Position numbers and translations under genes: made by a program
The notes under the pieces: model-generated
What the model was told of the DNA's origin: nothing
The model's input: the letters and a program-made list of their open reading frames with translations, nothing else
The model's database searches: none
In this document: positions 1 through 64,000 of the stretch, one piece after another
Numbering within the stretch: position 1 is the stretch's first letter
How the letters are laid out: the number at the start of each line of letters is the position of its first letter
Assembly (NCBI GenBank): GCA_004335835.1
Contig: RWJK01001755.1
Coordinates: 1-64,000 of the forward strand
DNA: 64,000 nt
Reading direction: 5' to 3'
Source: Scenedesmus sp. ARA3
Taxonomy: Eukaryota; Chlorophyta; Chlorophyceae; Sphaeropleales; Scenedesmaceae

Positions 1-2535
1 TCAGCTGTGCCTGGCGTGATGGACGCGGTGGCCTGCACGCGCACTGCTGCTGCTGCCGCCTTGCTCTGGCCTGTGTAGCTGGGCAGCGTGAAGGTGAAGC
101 AGGAGCCCTTGCCCTCGCGGGAGCGCACCCACAGCTCGCCGCCGTGCGCCTTGACCAGCTCCTGCGTGATGCTCAGCCCCAGGCCAAAGCCGCCGTACTG
201 GCGGCTGATGCTGCCGTCAACCTGCAGCATAGACAGCATAGACAGGCACGCAGGCGTCCGTGGCTCAATTGAAGCTGCAACCTCCCAGGTGCTGTTCCAA
301 GAGCAGCACAGCGCAACGCTCTTACATGCAAGCTAGCAGGCAGCAGCTCATCAGTCAGTAGACATGCCCTGCAGCCGCCTCCCGGCCTTCCAAGCCTTCC
401 AATCACGCTACACATCATGCAGGCTGCTGTTGCAGACTGCTGCTGCAAATTGCTGCCGCGCCGCACCTGCTCGAAGGGCAGGAAGATGCTGGCCAGCTTG
501 TGCTTGGGGATGCCCACGCCTGTGTCGCTCACGTGCACCGCCACCCACTGGTGCTGGCCGTCGTGCCAGCTGGCAGACACGCGGATGGTGCCCTGGCGCG
601 TGAACTTGGCGGCGTTGCCCAGCAGGTTGTTCAGCACCTGACGCCAAGAGGCACGGCACGCGGCACAAACACACGCAGCAAGTTCAGGGGGTGTTACGGC
701 AGTACACATCGCAAACCTGGCTGTATCATTGCAGCATTTCAGCGCGCTCTAGATGACACACGGTGCGTGCTGTGCAGCTGTCTTTGCCCAGCTTGCTGCT
801 GCACCACACCACGTCACCCGCCCCACACTGCCGCACCTGGATGATGCGCCCGCTGTCCGCCCACACCGCCATGCCCTCAGGCACCTCGTTGCGCAGCGCC
901 ACCTCGTTGTCCACCAGGCTGCGCGTGAGGTCGGACACATCCCCCACCAGCTGCCGCAGCTCCAGCCGCTCCTGCTTCAGCACCAGGCGGTGCTGCCGCA
1001 GCGCTGCAGCGTCCATGACGTCGTTGATCAGCGCCAGCAGCCGCGCGCCGCTGGTGCGCACGATGTAGATCTGGCGGCGCACGCTCTCGTTGAGGATGCC
1101 GCAGCAGCCCGACAGCAGGCCCTCCGAGATGCCTGCGGGCGAAAGAGGGGCAGGGGAGGCAGGGGCAAGGGAGGCGCATAGTTTGAGCGGGTGTGTGGAG
1201 TAAGGGACGGTGTACATTCAAGAGGGACTGCGAACCAACGCACACACAAGGCAAACACAAAAAAAAACCTGACCCAGCTCTTGTTGTAGTAACATCACAC
1301 ATACTTCAACATCACAAATGGCCAGCAAGTGCCTTAAAAGTCAACAGCGGGTAACATGCAGCTCGCCGCAGCGGATGTGCCGCCGTCCCCCACCCCTCCC
1401 TCCGCCGCGCACCTATGATGCCGTTGAGCGGCGTGCGCAGCTCATGGGACACGCTGCTCATGAAGGCGTCCTTCTGCTCGATGACGCGCTTCAGCTCCTG
1501 GATGAGCGTCTGGCGGTGGCTCTCCTGGATCTGGCGCATCACGCCCTCGCGGCGGCAGTCCATGCCCTTGAAGCTGCCCAGCATCAGCCCGCAGCTGAAC
1601 ACCACCTGTTGGGGGGGTACAGCGCGCCGGCAGCAGGCAAACAGCATGCGCAGACCAGCGGGTTTCACGGGATGGCTTTTAGCATACCTAGTCTGGAGCC
1701 AAAGAACTTGTTAGTGTGCTGATGAAAAAGGATCTCTAGGGGTCATATGCATCACGGCTACAAGAGCAGAGACAGGCCGGCAGCGCAAGCATGGTGAGCA
1801 TGTGGACATCAATGCAGAGGCTGCAAACTGCCCATGCATGACACAGCTGACACTCATGTAAACTCTCCGTCAACGGCATCCACAAGTGTAACAGCCAAGC
1901 ACAATTGCTGATGCAGGCAGAAGGGCAGCAGCAGCAGGCGTCACACCTTTGCGGCGAAGTCGCAGCACAGGTTGACCACCTCCTCCGCCTCCAGCCCCAC
2001 CAGCCCAAACATGCGCAGGTCCCAGATCACGCCAAACGCACTCCACATGATCTGGCGCGGCAGCGGCACACACGGCACAACAATGCAAGCAGCACATAGT
2101 GAGGTCGGGAAGGCAGCATGGAGAATTGGCCAGTGCATGCTGTTTGGGCCTTGCAAGGGCCTGCTGCGGACAACAGCTGGTAGACACACCTGACAACATC
2201 TGCTGACTTTGCTTCAGGACAGCAAATTGCATGCAGGCATGCAGTGCTCAGTTGCTGCTGCTGCTCACCATGGTCGTGTAGTACACAAAGGTCATGGTGT
2301 GCCCAGCAGCGTGCTTGCTCACAACAGCCGCAGCCCTGCAGGCACAACAGCGCAGAAGACAGCGCATCATAAAACTGCACAGGGGTGCACCAGCTGCTAG
2401 GCGCTGGTAGCCCCTTCAGACGAGCCAAATTGTTGAGATACTGTTGGCTGACGACTTTTTCCGCTATAAACCAGGCGGCTGTGCACCGGAAATATGTGCT
2501 CCATGTGCTGAGCGAGTCCTGCTGGCAGGGGTATT

Positions 2536-2570
<35 letters not shown>

Positions 2571-4527
2571 ACCCTCTGCCGCAGCCTCCGCAGCTGCTGC
2601 TGCTGCTGCTGCTGCACTCACTCTTTGAGCCCTTGGTGCAGGTAGGGCACCAGCGGCAGGAAGAACATGTGCGACAGGCAGCCCAGGATCACTGCAGCCA
2701 GCAACACACACCACACCAAGGCACACAGCACAGTCAGCCAAACTGCCGCGCCCAGGGGCACACATGGCGTGCTCAGCTGCGGCACATTTATGCTGGCAGC
2801 ACAAGCAGCTGCAGCACGCGCACCAGCAAGTGACATCCTGCAAGGTGCTGCTTGCTGCTGAGCTACTGCAGCTGCAGAGCTGACTCCTCCAGAGTCCTTG
2901 CAACCAGCAGCACCGTGCTTGCTGCTGCGTTGCCGCTGCTGCATTCATGCTGCAGCACTGCTTGTTGCTGTGCAGCGCACCCGACAGCGAGCCTGTCGTC
3001 ATCGCTCCAGCGGCGCCAGTCACCAGCATCAGCTCCACGCACACAATGGCCTCAATCACCTGCACATGCAAAGGGGCGAGGCACCCGCAGCTAAGCTCAG
3101 AAGGGCTGCTGCTATCCGATCCACCTGCAGCAGCCTGCACTGTCGCTACTGCTGCAGAGGCATTGCCCGCTCCCAAGGCACCACTCAGTCGCTGCTGCTA
3201 TTTCTGCGCAACTGCTTCGCTGACTGATGCCCATCACCTGCCTGCTGCTGGCACCAGCGCTCCTTCCAACCTGCAAACCCTAACCCCCAACTGCTTGCTG
3301 ATGCCACAGCCCCAGCCCCAGTGTGCTCTGTGCTGCTGTCTGCCAGGCAGGCAGCAGCTGCGCATGCGCCTGGCGCACCTGCTTGCGTGAGATGCTGGTT
3401 GAGATCATCTTCACCAGCAGCAGGATGGTGGGCGTGGTGTGCATCCAGCAGATGTAGCGCTGCAGCATCACCCTGCAGGACAGCAGCACGGCAATTGCTG
3501 TGTCAACAACCAGCACACACACTGGAGCTCCACGCTGGCGTTTGACAGCTGCGCAGCACACATGTGAGGCCTGCGAGGGCTGTGCCAGCAACTGCCCGCC
3601 TGGTGCCGGTCACAGCAGCAGATGCGGTGCTAACGTCTGCCTGCACAGCACTTGATAGCCCCTGCTGCTTGCATAGCTCCTGCTGCTGCTGCTGCTGCTG
3701 TGGTGCTCACACTGTGCCGTTGGGTGCCGTGCCAATGGTTGCCCAGCCGTAGCGCACCAAGGCATTGGTCAGTGTGGCCATGCCCTTCACGAAGGCTGGC
3801 AGCAGCACCATGTCCAGCCTGCTGGTCTTCAGCTCAAAGCATGCACTCAGCACGTCAATGACAAAGGCCGTGCCAAACATGAACATGGAGCGGTCGTACA
3901 CCACGATCGGGACCTACGCAGCGAGCAGGCACAGTCAGTTCGGTTGCAATGAGCTCACTCTGAGCACCTAGCCGAGGAGTGAGTCACCATGTTGAGACGC
4001 AACCATTCAGCTGCTGCCAGACCAATGACACGGCATGTTCCGGCAGCTTTGCTGGCCGCCATCATGTGTGGATTCACGAAAGCAAGGCTGGTTCTGATCA
4101 TGCAATGCAAGGATGCAGCCAGGTCTCTGTTGCTGGTGGTCAGGTGAGTCAGCCTGTGTGCGGTGCGTGGCATGCTCACCTCTGCCCGCCATGTGGCTAC
4201 AGCCTGCTCAGAGTGCAGTACGCTCCTTGCCAGCAGCGACAGCAACATATAGGAGGCGATGCCCAACCTACATTCACAATAGCCATTCAATGGTCAAGTC
4301 CTTGATGCAGCAGCTGCTGCTGCTGCTGCATTCCAGTGCCAGGCAGTTGCCCAGACACCAAACGCTGCACAATTCTCCAGCGCGCCTCACATGATCCAGA
4401 TGACTCCCAGACGTGTTGGTGAAGAGCTGGCGCTGTCTCTGTACACAAGTCGTGCGCCATCAGCTGGGCCCTGCTGATGCTGCTTGGCACCACCACCTGC
4501 CTCGCTGCTGTTTTCGCCGCCCGGCAT
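1..4527 (-). CDS. HKR: Histidine-kinase rhodopsin (HKR-type opsin), 5' part; continues past the left edge
   Basis: Predicted light sensor: a retinal-binding opsin joined to a two-component histidine kinase. Exons (minus, 5' to 3') 4527-4391, 4267-4180, 3913-3711, 3472-3379, 3059-2981, 2691-2622, 2507-2391, 2335-2269, 2051-1947, 1605-1413, 1132-837, 637-467, 221-1 keep one frame for 613 codons. Start is ATG at 4527. Residues 1-45 are hydrophilic. Transmembrane segments follow; helix C carries RYxxWxxTTP (about 148-157), helix F reads WSAFGVIW (about 288-295), and helix G ends DFAAK, giving Asp316 and the Schiff-base Lys320. HisKA has SHELRTPLNGIIG with phospho-acceptor His374. HATPase boxes are NLLGNAAKFT (N), DTGVGIP (G1), FLPFEQ (F) and GGFGLGLSI (G2). 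The Asp85 position is Cys151 and the Asp96 position is Leu. Algal relatives continue into a receiver and often a guanylyl cyclase; that part lies outside the window. Family is firm; the loops around 2391-2507 are the least certain exons. Confidence 0.88.
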
Positions 4528-5905
4528 GATGGCACAGTGACCGTCATATGCATGTATATGTCACGATTGATCCATGCCAAACAGGCGAGAGGAGAACATG
4601 CAAAACTTTGTTGCCAGATTGTGCGCAGTCAGGTCGTTACCAAGCTCAGCTATGTGTGTCGTTTGTTCGTGTAAACATTTCGTGTCCACGCCTTCGTGTT
4701 GAGGCCTTTCAGCAGTGCTGTTTCGCTGTGCGCTTGATGATACGTATCTCACCCTATCTCTGAAATGACACGAACAATCCCGCAGCGTTGATCAGCAGGG
4801 TGCAAAACCTGTATTAGAAAGGGCTTGAATGTACTTTCAAAAGCTTTTGAAGATCCCGTTGAGCACAAACACTTCTCCAGCAAAATGTCAGGACCGACCA
4901 GACACCCTCCAAGACGACGACGGTATGAGCAACCCAAGTCTGGGGTTGGCTCACCCGCTTGTGGCGCACTTGTAAAACGTTTCGTACACGCGTACATGTA
5001 CATGCTACTGCAGTTCAAGCAGTAACGAGCTGCTGGCCTTGAAAGCACGTAATCGGCTGCTGTTGCTACAGCCTGCTCCTGCACAACCTCTCCTCTGTAG
5101 CAGCCAAAACTCAACTGTGTGCAGGCGTGATAGAACAGCAGCATAACCACCCTGCTCACAAGCTGCAAATGTATATTGATGGCAGGTTGCTTATGCAAAC
5201 GGACAGGTATTAATTAAGTAATCATGCGCGGTGCAGCAAGGCGGCAACACTCTTTGCACCAGGTCTCTTGCCCAGTTCCGGAGACTGGAAACACCCCTTG
5301 ATGAAAAGAGCAGGTTGAAACTAATCGCCCTCCTTGACAACACGGTTGCTTGGTACTTTAAACAGTCTCACTGAAACTAAAACTGGTCTGTTGTTGAACC
5401 AGACGCCCGCGGCACAGCTCCTAGCACAGCAGTCAAAGGTGAATTGTTGCCTTCGACATCAAACAAGTACGTCAGTGATATTGCAGCAGCGGAACACCTG
5501 CCACACCGAAGTCTGCAGCTGGCAGTGAATCGGCAGTGCCGTTGTTGCTGCCCGGCAGTAACATTGGCACATGGGTACATGGCCATAGCTACTTTTGTGC
5601 CGGAAGACATGCTTCAAATTCCGTCCAAGAAGGTTGTTCATGATGCTGGTACTAGTAAGCCACCGGCCATCCACATACAGAAACAAACGTTCCGGCGCTG
5701 GCTTTCCTTGCACATACTCTGTGACATTGAAATTAACTCGTGGTTGCCAAAGAATCCTGTGGTTGATATGAATAAAGCTGTTAGCTGTTAGTTGTGCCGT
5801 GCGAAACCCACCACATGCTGCTGCAGGTGGGCGCCTAGAGTATGAGGCTGTCTCGCAAGTCGCCCAACAGCGTCAGGGCAGCACACCAAAGCACGTTCGT
5901 ATCGT
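4528..5905. promoter_or_regulatory. Divergent intergenic region between the opsin-kinase and OPR genes
   Basis: This 1.4-kb stretch separates two genes read outward, so it should hold both promoters and 5' UTRs. It is visibly richer in A+T than the flanking exons. I see no convincing exon, RNA gene or named motif; open frames here lack the codon bias of neighbouring genes. Confidence 0.45.
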
Positions 5906-6211
5906 ATGTCTCATAGGATTGGCATGCACCACGTGTTGCAGGGCTTGCAGCCACGCTGGCCACCCAGTGCATTCAGCAGCAGCGGCGGCAGCAGCGGCAG
6001 CATCAGCTGTCCTATCCGTAGGTCTGAAGGGCAGTGCACACCCCAACGGCAGTGGCAGTCAAACCTAGTAGTAGCAGCAACTAGGCACTACATTCAGGCA
6101 TCCTCACAGGATGAGCTTGTGGGGACGCATGTGCTACGTGCAATCAGCAGCCAACACGCATCTCTCCAGCATAAGCAGCAGCAGCGTCAGCAGCAACAGC
6201 AACAACATCTA

Positions 6212-6243
<32 letters not shown>

Positions 6244-6720
6244 CCATCCAGGCAGACATGTGCAGCTGTCTGCAGCTGGGCAGGCGCGCATGCTCACCAG
6301 CCGCATCAGCTCAGCAGCAGACGCAGCGCAACTGCTGCTGGTGCTAGGGCAGCATGAGCAGCAGCTCGACTGCATCCATGTCAGTGCGGCTGTCAAGCAG
6401 GCCTGCAGGGTGCTGCGCATGCACCTGGCAGTGCCGGAGGATGCAGCAGCAGGGGACGCTCAGCAGCTGACACCACAGGCGCAGCTGAAGTGGATGCAGC
6501 AGCTGCAGCGGCTCGATGTGCAGCTACGCCTGCAGCAGCTGCGGCAGCAGCAGCAGCAGCAGCAGCAACCACTGGCACATCAGCAGCAGCAGGGTGCAGA
6601 GGACCTGCAGACCTCCAACACCCACCAGGAGCAGCAGCAGCAGCACCTGCAGTGGGTTGTAGATCAGCAGCTTGCGCCACATGCATTGGTGCAGCAGCAG
6701 CTGCAGCAGCACATTGAGTC

Positions 6721-6753
<33 letters not shown>

Positions 6754-9463
6754 AGACAACTGGCTGCTGCTGCTGCATCTGTTCCAGCTGGTGGCGCAGC
6801 ACGCACCTAGCATGGCCAGCCAGCAGCTGTGCACATGCCTCAACGGCCTGTGCCACCTGCTGCTGGCCCACCCTGGCCTGCCGCTGCTGGGCCTGCAGCC
6901 ATACCGCGCCGCCTTGCAGCAGCTGCTGCAGGCCTCAGCGCAGCAGCTGCACAGCTTTGACCATCGCGGCCTCAGCGTGCTGCTGCATGCTGCAGCGGCA
7001 GTTGCGCGTGCCCCGCTGGGGCTTGCTCCCAGCACGGGCTTCATGAAGCGCTGGTACAGCCGCAGCAGGGCAGTGATGCAGCAGGCCAGCCCGCTGGACC
7101 TGGCAATGGCCAGCTGGGCGCTAGGCAGGCTGGGAGCTTACCCTCCCAGCCAGTGGACTGCGGAATTTTTGATACACAGCAAGGTGAGCTGGCGGTGGCA
7201 CTGCCTGATGTGGCAGTCCGGCCGCACATGAGGCTCGGAGCTACAGGCACAGCAGGGTTCGTACAATACTGCTGCTGGCTCGAGGTAGTTCTGTGCACAG
7301 CTGCCAAACTTTGCGCCCTTTGTTCGTTGCTAAGAGTGCATGTTGTTGGCTGTGTTTCTGCTGCTTGAGCAGGCGGCGATCCCCCGCCTTGGGCCGCATG
7401 AGCTGCTGTTGCTGCTGCTGGGCGTGTCCTGCATGGAGCGCGTGCCCCGCCGCAGCAAGACAGCAGCAGCGGCACGCGCTGGCTGGCTGCCAGCTGCAGC
7501 ACGGCAGCTGCAGGCCCACCTCAACAGCTTAGACCCACAGCAGCTGAGTGGTGCACTGCTTGCATTTGGCAAGCTGCGCTACGCGCCCAGCCCGCAGTGG
7601 CTCGCAGCATACAGGCAGGAATGGGTCAGCCTGCAGCACAAGCTCAGTGCCAAGGATCATGCCCTGGTGCTGTGGGGAGTGGGGTCCCTGCCAGTTGCTG
7701 CAGCTGCAGGGGCGCAGCAGCTGGCGTGGGCCCGGCAGCTGCAGACAGCACTGCAGCAGTCGGTGAGCAGGCCAGCAGCAGCTGTGGCGGCTGTGGCCTT
7801 GCTGAAGCTGCGGCAGGCAGCACAGCAGCAGCAGCAGCAGCAGCAGGGAGGCAGCCAGGAGCTCTCCTCAGCTGCTGATGGCGTTCAACAGCAGGGAGAG
7901 CAGCAGCAGCAGCAGCAGGATGCGCAGGCGCTTCAGGAGCCTCAAACACAGCAAGCAGCAGCAGAGACTGCCATCACCCTGCAGCAGGGCCAGCAGCAGC
8001 AGCAGCAGCAGCAGCAGGAGGAGCTGCTGAGCAGCGCCTCGCTGCTGCACCCCACCGACTGCGCCATGGCTGTCTACGCGCTCGCCCGGCTGGGCCCTGC
8101 CAGTGTGGTGCCTGAGTTTGCTGCCTTCTGGCTAGCGCAGGCGCGCAGCCAGCAGGGCAGCATGAACAGCCAGGAGCTCGCCAGCTGCGTCTGGGCACTA
8201 GGCAGGCTGAAGCTACAGCCGCCTGAGGACTGGCTGCAGCAGCACCTGAGCTGTAGCGCGCAGCTGGCGGGCAGCATGAGCCACCAGCAGCTGGCAATGC
8301 TGCTGTACGGCTGCGCACGGCTGCAGGTGAGGCGGGTGCACTGTGGGCGGTCAGCTGCTGCTGGTGGTGATGCGGCTTGACATGGTGTTGTTGCATGGCC
8401 CACGCGATTAACTTGACCTGCACTGCACTTACAATGACCTGCACTGCACTTACAATGTGCCACCTTGACCTGCCCCTGCAGTTGTGGCTGGCTCTCTTAG
8501 CTTTGTATGTGGCTCTTAGCTTTGTATGTGGAGGGAGGTAACATCCCACGCCAAGTCGCAGATGTGTCATTGCTGTTTTCTTCACGCCACATTCTCTTCC
8601 ATGGTTGTAACCATTTATCTTGCACCCGCCGCTGCATGTGCAGTACCTGCCTGACGTGCTGGTCACCGCTGAGCTGCTGATGTCAGCCGCGGAGCAGCTG
8701 CCCGCCTTCAGCCCGCACAGCCTGGCGCTGCTGCTGCACGCGCTGGGACTGCTGCGCCTGAAGCCTAACAAGGAGTGGATGGCGCTGGCGCTGGAGCAGG
8801 CTCGCTACAGGTTCATGTGAGGAAAAAGCAATATTTCAGAACAACATTTATCCTCACTGAGGACATGTATGTACTTGCAGCTGTGTTAGTCACGTGTGTT
8901 TGTTAGCAGACATGCGTCAGGCCGGCGCATCCTGCGTAAGCTGTGCTGTGCATGACAAGCTGCTGCTGGTCAGCTGCCAATGGTGGGGTGCCTTTGCACT
9001 GCTTCTGCATCATCATTCAGCCGCACTATCTGATGGTGCGCCTTGTTTCTGACAAACCTGTGCTTCGCTGGTGCCTTGCCTCATGTGCTGCTGCTGCTGC
9101 TGTCACAGGCGCTTTGACGCGCAGGACTTTTGCGGTGTGCTGCTGGGGCTGTACCGCATGCGCTACCACCCGGGCCAGCGCTGGCTGGATGCATATGTGC
9201 AGGCGCTGGCGCTGAAGGTGCAGCTGCTGCCTCCGCAGCGGCATGCGCTGATTGTGGCTGTGCTGCGCGCGATGGGCTACAGCTGCCAGGGGCGGCCCTT
9301 TGCCTGGGTCATGGATGAGGCTGCAGTGGCCGCCATGTGTGACAGGGATGGCAGCAGAGGTAGCAGCAGCAGCAAAAGCAGACCCCAGGAGAACAGCGGC
9401 AGTAGCAGAGGCAGCAATGACACGGCTGATGCGGCGGTGCAGTCAGCACCTGCTGACTTGTAG
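5906..9463 (+). CDS. OPR-like (octotricopeptide repeat) organelle RNA-binding protein with polyGln tracts
   Basis: Four exons, 5906-7183, 7373-8326, 8644-8816 and 9109-9463, join in frame to 919 codons and a TAG; the codon split at 8816/9109 restores ATG (Met). The first ~60 residues are Ser/Arg-rich with few acids, as in organelle transit peptides. From about residue 290 a repeated pattern appears: a hydrophobic helix ending ALGRL or similar, then a Pro-rich turn and a Trp, for example WALGRLGAYPPSQW, LLAFGKLRYAPSPQW, WALGRLKLQPPEDW, LHALGLLRLKPNKEW and LYRMRYHPGQRW. This is the helix-PPxxW pattern of OPR proteins, which bind chloroplast or mitochondrial RNAs in green algae and control their stability, splicing or translation. 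Long Gln runs (for example codons at 6541-6570, 6721-6750 and 7991-8017) interrupt the repeats. Target RNA cannot be read from sequence. A generic helical-repeat protein is the alternative. Confidence 0.75.
8414..8531. repeat. Two short tandem duplications in an intron of the OPR gene
   Basis: Within intron 2, a 21-bp unit is repeated exactly (8414-8434, 8435-8455), and a 19-bp unit beginning ctcttagc is repeated exactly (8494-8512, 8513-8531). They look like recent slippage duplications and carry no coding potential. Confidence 0.9.
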
Positions 9464-10138
9464 GCAGCAGTTGATGTTGTGGGCACAGCTGGTTGCCTGC
9501 AGCAGATGACATGGCAGGAATCCTGTCCTATTTCGTGATGAAGAGCTTGCTAAAGCCAGCCGACTGCTTGTGAATACACACGTACTTTGTCAAGGAGAGC
9601 CCGGATGATTTTTCAAAACATACAGGGCCTGTAACACCTGTGACACACTTGGTTCAGGCTGATCCTAGCACCTGCAGGATCTCGCCATGCACTGTCTGCG
9701 CACCCCACAGCATGGCATCCCATAACTGGTACTGATTGCAGCTGGCCGAGCCCATGTTCGTTCACTTGTGACCATTGGCACGGCTCATAGGATGAAGTGC
9801 CGGCATCCCACTGGGCGTGGTTCAGGGGCTTACATCAGCATAACTGTCATCCTCAGCAAGCAGGACGCAAAGCTGTAGCCCGAATCCGATGAGATGGCAC
9901 ACTGAGCGATCTGCACTTTACGTTTGACATTCCTGCTCCTGCTTGCTTGGTCATCGGGTGCACTTCCCCGTTGTCCTCGGACCGAAGCGCAGTTGCTGTG
10001 TACCGCGGCACCGCTTTGAGGTGTCACTGCAGCAAACATACTTCATAATGCAAAGGCTCAGCACAGAATCCGGCATGCGTTGAAGCACTGTTGAGGTTGC
10101 AGCTGAGGCAGCAGCAAGCAACCACCAAACAAGGTCTC
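9464..10138. other. Intergenic region: OPR 3' UTR and upstream region of the next gene
   Basis: Both flanking genes read rightward. The stretch holds a TGTAA motif 167 bases after the OPR stop and otherwise nothing I can name. There is no in-frame ATG between the stop at 10046 and the start at 10139. Confidence 0.5.
9630..9634 (+). terminator. Candidate polyadenylation signal TGTAA for the OPR gene
   Basis: TGTAA is the usual near-upstream polyadenylation element of chlorophycean nuclear genes. This copy lies 167 bases past the OPR stop codon. A five-base motif is expected about once per kilobase by chance. Confidence 0.35.
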
Positions 10139-11668
10139 ATGCCCTCTCCTGCCGGCTTGCCGCACCTGGACATGGCACTCGCGGAGCACAGGCATGATGA
10201 ACAGCAGCAGCAGCTGCAGTGCAAGCCTGATCAGCAGCAGCGACTGCAGCAGGAGCTTCCTGGCTTCATACACCCTGCTGTGCAGCACGTCTCGCAGCAG
10301 TACAGCTGGGATTGCGGGCTAGCATGCGTGCTGATGGTGCTGCGTGCGCTGGGCTGCACCAGCTGCGACATGCACCAGCTGCGCAGGCTCTCCCAGACCA
10401 CCAGTGTGTGGACTGTTGACCTGGCACACCTGCTCGCTCGCTTCGGCGCAGCAGTCACCTTCTGCACCATCACCATAGGCATTAATGGGGATTATGCCAA
10501 TGAATGGTTTTACATGGAGCACCTGGAGGATGACGAGAAGCGCGTGCAGCAGCTGTTCAGCCAGGCAGCGCAGCTAGGCATCCGCTTGCAGGAGTGCAGC
10601 GTGCCCTTGCAGGAACTCGTCACAGCAGTGGCCAGCGGCAGGCAGCTCGCCATCCTGCTGGTAGACAGGCGCAAGATCGACCCCTGGCAGGCTGCAGCAG
10701 ACATGGCTTGGAACTACACCACGGGTGTCACCAGTGCCACAGGTTACACCGGGCATTACATCCTGCTGGTGGGCTATGAGCCGCCTGCAGCAGCGGCTGC
10801 AGCTGCAGCCCCTGCAAGCAGTTGCAAGCCCAGCAAGCAGCCAGGCAGCGGCGGGTGCACCTGCAGCAGCAACAGCAGCTGCAGCAGCAACCAGAGCAGC
10901 AGCAGCATGTGCTGCTGCAGTGGGGAGGGAGCAGCAGCAGCAGACAACCCGCCGCAGCAGCCAGCACAGCAGCTTGCTTGCCAGCAGGAGGATGCTGGCG
11001 CTGCAGCAGAAGGTTGTGCACCAATCACCAGCAGCACTGTGAGCGACAGCAGCCCGGAGCAGGCCACGGCAGCAGCGGATGCGCAGCATGCCAATGCAGC
11101 GCAGAGCAAGGCCTGTGCAAGCATGCTGGCCAGTGGCGCTGCGCAGCTGGGGTACTTCTGGGTGCAGGACCCTGCGCACTCGCGCGGGCCTGTGCGCATA
11201 CCTGTGTCTGTGGTGGAGAGTGCACGCAAGACGTTCGGCACGGACGAGGACATCCTGCTGGTTGATGTGCCGGCAGGCTCGGCAATGCAGCACAGCAGCA
11301 GGAGTGCGGTGGCAGCGGCTGCTGCATCGCTGCCACAAGCAGCAGTAGCAGCAGCCACAGGGCCACAGCCAGCAGCAGCAGCCAGTGCGCCATCAACCCT
11401 GGGCATTGCAAGCTGGCTGGGCATCGGGGCGAGAGCTGGTGCTGCTGCGCAGTCGGCACAGCAGCAGCAGCAGCAGGAGGGCATGGAGGGGGTGGAGCAG
11501 CAGCAACAACAGCAGCAGCAGTCGTATGAGCAGTGCACACTGCACTGTGATGGGGCTGTGCCAGCTTCCTGCAGCTGCAATGACGGGGCAGCAGTGTACA
11601 ACAGCGGCGGCAGCAGCTGCAGTAACTGCAGCAGCAGCGGCAGGTCGGGCGAGACATTGCAAGAATAG
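10139..11668 (+). CDS. GUCD1: GUCD1 / plant GC1-like protein (C39-peptidase-like fold)
   Basis: Single-exon gene of 509 codons. The first in-frame ATG after an upstream stop (10046) is 10139. After a Gln-rich leader comes the family core: SQQYSWDCGLACVLMVLRAL near residues 58-77, a region ending GYTGHYILLVGYE near residues 202-214, then YFWVQDPAHSRGPVRIP near residues 339-355. Cys in WDCG, His in GHYI and Asp in the DPA motif match the Cys-His-Asp layout of C39-like cysteine peptidases; the family is named for a guanylyl cyclase activity reported for Arabidopsis GC1, and no class III cyclase motif is present here. About 120 Ala/Ser/Gln/Cys-rich residues are inserted between His and Asp. The C-terminal ~130 residues are also low complexity. 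No transmembrane segment. Family assignment is firm, biochemical role is not. Confidence 0.85.
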   Translation: MPSPAGLPHLDMALAEHRHDEQQQQLQCKPDQQQRLQQELPGFIHPAVQHVSQQYSWDCGLACVLMVLRALGCTSCDMHQLRRLSQTTSVWTVDLAHLLARFGAAVTFCTITIGINGDYANEWFYMEHLEDDEKRVQQLFSQAAQLGIRLQECSVPLQELVTAVASGRQLAILLVDRRKIDPWQAAADMAWNYTTGVTSATGYTGHYILLVGYEPPAAAAAAAAPASSCKPSKQPGSGGCTCSSNSSCSSNQSSSSMCCCSGEGAAAADNPPQQPAQQLACQQEDAGAAAEGCAPITSSTVSDSSPEQATAAADAQHANAAQSKACASMLASGAAQLGYFWVQDPAHSRGPVRIPVSVVESARKTFGTDEDILLVDVPAGSAMQHSSRSAVAAAAASLPQAAVAAATGPQPAAAASAPSTLGIASWLGIGARAGAAAQSAQQQQQQEGMEGVEQQQQQQQQSYEQCTLHCDGAVPASCSCNDGAAVYNSGGSSCSNCSSSGRSGETLQE

Positions 11669-13024
11669 TTAACTGCGTGCTCAGGGAGTCATCGTGTCCT
11701 AGATACACCTGTTTTGTATTGTATCGGCGGGTTCCATGCAAGCATTGCAGCAATGCAACACTGCATAGATCCTGTTCACCGTGTAGCATATTGACATGAC
11801 GGGAGACGGGACTGCCTGCAGAGTGTGTCGGCAAACTGACCTATGTTGGTGGTGCGCGGCTTTGAGGTCTGCACTGCTCTTGTCTGCAGCGCGTGTGTGT
11901 GCTGCTGCAACCCGCCTGCTTTTTGTGCATGTAGCCAGGTGTAGCTGTGTTGGGGCGCTGAACACCGCTACACAAGGTTGACACTGCTGAGAGGAGAGTT
12001 GACCCCTGGCAAGGGCTTGAGGTTGGCAAGAACTGCAATTTCCTTGTGGTGTACGGCAGCATTGTGCCAGTGTTTTGCGGCAGTGTATGGACGGTGCTGG
12101 CATAGGGCCACCACAGCCCAAGGCAAGTGTTGACACCTGCAGCCTGCCCAAGGCTGCTGCAATTGTAGCTGCTGTCGTTTCCAGTGTTGGCAAGGCAATG
12201 CAGTGGTGCAGCTATCTGAGGAATGATTGGGCTGGTGTCGTTGCTAGCAACTTGTGCGGAGTTGGTGTTGTGGTGCACATGGCAGCCCATTACAAAGAGT
12301 GCAGAAGCGGCAGCTGCATTTTGCGCTCTCTGACGCTGGAGCTCCTGCAGGAGCAACAGCTGTGTTGCTAGCTAGCAGCTCCTGTAGCGGTGCGCATGGT
12401 GCAAGGTGTGCACCAGTACATGGAGACCGTTCACTCTTGTAGCATGCATGCTCGCAGCACGAATCACTGATCGTGTATGTACATCATGATGTAACGGCAC
12501 TGTCGGATTATGCACTTTACTGCAGCTGGCTTGCAGTTAATTAGCATGCAGGAAGCACTACATTGTTTGCAAATAAAATAGCATTTGCAGTTCAAACTCA
12601 GCATAAACCCATGGCCAGTAACAATTGCAAGTGACGATTGCTTAATTTACAGAGTACTCTGCAGAGTCAAGTGAACCCACCATATGGTGTGATTGTGGGT
12701 GCGTGTGAATGCATGGCTGGCCAGGGCTGTCGACCGTGGTACAAACAGACAGTTAGGCCTAGGCCTAGGCAAGACACTTACAGATCTACAATACTGTGCG
12801 CTGATCTGAAGACACTTCCAAAGACACCTGGCAACACGCCACGCCATTGCTGCCTTCAAGGCTTATGCAAGCTTGCATAACCAGATTCGACGGTGCCATG
12901 ACAGGCCCTGCCATGGTGACGGTGGCACCAGCATGATGATCGGACCGCCTTGACATCCTGTCCCTGAAAGCGTCATGCGCTGCACATGTACTTATTCTGC
13001 GTACAAGGAAGACACTTTGTGGCT
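11669..13024. other. Convergent 3' intergenic region
   Basis: Tail-to-tail interval between the GUCD1-like gene and the large coiled-coil gene. It includes a TGTAA at 12490-12494 on plus and TTACA (TGTAA on minus) at 12647 and 12778. Composition drops in GC around 12530-12620. No supported gene. Confidence 0.5.
12778..12782 (-). terminator. Candidate polyadenylation signal TGTAA for the coiled-coil gene
   Basis: Minus-strand TGTAA 243 bases beyond the stop at 13025. Position fits a chlorophycean 3' UTR; the motif alone is weak evidence. Confidence 0.3.
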
Positions 13025-16000
13025 CTACAGCAGCAGGCCTGCCTTGTAAACGCGGATGCTGCCACTGTCACCATGCCCAGCAGGCCTAGCCCCTGCAGCT
13101 GCCGAGCCCTTGCCCTTGGCAGTGCGCTCCACACCACGCTGGGGCCACACATCAGCGCCGACTGCCAAAGCACCTGGCCTGCTACCGCCATGACTGCAAC
13201 CTGATATGCTCCCATCAGCGCTGCTATCTGCTCCGTCTCCGCTGTGTGACGTCCTGTTGCGCATCACTGTCTGCTGGTAATGCAGGGTGGGCAGCAATGG
13301 GCTGCCAGGCATGTACTGGCCGCCTGTAGGTGCCGACAGGGGAGGCCTCAGACTGTGTAGCGCTGCTGATCCTAGCCTGCTGTGTCCCATGACATCACCA
13401 GCAGTGGATGGCATCATCATGCCAAACTGCTGCTGCTGCTGCTGCCAGTGCTGCATCTGCTGTGCCTGCATTGCAGCCCAGTACATCTGCTGCTGGTGGC
13501 TGGGCGGCTGGCAGAACCCTGCCGCGCCAGGGTTGGGGTAGCATGGCATCATGCCCACAGCACCAGCAGCCACTGATCCAGGTGGCAGCTGGCCCAGCCC
13601 AGCAAACTGACCTGCTTGCTGCTGGAAGTGAACAGGGGCGGCAGCTGCCATCGCGGCAGCTGCATGCCGGCCAAACATCTGCTGCTGTTGCTGCTGCTGT
13701 CCGCCGCCCATCTCAGGCCAAGCAATGCCTGGAGGGCCAAAGCCTGGAGGCACCATGCCCCCAGGCATCTGCATGTGCATCGGCAGCATGTGCTGACCTG
13801 CCCAGGGCATAGCACCAGCTGGCTGCTGCCACTGCTGGCCAAACCAGCCAGGGGCCATGGCCATGCCAGCACCCGGCTGAGGCAGCGCCTGCGGCTGCTG
13901 AGCAGGTGCAGCAGCTGCAGCAGGTGCTGCTCTTGGCGATTTTGGCACTGCTTTGTTTCGCCGCACATCACTGCTTGCTGGCACTGGAGACTTGTTGCTG
14001 TTCATTGCAGCACTCCCGGTGCTACCTGTTCTGCCAGATGGCTGGCCTGCCTTGCCTGCACCGCCTGCTGCAACTGCTGCTGCAGGACGCCGGCCAGCAG
14101 CAACAGATGCCGTGGCCGGGCTTGAGAGGTCACATTTTGAAGCGCTGCGGACTGTACCAGGCATCGCAGGCTTGCTGGCAGTCTTCCCCGGCACTCCTGC
14201 TGCTGCTGGTGCTGCTGCTGCTGCTGCTGCTGCATATGTCTCTGCCATGCGCATGCCAGGTGCTCCGTGTGCTGCTTGCTGCTTGACACGTGCCTGCAAG
14301 TTATCTAGCTGCTGCAGTGATGCCAGCAGCTCTGCCTCTTCCATTGACAGACGGTGCGAGTCTACTAAGCTGTTGGCGGCTGCTGCTGCTGCTGCTGCTG
14401 GTTTACCGGCGTTGGGCTGAGGTGCTCCAGCAGTCAACTGTGGTGTTGGGCGGCTGGGTTGGGGCCCTACAGAAACACAGCAGGGTTGCACGCATGACAA
14501 CGGGTAAGCTCTGCACATCCACCACCACGACATGCAGCATGACAAGCTGAATTATTTGCAGAACCAAGCTGGTGCCCCGGTAAACACGCATGCAGCTGCA
14601 GCGATGCTTACCTTGTGGCATCCTTGCAGAAGTACCAGATCCTGCCCGCCCCTGCTGTTGCTGTTGCTGCTGCTGCTGCTGCTTCCTGCCAGTGGGTGTG
14701 CTTGCTGTTCTTGATGGCACTGGTGACACTTTGCCGGCAGCCTGCTGTGCCCGGACAGGGGTGACTGCTCTAGCAGATGCAGCAGGCGACACAACTGCTG
14801 GGGTTGCTGATACAAATTTGGCCGAATCAACAGTGGGCACATGCAGCGCTGGTGGCCGAACGGCAGCACCTCTGCTGTTGGTTGCATGGCTTCTGCCAGG
14901 CGCTGCGCTGCTTGCAGGTGCAGGTGCCAGCGCTACACTTGCTTGCTCCACTGCTGCAGCCTTGCTGGCATGTTTTGCAACTGCTGCAGCTGCTGCAGCT
15001 TGCACTGCCCCCCACATGGCCTGCTGCCCGCCAGCTGCAGCAGCTGCTGCAATAGCTGCCTGCCAGGGCACAACTGGAGGCGCGGCTCCGTGGCTGCTGC
15101 CTACATGGCGCCCAACATCTGCTGCTGCTGCTGAGCTGCCAGCTGCCTCATCAGCTTCCAGCTCCCTTTCAAGGTGGTCAAAGTCGCTGTCAAAGGAGTC
15201 GCCCAGCTGGCCCCTGCCAGCAGCACCACCTCTGCAGCTGCCTCTGCCACCAGCGCCACCAGGGACCAGCGCACCACCCTGGGCAACAGCATCACCGCGC
15301 ACAGGTTGCGCTGCTGCTATTGGCCCTGGCTGCAGCTGCTTGCTGGCAGGAGGGGTGCCAGGTGCACTGGGTATTCTGCTGGCCCCCCTGCTGGGTGTGC
15401 TGCAGCCTGAGCTGCCTGTGCTTGCACCTGCCGCATGCGGGCCTTGCTGCCCTGAGACGTCACTGGCCCCAGACAGGGTGCGCAGCACGTGCCTGGGCGG
15501 GCTGGGGCTGCTGTTCTGCACCGGCGGGGGGCACGGCTGAGCTGGCCTCCTGCTACTGCTGCTGCTGGGCTGCTGGCTGCTACCAGCTGCTGTGCTGGGA
15601 GCTGACGCAGCTGCAACCCCAGGCACCTGCTGCTTGCTGGGCCTTGAGGGGCTCGTGTGTTGTTGTTGCCTTGGATCCGCTGGCTGGTTGGTGTAGCTGC
15701 CGATTGCAACGTGTGCCACTTGCTTTGCCGCCTTCGCTGATGCGTCAAGCTGCCGCGCTTCCTGCTCCTGCAGCAGCTTCTTTGCTGCAGCCTTCTTGGC
15801 AGCAGCAGCGGCAGCTTCTATGCGCTGCCGCTCAGCCTGCTCTTTCTCAACTCGTTGCTTGGCTGCCAGGGCTGCTGCCAGGTAGCTGCCTTGATTCACT
15901 GGAACAACTGCTGGTGCAGCTGCTGCTGCACTGATCAATTGCTGTCCTGGTAAGCTGCCACTCCCAGCTGGCCTCATCCCTCCCTTGCCTGCGCTAGCTT

Positions 16001-19000
16001 GCCAAGACAGCTTGTCAAGGAAGCTGCTGCAGCTGGCAGTGCCGCCATTTAGGCCGCCAGGACCAGCAGGCGTCACAGGCTTGCTGGACGCTGCTGCCCT
16101 GGTGCTGGCTGCTGCAGCTGCACCAGCCCTGCCAGGCGACGGCAGCGGGGAGATTTGGCGGCTGCTGGCACTGCTGGGGCTGCTGCTGATCCATTTGGAC
16201 ACCACAGGGCGGCTGCTGGGGCTCGCACATCTGCTGCTGGCTGCGGTGCTGGCTGCCTGGTTGGCATCTTGCTGCTGTGACAGAGCTGCAGCCTGCACTC
16301 CAGCTGCAGCTCCTATCACAGGGCCAGCCATTGCCACACCCGGCACTAGCACAGGCTGCTGCGGCATTGACATACCCATCGCAGGTGATGAGGCTGGTGC
16401 TGCTGCTGCTAATGCACCTGCTGTGGTACCTGCAATAGCCCCTGGTGGATGCAGGTTCCAATGCAGCAAGGGGCCCACAGCAGCAGGAGACTGCATTGGC
16501 TGCAGGTCACCGAAGGGTGGTTGCACAGCAGCTGAGTACATATGCTGTGCTGCCTGCTGCGCTGCCTGCTGCGCTGCCTGCTGCGCTGCCTGCTGCTGGC
16601 CATGTGCTGTCAGCTGCAGAGCAAGGTTATGTGGCAACTGCTGCTGCCCCTGCTGCTGCACATAATCGGCACCAGTGTAAAGCAGAGCATTCTGCCCCAC
16701 ATTGCAAGGGGTTGTCAAGTGCTTGTGCTGCATGGTGCCAGCCGCCTGCTGCAAGGGGTGTGGTGACGGAGGGTGGTCAGGGCCTTGCTGCTGGTTGCCA
16801 TGCCCAAAGGAAAATGACATGTGCATGGCACTGCCGTCCAGACAACTGCTGCTAGTGTTGGCATCTTCCTTGTCAGCTGCGTGTGACAGCTCATCCTGTG
16901 CATGCTGCTGGGCCACGCCATGATGCGCAGCTGCATCGGCACAAGTACTGTTGCTGACCAAGCTGGCCAATCCACCAGAACTGCCTGTCAGAGATGCCAT
17001 GCATGCCTCTGCCTCTGCAGCCTGCTGCTGACAAACCGCCTGCTGCTGTGTCAACGCCTGATTAAACATCAGGCGCGGGCTGGACGTTGTTGCCGCGTCC
17101 TCCCGCTGCTGCGGCATTGGCTGCTGCGGTTGCTGTGTTACTCTGCTCGGCCCACTGTGCTGCTGGATGAGCATTCTAGCCTGCTGCTCTGCAGACAGGC
17201 GGACAATTTCCTGGCGCTGCAGCTGCTGCTTGTTGCTGCTGCTGCCGCTGCCGCTGCCGCTCCCACTATCATCGCTGCGGCATGGTGTTGCTGCCAGTGC
17301 TGCTGTTTTGCAAGGCATTGCACGTGCAGCGTCCTGGGTACCCCGGCCCGCAAGCAGCTCCTGCTGGGCGTGACTTGTTGCCTGAGGCTGAAGCGCCTGT
17401 TGCTGCACCAGTAGATGTAACTGGCTGGGGCCATGCACGTGCTCCTGCTGCTGCTGCTGGTGCTGCTGGTGCTCTGCAGCAGAGGGTGGCTGTCCCTGTA
17501 CCACTGGTGGCGTTTGGGACTGCGACAAGCCCAGTGTACCCATGGCTGCTGCTATGTTTTCGTGGCCCATGGCCACAAACTCTGCCTTCAGAGCTTGCCG
17601 CAGTGCTGCCAGCTGCTGCACCTCAGCCATGAGGGAGTCCAGTGTGGGACCCTCAGCTGCCTCCTGAGCAGGCGCAGGGTGGTTGTCGCCAGCCACGCCG
17701 ATTGTCGGTTGTGCCGGCGTACCTGCGGGGCTGGGTGAGTTGGGCTCATCAGCCTCGCACACTAGGTGCTGCTCCGGCTCCTGCTCTTGCTCCTGCTCCT
17801 GCTGTGATGGCTGCGGCATAACTCTATCATGGTCTGGGTTCAGAGGCTGTATGCACTGATTCTGCTCTTGCTGCTGCTGCTGCTGCTGTTGCTGCTCCTG
17901 CTGCTGTTCACCGGAGACCATGCTGGGTGAAACGCAGGGATCACTGCTGCAACCCTGCTCTTGGCGCTGCAGGCTGCTGCAGCTGACGACATTTTCCAGC
18001 GCTGGGCCCAGCTTGGTGGGGCTGTGCTGCAGGCTGCTGACAGCAGATCCATGCAAGCTGCTGCCAGCAAGGGCACTGCTTCTACTGGTGCGCACCTCGG
18101 CAGCTGCAATGTCCAGCAGGCAGCCGCCAGCACTGCACCTGACGACGCCGTTGGTTGGCTTGCTGCTGCTGCATGTGTTGCTGGGAGCTGAGATCACATC
18201 ACCTTGCTTGTGCAGTCCAGGGCTGCAGGGCTGACTGCTGCAGCAGCTGCTACAGCCAGCTTCCACCCCAGGCAGCTGCAGCCTGCGAGGGCTTGGCGGC
18301 GCTGCTGCTGCTGCAGCTGCTGTGCGCTGCTGGCTGTGCCGCACTGTTGACAGCATGACATCCGTAGCCCTGTGCAGCTTCTCCATAGACTCACGCAGCG
18401 CTGTTGTCGCCTGCTGTGCTGATGCTGACATGTGCTGTGTGCTGTCAGCAGCGTGCACTGCCTGGTTGTCCTTGCTCGCGACAGGCCGTGGGCTGCTGCC
18501 ACCTGACTGTACCTCTGGTAGGCCTGGGCAGGCAGCCTCGCCCTGACACGGGAGCAGCTGCTGGCTGCTGGCTGCGCCAGGGTTGGGTCCAGGCATGTTC
18601 TGCTGGTCTTGCTGATGCTGTACTGCTGAGGCAGTGTTGAAAGCTTGGTCCTTGCTCCTGGCATCCTCTTCTGCTGCTGTGCCATCAGCTGCGTTGCTGG
18701 TGCTGCTCCTGCTGCTGGTGCTGTTATGCTCTGCAACAGTGGCGTGCTGGACAGCAGCTTCATTTGCTACTACCGCGTGTCCTGCAGGGCTGTCTGCGCC
18801 AGCTAATGCTTTGTCCAGCATGTGCTGCATGCGCAGTGCCCACTTTGATGTGGGGGAAGAGCCCTGGCTCACACCAGCCTGAGCTGTGCTGGCAGGCGGC
18901 GCGGGTGAGCTCAAAGCTGCCGGCGACGGCAGCACAATAGCGCCTGCAGGAACCAGTTGCAATTGTAAGCTTCGCTCACTGCAGACCATACACCTATCGC

Positions 19001-20253
19001 CCTGCCCTTACAGTGCAGTTGCATAACTCAACTGCAGTCCATCGCCCAAAGCACTGCCTGCAAGCACAGCGCAACAGCATCATGCCGACTGCAACTGGCT
19101 GCCAAGTCTCACCTGGCCCCACAACAGCTGCAACTGCCACTGCTGCTGCTGGTACTGCACCGCCGCCCTTGGCCCGTGACATGCCTGGGCAGCGCAGGCT
19201 GGCTGTCCCTGCTGCTGCTGCTGCCTCCTGGTGCCGCAGCAGCTCCTCAAAGCCAGCCTCAGCAGCCAGCTTCAGCTCCTGCCAAGACAGTGCATCAGCC
19301 TGGTCACTGCCCTGCAGCATGCACAGCACGGCATCGCCACAACGGCATCTCAGTAGGGGTGAGTTGGTGACACATTTGCTTCCTGGCTTGTTGGAGTATG
19401 TGTTTTGCAAACATACATGACTCTGCTAAACATGTGCCGTTGTATACACCACTGCTAAGCTTCTGCAGAGTGAACACAACCCAGAACAAGCTGCTCGCAC
19501 CTTGCCGTCAGGTGCTGATTTCAGCGTCTCACGCTGCCTTGCAATGTACTGCTTGAGGCCCTCGCTCCACTCCCTGCGCTGCCGCTCCAAGTCATGCCTG
19601 TCTTGGCCTGCTTGTGCTCCTGCTGCAGATGCAGGTGCGCTTGATGGAGGCTTGAGTACCTGCCTAGAGCTGGGTGCTGCTGCCACTGTTGGCGCCCGCA
19701 TCACAGCACCAGCGCCCTTGCGCAAGATGTGCTTCTTGGGTGCTGCTGGCTGCTGTGTTGGATTGCGCATCAGCTCATCCATGCGCAACCTCTCGAGCCG
19801 CCTGCGCTCTAGTGCTTCTTGTGCCTGTAGCAGCAGCATCAAGAGGGTGTGTGTGTGTGCAAGCGCACTGCTGCGTTTCCCTGAGGCTATACCATCCTAC
19901 AACATAAGCATGTGTCCCACGTGACATGTGTGTTTGCCTTTGCCTGCAGCGCATTGTCTTTCGCTGAAGATCAACCCTGCAGCAATGATTTTACTGCATG
20001 TCGAGAGAGGCTGCAATCGTGCTACGGGGTACCTTGGCTTGTTCCTCATCTGCCAAGCGCCTGCTGGCATCTTCGTACCGCCTGCAGTACACGACAAGGT
20101 TTAAGCCAACATAGCTGAGCATCCTGTTGCTGCTGCCTGGGAGGCATCTGAAGCCGTCTCTTGCATCTTACAGCTTCTCTACTGCTCGCACCTCCTGCGC
20201 TCCTCATTGTCCTTTATACTCTGCTTCCAACGCAGCTCCTGGCTTGCCCTCAT
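13025..20253 (-). CDS. Very long disordered protein with coiled coils; function unknown
   Basis: Not recognised. Six exons (20253-20192, 20081-20033, 19824-19501, 19311-19113, 18943-14612, 14466-13025) join in frame to 2135 codons; exon 5 alone is 4.3 kb of open frame. Start is ATG at 20253, with an in-frame stop just upstream. Residues 1-70 form a charged coiled coil (NEERRRRYEDASRRLADEEQ, then ERRRLERLRMDELM). A short conserved-looking helix ERQRREWSEGLKQYIARQRE lies near residues 124-143, and KQRVEKEQAERQRIEAAAAA marks a second Ala-rich coiled coil about two thirds along. The remainder is Gln, Ala, Ser and Pro rich with many SP/TP sites and a four-fold AAQQ repeat. No enzyme domain, signal peptide or membrane segment. 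The mix of basic coiled coil and SP/TP-rich linkers resembles cytoskeletal or centrosomal scaffolds, which is only an inference. Confidence 0.7.
16549..16596. repeat. Four exact 12-bp units in the coiled-coil gene
   Basis: gctgcctgctgc is repeated four times without change. On the minus strand this encodes a tandem Gln-Gln-Ala-Ala pattern inside exon 5. Confidence 0.9.
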
Positions 20254-20621
20254 AGGGGTATGTAGGTGTCAACACTCTGGCTGGCACCTCAAAGAATGCC
20301 CTTTCCACTAAGTTTGTGTTTGCATTTCAACATTTGGTGCTCTCTGATGTGGGTAATGGTCAGCACCTACAAGCACGACGGACCCAACCTGGTGACGTAC
20401 TCTACCCTACCGTGCAGCATGCTGTAACAATTACATTGATACAGACGTGATAATAGAAGATGTTCAGCTTGTCCTTGTCACAGGTTGGTTGGGTCAATCA
20501 CACCCTGTCACAATCACACACTCGAGTTCAACTTAGTTGAATCGAGCGCTGCCAGCAGGCACACTTTGCCAGGGTTGCATCCCACACCACCTCAGCATTT
20601 CTTGCATTATACAGTTGCAAG
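20254..20621. promoter_or_regulatory. Short divergent promoter between the coiled-coil gene and FAD7
   Basis: Only 368 bp separate the two start codons, so this region must hold both core promoters and 5' UTRs. I see no clear TATA element or named box. Confidence 0.5.
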
Positions 20622-23224
20622 ATGCTGGCACAGCGCACCACCGCAGCCGTCTGCACTGGCTCCAGGCCCCGTGTGGCACTGAGGTGCAGCGCACCACTGC
20701 CCAGGGGCCTCACCAAGGCCAATGTGGCTGCTCCAATTTCTCCTCCTGGCCAGCCTCTGACCGATGAGCGCGGCTTCAGGCTGAAGGAGGTGAGCACAGG
20801 GCGCTGAAGACACGAGTGCGCGCATAGGAGCTAGCAGTGGCTGCGCGTATGTTTATTAGACGCCGATCTCATCTTGTAGTATGTTAAAACAAGCAACGTC
20901 GTGAGGAGCGTTGGCTCTCGCCCTGCATATCTCCACCAGCCAACACTCCTGGTGCAGACAGCAATGGCTGCTTGTCTGCCTAAGCCATGCACTTGCCAGA
21001 GCATTTCGACATGTAATGGCAGTTTGATACCCCAGGGTTGGCGTCATCATGCTCTGCCTCCTCTTGTGAGAAACCCACCTTTTGGCCTGCTGCTTGCAAC
21101 TGCAGGATGGCAGCTATGACCTGAGCGCGCCTCCTCCCTTCGGCCTGGCTGACATCCGCAATGCCATCCCAGCCCACTGCTGGGTCAAGGACTCCAAGCG
21201 TAGCATGGGCTTCCTGGCCCTGGATGTGGCTATTGTGGGTGCACTGGCGTACGGTGCCTTCACCCTCAACGCGTGGTAGGTTATAAATGAGGTGCCCCAT
21301 GAGCCTGCATGTGCAGCGGCTGCCCACCACAACTCCCGCACCATTGCCATGTGCATGATTACCATGCGGCCACTTGCCAGGAGCTGTGTGCTAGAATGAG
21401 CATGATAACGCACATTCGACTACCGTAACTGCCCTGGCAGTTCGCCCTTTGGGTCCCATGCTTAACCCAGCATGTGCTCGTGGCCTTTGCAGGTGGGCAT
21501 GGCCTCTGTACTGGATTGCTCAGGGCACCATGTTCTGGGCTCTGTTTGTTGTTGGCCACGACTGCGGCCACCAGAGCTTCAGCAACAACAGGGACCTGAA
21601 TGACCTGGTTGGCAACATCGCACACGCCAGCATCCTGGTGCCATACCACGGCTGGCGCGTGAGCCACCGCAAGCACCACGGCAACCACGGCCACGTGGAG
21701 AACGATGAGAGCTGGCACCCAACCACCAAGTCGCAGATTGACGAGATGGTGAGCGCCTCTGGCTTGCAGGAACTGCATCGTTGTTGTGGTAAAGCATCAG
21801 CTGCTTGCAGGAGCTGCGTGCCTGTGCTTGCAGACAGCAATGCCCGCTGCACCAGCACGGATGCTGACATAATAGTTGATGGGAGTGCTGCATGATATCG
21901 GCAGCCTGACACACTCTCGCCCTGCTGCTCAGCCAATGCTGTTCTGTGACGGAGCAAGGCTGACCAGTTGCTGTGTGTCCTTGCAGGAGCCCATGGGCCG
22001 CCTGGGCCGCCTCAAGTTCCCCTTCCCGCTGTTTGCCTTCCCCTTCTACCTGTGGGCGCGCTCCCCGGGCAAGCAGGGCAGCCACTATGACCCCAACTGC
22101 GACCTGTTCCAGCCCAGCGAGAAGCGCATGGTGCTGACCAGCGACGCCTTCATGCTGGGCATGCTGGGACTGCTGGCAGCCTGCACTGCCAAGCTGGGCG
22201 TGCTGGCCATGTTCAACCTGTACTTCATGCCGTACTGGTGAGCCAGCAGCAGCGTGATTGAGGGTGCTGGGCGGTTGGTGGGTGTGTATTTGAGAGGAGC
22301 TGCAGCCGGGGGCGGTAGCAGCATCTGGTGCAGCAGCAGTTGCGTACGACTGCGTTGATGTCTGTGTCAGGTGCCTGCCCTGTGATGTGTTATGATTAGC
22401 AAAGCGTCTCACATAGCTGTCTGCTGCTGTTTTGTGCTTGCAGGGTCAACGTGGCGTGGCTGGACATTGTGACCTACCTGCACCACCACGGCCCCAGCGA
22501 CTCGAAGGAGAAGATGCCCTGGTACAGGTGCGCACACAGCAGGGGCGGGCTTGACTCATCAGCACGCCAGCAGCGAATGATGTCTGCAACAGCAGCCAAG
22601 ACACCTGGGTGCATTATTTGTATGTCCTTGGCAGGTATCACGAACTTGTGCCTTAACTGGCTCACTGCCTGCTTGTGTGTTGGTCCTGCTGCTGCTGCAG
22701 GGGTGAGCAGTGGAGCTACCTGCGTGGTGGCCTGACCACCCTGGACAGAGACTACGGCATCTTCAACAAGATCCACCACGACATCGGCACACACGTGGTG
22801 CACCACCTGGTGAGACACACACGCAGCTGCTGCTGCTATTTATGTTGCCCAGCTGCCGAAGCACATGGCAGCCGCAGAGCTTCTGGAGTGCAACAAGTCA
22901 CAAGGAGAGCTCAGCACACCAGTAACATGCTCTTAAAGTCAGCAGCTGCTATCAGCAGCAATCCACCAGCACGTGGTGTACCAGCTGTGTCACTCTGTTC
23001 TGCTTGCTGTCCTGCTGCAGTTCCCCCAGATTTCCCACTACCACCTGGAGGAGGCCACTGAGGCAGCCAAGAAGGTGATGGGCCCATACTACAGGGAGCC
23101 GGAGAAGAGCCCAGGCCCCATCCCCACACACCTGTGGGAGCCGCTGGTGCGCTCGTTCAACAACGACCACTACGTGGCCGACACCGGAGACATCGTGTAC
23201 TACCAGAGGGACGCGCGCGTGTAG
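20622..23224 (+). CDS. FAD7: Plastid omega-3 fatty acid desaturase (FAD7 type)
   Basis: Converts linoleoyl to alpha-linolenoyl chains on plastid glycerolipids using ferredoxin. Exons 20622-20789, 21106-21275, 21493-21748, 21987-22237, 22444-22527, 22701-22809 and 23021-23224 join in frame to 413 residues. The N-terminal ~45 residues are Arg/Ser/Ala-rich without acids until late, a chloroplast transit peptide. The three di-iron histidine boxes are HDCGH (135-139), HRKHH (171-175) and HVVHH (341-345). The stretch around box 1, [12 protein letters not shown], and [13 protein letters not shown] match omega-3 FAD7/FAD8 rather than omega-6 FAD6. Length is slightly below plant FAD7. All key residues are present, so it should be active. 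The start codon sits at a good position for the transit peptide. Confidence 0.95.
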
Positions 23225-26178
23225 GTGCAGCGCTGGTGCTGTAGGAGCGTGCTTGCTGGCAGAGGTGCGGCACATGCCTGGCGCTGTGATAGTGCGCCCT
23301 GCTTGTTTGCTGCAGCAGCTGTATCGCTTGTCGGAGCATGCAGCAGCGCATGTCTGAGTGCTCTCTGTGGCTCGTAGCACATGGGGCTGAGTGGAGTGGA
23401 TAGGGTGAGTGGAGCGATGCTGCGCAGTGGTTCAACAGCGTATGCAGCGCTACAGCATTTTTACATGCAGTGGCCGCTGACCCTCGGATTGGGCGGAAGT
23501 GGCACGTGCTGCCTTGCAGTTCATATGCGATTGCAAGGCAGCTGTGTGGCAGCTGTGTACTCTGTTTGGTGTGGTCTGGGGCGTTGCTGCTGAGGTGTTG
23601 GCGCCCTGTTCGGGCTTTTGATGGCTGAGTGTATGGTGTTTGGTTGAGTCGTCGCGTTCAGACTGCAGGCAGCTTCAGCTTGTGCAACATGCCAACTTCT
23701 GGTAAATGCACATCCAATGAATTTTGGGCAAGAGCCCTAGCTCTTGCCGCAGGCCAATGCAGCTTGGCCCTGCCTGCTGTGGCAGTTTGGATCCGAAGAT
23801 GCTGCGTGCCCCAGGTGCAGCACCTAGGTGCATCTGGGTTGCTTTTCTCTTGCTGGCTTGTTTGATGTAGGGCAGGAGGATTTGCGCTGGATATGCAGTG
23901 CTGTTATGCCAACATGCTCATTCTTGGTCTCCTCCAGCATGTGTTGAGAGTTGCCTGCGACCCCTGTGTGAAAGTGTTTTGTTCAATGCCAGGTGCTGTT
24001 ATATCAGCTCTGTGATTGTTTGAGCGCAGTGCGTGATCTCACATAGAGCCTTACAGGTATGGGACAAACCTTGGTGCAGTCCTAGGCCTGGAAGGTTCAG
24101 TGATGCCTGCTTGCTTATGGCGTTACGGTCAACAGACTCGCATCTTGCTGCTGTCATTGCCACTGTCATAGGTGAACCCAGGTGCCATGTGAACTCACTG
24201 TTTGCTGCATCATGTTGATCCAGCAGGAACATATGATACACAAGTGACGTGTTGCCCATTACCTGATGTGCACACAGTGTCAGAGCTGTCAGTCTGTTGC
24301 AATGTGTAACACCAACAGTTGGTGGTGTTCTGAAGTGAAGATGGACAGGCTACGTTCTTGCGTCGTTGCATGAACTGTGCGGATGGCTGTGCATGGCATC
24401 ATCATGGCCAGCTGCACAGACATGTCACGGGCTGTGCTGACAGCGGGGGTTTGTTCATTTGCACAAAATGTACAGCATGCGTGTGATGTTGCAGTGGTAA
24501 TGCCGCCTTGAATTTGGTCGCCTGCGCTTCTCAGGCTTGCCATGCCCATCTCGGTCAATCTACTGCTTACACCCTCAGCTGGTCGGCGTGGGTCTCTGAC
24601 ATGCAGTGAGGCTTGTATAAAGAAAGTTGCCAGAGGCTTGCATGCAGGTTCAGGCTGCAAGATCATGTCTGATGCTGCAACTCTCTACCCATGTGCACGT
24701 GCGGGCTGTGTTCCCGTCGTGTAACACACAAATCGTGCAAAGGGTGCGCACTGAACGTAGGCCTAGGCTCCTAGGAAGTGAAAGACATTAATGGAATATT
24801 CCACGTGTTACATGGCCTGTCACTCTGCTCAACATCACCATGAAAAGCGCTTGCACGCTCAGCCCTGGCCGCATGCAGGTGCCAGGCAACCCACCGCTCC
24901 TATCTATTTAACAAAACACTGACCAACTTGGCCACACATAGTCATTTGGAGCCATGATAGCTCATGATACATGCAGATAGCGCACCAATGCTTCAGGAAG
25001 AAAATACATACAAGCCCTGTTGTACATGATACACTGCCAGAGCAGCGACCCTGTGTCCCACACCCAAGCCATCTTGAGCAACACACGCGCCACGTCGGCA
25101 TTACGCGCAGGACAAGTATCCTGCTGTCACCCAATGCGTCATCGAATAGATGCATCGTGGCATCAGCACAGCAATCCTTCGCATAGGACATAGCCAACCC
25201 TCAGCCCTGACCACCAGGGCGCAAGTTATGCTCTCCTGCTGTCCGCACAAGTGACAGTACGCTGACCCTGAGAACCAGTCGGCCTCTGTAGCATGCAGAG
25301 CAGCGCCTGCGCTGCCTGCTGTCCCTCAACAGCTGTTGCAACTGCACCACCTCTGTACAACCAGCTGCCTGCTGCCCGCCAGACTCAACCAGACCGGCAG
25401 CCGGATCAGCACACACCTGGCGATTGCTTTGTCAACGAAGCACATCCCTGAATAGTACAAAGCGCTCAGCAGCTGCCAGTGCACAAACACTGTCTGACAG
25501 CACCATGCCAATATCAGCTACAGATTATGCCTTCAAACAAACATGTTTGTTGGGGACTACCCAAACAAGAGTTCATAATGGTTGCGGCAGGAACATCCAA
25601 AAAGAACTTGAACATAATACACGGTGAAGTAAGATGCGCGAGGAAACTGCAAGCCATGCCATGACTGTGTCCTGGAAAAACACTACCGCATCATGCATGC
25701 TAAAACAGCTTTCACGCATCATACGAAAAAGGTAGGCCGCGCAGCTACCAGCCAGCAGTGCTTTGTGCAGGTGCGGATGGCACGTTTGCAGCACAGACTT
25801 GCCACTGCTGCTGCGTACACATGGTTGAAACAACCGGCTGCAGCAACCCAAACACCATTCTATTACAGCCAAAACTGGCTCAGCCCTAACAAGAGCAGCG
25901 CCATAATGCCTGAACTATAGTACCAGCACCCCTTGACAAGTACATGAAACTACAAGGTTGCCCAGCATGATTGGCCCGCATCTACACGAAGGCGACTTCA
26001 CAGGCTGACATCGTCCGAAAACAGCACCTCATTCAGGACCTGCAGCAAAAAGCACCACCCAGAGTCGTTAGATGTGAACTGCAATTGCATAGCCCCAGCA
26101 ACACCTGTGTGCTGCCGACCTGGCACGCAAAACAAGCGAGCAGCACATGCAAGTGTAGCCAGCAAGTCGCGGCATGAA
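23225..26178. other. Long convergent intergenic region after FAD7
   Basis: About 2.95 kb between the FAD7 stop and the stop of the next minus-strand gene. It has a plus-strand TGTAA at 24305-24309 and another at 24720-24724. Open frames here are short and without the codon bias of neighbouring genes. I see no RNA gene or mobile element. Confidence 0.45.
25863..25867 (-). terminator. Candidate polyadenylation signal TGTAA for the small membrane protein gene
   Basis: Minus-strand TGTAA about 310 bases beyond the stop at 26179. Plausible spacing, weak on its own. Confidence 0.3.
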
Positions 26179-26596
26179 TCACCAGAGTGACAGCCAGCAG
26201 GCTGCACCCTACAGCAGATGCTCTGTCTAAGGCAGCACACTGTGCAAAGCTTGCATACCCGCTCCCACAGCCCCCGCTCACCAGTGCAACGACGACAGAC
26301 ATGACGGATATGCCAGCTGCTGTCGCAGGGTCCTGCCCATGAGCGACACACCAGCCCGTCACTGCAAGGGCGCCCACACCCGACGACAAAGCGTTTGTTT
26401 CGTATTTGTTTGCGAAGGTCTGCAGCTGTGCCTGCAGTGAAGGTGGTGGGCTCGTGCTGCTGCTGGGCTCCTCGGGCTGCGCAGCTGCTGTTACGACGAG
26501 GCTACGCTTGCTGAGTTTATGCATGCGAGGAGCGCACATGCGGGTACGGCCCTGGGCAGGAGCTGCCAACTGGCTCTGTGCACGTTGAAGCATCAT
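26179..26596 (-). CDS. Small two-helix membrane protein, probably organelle-targeted
   Basis: Not recognised by family. Exon 1 (26596-26282) gives 105 codons and exon 2 (26208-26179) adds nine codons and a TGA, joined in phase through a CACTG/GTGAGC donor and a TGTAG acceptor; total 114 residues. Two adjacent ATG codons, 26596 and 26593, are the first in frame. Residues 1-50 are rich in Arg, Gln, Ala and Ser with almost no acids, consistent with a chloroplast or mitochondrial presequence ending near SLVVTAAA. Two predicted helices follow, NALSSGVGALAVTGWCVAHG and AAGISVMSVVVAL plus the exon 2 residues. The second exon is short and therefore the weak point of the model. Possible role is a thylakoid or envelope accessory subunit, which is a guess from size and topology. 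Confidence 0.5.
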
Positions 26597-27588
26597 CCTT
26601 CTGCTTGCGTTGTACGGTGCTGTTGCAGACTGTGTTGTGTCGCCCTGAGTTGCGCAGGTGATCAGCTGAAGGTTGACGAAGACAAGTACCCAGCTCACGG
26701 CCTGCCGAAAGATATAGGCAGGTGTCGGGAGTCGAGATGCAAAGTAACAGTGACACGATTTTTGACACACGGACCAGCATGCACCCAGCTCTATCGGCTA
26801 GATCAGTTGTCGGTTTAGTCTGAGATAGATGCGGAAATCTTTGTCAACAGGGGCAGCGGTCCAGTTATGCTAGATGATGTTGAATCAGCACTGCGGTGCC
26901 AACGTCCGCTAAACGTGCCCAGACAGCGATGCAACATATCGGCTGCGCGTCAGCTGCCTGGACGTATCATATTTCAGCGTTTCAGGTGTCGAGTACAGCT
27001 GCCATGTCCGCTCCTGGCTCATGCTGAGTTCAAAGACTGTTACATTAGCATTAGTCATGCTCCAGGACCACAGCTGGGTCTCTGTGATCCTTTTCACAGA
27101 CTAAGAATTTGAATGTGTTGAGCGAGACCTATGACACAAGGCGTCACGGCCTGCGTGAACCCGCCTCCCCATGCAACAGCCAGGCCGCCATGCATGCATA
27201 TGCCATGGGTGCAGTACTGCACTAGTGGCGCATCAGGCCTAGGCAACTGCAAGGGAGCGGCAGCTGAATACAGCCAGCAACGCCGTCATGCGAGGGTGCA
27301 GCACCGGGATCACTACATCACCCATCTTCAGCACGGGCCTTGCACCCATAACGATGCCTCACAAACTGTGTGATAGTGGCAATACAAAATAATGTACAGC
27401 TGTATGGCGCAAGGATACCTTCATCATCATGCGCAAGGATACCTTGTGTGTTGTACAACCCAAGATAGCATATGCTGCTGTGGACCCCTTCCCATCCAAC
27501 ATGTGCCATGCTCAGGGCTCCCCCGGCCCCTTCCAGCACCAGGCCAAGCCATGCACGCACTGCGGGTTGGCAACCCCTGCGCCATGTG
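26597..27588. other. Intergenic region between two minus-strand genes
   Basis: Holds the 3' UTR of the RanBP9-like gene and the upstream region of the small membrane protein gene. A minus-strand TGTAA occurs at 27040-27044. No supported gene. Confidence 0.45.
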
Positions 27589-28547
27589 TCACGAGCGTGA
27601 GCGCTGCAGGGCCTCGCACAGGTCGAAGGGCTCGCCCCCGCCATGCTCCTCGCGCAGTGCCATGCGCGTGGCAACCAGCTGCCGCAACAGCACCTCCAGC
27701 GAGCTCTGTCAGCAGCAGCAGCAGCAGCAGCAGCAGCCAGTTATTGCAACGTGGCAACAGAAGCAGCAGCCGCTACAGGTGCATAATTCATGCAGACCAA
27801 GGTCCAATTGCAAAGCTCACACCGTTCTCCGCATCATCGCTGCAAGAAATCTTACCTGCGGTGGTGAGCTGCCGGCCTCAGTGCTGCCGCTGTCTTTTGC
27901 TGCAGCACCTGCTTCATCCCCAGCTGCTGCTGCTGCCAACTGGCCAGCCACCTGCAGTATGGCTGCGTTCACTGCGTCTGCCACTGCCTCGCGCTGGCTC
28001 AGATGCAGCAGGTGCGCCAGCGGCGACTGCTCCGGGTGCTCATACGCAATGAGCGCCACCACCTCCTGCACACAGCATGAGGCGGCGCAGCAGGGCACAT
28101 TGCGCAGCACGTGTCACGTCCGTGCCTGGCAACAGCCGTGCAGCTGCTACGCTGGCACCTTGTAGAAAGACAGGGAATCCAGAGGTGGCAGACAAGTAAC
28201 AACCTGGCTGATGGTAGGCCGACATTAGCCATACTGCTTGGCATGCTGATGCCACAACCCTCTCCACTACGATGGCAGCAAGATTGCGGAGCTTGTGCAG
28301 CAGAGTCCAGGGCGAACGCCACAGGAGCATAGGGCGGCTCAATCATGCACAGCTGACTGCAGCTTGACCCGGTGATTGCTGAACTTATTTGTCACGTAAA
28401 CCACACCGTGAGGCTGCTGCCAGACACCCGCCTAGGCACTGCCCTGCCTCCCACCTTGAGCTGCGAGTCCTTGTGTGCTGCACCCGGCTTCAGCCCTGCC
28501 AGCACACTCTGCGCAAACTGCATGGCCTCCATGATGCGGCCCTCCCT

Positions 28548-28594
<47 letters not shown>

Positions 28595-31193
28595 CAGCCA
28601 CGCCGACAGTTGCACAGCAGCTGAGGCGGTGCTCAGAGCAGTTGTGCATGCTGGTGATGCTGGGATGCAGTGCAGAGCAGTGAACAAGTGATCAACAAGC
28701 GTCACTGCCCCGCCAACACTTCACCAGGCGTGAGGCCAGTTGAGCGACTGTGCAACCATCACATGATTGCAACTAGCACTGCCTAGCAAGGATACAGGTC
28801 CACACCACCGGACCTGATGAGCATCACCCCACTACCCCACCACCCCAACACGCAGGCCATATCTTCACCCCGCCCCACCTGATGAGCTCGATGAACTGCT
28901 GGCAGCTCATGTGGAACTGCACCTCATCAGCAACAGCAGAGCCGCCCAGCAGCCCGGGGCACTGCTGCCGCAGCAGCTCCATGGCTGGCACCAGCTGCCC
29001 CGCCATGATGGCGCCGCGCACAGCCTGCCGCGTGGCCAGCGTGGCTGACATGGGCTCAGCATCATCGCCCTCGCTGCAGCAGCAACAGCAGCAGCAGCAG
29101 CAGCAGCAGCATGCGGTGCTGTTGGCGAGCTGTGACAGTGAAGCATGAGTAGTGCGGTGTCAGGCAAGCACACCACTTGCCTGGGCAAATTCCGCAGCTG
29201 AGATCCCAACTGCTGTGCTGGAAGAATAGAGATGAGCTTTTGTGCATGCCATGATGCAGCTGACTGGAGGCAGAGCCAGGCGGAAGCTCCAGGCTGCTTG
29301 CTGTGCAGCTGCACCTGCAGCGCTGCTGTAACGCCTGGCTGTACTCACCACATCGGCTGTGCGATGCCCTCTGCGCCTGCTGCTGCATCGAAGGCTGCCA
29401 GTGTGGCCCCATAGCCATGGAACAGCAGGTAGCTGCGCACGATCTGGTGCGCGTCGCTTGCCGCAACGCTCATGCTGCAAACACACACCATGCAGTATAC
29501 ACCAACTTAAGGTTTGCGCCGCAGGACGTTAGCAACGCAGCTGCAGACTCAGACGGGTCACAATCTATGCTCCTGAGCATGCCATAAAGCAGGGCGGCTG
29601 ATGCCAAACGTACCTCTCTGATCAAGCACAACATCAGCACAACTGCATCACCCCCCCCCCNCCGTTTATATGTTTCAATGGGCTGCTGCTGCGACTGCTG
29701 CTGCAGCGGCGCTCACCGCTGCACCGCTGCCGCCTGCTGCTCCCGCTCCTCAGCCAGCAGCCCCTCAAGGTCAAACTTGAAGGGTGAGCCGCCAAAGTTG
29801 ACCACCACGTGCTCATTCTTGCTGCAAGGGCGACGCGCAGGGCACCACGTGCGGGGCAGCAGCAACACAAGCGCGGTCAACGCGTGCTCATTGGCTCAGC
29901 ATCCCTACGTGCAAACGACGTTGGGTGATGCTAGCAAGGGTGCTCAACAGTAGTTGGCGCGCCCCAGACTCGCAGAGCACAAGCTAGTGCCGCTGGTGCT
30001 GCTGCTGCTATTGGTACTGCTGCTGCTACTGCTGCTGCTGCTTGTGGTGGTGTCAGCATGGCAGGCTGGCCCACCTGTGCAGGCCAATGGTGGGGTACAG
30101 CTGCTGCGGCCGTACATTGCGGAACGCTGTCTTCAGCCGCGTGCCATTCTTCCTGCAGCAGAAACCAGGCAGGGCATAACATTGGCTTGTCTTGGAACTT
30201 GTACGTGCTCGACCACCATGCGACCCAACGTACCCAACCTGCAGGACACTGCAGCCAGCCGTGCACCAGCCAGCTTGCAACTGCCTGCTACAAACACAGC
30301 ATGCACCATCAACATGCAGCTCAAGCTGTATCACCCTTCACCCCAACGCTGCTGCGGCTGCTGCTGCTGCTGCGTTGCTTGTGCGGCTGGTGTGCGCCAC
30401 ATGCTCACGTGAAGAAGATCTCCTGCCGCTCAAAGTGCAGGCATGCGCCCACTGTGTCGCCCGCACTCCACTTGGGCCCGTACTCCTCGCCCTTTTCAGA
30501 GTGGTAGAACTTGCGGCCATCGTCGCCGTGGTAGCCGTAGCTGGAGGCCTCCCAGCTGCGTGTGCATGTAAGCAGCATGTTACGGCCCACGCCTGTGCAT
30601 GCATGCATGCATGTAGCACGTGCGTGTACACGTGTGCGTGCAGAGCGAAGCACTGACGTTTGGTTGTGTGCTGCTGTGGATGCCAGGTAAGCAGCACCAG
30701 CGGTGATTTATAAGGCTGGCGATCAGCCGTTGGCATGTGTGTCATTTATTGGAAGCCTATGCTGCGGTGTGTGCTGGGCCACAGCATCTGCTGTGTTCAC
30801 AGCATCTGCTGCACACAGGCGGCATCACGTGTTCACAGGGCGCCAACTGCATGCAGATGACAGCGCCAGCACAGCCTAAGGCTGCCTGGATGCCACTCAC
30901 CCTGGCTGCCGCGTCAGCTTGAAGCTCTTTTCTGTGAATCCAATGGCTATGCGGCCTAACTCCCCCTGGTCTACCACTGTCACCTCAAAGTAGTACAGCA
31001 GCTGCTGGGTGGGCACAGGCCTGTTGCCTTGTATGCTTCCCACATCGTTGTCATGCCTGCCATCACCAACGTAGCGTATGCTAAGCTTGTCTTTGCCTAT
31101 CTCTAGGCCAGGGCCATGCTGTGCTGTGTTGAACGCGTCTGGTGCAACAGCTGCTGCATGCGGCGTTTGTACAGAGGCTTGTTGGCCCAGCAT
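27589..31193 (-). CDS. RanBP9/10-like SPRY-LisH-CTLH-CRA protein (GID/CTLH E3 complex scaffold)
   Basis: Scaffold subunit related to RanBPM and yeast Gid1/Vid30, which bridges substrates to the multi-subunit GID/CTLH ubiquitin ligase in cytosol and nucleus. Nine exons (31193-30901, 30555-30409, 30152-30075, 29821-29717, 29474-29349, 29073-28879, 28545-28455, 28065-27856, 27705-27589) join in frame to 453 residues. SPRY, about residues 20-205, has YYFEVTVVDQG, the hallmark SYGYHGDDG, and FFTKNGTRLKTAF followed by LYPTIGL. LisH, about 215-250, reads AHQIVRSYLLFHGYGATLAA. CTLH follows (VRGAIMAGQLVPAMELLRQQ), then the CRA domain with FAQSVLAG and ALIAYEHPEQSPLAHLL. The protein is short compared with animal RanBP9, lacking the long Pro/Gln-rich N-terminus. 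An extra upstream exon cannot be excluded. Several acceptors lie directly after CTG-repeat tracts. Confidence 0.93.
28549..28593. repeat. Pure (CAG)15 tract abutting a splice acceptor
   Basis: Fifteen uninterrupted CAG triplets on plus, read as (CTG)15 in the transcript of the RanBP9-like gene. The tract lies in the intron and ends at the acceptor of the exon that starts at 28545, apparently serving as its polypyrimidine-like region. Confidence 0.95.
29661..29661. other. Ambiguous base N next to a C homopolymer
   Basis: The only N in the window follows a run of ten C residues inside an intron of the RanBP9-like gene, marking an uncertain homopolymer length in the assembly. It does not touch an exon. 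Confidence 0.95.
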
Positions 31194-31618
31194 GGGGCCC
31201 AGGGCAGGCCACAATCGCAGACAACAGCACCACCCAACAATGTGTAGAGCCAGTGGCCGCTCTAAGCACAGGATCGTGACAGGTCAGGTTGCTTGCGTAT
31301 TCTTGAGGAGCTTTGAAAGTGATGTAGGGTTTCGACCATGCAAACGGTTGAACATCATTAAATAGACTGAAATAGCACTTCAAGATGACGGAATACGCTG
31401 CGTACGCTGCTTCTACTGTGTTGGTTCGTCTTCCTGACAAAGCAACAGTTGCTGTTGTTCAGGGCCAGAAGGTCACAGCGTTGGAGGCACCAGCGTGCGT
31501 GATCAATCGAGAGTTGCTTCCTCTTTGTTTCAATTACAATTGAAGTGTCAAACAGCACCTGCTGAGCTCCAATTCCTGCTCCACAGTCACCTCTACTAAG
31601 CTTTCACAAGGCTTCACC
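31194..31618. promoter_or_regulatory. Divergent promoter between the RanBP9-like and pyrophosphatase genes
   Basis: A 425-bp head-to-head interval that must contain both 5' regions. No specific element was recognised. Confidence 0.5.
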
Positions 31619-33668
31619 ATGTCTTTTATGCGCGGCACAGGTAGGAAGTTTTGACTATTAAACATTTTTTGAAAATGCCTAGTGCTCTTCTGGGGCGTTC
31701 TCGAGTTGCAGGAATCCAGCATACCGTGGTATCGGCAGCTGGCGCCTACAGCACCACTATCACCCTGGCAGTGCATAGATCATAAGTTCAAAAGGGTGTC
31801 GAACTTGCAGCTTCTGATGGGCAATGACTATGAACCGTCCTGTGCAAGCGTTGCGCTTGACCGGCTGCGACCGCGCGTAGCCCTGATCAATTGCAAGCCA
31901 GCATTTAATGTGATAAACGTCAGCGTATATGCTCACCATGTCTCAGGTATCGCAAGCGTGAGTGTTGGCTGGCCAATGCACAGGGACAGGTGGTAGGGCA
32001 ACTGCTGCAGCCACCCCCCTCTGCAGGCAGGCAGGACAGTTGACAGCCCATGGTCATCAGCAGCAAATGCCCATCTCAACCACTACTCCTCATCAACACC
32101 TTGTGCCCTATTCCTCTGCACCCTTCTTGCGCGTCTCGTCCTGCGCGTTGCTGCCTGCAGCCAGCCACCCATGGCACGACCTGAGCCCAGGCAGCGATGC
32201 ACCAAACGTGGTCAACGCTGTGATTGAGATCCCCCGCGGGTCAAAGGTCAAGTACGAGCTGGACAAGGACACCGGCCTGCTGTACGTTGACCGCATCCTG
32301 TACTCCAGCGTGGTGTACCCGCACAACTATGGCTTCATCCCCAAGACGCTGTGCGAGGATGCAGACCCCCTGGACGTGCTGGTACTCATGCAGGTGGGGA
32401 CCATTGCATCTGCTGCGGTGGTATGCCTTTCTGTAATCACATCTGTTCCTCCTGTGCTAGGGTGATGGCGAGAGCAGCTGCACTGGGGGTGGATGGGCTG
32501 GCGACTCCTGCTTGGGCGCAGCTGGCGATGCTGTTGGCGCCAGCCAACCCAACATCATTGACTGCTGGCAAGGCCGCATAAGTCACAAGGCACAACAGAA
32601 CAACTGGCTCCTGTGTACCACCATCCGCTCTAATACACACTGCCGTGCCCCTGCTTGTCCTGCCTGCCTTGCCTCAACTCCGCAGGAGCCCGTGGTGCCC
32701 ATGTGCTTCCTGCGCGTGCGGCCCATCGGCGTGATGCAAATGCTGGACCAGGGCGAGCAGGACGACAAGCTCATCGCGGTGCACGCGGACGACCCCGAGT
32801 ACAAGAGCTTCACAGACATCAGCCAGCTGCCCAGCCACAGGCTGGCGGAGATCAGGCGGTGAGCAGCAGGGGCGGGCAGGATAGGGCGATGAGCCGCTGG
32901 AGGACGGGATAGGGCAGCTGCGCCATGGTGCGCGCACGTTGCTGCAGAGCAGAGGGGTTGCGTGCAAGTCGCTTGTGCAGCAGTGAGCTCAGCAGGTGTT
33001 CATGCAAGTGGCGGTGAAATATCAGCCAGGACCAGCAGCTGCTGCTGCCCGCTGGGCATGTGCAGGCACGCGGCGAGGTTGGGTTTGCTGCTGTCACCTA
33101 GCTGGCTGCGCGCCGCACGTGTTCCTGGCGGGCTGGCCGCGGGTTGGTGTGCTTACGCATTGTCGATGGGCGTGCTGTGCTTGGTTGACATGCTGCCGTG
33201 CTGGCGCTGTCCGCAGGTTCTTTGAGGACTACAAGAAGAACGAGCACAAGGACGTCAAGGTGGACGACATCCTGGGAGCAGCCGACGCCATGAAGTGCGT
33301 CAAGGACAGCCTCAACATGTACCAGGTGCGGCGCACAGCATGTATGATAGTAATTTTTGTAATCTCTATGTCTACAGCAGCAGCAGCAGCTGTGCAGCTG
33401 TGGGACAGAGCGGTGGTAGGTAGAGACAATACACATGCTGCTCTGTGTTTGGTGGTTTGTGATGTGGTGCGCAAGGCAGCAGCATGGACGGTGTGTGACT
33501 AGGCAAGTTTGTCCTGCAGGACTGGCAGAAGCAGTCGTGATGCATTGGATGTTTGCTTTCGGTCACATCAGCGTGGTGCATCTGTCTCACTGATGGCTGC
33601 GTGTGCGTCTGCTGCTGTGCGTGCAGGAGCACTACGTGCCCAGGAAGCTCAGGGTGCACTACGAGTAA
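31619..33668 (+). CDS. Soluble inorganic pyrophosphatase (family I)
   Basis: Hydrolyses pyrophosphate to two phosphates with Mg2+, pulling biosynthetic reactions forward. Exons 31619-31640, 32161-32393, 32686-32858, 33217-33325 and 33627-33668 join in frame to 192 residues. Exon 1 encodes just seven residues (MSFMRGT) plus one base and is separated by a 520-bp intron, yet it restores the codon before SHPWHDL exactly. Conserved blocks are [28 protein letters not shown] and the signature [10 protein letters not shown] with its metal-binding aspartates, then [14 protein letters not shown] and [14 protein letters not shown]. The absence of a presequence suggests the cytosolic enzyme. The C-terminus is [13 protein letters not shown] in this model; a competing short last exon lies at 33520-33540. 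Family is certain. Confidence 0.93.
33520..33540 (+). other. Possible alternative terminal exon of the pyrophosphatase gene
   Basis: After a gtttgtcctgcag acceptor, the sequence reads DWQKQS and a stop in the phase left by the donor at 33325. It is mutually exclusive with the 33627-33668 exon because no donor follows it. Either may be the real end; both have acceptable acceptors. Confidence 0.35.
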
Positions 33669-35045
33669 GCAGCAGCTGCTGCAACAGGAGTGGCAACAGT
33701 TGCAGCAGCAGCAGGAGCAGCAGCAGGAGCAACAGCAGGAGCAGCAGTGAACAGCAGTGGTACCGTGTGTGTGAACATACATGCAGCAGGAAGTGATGCA
33801 GCAGTGCTTGGGGTGGACATTGCTGCATACTACAAGCTGAGAGCTGCAGCCTTCTCTGGTAGAAGCGCCGGGTCAGCATGCTATGAGCACGGCTGAATAT
33901 TTGCAGTGTGGTGTGAAACACTGTAGAACCGGTTCAATCAAGAGACTACTACTACTAGTTTCTACTTGTCTGGGCTGCAGCCTGACAGTGGCAGCGTTAG
34001 TGTTATTTGCTCTTTTGTTTTGGCTCGCAGGGAAAGCTGTGCTGCAAGAAATCCTGCATGTGCCATGCTGTGCCACGCTTTGTATAGCTGAACCAATTGG
34101 GCTGTGTTATGGCAGGCATGTAGGTGTGTGCAGCAGGGGTTGAGCGCATGCAAGATGGAGTGTGTGTGCAGCTGTCTGGCAATGTCAGGGGTATTGCTGA
34201 ATTCAGCAGTTGTTGGCACCAACAAAGCTATCAACCTGGTACGGTTTCCATCTTGTTCCAATGTCTTTCTTGATTGGGCGTGTGTGGCAGCTTGATATGC
34301 TGTGTGGCCGTGTAACATTGGAACACCTTCATGTGTGCAAAGCCGCTGGAGTGTCCTTGCAAGGACCAGCTAGCTGTGCACTCAACGTGGGCACGCTAAC
34401 AGCCTGACCACGGAGATGCCCCCTTGCGTGGCTTGAGCACGCCCTCAGGCTGCGAGGTGGGAACTAGCGCAAGCTTGGAAACAGAAGCACAGCATGCATG
34501 CAGATGCTGCCAGCACACATATGCTTGCGTCTGGCGGCCAGCATCCCGGACTGTGAAGGGCCCTGCACACGTGTGCGGAGTCTGCAGACTGCTTCATCAG
34601 CCATCCTGCATTCTGCAGCTGAACACGCTGACGCGGGCCCGTACCTCCCCGCACTGTAACTCCGCTGCGTTTTCATATCACAGCGTTGGCAGCCCGTTCT
34701 CGGTGATAAAAATCTGCGAAGTAATGCTTGAAACACGGCGAGAAGGGCGTAAGCTTGCGGTTCTGGGGTGGCGTAAGCTGACGAGGCTAGGGGGCGTAAT
34801 CATATGACGGCAGTTCTGTCAGGCAGTGCTGTCAGGCACTGCCTGTCCTGTAGATGATAAACTGCGTTGCCGCGAAACGCCACGGAACATGTACACGAAG
34901 CAGATGCAGAGCATTGTGTGGTATTTTCCATGTCACCAGATGTGCTATCAACAGCTGTGGCACTCGTACTTTCGACAAACCTGCGAGCTGCGCTGCAGAC
35001 CCTGTCCGTGCAATCAATCGAGCGGCACAGCAACTGTACATAAAG
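33669..35045. other. Intergenic region between two plus-strand genes
   Basis: Contains the pyrophosphatase 3' UTR, with Gln-codon-like CAG runs at 33690-33750 and a TGTAA at 34311-34315, and the upstream region of the secreted protein gene. No supported gene. Confidence 0.45.
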
Positions 35046-38000
35046 ATGGATGCCATTCAACAGTGCTGCAAGTACCGTATTTCCTGCCTGCTCGCAGCAC
35101 TTCTGCTGTGTGCCTGCAGGCTGTGTGCTGGCCAGCAGCAGGTGGAGGACACGCCTGCAAGTGCTGTCTGTCCCAGTAGCACTATCATCCACACTACGCC
35201 CCCTGCTACACCGCTGAGGTTCACTCCTGGTCGCACCTACAAGCTGGGACCAGGCACCTACACCATGGCTGCTACTGTTGGCCTGGCAGCTGGCAAGACA
35301 CTCTGCATCATTGGCAGCGCCAGCCAGCCCACCATCGTGCTGCCCCCCAGAACTGCTGCAGGCACATCAAAAGCCAGCAAGCTGCACTTCACCCTGCAAG
35401 GAGGCCGCCTGCTGCTCATTAATGTCACGCTATCAGGGCACCTGCAGGGCCCACAGCTGGGCGGCGGCGGTGTGGTGATCATGGGCAGCAACAGCAGTGG
35501 CAGCAACAGCAGTGGCAGCAACAGCAGCGGCAGCCCGCAAGGCGTTGCATCCGTGCTGGTCACAAACAGAGTGACATTCAGGTGACAATCTGTACTGTTT
35601 ACACGGGTGTACAAAAGCATGTGCATGTCTGCTGCTGCGCTGAGTGAATGCAAATGACGCAGCCAGGCGTAAGGCTTTTGCGCACAGTAGCTGCATGGTG
35701 CCTGTTGTCTGTGGTAGCAGGACTGTTGCGCAGATTGTCATCAGCGCCCGCTCTGCTTTTTATGCTGACTGTGCCATGCAGCGGCATCAGCCCCAGAGCT
35801 GTGGCTAACACTGAAGACCCCACAGCTGTTCTCTCTCTCAAAGACACCTCATTCCTCAACAACAGTCACGCCAGCAGCATTGGCTGCTCCTCAATGGCAG
35901 TGGTTCGCCGCCGGGACAATAGAGGGGTGCCTGGCGGTGTACAACCCGAACTGATGTACGAAGAGACAGTCTGCTACACCTCGGAGGTGTGTGCAAAAGG
36001 CATGCTGTGCAGCTCAGTAGGCCTGTGCTGGTGTACTTCTTGACTGCATACTGTCCATTGCAGTGTGTTCACCGTAGTGACCAGCTGCACACCATATTGG
36101 CCCTGTGTTCAGCACCATGGCGCATCACCCATTCAAGCGCTCACTATGATGACATTGCCACACGGCAAGCAATGCTCATGGCATATGCACAGCCAGCCCT
36201 GACAGCAAGCTGAACGATATCACACACAGTGCGGTGCATGATGACTAGGCACAGAGCCAGCCTGGGTGGCTAGCTACCCAGGTGACCTGGCTGGCCACTT
36301 GGCCATGGCATGCGCTGCAGTCATGGATGTTTCAGAGGAATCATTCATGCACGATTACGACATGCATGTGTGCTTTGAAGATGCACAGCTGCTTCTTGCA
36401 TCGTGCTTAGGTTCACCTGCATGCAAACCCGCAAGCTTACATGTGCAGGCTGCGGTGTCTGATGCATCTTTACATTCTTGCTGCTGCAGGATGAGGTTGG
36501 CGCTGCAGGCCTGACCACTGTCTCCAATGCCTCCTTCTCCGGCACAACACGCTTCATCGGCAACGAGTGGGGAGCACTGCAAACCAGGTGGCCGCACGTG
36601 GAAGTAGGCACAATGTAATGCATGGTACTGTGCCAACGGTGTGCTTGCATTCTGGCGACTGCATTACCATCGCAAAGACTACTGCTGCATCATTTGTGGC
36701 TCGCTCCACAGCGCCTGTGCATGTTGGCATAACTCATTGCTGCAACGTCGCAGCAGGATCCCATGACGCAAATGCAAGTCAGCTTGCATTCTGCCTGCTT
36801 CAGCACAGCAGGCATGCTGTGTGCCTAGCGTGCACGCAGGAAACCATAATGTACGGAGCTGGCACCAGACAGTGATAGTCCTGCCTCAAACTGAGCCTGC
36901 AAACTGTGCACACCCTTGCAGGGGGGGAGGCGGCTGTTGGTGGGATTGGTCTAAAGATTGTACAGAAGCAATCATTGGTGGCCCGCTCGCAGTCACGTTT
37001 GACGGGCCACTGGTGCTGCAAGGCAACTCGAAAGCGATTAACTATTCCACGTCCTACAACATGTCGGGCGAGGTACCGGTATGGATTCCAATCCAGGGTG
37101 CGGCTATGCACGCCAGGCACACAACACTGCTGGTGAAGGGCCCAACCACCATCACTGGGCACATGCAGGATGCTGTTGCGGTGGTGCGAGGTACAGCCCA
37201 ATTCATGGGGCCAGTCACAGCAATCAACAACCAGATATATGTCCCCACAGATTCATCCTCTCCAGGTCCTCACCCTGCGGCTGCAGTGCTGGCATTCCAA
37301 AATGCACCGTGCGACTTTCCACAGCAGCTTTGTTTGTGCTCAAGACAAGAGGCCATCCCAAGCCGTACCTGCACCAGCCACTGAGCTCAACACAGCATGC
37401 ATCTCAGCGTGGGGGTCTTCACTGGACTTCCGTAGCACAGTTACGGCAAACAACAACGTGTGCACAACGGGTGCGCCTGTCTTGCATTGTTATGGGAGTG
37501 ACGTCCGCTTCAGGGGCCGTGCACAGTTCTCCAATAACGCTCGCAACCAAGCCCTTACTTCAAGGATGTTTATATGGGGCTTCGACGACTTTGATGTGGG
37601 CGGCGGTGCCTGGAGCACATGGAGCTGCAGGATTGTCGCTGATAAGCGTGTGGGGTTTCATAACAACAGCGCAGTTGCGTTCACACCGGCGCTAGGGACT
37701 GGTGGGGCAGTGAGCGCGAGTAACAGCTCGATCGTGTTCAAAAGTGGCTTGGACGTTGTTGGCAACGAGGCTCCCCTAGGCGGCGGGCTTTTTCTGGCTG
37801 GCTCGTTGTTGAAGGTGTCAGGCGGCAGCCTGTTGTGCCGGGACAACGTTGCAGCGCGTCAGGGCGGCTGCATGTACGCTATGGGCCCGGCCCCGTTTTG
37901 GGAGGATTTACGTATTCACCCACCGCCGTGGGGCGTTAGGTCTGTTGTACTGTGGAACAGCACGTCTTCTTGTGTGCAGAACAACAGCGCATCCAACCTT

Positions 38001-38351
38001 ACAGAATTTTCCATGTATACCGACGTCAGTTACGGCTTCACTGGCACCTGCCTGGCGGCGCTGGCTATTGCTGACAGCCAGGTTGACTTTGTTGGGCCGG
38101 GTCACAACTTTGGCAACAACCACTCTCCACCTGGCAGCACCAGCTGTGACATAGTCACATTCACAGCATTGCCAGCATCAAATCCGCGGAGGAATGCCAC
38201 TGACACCAGCTTCACCTGCAACGGTGCACGCAAGCGATCCATTGGGGCTTACACCATTGGGGGGGACGTGTGTGGCAGCAACTGCACAGACAACGACTGC
38301 TCATGCCCATCGCCCGGCGAATGGTCAGTAGCTGCATGCAAGTGCACGTGA
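35046..38351 (+). CDS. Secreted, Cys-rich beta-helix-like protein with Pmp-type repeats
   Basis: Unnamed extracellular or wall-associated protein. Exons 35046-35581, 35782-35986, 36490-36587 and 36922-37265 are in phase; a last exon from 37408 to 38351 follows if a phase-compatible intron with a weak GTCCTC donor (37266-37407) is accepted, giving 708 residues. The ATG at 35046 starts a classical signal peptide with core ISCLLAALLLCACRLCAG. Later parts show repeated N[NS]-rich strands such as FLNNSHASS, RFIGNEWGAL, VTFDGPLVLQGNS and GGGLFLAGSLLKVSGGSLLC, the GG-and-FxxN style of polymorphic-membrane-protein and pectin-lyase-like beta helices. The C-terminus is Cys-rich (GGDVCGSNCTDNDCSCPSP). 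Many N-glycosylation sites are present. The 37.26-37.41 kb junction may instead be a frameshift. Confidence 0.65.
35484..35528. repeat. Three 15-bp units encoding Gly-Ser-Asn-Ser-Ser
   Basis: Three tandem copies of ggcagcaacagcagt, the third differing in the last base, near the end of exon 1 of the secreted protein gene. Each copy adds a potential N-glycosylation sequon. Confidence 0.9.
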
Positions 38352-40777
38352 TCCTCGTGCTGGCTGCACACTTTCATAGCAGAGAGTTGGGGAGATTGCC
38401 TTAATGTGATCTGCTGGGATGGCGTTGCCAAGGTGACCAGTCAGTTGTTCTGAGGTGTCACTCGTGCATCATGGAACCGTTTTGGCAAAGCCTGCCATAG
38501 CGTCATTGCAGACTCCACACGTACCAGACAGATGATCCTTTGAGTGGAGCTGTCAGTGTGTTTGTGCATTAACGCTGCACAACTATGCGATGAGCTGCTA
38601 ATTGCGGCGGTGTTCTTGCTTAGTGCGGTACACAAGTCCTGGCCCCTGTGAGAACTGACAAGTTCAGTCACCAGTGACCCTTGCAAGTCCAGGGTGGGGC
38701 CCCTTTGCCTGGAAGGCCTATAATGAGTGGAATCTTGTGGCTGTACCTGGCAGGCGTTGTGTTCCTCAACTTACTGTGGCTCTGATACATATTGCCAATA
38801 CCATGACCACCTGATTCTGTGTGCTCCAGCACACGTTTGCGTTGCAGCAACAATCCACCCCCACAACTAGGCATTGAATGCCGGCGCTGTCCAACTGCGC
38901 AGCTGCACTGTCATCATGCTGGTGGCAGCCGGCGGTGGTTTTGTACTTTCACACAGACACTGGAGCAGGGAGTGAGCCTGCATTGACTGGCTTGCACCAG
39001 ACAGCAACTGCTTGTAATTCTCTGGTCCCCAGCTCGCCCGGGCTTCATGCCCATACGGGCCCATGCATCATGATGGGCCGGGCGTGCCCGTCTACATTTG
39101 CCTTGGCAAGCACCAAGCATTTGCTGGCTGAACTGCTTGCTGTGCCGGCAAAGGCGTAGCCTGCACCGCAAACATAGTGGCTATCAGGATCTTGCTGCTC
39201 CGCTGGAATCCTGCTCATGCTGAAGTGCAAAGCACATTGATCCAGCCAACTGCATGCGCTGCAAGCCCGGGATCCTGCAGGGACGCTGTCACAACATAGT
39301 TGGGCCAGGCTGTTGCAGCTGCAGCAATAGCTAGTGAGGCAAAACAGCTCACAGTTGAGCTCGGGCTGTGCCACACGACCATGCAGTATGCTTGCAGCCC
39401 AAGTGAAGCCTGCGCGCTGCAAGGCCAGACATGCTGCTGCAGCACTGCCCTGTAAAGACGTAGCACCCAGGCCCAATATAAGGCCCAATATATGGCCAGC
39501 CACAGCTGTGGCTGCAGCTGCAGCTTCAAGTTGTTACGGGTAAATGATGGCTACCACAAGATGGCGACTACAGCTGTCCACTGCCCTAGCACAAGCTTGC
39601 TGGGTGTTTTGCAGCATGTGCTGCTTGCCTCAATGCCGTCTGGCCAGCATGTGAAGACTGCGACTGCACCCACACAATACTGCAACACCACAATCTGCTG
39701 CAATCATCAAATGGTTGCATGATACGCAGCCTCTTTTGTTGTCTGGGTCACACGCCCGCCTAGCAATTGGCAGGCCATCAAGCTAGCGCTGTGCAGATCA
39801 ATGGCAGGCGCAACCCTGCGCTGCTGAAGCTGTAAGCAGCCAGCTGCCCTGACACACCATGCATTGACCTGCGAGGCATCAGCGCATCCATGTAATACCT
39901 GCTGAATGCAGCAGCTGGGCGGCTCACATTCTGTTGCTGACGCAAAAAAAAGTATCGCTGCAGAACAGTAACTACTGACAGAGGGATGCCTGCTCGTGTG
40001 TCAAAGTAGCCACATGTGTACAGGGCTGGCGGAATGCACGCACAGACATTTGAAGTTCCTGTAGCTGCAACAAAAATGCCAAGACCCAACACCATGAAAC
40101 CATACAAGACTTCACCCCACCACATAGACCTGATGCTTGTTCCACAAAACTGCTCATCAATACAATCACGAAGGTCTGGTACCTTTTCAGCATTATCCAA
40201 AAACCAAACAGCAGACGGGGCGGGTGGAGGTAGCTACAGGTCTGCGCTCACCGAACAACAATATCTGGATCATGCATGACTGTGAGTGGTCTGCCGCAGA
40301 CTCTGCAGCAGTGCACTGGTATTGTACAAGCCACACATGCAAAATACCACTGCTTCAAGGAACCAACATCACCACAGTGAATGATTCCTGCAGCAACCAA
40401 TACATTGACAGATCCCTCTGCCTTGCTATGCTCCAACCAACATCCCCGGGTCAAGAAAGGCAGGACTGCCTGCAATGCATCCTTTTGCACAAACACTTCG
40501 GGAGCAGCTCCCTGATAGCTGTGCCAGTAGGCACAGGCTGCTGTGCTTTGAAGCAGGCAGCTGGTTTATGCACACTTCTCTTGCAGTTGCAGCAGCAACG
40601 CCCACTCCCCAGACGTGCATGCTGCTGGTGCTGCCTCGCAGCGCGTCACTGGTTTTGTCCGCAACACCTCTCATTCAAAGTGCATGAAAATGAACACAGA
40701 GGAAGAAACACTCGCATGCATGCCAAAGGCAAGCATTAAAATCATTACGCATATCTGTTGAACTTGTTTGGTTCCGG
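38352..40777. other. Convergent intergenic region with an unexplained coding-like segment
   Basis: Between the secreted protein stop and the channel gene stop. A minus-strand frame from 40200 to 39778 reads 140 residues with hydrophobic stretch YGFMVLGLGIFVAATG and CACIPPALYTCGYFD, in codons ending more often in A or T than neighbouring genes. No partner exon could be placed with confidence. A plus TGTAA occurs at 39013-39017. The rest shows nothing I can name. Confidence 0.35.
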
Positions 40778-43700
40778 TCACACATCACTCAGACTGCCTG
40801 CACTGCTACCTGTGCTGCTCGTACTGCTGGCACTGCTCGCGCTGCTGCCTGCGCTGCCAGCGCTGCCGCAGCTGCCGGCGCTGCCACCCGACCTGCTGCC
40901 GGCCCTGCCCGCCACCCATTGTGCACGCTGCGTGGTCTCCAGCTCCTTGTCGTCGTGGCTGCCCGTGGTGGCCACGTGCGGGTGCGCCGCCATGCCGCGC
41001 AGCACGATGAACTTGAGGTGCCCGTCGCCGCTGTTCCACACGCGCGGCTGGCAGCGCTCCTGCAGGAGCAGGCAGTGGCACAGACAGCGGCGCAGATTAT
41101 GACTCAGCAAGTCGCACCTGTTGACACAGAGACAAACCGGTCACCTCGGTCTGTAACAGGGCTCATGGCAGGCACGGCAGCTGCGCAGCAGCAACTTTCA
41201 CCCTGCAGCAGCCCCACGCGCCACTCCCCTACACTCCAAACCCCAACCACAGCACCATGCTGCAATGGCCTAAGCCGAGCTGCAGCACCAGCCATGCAGC
41301 CGTGCAGGCCCAGCACCACTCAACTCACGCACCTCCATGCCTACAGGGTCCACCACTGTGTGGAGCGGCTCGTCCAGGTGGTCGGGGATGGCGTAGTAGC
41401 CCAGCAGCACGTCGCCCACCGCCTGGCAGCGCGCCACCAGCTGCCAGAAGTTGATGGCCTCGTGCAGCCCGGCATATGCGGAGGAGTCCACGATGGTCAG
41501 CTGCGCGTCCTCGCCCAGCCGCGTGACCGGGTACAGCATCAGCGGGTTCACCGCGAGCTGCAGCGCACATCAGCAGGCCACAGCAGCCGTTTGCATCCTG
41601 TTGTTGAGCGCTGTGCTTGCCTGAAGCAACAACACGTACGCGTCTGACAACTCACGTACCAGGAGGTCTCCTGTCATGTAGGTACATCGTGCGCATGCAA
41701 TCCGTTCTGGAACACGCTCAAAGCATGCCGCAGTGATCACTGCCGTGTTGGCGCAGTATTGCAACACTGTTGCAGCAACTGGCGCAATGCATGAAGCTGG
41801 CCGCTGCGCTGCTGCCGCTGCGCCGCACCTGTGCCAGCATCTTGGCGGAGAAGCTGTTGAGGTTGACGCTGATGCCCAGCGGCAGCCTGTTGCGGTCCTC
41901 AAAGCGCGTCAGCCCCTCAGTGGCCACCTTCTGGCAGATGATGTCTGCAGCGAGCCAGCAAGGCAGCCATCAAGGCAGACAGGCACCAGCACAAGTCAGT
42001 CGCCGGCCATGCAGGCATGACTTGCGGCGGCTTGTAGCAATGCCAGTGGCAGCGGCTGACGCTGATTTCAGCGCTGCAAGCTGTACTTTAACCACAGCCT
42101 CATAGCCCCACCCCTGTCCACTCACTGATGGGTGGCAGCCTGCTGTCCTCCAGCAGCTTGCGCACGTTGAGCTGCGTGACCATGACCAGGCTGTCCAGGC
42201 GCAGCACGCTGGGCTCGTCCAGGGAGTCAATGCCATTGCCATCGTAGCTGTCAGGGTCCACCCACAGCTCATCGCACAGCACCAGTGCGCAGCGGAAGGT
42301 GGACATGTCCAGCTTGGCGGCCAGGCTGCTGCGCTGCAGCGGATTGGCGTTCACGTGGTGCACCTGCGCACGTGCAACACAGTTTGAAAGGAGTGGTGAG
42401 CATGTTGTAGCCATGCACATCGCACTTGCTGCATGCTAGGGACGGGCTTAGCAGCAGCACCATGCAGCCGTACAAAAAGCCTTCCGCGCAGCGCCGTGCC
42501 GCACCTTGATGTAGTCCAGGGTGGTGTTCTGCAGCACCGCGCCCAGCGTATCGTCGGGGTTGTGCGTGTTTGCGAACACCACCTCGCTGCCTGCGGGCAG
42601 CGGGCTGAGCCCGTGGTCCAGCTCCTTAATGAGGTCCGCCATGAGGCACTTGGGGCCCCAGCCCAGCACCAGCACGCGCTCAGGGCCCTCGTCAACCTGT
42701 GGGTGGGTGGGTGTGTTGGCCGGCACAACAAATGAGGCGTTGCGTACGCGTAAGCAGCTGCTATGTGGTGCCAAGCTTACAGGAAACACACGTAATGCGG
42801 ACCAGAGATGGGCAGCTGTGCGTATGGCAAAAGCTGCAAGTGGTGATGCTGCTGCGTCCCTCAACACCAACTGTCATCAAGCGCCCACCAGGCAGGCAGC
42901 AAGCCAGGTGATCGGCAGGACTCGAAACGTACACACCTGTAGGTACTCTGACGGCACCATCAGCGTCGCCTGCGCTGTGGCAAAAGCCTCAGCCAGGGGG
43001 TCAGCACTGCGCGCAACAGGCATGGCCAGCGCCCCGGCATTGCTGCTGCCCAGCCCCATGGCCCCGCTGCCACCCACTGGCCGCTTGCTGCTTGCAGCGC
43101 TGCTGATGCCTGGCATGCTGAACCGAGGCCAAAGCGCCCCAGTAGCTTTGTGCGGTGCGCGCACGCCTGACAGCACAGGCCAGTCTGTCGTGCGCAGGCC
43201 TGCTGGGGTGCTGCGGCCGCTGCTGCTGTTGCTAGCATCACAGTTGACTGAGCCAGGCCACTCACAGCGCGGGCCACTCACTCCACTCAGCCAGTGCTGC
43301 CGTGGCAGCAGCGCCGTGCTGCTGCCACCTGCAGCAGTGCTAGCAGCGCCAGTGGCGCGGCCGTGCGCTGCAGCACCAGCAGGCACAGCAGCCACAGCTG
43401 CTTTGCTCTTATCCATGGCGTGGCTGGCCGCTACCAAACTGCTGGCTGCCACCAGCTGCGACACGCTCACAATGTTGTTCTGCAGCTGCGGTGCCTTGCT
43501 GCTGCCACTGTCATTGCTGCTGCTGCCGCCCGCCTCCACCTGCCTCCGCAGCGCCTCCACCTGGCTCAGCCCCGCCTTGCTCCAGTCCTCCATCGCTGGC
43601 AGCCACTCATGGCTGACACTGGTGGCATCATGCGAGTGCATAGAGGCAGCCGCTGCTGCCGCCAGCGCAGGCGTCGCCAGCTGCGCCGTGCCGTGCACCA

Positions 43701-46700
43701 CCCTGCCCGGCTGCCGCTCCCAGTCCAGCACGGTGTTGCTGTAGCTGTGCAGCATCTGGGCCACGTTGGGCGGCTGCGCCAGCGGGTGGTAGGCGTGGCT
43801 GCGTATGCTTGTGGGCCTGCAGATCACAAGCGCCTGGCTGCCCAGCACCACATAGTCCTGGGAGGGGGCCATCCTGCGCGCATGCATGTATGCGGCCACA
43901 ATGCACAGCTTTCAAATGAAGTTGCAGACCACATCGTGCAGATGCAACAACAAGGCAGCATACAACCTGGAGCAGTACCATTGTACTGTAGCAGGTGTGG
44001 ATCCGGTCTGTCAGATGCAGTGATGCAGCTTGGCAGACGTTGCAGGATGCACAAATACAGGTCGTGCTGCTCAGACACTGTTGTTGCGCACCGTGCCTTG
44101 CCGCTGATCCTGTCCACGAGGCCCATCACGATGCCGTCTGGGAACAGGTACGCCAGCTCGCCAAAGCGGTGGCCCACCACTGCACAGGCACAGCAGCGCG
44201 CCAGCACATCAGTTTGCCAGGTGATACTCACAACGCAGCACATCAGCGCATAAGGGGATGAACCGTAAAATGCACACGCACGCCAGGCTGCCAGGCTGGC
44301 AGCATTGCTGCGCTACTCACGGTGCGGGTAGTAGTGCACGAAGACGCTGACCCTGTTCTCAAAGTTGAACAACTGCTGGCTGACAATGCTGATCACAGGA
44401 CGCTTCACCATCTTGGCCAGCTGCAGCAGGTGCACAGGCAGGCAGGCAGGCAGCAGGCAGGGAGTTCAGGAACATGCCTTGAGCAGCACCGCACCGCCTG
44501 AGCCATTGCAGTGCATGTGTTGTGCCACGTGCTGCATGGTGGGCTCAAGCCATTGCAGTGCATGTGTTGTGCCACGTGCTGCATGGTGGGCTCACCCGCT
44601 GCGCGTTCAGCTGGCTGGTGGGCAGCGCCACCGTCCTGTTGCTGCAGGCGTACTTGAGCAGCGGCAGCGCGTTGCTGGTCTTCAGCTCCACCACCACCTG
44701 CCGCCCCACCACAGACAGGTCCAGCACCTGACAGCCGCACGTCGCCGCCTCGTCATACGGCGGCAGAGCGGGCGCAGGTGCCTCACTGCTGCTGCTGCTG
44801 CTGCTGCGCTTCTTGGCGAAGGCTGCATCCCGCTCTGCTGAGCACTCCATGCCCAGCTCATCCAGCAGGATGGCACACCTGCAAGTGTGTAGTGGTACAC
44901 CACAGCAGGCAGCAGCAGCTGTCAGAGGCATGACAGGCGCTACAAACAGCAAAAGGCATTGGCAAAGCGCGCCAGTTCATTGGGTGACACACACTACAGC
45001 GCATGCGTGCTGCCTGAGCTGTGCAGCAAGCAAGCTCCCCCTGCTCACAAGCGAGGTGGTGCCTGCAGCTGCACACCAGAGCTCAAGCTGCGCAGATGCA
45101 GCAAGCCGCACCTGACCGCCTGTGCATCTGCCTCTGCTGCGTTCCTGCTCTGGTCGCTGACAATGACCGTGGACGCAGCACGGTTGGCGCCCACCACCTT
45201 CAGGTCTGCAGCAGCACCACAACCAGCAGCAGGATAGGCATCTGCCCTGTAGCCTCTTCCCCACAGAGCCAGCTGGTGACACATCACCCCAGCCTGTTGT
45301 TCACACTCGCTCTTGCTGACACAGCTGCTGCACATGTCTTGCGCACCGTGCCGCATGCATGCACCTCGCGCTCGCACCTGACGGCACCAGCGGCGAGCCC
45401 TGCCTGAAGATGAGGCACGTGCCATAGCGCTTGTCGGCAGGCAGGCAGCGCCAGAAGATGCCCTCCATCTCCAGCTTGCTGCGCTGAGTCAGCACCACCA
45501 CCTGCGACCAGCGGTGACAGCAGCGGCAGCAGCTGCAATCAGCAGCTGGCTGCAGCTACTATGTTTTTTATGACCGTACCAACAACGCAGCAGTATGGCA
45601 CGCTATCACACAGTACTTCCTGCAGCCCCAACGTGTTGCTTGCATCCTCCGCCTGGAGCCGAAGTAATCACAGCTGCTGCTGCTGCCACTGCTGCCGCCG
45701 CGCCGCACCTTGGTGCCTCCCTCTGGCGCGTACGCCACGCAGATCTGCTGCAGCATCTTGCGCACCACCTCCAGGTCGCGCTGGCTCACACACCAGCCCA
45801 GGATGAGGTGCTGCAGCAGGCGGGTGGCAGGGCAGGACCAGGCAGCGCGCACAGGCATATGTGTTGACGCCATGATAGCCAGAACACACAGTACAGATGT
45901 CCGCACCTTTGTTGTGCAGCAAGCCAAATGTTAAAGGTTGCACGGCGGAGCTGCCCTGTGCAGCACCAGCAGCAAGGCAGCTGCTGGCCAGTGCATGCCA
46001 CCCAGCTGCCTCCTTACAGCCCCACCAGGCTCCAGCAACACAAACACAAACAATCAACTGCTCAGCCACTCACGTGCCCCGACTCGTACACGCTGCTGCC
46101 CCGCTTCACGTTGGCCTCCATGCCCTCCAGCACCACCTGCTCCACCAGCGCCAGCACCAGCGCAAACGCGCACAGCCCCACCATGGCCGTGACCACAGCA
46201 AACGCCTGCTGCGACACGGGCGACTCAGGCCCGGGGAACTCCTGGCCAAACACCCACTGGCACACCTGCAGGAGGTGAGGCATGTTACACGTCGTTGCTG
46301 ATGCATGTGCATAAACGCGAAGACGTGCAGCGCGTTGCCTGAACAATCACAGACTCATCATGCATCTTGGATGAAGCGCTGTGCAAGTGTCGTGCACTAC
46401 CAGATGCTGTGGTGCATATGTGCAGCGGCAGCAGGGCCTGCAGCGCCTCATCCTGCAAGCACTTGCCTGGTACACGTCATTCCACAGGCCGCCCATGCCC
46501 CGCTCGTCCGGGTTGTCTATCACCCAGCGGTGCGTGCAGCTGCCCAGCATCACAAAGGAGAAGAAGAGCGCAAAGATGAGCAGCAGGTCCTTGGCGGTGT
46601 TGTCCTGGCGCCAGTTGAAGTAGTCGTACAGCAAGCGGCCCCAGTTGTCCTGCAAGCGGCGGCTGACCTGGTGCCAGCGCTGCAGCAGGCGGGTGACAAG

Positions 46701-47263
46701 GCCAGTGAGGCCTGCCTCCTGCTGCTTCTGCTGCTGCTGCGGGAGCGGCGGGGGTGCTGCTGGCGGCAGTGGGGACAGCAGGCGTCCTGGGAGGGGCCGC
46801 ACGTGAGGCTTGTCACCAAACCTCAGCCGACGGCGGCTGCAGGCACGCAATGGATTAGAAAGCAGCTCAGTAGTTGTGCTGGTTGCAACACAAGGGTCAC
46901 AACGGTTGCATTTGCTGCGCCTGCTTCCTAAGTGCATGGGCACAGTGCTTCTGCTGTGCCAATGTCGTTACAGAAAACAGAGCAGCAACTGCAGCATCTG
47001 ATGGTTAGTGCTCGTCACACAGCAATGATGTTGTTTCAGCATCTTCAAAGTGCTGCACCCTGCAGTACGGTGCTGTGCAGTAGTGTCAGGCTGCCACACC
47101 TGAGGTCCTCATATGTCTCTCCAGGCTTCAGCTTCTGAGGGGCGACTGCTGATACTGCAACACTTTTGTTGCGGCACCACGAGCAGCAAGCAGGTCGTGT
47201 TGTCGTGGTTGCCAGCCTCCTGGGCAAGACATGCCTGCTGGGGTTTGCCAGACACTGCAGCAT
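40778..47263 (-). CDS. CASTOR/POLLUX (DMI1) family ion channel, organelle-type N-terminus
   Basis: Cation channel family of plastid and nuclear envelopes (CASTOR, POLLUX/DMI1, SYM8). Fifteen exons join in frame to 1168 residues: 47263-47100, 46836-46467, 46265-46074, 45810-45709, 45501-45378, 45205-45112, 44878-44596, 44420-44321, 44179-44092, 43873-42937, 42696-42505, 42363-42126, 41944-41829, 41557-41333, 41059-40778. Residues 1-50 are Arg/Thr/Ser-rich with no acids until late, presequence-like. Helices include LLLIFALFFSFVMLGS (near 138) and FAVVTAMVGLCAFALVLALV (near 200). The first RCK/TrkA-N-like domain starts HLILGWCVSQRDLEVV at 243, followed by VVVLTQRSKLEME and CLIFRQGSPL; the family core reads VISIVSQQ and YLFPDGIVMGLV. 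A second nucleotide-fold domain starts RVLVLGWGPKCLMADL near 825 and continues to CALVLCDELW and NPLMLYPVTRLG. Between the domains lie about 240 low-complexity residues. The Gly/Ser-rich tail is family-atypical. One intron is GC-AG. Confidence 0.9.
44501..44594. repeat. Exact 47-bp tandem duplication next to a splice donor in the channel gene
   Basis: Units 44501-44547 and 44548-44594 are identical. The second unit ends within the GTGAGC donor of the exon ending at 44596; the first copy carries a similar sequence but with TTGAGC instead of GTGAGC, so it is not a usable donor. Confidence 0.95.
46266..46466 (-). other. GC-AG intron in the channel gene
   Basis: The exon ending at 46467 is followed by GCAAGT, the canonical GC-type donor after CAG, and the next exon begins after CTGCAG at 46265. 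Both flanks are phase 0, and the protein reads WNDVYQ then VCQWVFG. No GT donor in the vicinity preserves the frame. Confidence 0.8.
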
Positions 47264-47739
47264 CTCTGCAGCTTCTTGGTCAAAGCTCTTCCCTTCAAAC
47301 ACCAAGCAATATAGTACTAATACTATTAAACACTACTGCTCTTAACGGCGACGCTTTTTCCTCATGTGTGTTGCAGTCTACAAGTGCGTGTGGCTAGTGA
47401 TGCTTCAGCCAGTCAAGCATGTTGAGCCATACAACACAAGCCTTCCTTCGAAGTGCTTCCTAGACGCTCAACTCCTCGCACGGGCTCCCCACTCTCGGTG
47501 TGACAGTGGTTCAATTATTAACACAACTGCCACGTCTACTGACGCGTATGGTACGTGTGTATTCCCATGCTGCACTTTGCAGAGCGTATCTTGGTATGCT
47601 GTTGATGCGCAGTGCTGCCAATTTCACTCTTACCAAACCACAGGACCACCCACCTGTCACTGCCTCAAGCTTCTCACCTTGTGCCTCAGTTGCCCTGACC
47701 ACTGATCCACAGTGAACGTTAGCCCTGAACACGTCCAGT
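47264..47739. promoter_or_regulatory. Divergent promoter between the channel and TMEM14 genes
   Basis: A 476-bp head-to-head interval with two outward start codons. The channel frame stays open a little beyond its ATG, so the exact start is not fully fixed. No named element seen. Confidence 0.45.
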
Positions 47740-48984
47740 ATGCCTACAGGATCATCTCATATCAATGCCACCCTTGCTGGCTTGTGTGCTGCTGGAGGAG
47801 TGATGGGCTATGTCAAAGCACGCAGCATGCCATCAGTGAGTGCCACATTGGCACACAGTCTTGTGTGCATGCCTTGTGATGCTGTGCAAATTCACAAAGC
47901 AAACCTGCAGACAGCAGCATCCCTATGCCTCGACACGCTCTTCCAGTGGACACACCACTTCAGCTGAGCAGCTGCCATGTGCTGGGCTGACAGCTGCCCT
48001 GTGCTGGGCTCGCTTTAGGCGCTGTTGTACTCGTCAACTACGCACTGAGCTGATGTTAACTGTCATGTGCATTGCAAAGTTTGGATGCTACAAAACAAGG
48101 CTACCGGCCCGGCAGGCCCTCGTTCTGCCAATGTAACAGCATGACGCCACATTGTCATCTGTTCAAGCTGCTCTGTTCTGCAGCTGGTTGCAGGTGCAGT
48201 GTTCGGAGCAGCTTATGGTGCTTCAGCCTACCTCATTAACGTGAGTGCGCGCTTTCGTTACTGCTGGCAGCACTTTGAAATGAACTCGCCAGTCCTTGCA
48301 GCAGCCTGACAGCAAGCATCAGGCACAGATATGGGTAAGTCTGGTGGTGATGGCATGGACTGCACCCCATCACAATCAGTACACCATGTCTGTGCAGCAT
48401 CTGCACATTCTTGTTTGGCCCATCTGTCTCACTCTGGCTCAATTTGTGTGTCCTGGCCCGCAGTCTGGTGACCCAGCAACAGGCCACATGTGCGGCCTAG
48501 TCAGCAGTATGCTGCTAACAGGTAACCTTGCGTTGTGCAGTCTGCTGCTGCGGAACAGGCGCTAGGAACAGTGTCTGTTTCAGTACGGCAATACACCACA
48601 CAACAAGCAAGACAGCAACAGCAGCGTCTCCATGACGAAGATACACAGATGTTTCATGCGCAGACAGGCTGCAGGAGCGGAAACACCAGCAGCATGCTCG
48701 CCAGACAAGCTTGGCGTGGCTTGGCAAGCTCCATCAAAGCTTGGCATTGCTCGCAGTCCATGAGCAGTGTGTGCTGTCAGCCAGAGACATATTTGCGTAC
48801 ACAACAAGCATGCAAATGTTTTCCCGTGCGTGCTGCTGCTGCTGCTGCCGCGTTGCCGCCGCCAGGTGCCATGGGCCTGCGCTTTGCCAAGACAGGCAAG
48901 GTCATGCCAGCTGGCGTGATGGCGGCTGCAGGTGCCCTGGGCAGCATCTACAACTTCCAGAAGCACCAGGAGTGGACCAGCTGA
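47740..48984 (+). CDS. TMEM14 family small membrane protein
   Basis: Four-helix membrane protein of the TMEM14/UPF0136 family, whose plant members include the FAX fatty acid exporters and whose animal members act in mitochondrial haem synthesis. Exons 47740-47835, 48184-48240, 48302-48334, 48464-48521 and 48866-48984 join in frame to 120 residues. Signature strings are GLCAAGGVMGYVKARSMPS, LVAGAVFGAAYGASAYLI and MGLRFAKTGKVMPAGVMAA, each matching the conserved Gly-rich helices and the RFxxxGKxMPAG motif. The third exon encodes only 11 residues (QPDSKHQAQIW), the interhelix loop. There is no presequence, as in the short reticulum or mitochondrial members; FAX1-type plastid members have a long N-terminal extension that is absent here. 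Substrate cannot be read from sequence. Confidence 0.92.
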
Positions 48985-49360
48985 GCGGCGCTGCGGCGTA
49001 TGGCTTGTGCTGTTTTGCGCCTGGCTCTGGCAGCAGCAAGTTGCAAGCAGCGCTGCTAGCAGCATTGCCACGTGAATGGCCGTGGTGCCAATTACCATTG
49101 AGGCGTCTTCTGGGCCCGGCAGCCGCAGGAGAAAGTCCTTTGCCATTGAGGGTTACTTCTGAACGTGTTTGCATGGATGCATTCAGGGACTTTTGCGCCT
49201 GTGTCACGACAGCGCGCTGCTATTCAAATGAGGTGACCCAGATGGGCTGCCATGCGCTGATGTGAAACTATACGGCGCAGACGAATGGTGTGGCGGCTGC
49301 GTCTCAATGCTGCACCAAGCCTGCTGCTGACTTTGGAGTGCCGCTGGTTTTGGTACGACT

Positions 49361-49365
49361 TGTAA
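49361..49365 (+). terminator. Candidate polyadenylation signal TGTAA for the TMEM14 gene
   Basis: Plus-strand TGTAA 377 bases after the TMEM14 stop codon. Plausible position; short motif. Confidence 0.35.
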
Positions 49366-49703
49366 GTATAGATATACATGTGCTCTCCGCCGAAAGTATC
49401 TCTGTGTTACAATCACTGCATAACCTGCAACCTCTACACAACGTGGACAAGTTCTGCTGCGGGCTTTTGCGCCACTGGAGCAGGCCCCTACAAGCGATGC
49501 TAATGCAGTGCCAATGCAATGTCAATGCGCCGTGTGGCCCTGCACCAGTACCCTGGGTTCACTACAAAGATAGCATGCAAGGCACGGGCACCTGTATGCA
49601 AGAAACCCCGGCATGCGTAGAAAGAGCAGTGTCAGGGGCCAGCAAAACAAGCACGTCCGGCAACCTGCCAATTCAGTGCTCGCAAAAGCTTGAAGTTCAC
49701 GCC

Positions 49704-49905
49704 GTTCCCTACAAGAACGGCACGGGCGCGTTGTTCCATGCTCAATCTCTTGCACGCTGAGGACGACAACGGAGTCGTGGACTTCACCAAGAGTGTAGCC
49801 CAGAGTGGAGTATACCAAGGGTGAGGACCACAACTCCGTCGCCCTCCTCAGCCTGCAAGATATGGAGCATGGAACAAGGCCCCCGTATCAGTTCCTGTAG
49901 GCAAC
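49704..49905. repeat. Long imperfect inverted repeat (hairpin), ~100-bp arms
   Basis: Arms 49704-49803 and 49806-49905 are reverse complements with scattered mismatches and almost no loop; the 11-base block gttccatgctc at 49733-49743 pairs exactly with 49865-49875, and both ends share the same symmetry centre near 49804. Each arm in its own direction holds an ATG-started 28-codon frame. A foldback element, a small-RNA precursor or the remnant of two inverted gene fragments would all fit. Confidence 0.85.
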
Positions 49906-52488
49906 TGACACCGTATTCCACACGTCACGCTTACGCACGTGATTGTGCTGCGTGAAAACCAAGCTGCACTCGCTGCATGCGTTGCAGCTGTCAGCGTGCC
50001 AACAACGTGCAGCTGTTCAAAGCAAGTGCCTGGCGTCTTCCCACTACAACATCGCATATTTATGTATTTGCATGTGTGCACAGCCCTGCCCTGCCACACA
50101 ACTGCACAGGCGCAAGTTGGCTTCCAAAATGACACAGGGGAACAGCTGGCAGTCAACCGACGCCGTGCAGTGTGAGCAGAGCAAGCGCGCGTGTCTCACG
50201 ATGCCGCACCGAAACACACATACAATACGGTGCACTCTCCACCACACAACAGCACATGTGGCACAACCTGACACCACTGACAAGCAGCAGCCTGTGAGCA
50301 TGTTGTGCCGGCTGCTGCCCTGGTCGCATTAGATCACATCTCGTAACGCTCCGTCACATGCTGCAGCACCTGGGCACTGTGCATGGCATGTTGCATGCCA
50401 TGTGTGCGGTGCATGCCGTCCCCGATTGTGTATGAATATATGTGTGCTGGGAACACAGGCCTGGGGCCAGTGGCCAGCTCCACCCACCCAACAAGCAACT
50501 CCCAACACTTGCTAGCTGTCTAGCACGCCACCATGCAAGCTGTAGTCAAGCACTGGATCAACAACCAGCTGCCCTCTCCGGCACCACCAAGTTCACATGC
50601 CCTGCAGCCCCAACCCGCCAGCATGCACTGTAAGCGCTGCAACGACAGGGTTGCAGAACGCGGTGGCAGGTGGCGCCTGAGAGGTAGCTGGCTCGCCTGA
50701 ACTCTTGTGCGCGCAAAGGTGCGCGACACAAATATAACCCGACACAACAAGATAGTTATACTGCGCCAACCCTGGCAGGAGCTGAGTGGCGGCGCAGTGC
50801 AAGCCACAGGGGCTGGCTCATTCAGCAACACCCCCATCTGCTTGCACTGCCGCGACTCCTCTGTTAGCACACGGCACGCACAACACAGGTTAATGCATGC
50901 ACGCCAATCAGGCAGCCTGCTGCGGACATGCACGGTCCGTGCTGCTCTGTTGGCCATGAAAGAAAGTATCAACACATCGTATCACAGCCGCTCAGCTCTC
51001 TCCAAACACAACATGCGCCTGGCAGGCACTACTTGGCAGCCACACCCACTCCCAGGAAGCTGCCGGGCGCCAGGCAGCACTGCTGCAGCTCGCTTTGTCT
51101 GTGTGGATGCTGGCCAGAGGTGTGTATCAAGTGAGTTGATGCTGACAGCATGCATTCTCTCTACTCAACCGTCCAGCCAATTGGACGCAACTACATGTAT
51201 GCAACTGTAGACTGCAGAATGCGACCACCTGTTGCTGCATGGCGTATGCATGCACTGCGCAAACATGGAACATGTGGTCCCGGCAAGAGCACTACGGTCT
51301 GTGCTGCTGTTAACCTGTATGTAAGCAGCAACAGTGACACTGTAATGCTTGCCAGGGCACACAGCTGTCAACTGCCGAGCCACATGCCGTGCAACACATT
51401 GCACGACAGCAAACACGCGCACGCACCTTTGCCTGGTGCAGCATGCAGCACATGCAGATGCAAGATGCATGTGATGCATGCACTGCTACGGGTGCTGAAG
51501 CTGGCGGGCTGTGCAGCTCTGTGTGACGTGTATACATCACCCAGCTTCCGATAAGTATACTGCAGATTGACGCCGATGTCCGACACCAGCCCTGATGAGT
51601 TTGCTGGCTGTGTGCTTGCACAGCAGTCATGCCCCGCACCCCCGCCAGCAAGGCAGCACAGGCTCTGCCGTGCACCGCACCGCGGTATTGATCACAAGCT
51701 GTCTTCAATGCCCGCCTACTGCTATATAGCATACAGCATATATGCCATGCAAGGCGCCCATCAAGTTTAGGATATGTATACCGATCTGACCATGGTTTGA
51801 CCATAGACATGCCATGCTGTACGTGCATTGGTCCGAGCCATGGCCCTGCAAGACACACAGCAGCTGATGACTGGCATGCCAAGGCAGCTGCTTGGGCTGC
51901 TTGCACAGCCCGTTGCCTGTTTCATCAGGGCTGTTTGCTGCCCTGCAGGCATAACCAGCGACCGCTTGCTGCCCAGCAAGCAAGCTGGCCATGTTGTGTA
52001 TGGTCATGCACGCAACAGTGCGATGCACTGCACGCCTGGCAACAGCTGGTCCATGGCCAGGGTATGTGTAAACCTGAGGTAAGTATTCAGATATCCAACT
52101 ATATTGCACTAGCACGATGCAATGTGCAAATCTGCAGCCTTCTTCAGCCCTGTATGGCTGAGGGCTCCATGGTTTGCACACCAACGATGCACACACCGCC
52201 CACGTGCTGCTTCAGCTTCACAATTCAAGCGGTAACTGCAACACCCAAACCTATCAGGCCACTGCGCACTGTGAGAGGCAAGGGCTGACGCTCAGCCTGC
52301 TATGCACACAAACCCTAGCTTCTTCACATCCAAGCAAGGTAAGCTCTGAATCAAGCCACACAGAGACAAACAAGTCAAGCTCTGAAAAACCAAGCCTCAA
52401 CTCAACTGGACTACCCCATCCATCCACAAGCACCCAGCACACCACACCAACAACACGGCTCTGCTCCTGCTTCTTGCAAATTATCAGC

Positions 52489-54069
52489 TCACATCAGGCC
52501 TGCTGCTTGCAGCTTGGCCAGCTCAGCGCCAATGGCCTGCCTCAGGCTGTAGTTGGGTTGCAGCACAGCACTCGACAGCGGCTGGCCCGTCACCGGTGAC
52601 ACATCACGCAGCCGCAGCCAGTCGCCGATCGCGCCGCGCTCGTACGTGTGACCATCAGCCGCCATCACAGGATCACCCATGATCTGGCCGCTCAGCGGGC
52701 AGATGAAGTGCCGCGGCCACTGCACGCAAGCGCTGCTGCTGCCGCCGCCAGCAGCGCCGAGCCCAGCTGCGCCTGCCATGCCGCCCCACCCTGCTGCATG
52801 CTGCTGCTGGCTCAGGTCGCCAAATGCACTCGCAACAGCCGCCGCCATTGCATCCCGGTTCGCTGCACTGCTTGCTGAAGATGGCCCGATAGGCCCCAGC
52901 CCTCCGCCCATGCCTCCAGGCCCCGCAGCGCCTGCTGATGCCCCTCCAGGCCCCATCAGGCTTGCGCCAGTTGTACTGGCCCTAAAAGCCAGCTGGCTAT
53001 GCCTGCCGCTGCCATCGTTCAGGCTGCCAAACTCAGCCATGGCTGCATTGCCGCCAGCCTGCTGCTGCTCCCAGGTGGCCCCAGGAGCAGCGCCAGGGTA
53101 TGATCTACGTGGCATGGATGCTGCCTGCTGGCCACCCATGCGATGCAAGCCGCCACCAGGACCAGCCCCAGCAGCAGCAGCAGCGCCGTAGCCGCCGCCG
53201 TGCCCTGTAGCAGCTAGCAGTGGGTTGATGCCGCCTGCTGGTGCGCCGGATGCAGCAGCAGCAGCAGTAGCAGCAGCGAGCTGCGCCTGCAGCAGGGCCT
53301 GGTCCATGCCTAAGGCAGCGAGGGAGGCAGGGTCACGGCCGCCTGAGAGCTGCAGCGCTGCTGCTGCTGCTGCCGCCATGTGTGCGTCCTGCTGGCCATG
53401 CATGGGCATGGAGTAGCTGCTGGCCATCTGCTGCAGCAGCGCAGGGTTGGCCTGCAGCGAGGGAGGAGAAGATGCAGCAGGTGAGACGCAGTCAGGAGGC
53501 AGCACAGCACGTTGCAGCAGCTACAGCAGCCCTGCAGTACGGTGCAAGCCGCTTCAAAGGCCATCGCCCACAACCCCACTCAACGAGTACGACAAGTAGT
53601 TCAGGCACAACAGGATGCCTTGAAACACAATGAGCTTCAAGCAGGCGTGCAGGCCCCCGCACCTGGCCAAGCAGCGCCGCATGCAGCCCGCCTCCGCCAG
53701 CCGCCGCTGCTGCTGCCAGGTACTGCTGTAGCCCTGCGGCCCCTCCAGCCATCTGCCCAGCAGCGCCACCATACCCTCCTAGCTGCGCCAGCAGGTCAAG
53801 CTGCCTGTTCGCTGCTGCTGCTGCTGCACCCTGCTGGCCAAGCCCTGCTGCCGCCCCCAGCCCTTGCGCGTTCAGCGCTGCTGCTGCTGCCGCTGCCTGG
53901 TAGGGGTTGGCAGCAGCAGCACTGCCCCAGGCACTCTGCAGGCTGGCTGCTGCCGGCATCTGCTGGTAGAGGCCCGCAGCACTTGCCCCGCGGGCCTGCG
54001 CTTGCGCTAGAGCTGCTGCTGCTGCCAGCTGCGGGTTTGCAGCAGACATCAGCTGGCCGTAGATGGAGG

Positions 54070-54100
<31 letters not shown>

Positions 54101-57100
54101 ATTGCCTCCTCCAGGGTGCTGCAGCTGCTGCTCGAACAGGGTCCCTGGGGCACGCTGGCCTGCTGCTGCTGCGGAGGCTGCTGCCGCTGCTGCTGCCGAA
54201 AAGAGTGTGGCTGCTGCTGCCGGGTTGTGCTCCAGCTGCTGCAGCGCCCTGTCATGTGCCCACAGCGCCTCCTTCTCTGCCTTGGACATGCGCTTGTAGC
54301 TGCAGCAGGAGCATGGTGAGGAGTCAGGCATAGTGAGATGGCACGTTGATATGGTACAGTGCAGCAACAGTTCTGGTCAGTGTGTGGTGTTGAGGCATGT
54401 ACAGCCGCCACACCTCTGGCAAGCAGCATGGTTCAGCCAGCCAGCCAGCCAGCATGCTGCTTCCATTGGCGCGGCTACCACGCAAGCTTGCACACAACTG
54501 ACACAATAACACCCTGCGAGTGCACAGCCATCACAACCTCCAAAACATTGTCCTAGTCCTGTGCATAGTGTCTGCTGGATCCTGCTGCCGCAACGCACCG
54601 TGCGGCCAGCTCCCTGTCGAAGTGGATGTTGTTGGGGTTGAGCTTGTTGGAGAGGTTCACCGCGGGCTCAGCAGCAGCCAGCTCATCCTCACCCAGCCCG
54701 CCCAGGCTGCCGCCGCCACCCGCTGCGCCAGGCGAGGGGCCCAGCAGGCCCGTCAGCGAGGTGCGCGGCACAGCACCCTCTGCAGCAGCAGCAGCAGCAG
54801 CATGGTACAGTCAGTGCAAAGCCATGGAGAAGCAAATCATGTGCATCATCATGCTGTTAGAGCACTGCGCGATTGGCATGGCTCGTGGACTAGTGTGCTG
54901 CAGAAGAGCAGGCAGCACCCACGGCAGCGGGTGTGTTGTGTGTGCATGACTGGCCGCAGCAGCAGCTGCAGATGCAGCCTAGGGTCTTAACCCATGCATC
55001 TCGCAGCAGCTCGACCACGCCGCAACACCCATGGCTCTGCACAGCTGCACAGCACCGCACCACACAGCCGCCGTTGTCGCCACTCACTGCGTGCGCGCGC
55101 AGACGCAATGTCCACGCCGACCTTCGCCACCGTCCCTGCCGGGGGCACGCCTGCCGTATCCTTCTGAAACCTAATCACCAGTGGCTTGGGCCCTGTGATG
55201 TGTGGGCTGGGCTGGCCGTCCAGTACGGCCTTGGCCTGTATGGCGTGGCCTGCTGCCACAAAGTTGACGAATGCAAAGGTCTTGCCCGGGAACACGCGCA
55301 CGCTCTCAAGCGGCCCGAAGCGGCTGAACAGTGCCTCCATGGCTGTGCGGTTGGGCTTGAGCGGGATGTTGCCCAGCCACAGGTGCCTATGGGGAGGAGG
55401 GCGGGTAAGGGTGCAGCAGAATGAGCAGCATCTTGAGGTAGGCGCATGGGTGCGGGAGATGACAGTGTGGCGCGTGCTGAGGAGGGTTGCCTGCACAGTC
55501 AGCTTGTGGGAGGCTGGCAAGTTGAGTAATGAACGAGACAGTGGATGGATCACGCCGCCCGATGTAGCAAGGAGCATTCACCATGGGATGAGCGAAGCGT
55601 GGCATCATCGTGGCCCTCATCACCAGTTGTATGCGTTTCACACATAGTAGCAGCTACACACCAACTTGCGTGGCATAGCACGTGGCAGCGTCACGCGGCC
55701 CACCTGGAGGGTCTCCCTTCAGGGATGTCACAGTCATCACCACCTGCAGCATCACTGCTGCCAGCAGCAGCAGCAGCAGCAGGGCCCTGCGGCAGCCCAG
55801 CATCAACAGCAGCAAGCGCAGCAGCAGCAGCTGCCACATGTGCTGCAGTAGCCGCATTGCTGTCCGTGCTGCTGCTGGCGACAGCTGCTGCTGCAGCGGC
55901 AACTGCAGCTGCAGCGGCTGCTGTACTGCTCAGGGGCCCTGGTGTGCCTGCTGCTGCAGCAGCCGCTGCTGCCGCTATTGCTGCTGCGCTGCCGCCCTGT
56001 GTCTGGTCCAGTGCTGCAGCTGTGTCAGATGCATGGCTGTCTTCAGCAGTTGCGTCAGCTGCTAGTGATGCTGAGGACAGCGAGTGAGGCAAGCTGGCCC
56101 CTGCACTACTGGCACGCTCAACAGCCTCATCTGCTGCTGCCGCCGCTGCTGAAGTCCCAGCTGCTCCGCTAGTTGCTGCTGCTGCGGCTAGCCAACCCAA
56201 GCTGCTGCTGCTGCTACTCCGACTCGCCTCACCGCCTGCTGCCGCCTGCGCCGCACCCCCTGCTGCTGCCAGGTTGCCGCTGCTGCCTGCTGTGCTGCTG
56301 GGTGCGCTGCCGCTGGCGTTGCTGCTGCTGGCGCTGCCTGCGCGGGCCGGCTCCACCAGTCCTGGCACCATGGCCTCCGCCACCTTGCCCAGGGCGCGCC
56401 TACTGGGCCTGAACTTGACCACCAGCCGCCTGGGGCCAGTGATGAGCGGCACCTCCTTGTCCTGCAGCAGCAGCAGCAGCAGCAGCAGGGTGTGTTGGCA
56501 GGTGGTGCAAATACTGCAGTTGCAGTTAATGAGCCAGAGGGAACGTTGCACAAAGCAAGCCTCCAGAGCACACGTACACACGTACAGCTTGCAGATGCCG
56601 TGGCTGCATACACACACATCTCTGCGGCCCTCACCAGCATGTGCCACACGCGACATACACTACCAAGCTGCCTCAGCCGCCACCCGCTAAGCGGCCACAG
56701 TCCCAAGCTACAGCTGTCAAACATTCAAACTGCCGCAGCCCACCTGCACCGCCTCAGCCGCCTTTGCTGCATCGCCCGCCTCCTTGAAGTTCACGAACGC
56801 GTACATGCGCCCCGGAAACGTTACCACGTCGTCCACCGGCCCGTAGCGCTCAAACACGCCTCGCAGCACGCTGCGTGGCAGGCGCTGGTGCAGGTTGCCC
56901 AGCCACAGGTGCCTGCTGGGCTGGCCCCTTGTGAGCTCCGCAGGGTCATACTCGTTTGAGGAGTCTGAGGGAGTGAAGGAGGGTGAGGGGCTGGGGGCAT
57001 CCAGGGTTGCAGCGCCTTCGAGTGAGGTGTTGTCTGCTGGGGCAAATGATGTTGTGGGGCAGGAGTGGGCGTCCTCGCCTGCTAGGGCGTCTGCAGGTGT

Positions 57101-60100
57101 GGGCCTGCTGGGGTGATAGGTGAGCAGGGGCAAAGAGGGCGGGGAGAGCAGTGCGCTGAGTGGAGAGTAGGGCTTGATTGCGCAGCGACATCAACTAGAA
57201 GCCGTGGCAGATGGACGTCGCGGGAGTTTGGTTTGCAGCCGGCGTCATGCTACCATGGCATGGCTGTCGTAGGTTTGGCTCAGAACCCTCTTTACACATC
57301 CAGCTGTGAGAGGGTACCCAAGAACAACATCCTATTGTTGCCCCGCATGCTTGCAGGCACTTTCCATGCACACCTGTCAGTTGTAGGCTGTGCCCCCGCC
57401 TCTTGTGCCGTCGCCGCCGTCGCCGCCGCCGCCGCCGCCGCCGCGTCTTGCTGCTTCTGCTGACGGCGGGCAATTGACGCCTCCACGTTTGCCGCGATGG
57501 CCTCCGCCTCTTCTAATGCCGCGGCAAAGGAGGCGCTGCTCAGGCGCATCGCCTCTAGGTCCTCCAGCGAGTCGCCTGCAGGGAATGGGTGAAGGCAGTT
57601 GGAGGGGCACAGGTGGCGGCAGCAGGTGTGAGTTCTGGTCTGGCGCAGATGGCTGTGCAGATGGCAGGCCAGGTGAGACTGTGGGTGTGAGGGCAGGTGT
57701 GCGAGTGTGCATGGTGTTAGGCGCCCCTTCGCGGCAACGTCTGATCGCTGCACAGCAATCAGTACAGGCACAGGATGGAGCAGAGGCTGCCAAGACATTT
57801 TAAATGTCTGCAGCGCACACACCTGAGTAGGAGTGTGCCATGCTGCCGCCCGCGCTGCTGACACTGCCCGTCCTGCTCATGCCGCCGCTGCTGACTGACG
57901 CAGCAGAGCTGGCGCCAGCAGCAACAGCAGCAGCAGCACTGCCAGGGGCCAGAGGGGGCACACCAGGGGCTGTGCTGCCTTCTGCCTTCTGCGCGCTTGT
58001 AAGACTGCCACTACCACCACCACCGCCAGCAGCAATTGTGCCGAACGTGCTGCTGGGCTTGATTCCAGGCGGCACAGCAGGGCCCTGGTCCCGCATGCGC
58101 GACAAGCTCACATCACTACTGTCCTTCGGCTGCCGTGCTGCTGCTGCCACCTTGCCGGTTGCTGCTGCCTTTTGCTGCTGCTGCAGAGCATCCTGCTGCT
58201 CTGCAGCTGCCTGCTGCTGTGCATCTTGGGCAGGAACCAGCCCAGCCAGGCAGGCTGCTGCTGCAGGCTCTGCAGTCACTGCTGCTGCTGTGTGCATGCT
58301 GCCGCTGCTGCTGCTGCCAGCCGCCCCTGCCCTGCTCAACTCGTCGCTGCTGAGCCAACTCATCAGGTGCTCGTGCTCAGAACTCGCAAGCTCCCTGCCA
58401 GCCAGTGCCGCCAAGCTGGGATCGCTGCTGCCAATGAGCCCCATCAGGCCAGGGTTCAGCAGGTGCAGCTGGCCACACAAGTGCCCAGACAGAGCCCTGC
58501 GGCTGCCATCTAGCCGTGTGTTGCCGGGTGCGCCAGGCTGGCCGCCTGATGCTGCTGGCGACAGCAGCAGCGGGGAGCCTGCCGGGCAGGGCGGCCGCGG
58601 CGCTGCTGCTGCAGCTGGCAGCGGTGCCCGCGGCGCAGCAGCCACTGCTGATGCCTGCTGCTGCTGCTGTGGCAGCAGCCCATGCAGCCCTGGTGCACCT
58701 GCTGATGCTGTGCCGGGCCACGTGTCAGGCAGCAGCCCACCGCCAGCCGCCTGCTGCTGCTGCTGCTGCTGGAGAGCCTGCTGCTGCATGTGCTGCGGGT
58801 GCTGCACTGGCACAGAGCTCCAGCCGCCGCCACCCAGCCCACCAAATGCACCAAACCCTCCCCCAAAACCGCCCTCACTCAGCCCACTGGACTCACTCGC
58901 CCTGCGGTGCATTGCTGCTGCTGCTGTTGCTGCTGATCCACTGGCCAGGCCCCAGCCAGAGAAGCCGCCATGGCCCAGTGCAGCAGGTGGCGTGCGGGGC
59001 AAGCCTAGCAGCGCGTGCTGCTGCTGCTGCTGCTGCAGGAGGCTGCTGAGGCCCTGGCCATAGCCTGACAGCCCCATAGGGGATAGCAGGGCATCTGCAA
59101 GACTGGGGCTGCACCCTTGCTCCTGCTGCTGTGGCAGCGTGAGCGGTCCAAGGTTTAGGTTTGCAGGGAAGGCAAAACCGCCTAAGCCGCCTGCGCTGCT
59201 GCTGCTGCCCGTGTTGCCCACTGGCGTGCCTGGTGCTGCCATGGGACTCAGCATGCCAGCTGGCAGTGGGCCTGAGGGGGTGCTGCTGCTGCTGATCATC
59301 AGGCTGGCAGGTGTGCCGTACAGCCTCAGGCCTGGGCTGGTGCCCAGCGCAGCAGCAGCAGCAGGCACCACCACAGGGTCACTGGCGCTGCAGCCAACAC
59401 TGGCGGCTGCATCCGCTGCTGCTGCTATGTCTGCTGCTGCTGCATCTGCAGCCTCAGTATTGGCTGGGGGTGATGCCGGCTGCGGCTGCTGCTGCCTGCT
59501 GTTACGCCTATCGTCATCGCCTCCACTGCTGCCGCCACTGCCACTGCTGCCGCTGCCAGCAGGGCCGCCGCCGCCGCTGCTGCTACCATCACCCGTGCTG
59601 CCGCCGCTGCTGCTTCCAGGCGCTCCTGAATCACCACTGCCGTTGCTGTTGCTGCCAGCCCCGGCGCTGCTGCTGTTACCGCTGCCGTCTGGCCTGCCGT
59701 CCCCGCACGACTTCATGCTGCAGCTGCTGCTGCTGCGCTGCGGCATCTGCTGCTGCTGCTGGTCTGCACTGCTGCTGCTGCCACTTGTTTGCTCGGCTGG
59801 GTCAATTGCCACAGGATGGGACTGCAGTTGCTCACCCTGCTGTGATGCAAGCATAGCATCCACATTACCCAAGTGCTGCTTCTGCTTCTGCTGCTGCTGC
59901 GGCTGCTGCTTGTGTTGCTGCAGGTCTGGGATGGCAGGAGGTGGCTCTGGTTGCAGCTGCTGCCCGTCTGCTTTTGCTGCTGCAGGTGCATCTCCGCAGC
60001 TGATGAGCAGTTCGTCCCTGCCACTGATGCTGATGTCACTGTGGTCGCTGCGCCTGCCCTTGCTGCTGCAGCTGTCCTTGTCATCACAGCCGCTGCCTTT

Positions 60101-60759
60101 CTCTGATGGGCTGCCAGCATACACCACCTCCACTGTGGCCACAGCTCCTGCTGCTGCAGGACATGTCGCTAGCTGCGGCAGCAGCGGCAGTGCAGTGCTG
60201 CTCTGCTGCTGCTGCAGCACTGCCATCACAAGGCAGGCTGGCAGCTGCCTGATGCCATCTGCGCCATGGTGCCTCAGCTGCTGCTGGTCGCTGCTGCTGG
60301 TGTCATCATTGCTGGGTGTTTGCCAGTCGCTGCTGGCAGCCTCCACTAGCTCTGACAGCGCTGCTGCAGCCGCCTGCACAGCAGCAAATGCAGCAAATGC
60401 AGCAGGGGACACACGAAAAAATTAATCTCAAGCTGCAGGCGATGAGACAGACCAGGGCAGAAGGCATGCACCAAGCGCATGCATGAGGAAAACAATCAGG
60501 GATGCAGTGGTTTGTGAACAGAGGACGAGCTACTTCTGCTTCTGCCTGGGTGTGCCCACCTGCACCGGAGCTCCAGCATCCAGCTTGCTGCTGCCGGCAG
60601 TGGTACCCTGCTCAGAGCCCCATCTGGACACTGCTGCCAGCGCGCACAGCAGCTGAACCTTGGCATCCGCAGCATCTGCTGCTGCTGCTGCTGCAGGGGT
60701 GCTGGGCCATGTTGCAGGGGCCAGGACAAAGCAGCAAGCAATGCACTCTGCAGCAAGCC

Positions 60760-60794
<35 letters not shown>

Positions 60795-61950
60795 GTCCCC
60801 ATGGCCTTGCTGTCACCCACAGCATCTGCCACAGCTGCAAGGAGCTGTGTCACCGCAAGCAGAGTGCTGCAGAACAGCTGCTGCTGAGCTGACACACTGC
60901 TGCTGCTGTGGAACTGCAGCAACTGCGCAGCGACCTTGGTTATGGCCCAAACAGCTGCACCAGCAACACTATTGCTGCTGCTGCTGCTGCTGCCGCATTT
61001 TTCCAGCTGCTGCTGCAGCACACCATTCAAGGCTGACAGGCTGCACTGCAGCTCCTGCTGCGCTGTTGCGTCTGTGCAGCCTGCTGCCTCTGCAGCAAGC
61101 CCCAGCAGCAGGCAGCAAAGCTGCAGCACGACTGCAGCAGCACCAGCAGCTGATGACAGCACTGCAGGCAGCAGTACAGCAAGATTGTGTCAGCAGTTGC
61201 AGTGCCATGGCCCGGCTGCGGGTTGTGCACATCTAGCAACAGCCTCCAAGGACAAGTGCATGGGCTAGTGCACTTAAGCAAGGCGGCACAAACATGACTG
61301 GAACTTCCAGTTGAATGCGGCACAGTTGCTGCACCAGCAGCGCCGCTGCAGCCACCCACCAGCATTCAGCAGAGCGCCTGCGCCTGCCGTAGCCAGCCGC
61401 TGTGCATTGCCCACATTGCCGCAGCAGACAAACAGCAGCGCCAGCAGCGTGTCTGCCAGTGCACTGCTGCTGCCACCTTGCTGCTGCTGTGCTGCCAGTG
61501 CTGCTGTGAGCTGCTCCACCACGCCTGCAGCCCCTGCCGCATCTTGCCAGGCCCTGCAGCACAACCACAACATGAGGTTCAGATACATGGTGGATAAGCC
61601 ACGCATGCTCACACAACTGCAGGCTGGGGTCGTTGCCGACAATGACAAATGGCGGAGGTGCTAACTGCCCCTGCTCATGTTGCAATGCCTCCAAGGTTTG
61701 TGACACTGCTGCCACTGTGCTGCTGCTGCTGTGCCCTGGGCGGTCTCACAGCAGCACTGCACTGTTTGCTGTTGCAAGCGCACCTGCTGTTGTGTGTGCA
61801 GCACCTGGTGCAGCCTGTCATGGCGAGCACCTGCCCCACTGCAGCAGCTGCCTCAGCGCCTGCTGCTGCTGGGCTGCTGCAGCGCTGCAGCAGCTGGCTG
61901 ACTGCAGACGGCTCCTGCAACACCAGCACAGCACACAACGATACAAACAT
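52489..61950 (-). CDS. ARM-like / two RRM / U-box fusion protein (putative RNA-binding E3 ligase)
   Basis: Eleven exons (61950-61805, 61553-61360, 61161-60560, 60373-57823, 57575-57374, 57107-56744, 56461-55704, 55386-55088, 54779-54599, 54299-53663, 53451-52489) join in frame to 2298 residues; all ten junctions agree in phase. Residues 1-315 form Leu/Ala-rich helices like ARM repeats (AAGVVEQLTAALAA, ADTLLALLFVCCGN). A disordered 850-residue Gln/Ser/Gly exon follows. RRM-A (about 1298-1380) has HLWLGNLHQ and FPGRMYAFVNF; RRM-B (about 1606-1690) has HLWLGNIPL and FPGKTFAFVNF, both resembling SPEN/FPA-type RRMs. An Ala/Gln/Gly-rich stretch leads to a C-terminal U-box, FICPLSGQIMGDPVMAADGH then TYERGAIGDWL and PNYSLRQAI. 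U-boxes recruit E2 enzymes for ubiquitination. The start is the least certain point: ATG 61950 is the first usable one, but an upstream exon may exist. Confidence 0.8.
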
Positions 61951-64000
61951 TGCAAGAAAAGTCAATGTGCAAGAACTGGCGAGACACTGCTGCTGCTGGT
62001 GTAGGTGCTGCCGCAGTTTGCTTGCTCGCAGCCTGGCAGTTTCAGTGACGAGGTGATGCTGCGTGGTCTGATGTGAGCGTGACCATGCATCACAGAGTGC
62101 ATTCTGTTGCTGCGGGTGCACTGCAGGCAGCTGGCCTCCTGCTGCTCACCAGGCTGGGGCCAGGCCTGCGGCATGCTGCACAGCCCTGCTCCCCTGCAGC
62201 ACGGCACCCATGCCATGCCTGGCCCTGCAGTGCACAGCAGCAGCCAGCAGTACTTGTTAGACTAAATTACTGATGCGCAGGCTTGCTGTAAGCCTGGCAT
62301 GCAAGCAAGCTGGCCCAGCCTTGGATGGGCAGGCCCCTTCCCGCCTGTCCCTCACTGCCGTCCACTGAAGGCACTGCCCCTGGCGATGGTTCTAAACCGC
62401 CGACGACGCGCCACTGCACAGCCAGCTGATGGGCGCGATTACAATGCAACAAGTATTCCAGTGAGCTGTTGTCCTTCAATTCGCGGGCAACCGGCCCGCT
62501 CGCACTCACCACGCCAGTTGTTGCACCTGTCACAGTCGCTGGTGCATCCCTCAGAACAAGGCTAAGATGCACATTCATCACATATCGGCCATTGTTTATG
62601 CCACGCCTTGCTGACCGTGCTGCCAGGCTGCTCAACTGCCCGCCCAGCGGTGCGCACTACAGCCAAATTACCAATGATGTAGCAACGAAGTGCAAAAAGA
62701 CTGAAAAGAACATGCGAACACATTCTATGGTGACCTGTGCGACGATCAGTTTTATCAAGTCTAGCGCTGACCAGTCGTGCTGTTTCCTGCTTGTGGACCA
62801 CCGATCAGAGAATATATACATATTTCTGAACCTATGTATTTTATTGCACCAACCAATGATCAGAAAGACTGTCTCTGCAGAGAGAAGTGACCCAAGTGAC
62901 ACTTGTCGCCTGCACCATTCTAATCCCGTTCTTTTGCTTGTTTATGATAGGCATACAAGTTTTAAGCGCTCGTGGCCTCGCCTCACATACCTTGTCCAGG
63001 ACTGTCACCGGCCTTGGCTCCAGGAGTATAGCTGCACGCCAGTCAAGCGCTGCATGACAAACTGAGGTGTTTATTCGTTGCGCATCGTGGGCCTCGGCAT
63101 GGCCTGTTGCTGGCTGGCTTTCGTGCATGCCATCAGGGAAGAGCGCCAGTGACCGGCGCTGCTGCACAGCGCTTGTGTGAGCTCGATCTGCAATGACTTG
63201 AGCTCTCAATCGGTACTATTTGCGATCCAGGCTGTGAGGCGTTGCGATGCCCTGCCCGTTTGCAGTGAACGAGCTGGTTTATGCCCGGGCGGGGTTTTGA
63301 GTTCCACAGCGCACTGGCCTTAATCGTTCGCCAACCAGAAATCAAAGCTAAGTTGAACACATGTAATAGTGTGGTCGTGATATGGGTCTGCTGGTGCTGA
63401 CTGCCTGCCAGGGCGTTGACCGTGCCAACGCATGACAAGTGCAGCATTACTCCATACCCAGCAGATCGGCACAGTCAGTGCATCACCTGCACTTTCCCTG
63501 CAGGACATAGGGTAGCAACTAAGTTCTATCCAGATCTTTTTGGGCGCTTGATAAGTGCGGATTGCTTACGGTCACCGCGCTGGCTGCAGGCCACCAGCTC
63601 CCAGGTAAACGTGCAAGTGAACCAAAGTGCATGTACAATTAGTCCTGAGGCTGTTTCCAGGTGTTGAAAGTGCATGCAGATCAGCTTCAAGCGTGCCCCA
63701 CATGCACCACGCTGCAAAACGGTGGGCCAGCGTACCATACTGGCAGTGGCATGTGCCCCACCAGCTCAGCTGCTCTCGCGCACAACTTTTGCCAGCAGCA
63801 TGCACGGCTGCTGGGTGTAATAAACGCACGACCTTGTTACAACACTGTAGGTGGGTCACAACAGAGTGGGCCAGTGTGAACTCAGCCACCTTGGGCACTC
63901 ACTTAACGTGCACAGTGTCACTTCAGCTGCATGCCATGCACGCAGTGCTCTGTCCCCTCACACCTCGTGAGCTTGATGCGGCGCACTGATATGCACAATG
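61951..64000. other. Upstream region of the U-box gene to the right edge
   Basis: Holds the promoter of the U-box gene. A minus-strand frame of 122 codons at 62635-62267 (with SGPVARELKDNSSLEYLLHC) is open but unrecognised and may be an upstream exon or chance. Past 62650 the sequence is less GC-rich and I see no gene, RNA or repeat I can support. Confidence 0.35.

Follow-up and report, generated by a model that had tools for sequence, protein, structure and literature searches.

Histidine kinase rhodopsins (HKRs), in which a microbial-type opsin with the retinal Lys is fused to HisKA and HATPase_c domains, differ from one another in the residues around the retinal and in the light to which they respond. 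COP5/HKR1, with Met85 and Asp212 (bacteriorhodopsin numbering), toggles between UV and blue states (PMC8006352; also stated in part of PMC8815786), and the residues listed for it in part of PMC7693036 are Met85, Thr89, Thr90, Leu96, Asp212 and Glu204. The Cop5 kinase failed in a chimera (PMC8006352), so that a full set of kinase boxes is no proof of activity. HKR2/COP6, with Gln85 and Asn212, mediates a green light response with an action peak near 540 nm (PMC8006352); according to part of PMC8815786, this protein has no carboxylates at the common counterion positions and yet is most responsive to green light, which indicates that colour is not determined by the counterion residue. In Cr2c-Cyclop1, the cyclase is held in an active state by the kinase and receiver in darkness and is inhibited upon illumination (as described in part of PMC6284317).

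HKRs with Cys at position 85 are also on record. The combination of Cys85, Leu96 and Asp212 is already tabulated in 2020, in the part of PMC7693036 that includes Table 2B, for Cop11 (C95, T99, T100, L106, D279, L263, E271, K283), Cop12 (C95, T99, T100, L106, D221, L205, E213, K225) and GpRh2 (C91, T95, T96, L102, D217, L201, E209, K221). According to the same part of that paper, position 85 is Asp or Glu in just 14 of the 47 modular rhodopsins, and AsRh4 alone has retained Asp96. The Cys receives no discussion in the sections consulted. Proton pumping is not expected for nearly all such modular rhodopsins. The only functional item found is that a Chlamydomonas strain lacking COP11 shows normal ammonium chemotaxis (part of PMC11621555). 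The literature searched, which included few subscription papers, yielded no spectrum of any Cys-type member, and searches for D85C and for Tetradesmus obliquus with opsin returned no paper.

The window analyzed here, a stretch of 64,000 nucleotides, corresponds to positions 1-64,000 of contig C1349 in the Scenedesmus sp. ARA3 genome (87.3 Mb, 1,567 contigs). A real gene that continues beyond the window runs on its minus strand from position 4527 to base 1, with 12 exons in phase and a 574-residue open reading frame that leaves the end of the contig. The splicing was derived from splice sites, phases and homologous proteins. Exon 1 (4391..4527) contains a putative start ATG (4527-4525), the N-terminus and the beginning of an extra helix, TM0, that is completed in exon 2 (4180..4267); both are delimited by splice sites, the former also by phase. 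The predicted total of 8 transmembrane helices is consistent with a hydropathy peak at residues 42-58 of the window model and with the 8 helices in the AlphaFold model of a paralogue (not of the window protein). Exon 3 (3711..3913, 203 bases) encodes helices A and B, exon 4 (3379..3472, 94 bases) helix C, exon 5 (2981..3059, 79 bases) helix D, exon 6 (2622..2691, 70 bases) helix E, exon 7 (2269..2335, assigned by splice sites and phase) the E-F loop and the start of helix F, and exon 8 (1947..2051, 105 bases) helices F and G. The linker and the H box follow in exon 9 (1413..1605), the second DHp helix and the start of the ATP-binding domain in exon 10 (837..1132, again from splice sites and phase), the N box (634-602), the G1 box DTGVGI (526-509) and the F box in exon 11 (467..637), and the G2 box GGFGLGLSI (194-168) with the start of a linker in exon 12 (1..221), which is cut by the contig end.

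The splice between helices D and E, initially placed differently, was corrected to 3059-2981/2691-2622, with an intron at 2980-2692, by taking the boundaries from the paralogue L021, whose donor, acceptor, phases and lengths (79 and 70 bases) match. The initial exon 5/6 splice, which gave a 645-residue model with the retinal residue at Lys352 and about 71 intron-derived residues, was dropped after this comparison; a protein search with residues 1-400 of that model, the intron-derived residues included, had produced no match at E <= 0.001. Three independent checks concur on the correction. The Bac_rhodopsin match in Pfam, 62.3 bits split over two stretches before the correction, becomes a single stretch of 80.8 bits when the whole corrected model is scored; the alignment with the Chlamydomonas incerta homologue P0007 requires a single gap in 492 columns; and the spacing between the Cys of helix C and the Asp of helix G becomes 126, the same as in the printed Cop12 (221-95) and GpRh2 (217-91). 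Along with Bac_rhodopsin, HisKA (52.4 bits) and HATPase_c (106.2 bits) exceed their cut-offs, so that the gene qualifies as an HKR by domain composition.

Helix C reads RYICWMHTTP, with Cys151 (TGC, codon 3450-3448) at the position of bacteriorhodopsin Asp85 and Leu162 at that of Asp96; translation bears out the first-pass annotation on both residues and on the RYxxWxxTTP motif. Helix G ends in CDFAAK, with Asp277 (1961-1959) at position 212 and the retinal Lys281 (1949-1947), and the H box SVSHELRTP carries His335 (1446-1444); the N, G1, F and G2 boxes are all present. The codons of the retinal Lys and of the Asp212 equivalent and the boxes of a complete kinase half were thus correctly recognized in the first-pass annotation, but the numbers 320, 316 and 374 given there for the Lys, Asp and His have to be replaced by 281, 277 and 335 after the splice correction, the number 320 having counted intron sequence. 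In the predicted protein, Asp277 is the only carboxylate of helix G and the sole one at the two usual counterion positions. Since both Asp85 and Asp96 are absent, the usual rules would not make this protein a proton pump, as had been proposed. A channelrhodopsin can be ruled out as well, given Cys85 and the lack of a match to ExxxTC, which we take to be the channelrhodopsin pattern and which does occur in L020.

Two protein searches with Cys-type queries, restricted by length and scoring only candidates that share many words with the query (7998 and 2601, respectively), provided 17 different homologues. Residue 85 in these is Cys in 12, Met in 3, Gln in 1 and Ser in 1, counts that are not frequencies among all HKRs because the sampling is skewed toward the Cys branch. 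The Cys proteins include those of Chlamydomonas incerta, Volvox africanus, Haematococcus lacustris, Chlamydomonas sp. UWO 241, Sanguina aurantia and Tetradesmus obliquus. In the maximum-likelihood tree of 17 rows (the window protein and 16 homologues, P0002 being left out because it nearly duplicates P0001), a single branch with support of 98/95 separates the 12 Cys rows from the rest, and 98% of the bootstrap trees concur. The row nearest to the window protein is P0008 (81% identity over 536 columns), the gene model of which is missing part of helix E and the B-C loop, so that its Cys-to-Asp spacing of 110 is not comparable; P0016 has Cys85 and Asp212 along with an Arg at 96, where the surrounding stretch appears to be mispredicted. 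Judged from these alignments, Cys at the counterion position is a trait of the whole branch and not a single-gene oddity, and the striking departure that the first-pass annotation saw in it does not hold up, the trait being branch-wide and already printed for Cop11, Cop12 and GpRh2.

The window protein has the residues of the latter group, namely Cys85, Leu96, Asp212, Glu204 and Lys216. Its relative in C. incerta, P0007 (59% identity), equals the Cop12 row at all 8 listed residues and their numbers and is therefore almost surely the Cop12 orthologue. A common branch with Cop11 and Cop12 is indicated by proxy, through the location of P0007 within the 98/95 branch, the C. reinhardtii sequences themselves being outside the tree.

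The Cys branch differs from the other HKRs at more than this one site. A scan of 254 positions revealed 24 that are branch-specific (the same in at least 10 of the 12 Cys rows and in none of the 5 others), which is no evidence of function because any deep branch has such positions; two of the five outgroup proteins are near-identical COP5 sequences, and in helix B the numbering may be off by about 2 residues. At this threshold, the Cys branch has Asp95 in helix A, where the others have Asn, Lys118 in helix B and Glu183 in helix D. Gly or Ala is found at 253, the counterpart of bacteriorhodopsin 186, where all five others have Pro, and Asp257 (Asn in P0016) directly follows the position of Trp189. 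These linked changes may reflect packing or ancestry only.

The same genome encodes paralogues that help to delimit the type. In L021, on contig C1351, the intron positions and phases are those of the window gene, and the exon lengths are equal for helices A-B (203), C (94), D (79), E (70), F-G (105) and the H box (193). Its opsin part is 99% identical to P0001 and P0002, both named Tetradesmus obliquus, and all three have Glu, not Asp, at 212; P0001 has one receiver stretch. The COP11/COP12 class is thus not uniform, as it accommodates a paralogue with Glu212 and one receiver domain. A Gln-type paralogue on L019 retains Pro at 186 (FPLVWLL). The AlphaFold model of the paralogue has a mean pLDDT of 63.1 and a pTM of 0.39; its best 50 Foldseek rows are mainly histidine kinases, and its matches to rhodopsins are those of the VIA list.

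The downstream part of the gene probably lies on another contig. The best match of the P0008 tail in the same genome is contig C918, from base 1 on the plus strand, in three stretches that are 82-100% identical; with both contigs ending at this point, C918 very probably continues the window gene, exon 12 included. The link that we infer between C1349 and C918 spans about 79 residues of P0008 (505-583) covered by neither contig. All further features are on the plus strand of C918, outside the window, and their placement in the same chain hangs on this link: two receiver domains, of which the first occupies 1-381 and 688-912 and the second 1108-1212 and a stretch from 1476 onward, and a cyclase-like domain followed by a long low-complexity tail, with a stop after 4079. 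Two receiver stretches are likewise present in all five other Cys-type proteins scanned (P0003, P0004, P0005, P0007 and P0008). The cyclase-like part scores 35.2 bits against a Pfam cut-off of 21.9, but the Asp, Asp, Asn and Arg found in four columns of the P0013 cyclase correspond here to Gln, Lys, Gln and Gln; the column of the second metal may be off by one residue, and in P0003 and P0005 it still holds an Asp. This domain looks degenerate and dead, and if C918 is indeed the continuation, the intact metal and transition-state residues of a 2c-Cyclop are missing.

Altogether, the window gene is best described as a COP11/COP12-type histidine kinase rhodopsin of the Scenedesmus group, a reading to which, with the following mechanism, the Asp277 counterion and a pigment that leans to the visible included, a probability of about 0.85 can be assigned. 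Asp277 would be the main counterion, with Cys151 as a neutral hydrogen-bonding residue, and there would thus be no proton transfer of the Asp85 type. Isomerization of retinal would move helix G and the helix that runs from it into the DHp domain, and this movement would alter the autophosphorylation of His335 and the flow of phosphate to the two receiver domains. If Cr2c-Cyclop1 is a guide, the effect of light would probably be inhibitory. The output would be handed to either a partner cyclase or some other protein of the phosphorelay, given that the protein's own cyclase-like domain looks dead. A visible pigment (blue to green) would seem slightly more likely than a UV one.

The main competing proposal is a UV/blue bistable receptor similar to COP5/HKR1, in which a neutral residue at 85 leaves an easily deprotonated Schiff base and a thermally stable UV form is reversed by blue light or UV. 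COP5 is itself UV/blue bistable with Met85 and Asp212, and its residues closely resemble those of the Cys type; this speaks against a plain visible pigment and makes the proposal a substantial minority possibility. It is countered by the green sensitivity of HKR2/COP6, where neither position holds a carboxylate, and by the departures of the Cys branch from COP5 elsewhere (Gly or Ala rather than Pro at 186, Asp or Asn at 190). The UV or bistable pigment suggested in the first-pass annotation is, by comparison with COP5, possible, but the case of HKR2 shows that it is not derivable from sequence. A broader and rather doubtful suggestion is that the Cys branch represents a photochemically distinct class of enzyme-rhodopsins, with a retinal and membrane core rebuilt with Cys85 and a two-receiver phosphorelay that replaces the protein's own dead cyclase, the thiol or the new carboxylates perhaps holding a UV or bistable state of the Schiff base. 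The light chemistry of the Cys class is worth more as a question than the single gene: the branch offers linked changes to dissect and merits measuring as a class, and the expression of a Cys-type opsin would test how a natural rhodopsin stabilizes the Schiff base without a carboxylate in helix C.

It is unlikely that Cys151 is redox- or thiol-active, with light sensing tuned or gated by the oxidation state of the Cys or by a transient bond close to the Schiff base. A merely tolerated substitution would not need the invariance that the Cys displays in the 12 Cys rows, but packing or hydrogen bonding explains this invariance equally well, and in NeoR, D140C, a Cys introduced at another site of the retinal pocket, causes only a moderate spectral shift (according to part of PMC8815786). 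A pseudogene, or an opsin that no longer senses light, is very improbable: the usual catalytic residues are gone from the cyclase-like domain, but the 12 exons are open with proper splice sites and phases, the Lys and the kinase boxes are intact, and relatives across many genera retain the same residues. Least credible is a wrong exon or a misalignment that hides the real counterion elsewhere, because, even though introns were assigned from sequence and the D-E splice of the first-pass annotation was indeed wrong, a single uninterrupted exon encodes helix C with its RY..W..TTP and annotated proteins of several algae have Cys at the same residue. These annotated homologues also rule out a sequencing error behind Cys151. 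In the paralogue L021, an exon identical in length (94 bases) and phase encodes RYVCWMHTTP, so that no different exon for helix C comes into play, and the homologues carry Cys in the same column, not an Asp elsewhere in this helix.

Compared with the known systems, the window protein is thus closest to Chlamydomonas COP11/HKR7 and COP12/HKR8 and Gonium GpRh2, with which it shares Cys85, Thr89, Thr90, Leu96, Asp212, Glu204 and Lys216. The Cys-to-Asp spacing of 126 is common to Cop12 and GpRh2, whereas that printed for Cop11 is longer (184), and the sole listed residue that differs is Phe at position 194, which is Leu in all three. COP5/HKR1 of C. reinhardtii (P0009) is similar in the succession of opsin, kinase, receiver and a cyclase-like domain that lacks catalytic residues (all four are missing in P0009, in agreement with its authors, PMC8006352) and in the combination of a neutral residue at 85 with Asp212; it differs, at 37% identity, in Met85, a single receiver domain and Pro at 186, and the window protein has neither Met85 nor a place on the branch with COP5. 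COP6/HKR2/Cr2c-Cyclop1 and Vc2c-Cyclop1 have the same order of opsin, kinase, receiver and cyclase, but combine Gln85 and Asn212 with an active, light-inhibited guanylyl cyclase, the residues of which appear to be lost here. Finally, the rhodopsin phosphodiesterase of Salpingoeca rosetta, the best VIA match of the paralogue model, has the 8-helix enzyme-rhodopsin fold but, unlike the window protein, Glu85 and a phosphodiesterase output.

A paralogous histidine kinase rhodopsin (HKR) of the Cys-type, i.e., with Cys at the position of bacteriorhodopsin Asp85, lies elsewhere in the genome (L021, G000:C1351:87000-96900; plus strand, exons at local positions 1735-9575). Its opsin is 99% identical to those of the Tetradesmus obliquus proteins P0001 and P0002, the 212 position is occupied by Glu in place of Asp, and there is a single receiver domain. 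The start of contig C918 (L030, G000:C918:1-8000) is probably the 3' part of the window gene and encodes two receiver domains, a cyclase-like domain that lacks the usual catalytic residues, and a poly-Gln-rich tail.

A further HKR is encoded on the plus strand of L019 (G000:C1401:108000-117500, local positions about 3000-9000). This opsin is of the Gln-type, with RYVQWTHTTP in helix C, and retains the helix F Pro and a helix G with DYGAK; in the kinase region, several near-repeated stretches surround the H box. In addition, L020 (G000:C1265:54500-63500) contains a minus-strand exon with RYAEWLLTCPV (4330-4473) and, close to it, a helix G DLLSKN; judging by its motifs, this exon is putatively channelrhodopsin-like.

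Long intronic CAG/CTG runs are present at window positions 2530-2620, in many other introns and in L021 (7310-7400). In open frames, these runs are translated into poly-Gln, poly-Ala or poly-Leu stretches. They make ORF lists artificially long and overwhelm protein searches that rely on word matches.

The window also contains a minus-strand U-box domain (52492-53520, 53.2 bits) and a plus-strand open frame with PF09778, Guanylate_cyc_2 (10049-11665, 196 bits). The latter lies approximately 5.5 kb from the start of the opsin gene; such proximity by itself implies no functional link with the kinase rhodopsin.

The predicted proteins of two relatives contain wrong stretches within the opsin: in P0008, the homologue nearest to the window gene, helix E is at least partly missing (wrong stretch at residues about 150-185), and in P0016, another Cys-type homologue, the helix C tail is substituted (residues 288-300). 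Because of such stretches, published HKR residue tables, if built on gene predictions, may contain similar errors. The longer Cys-to-Asp spacing of Cop11 (PMC7693036, Table 2B), 184 versus 126 in Cop12, GpRh2 and the window gene, might be one of these.
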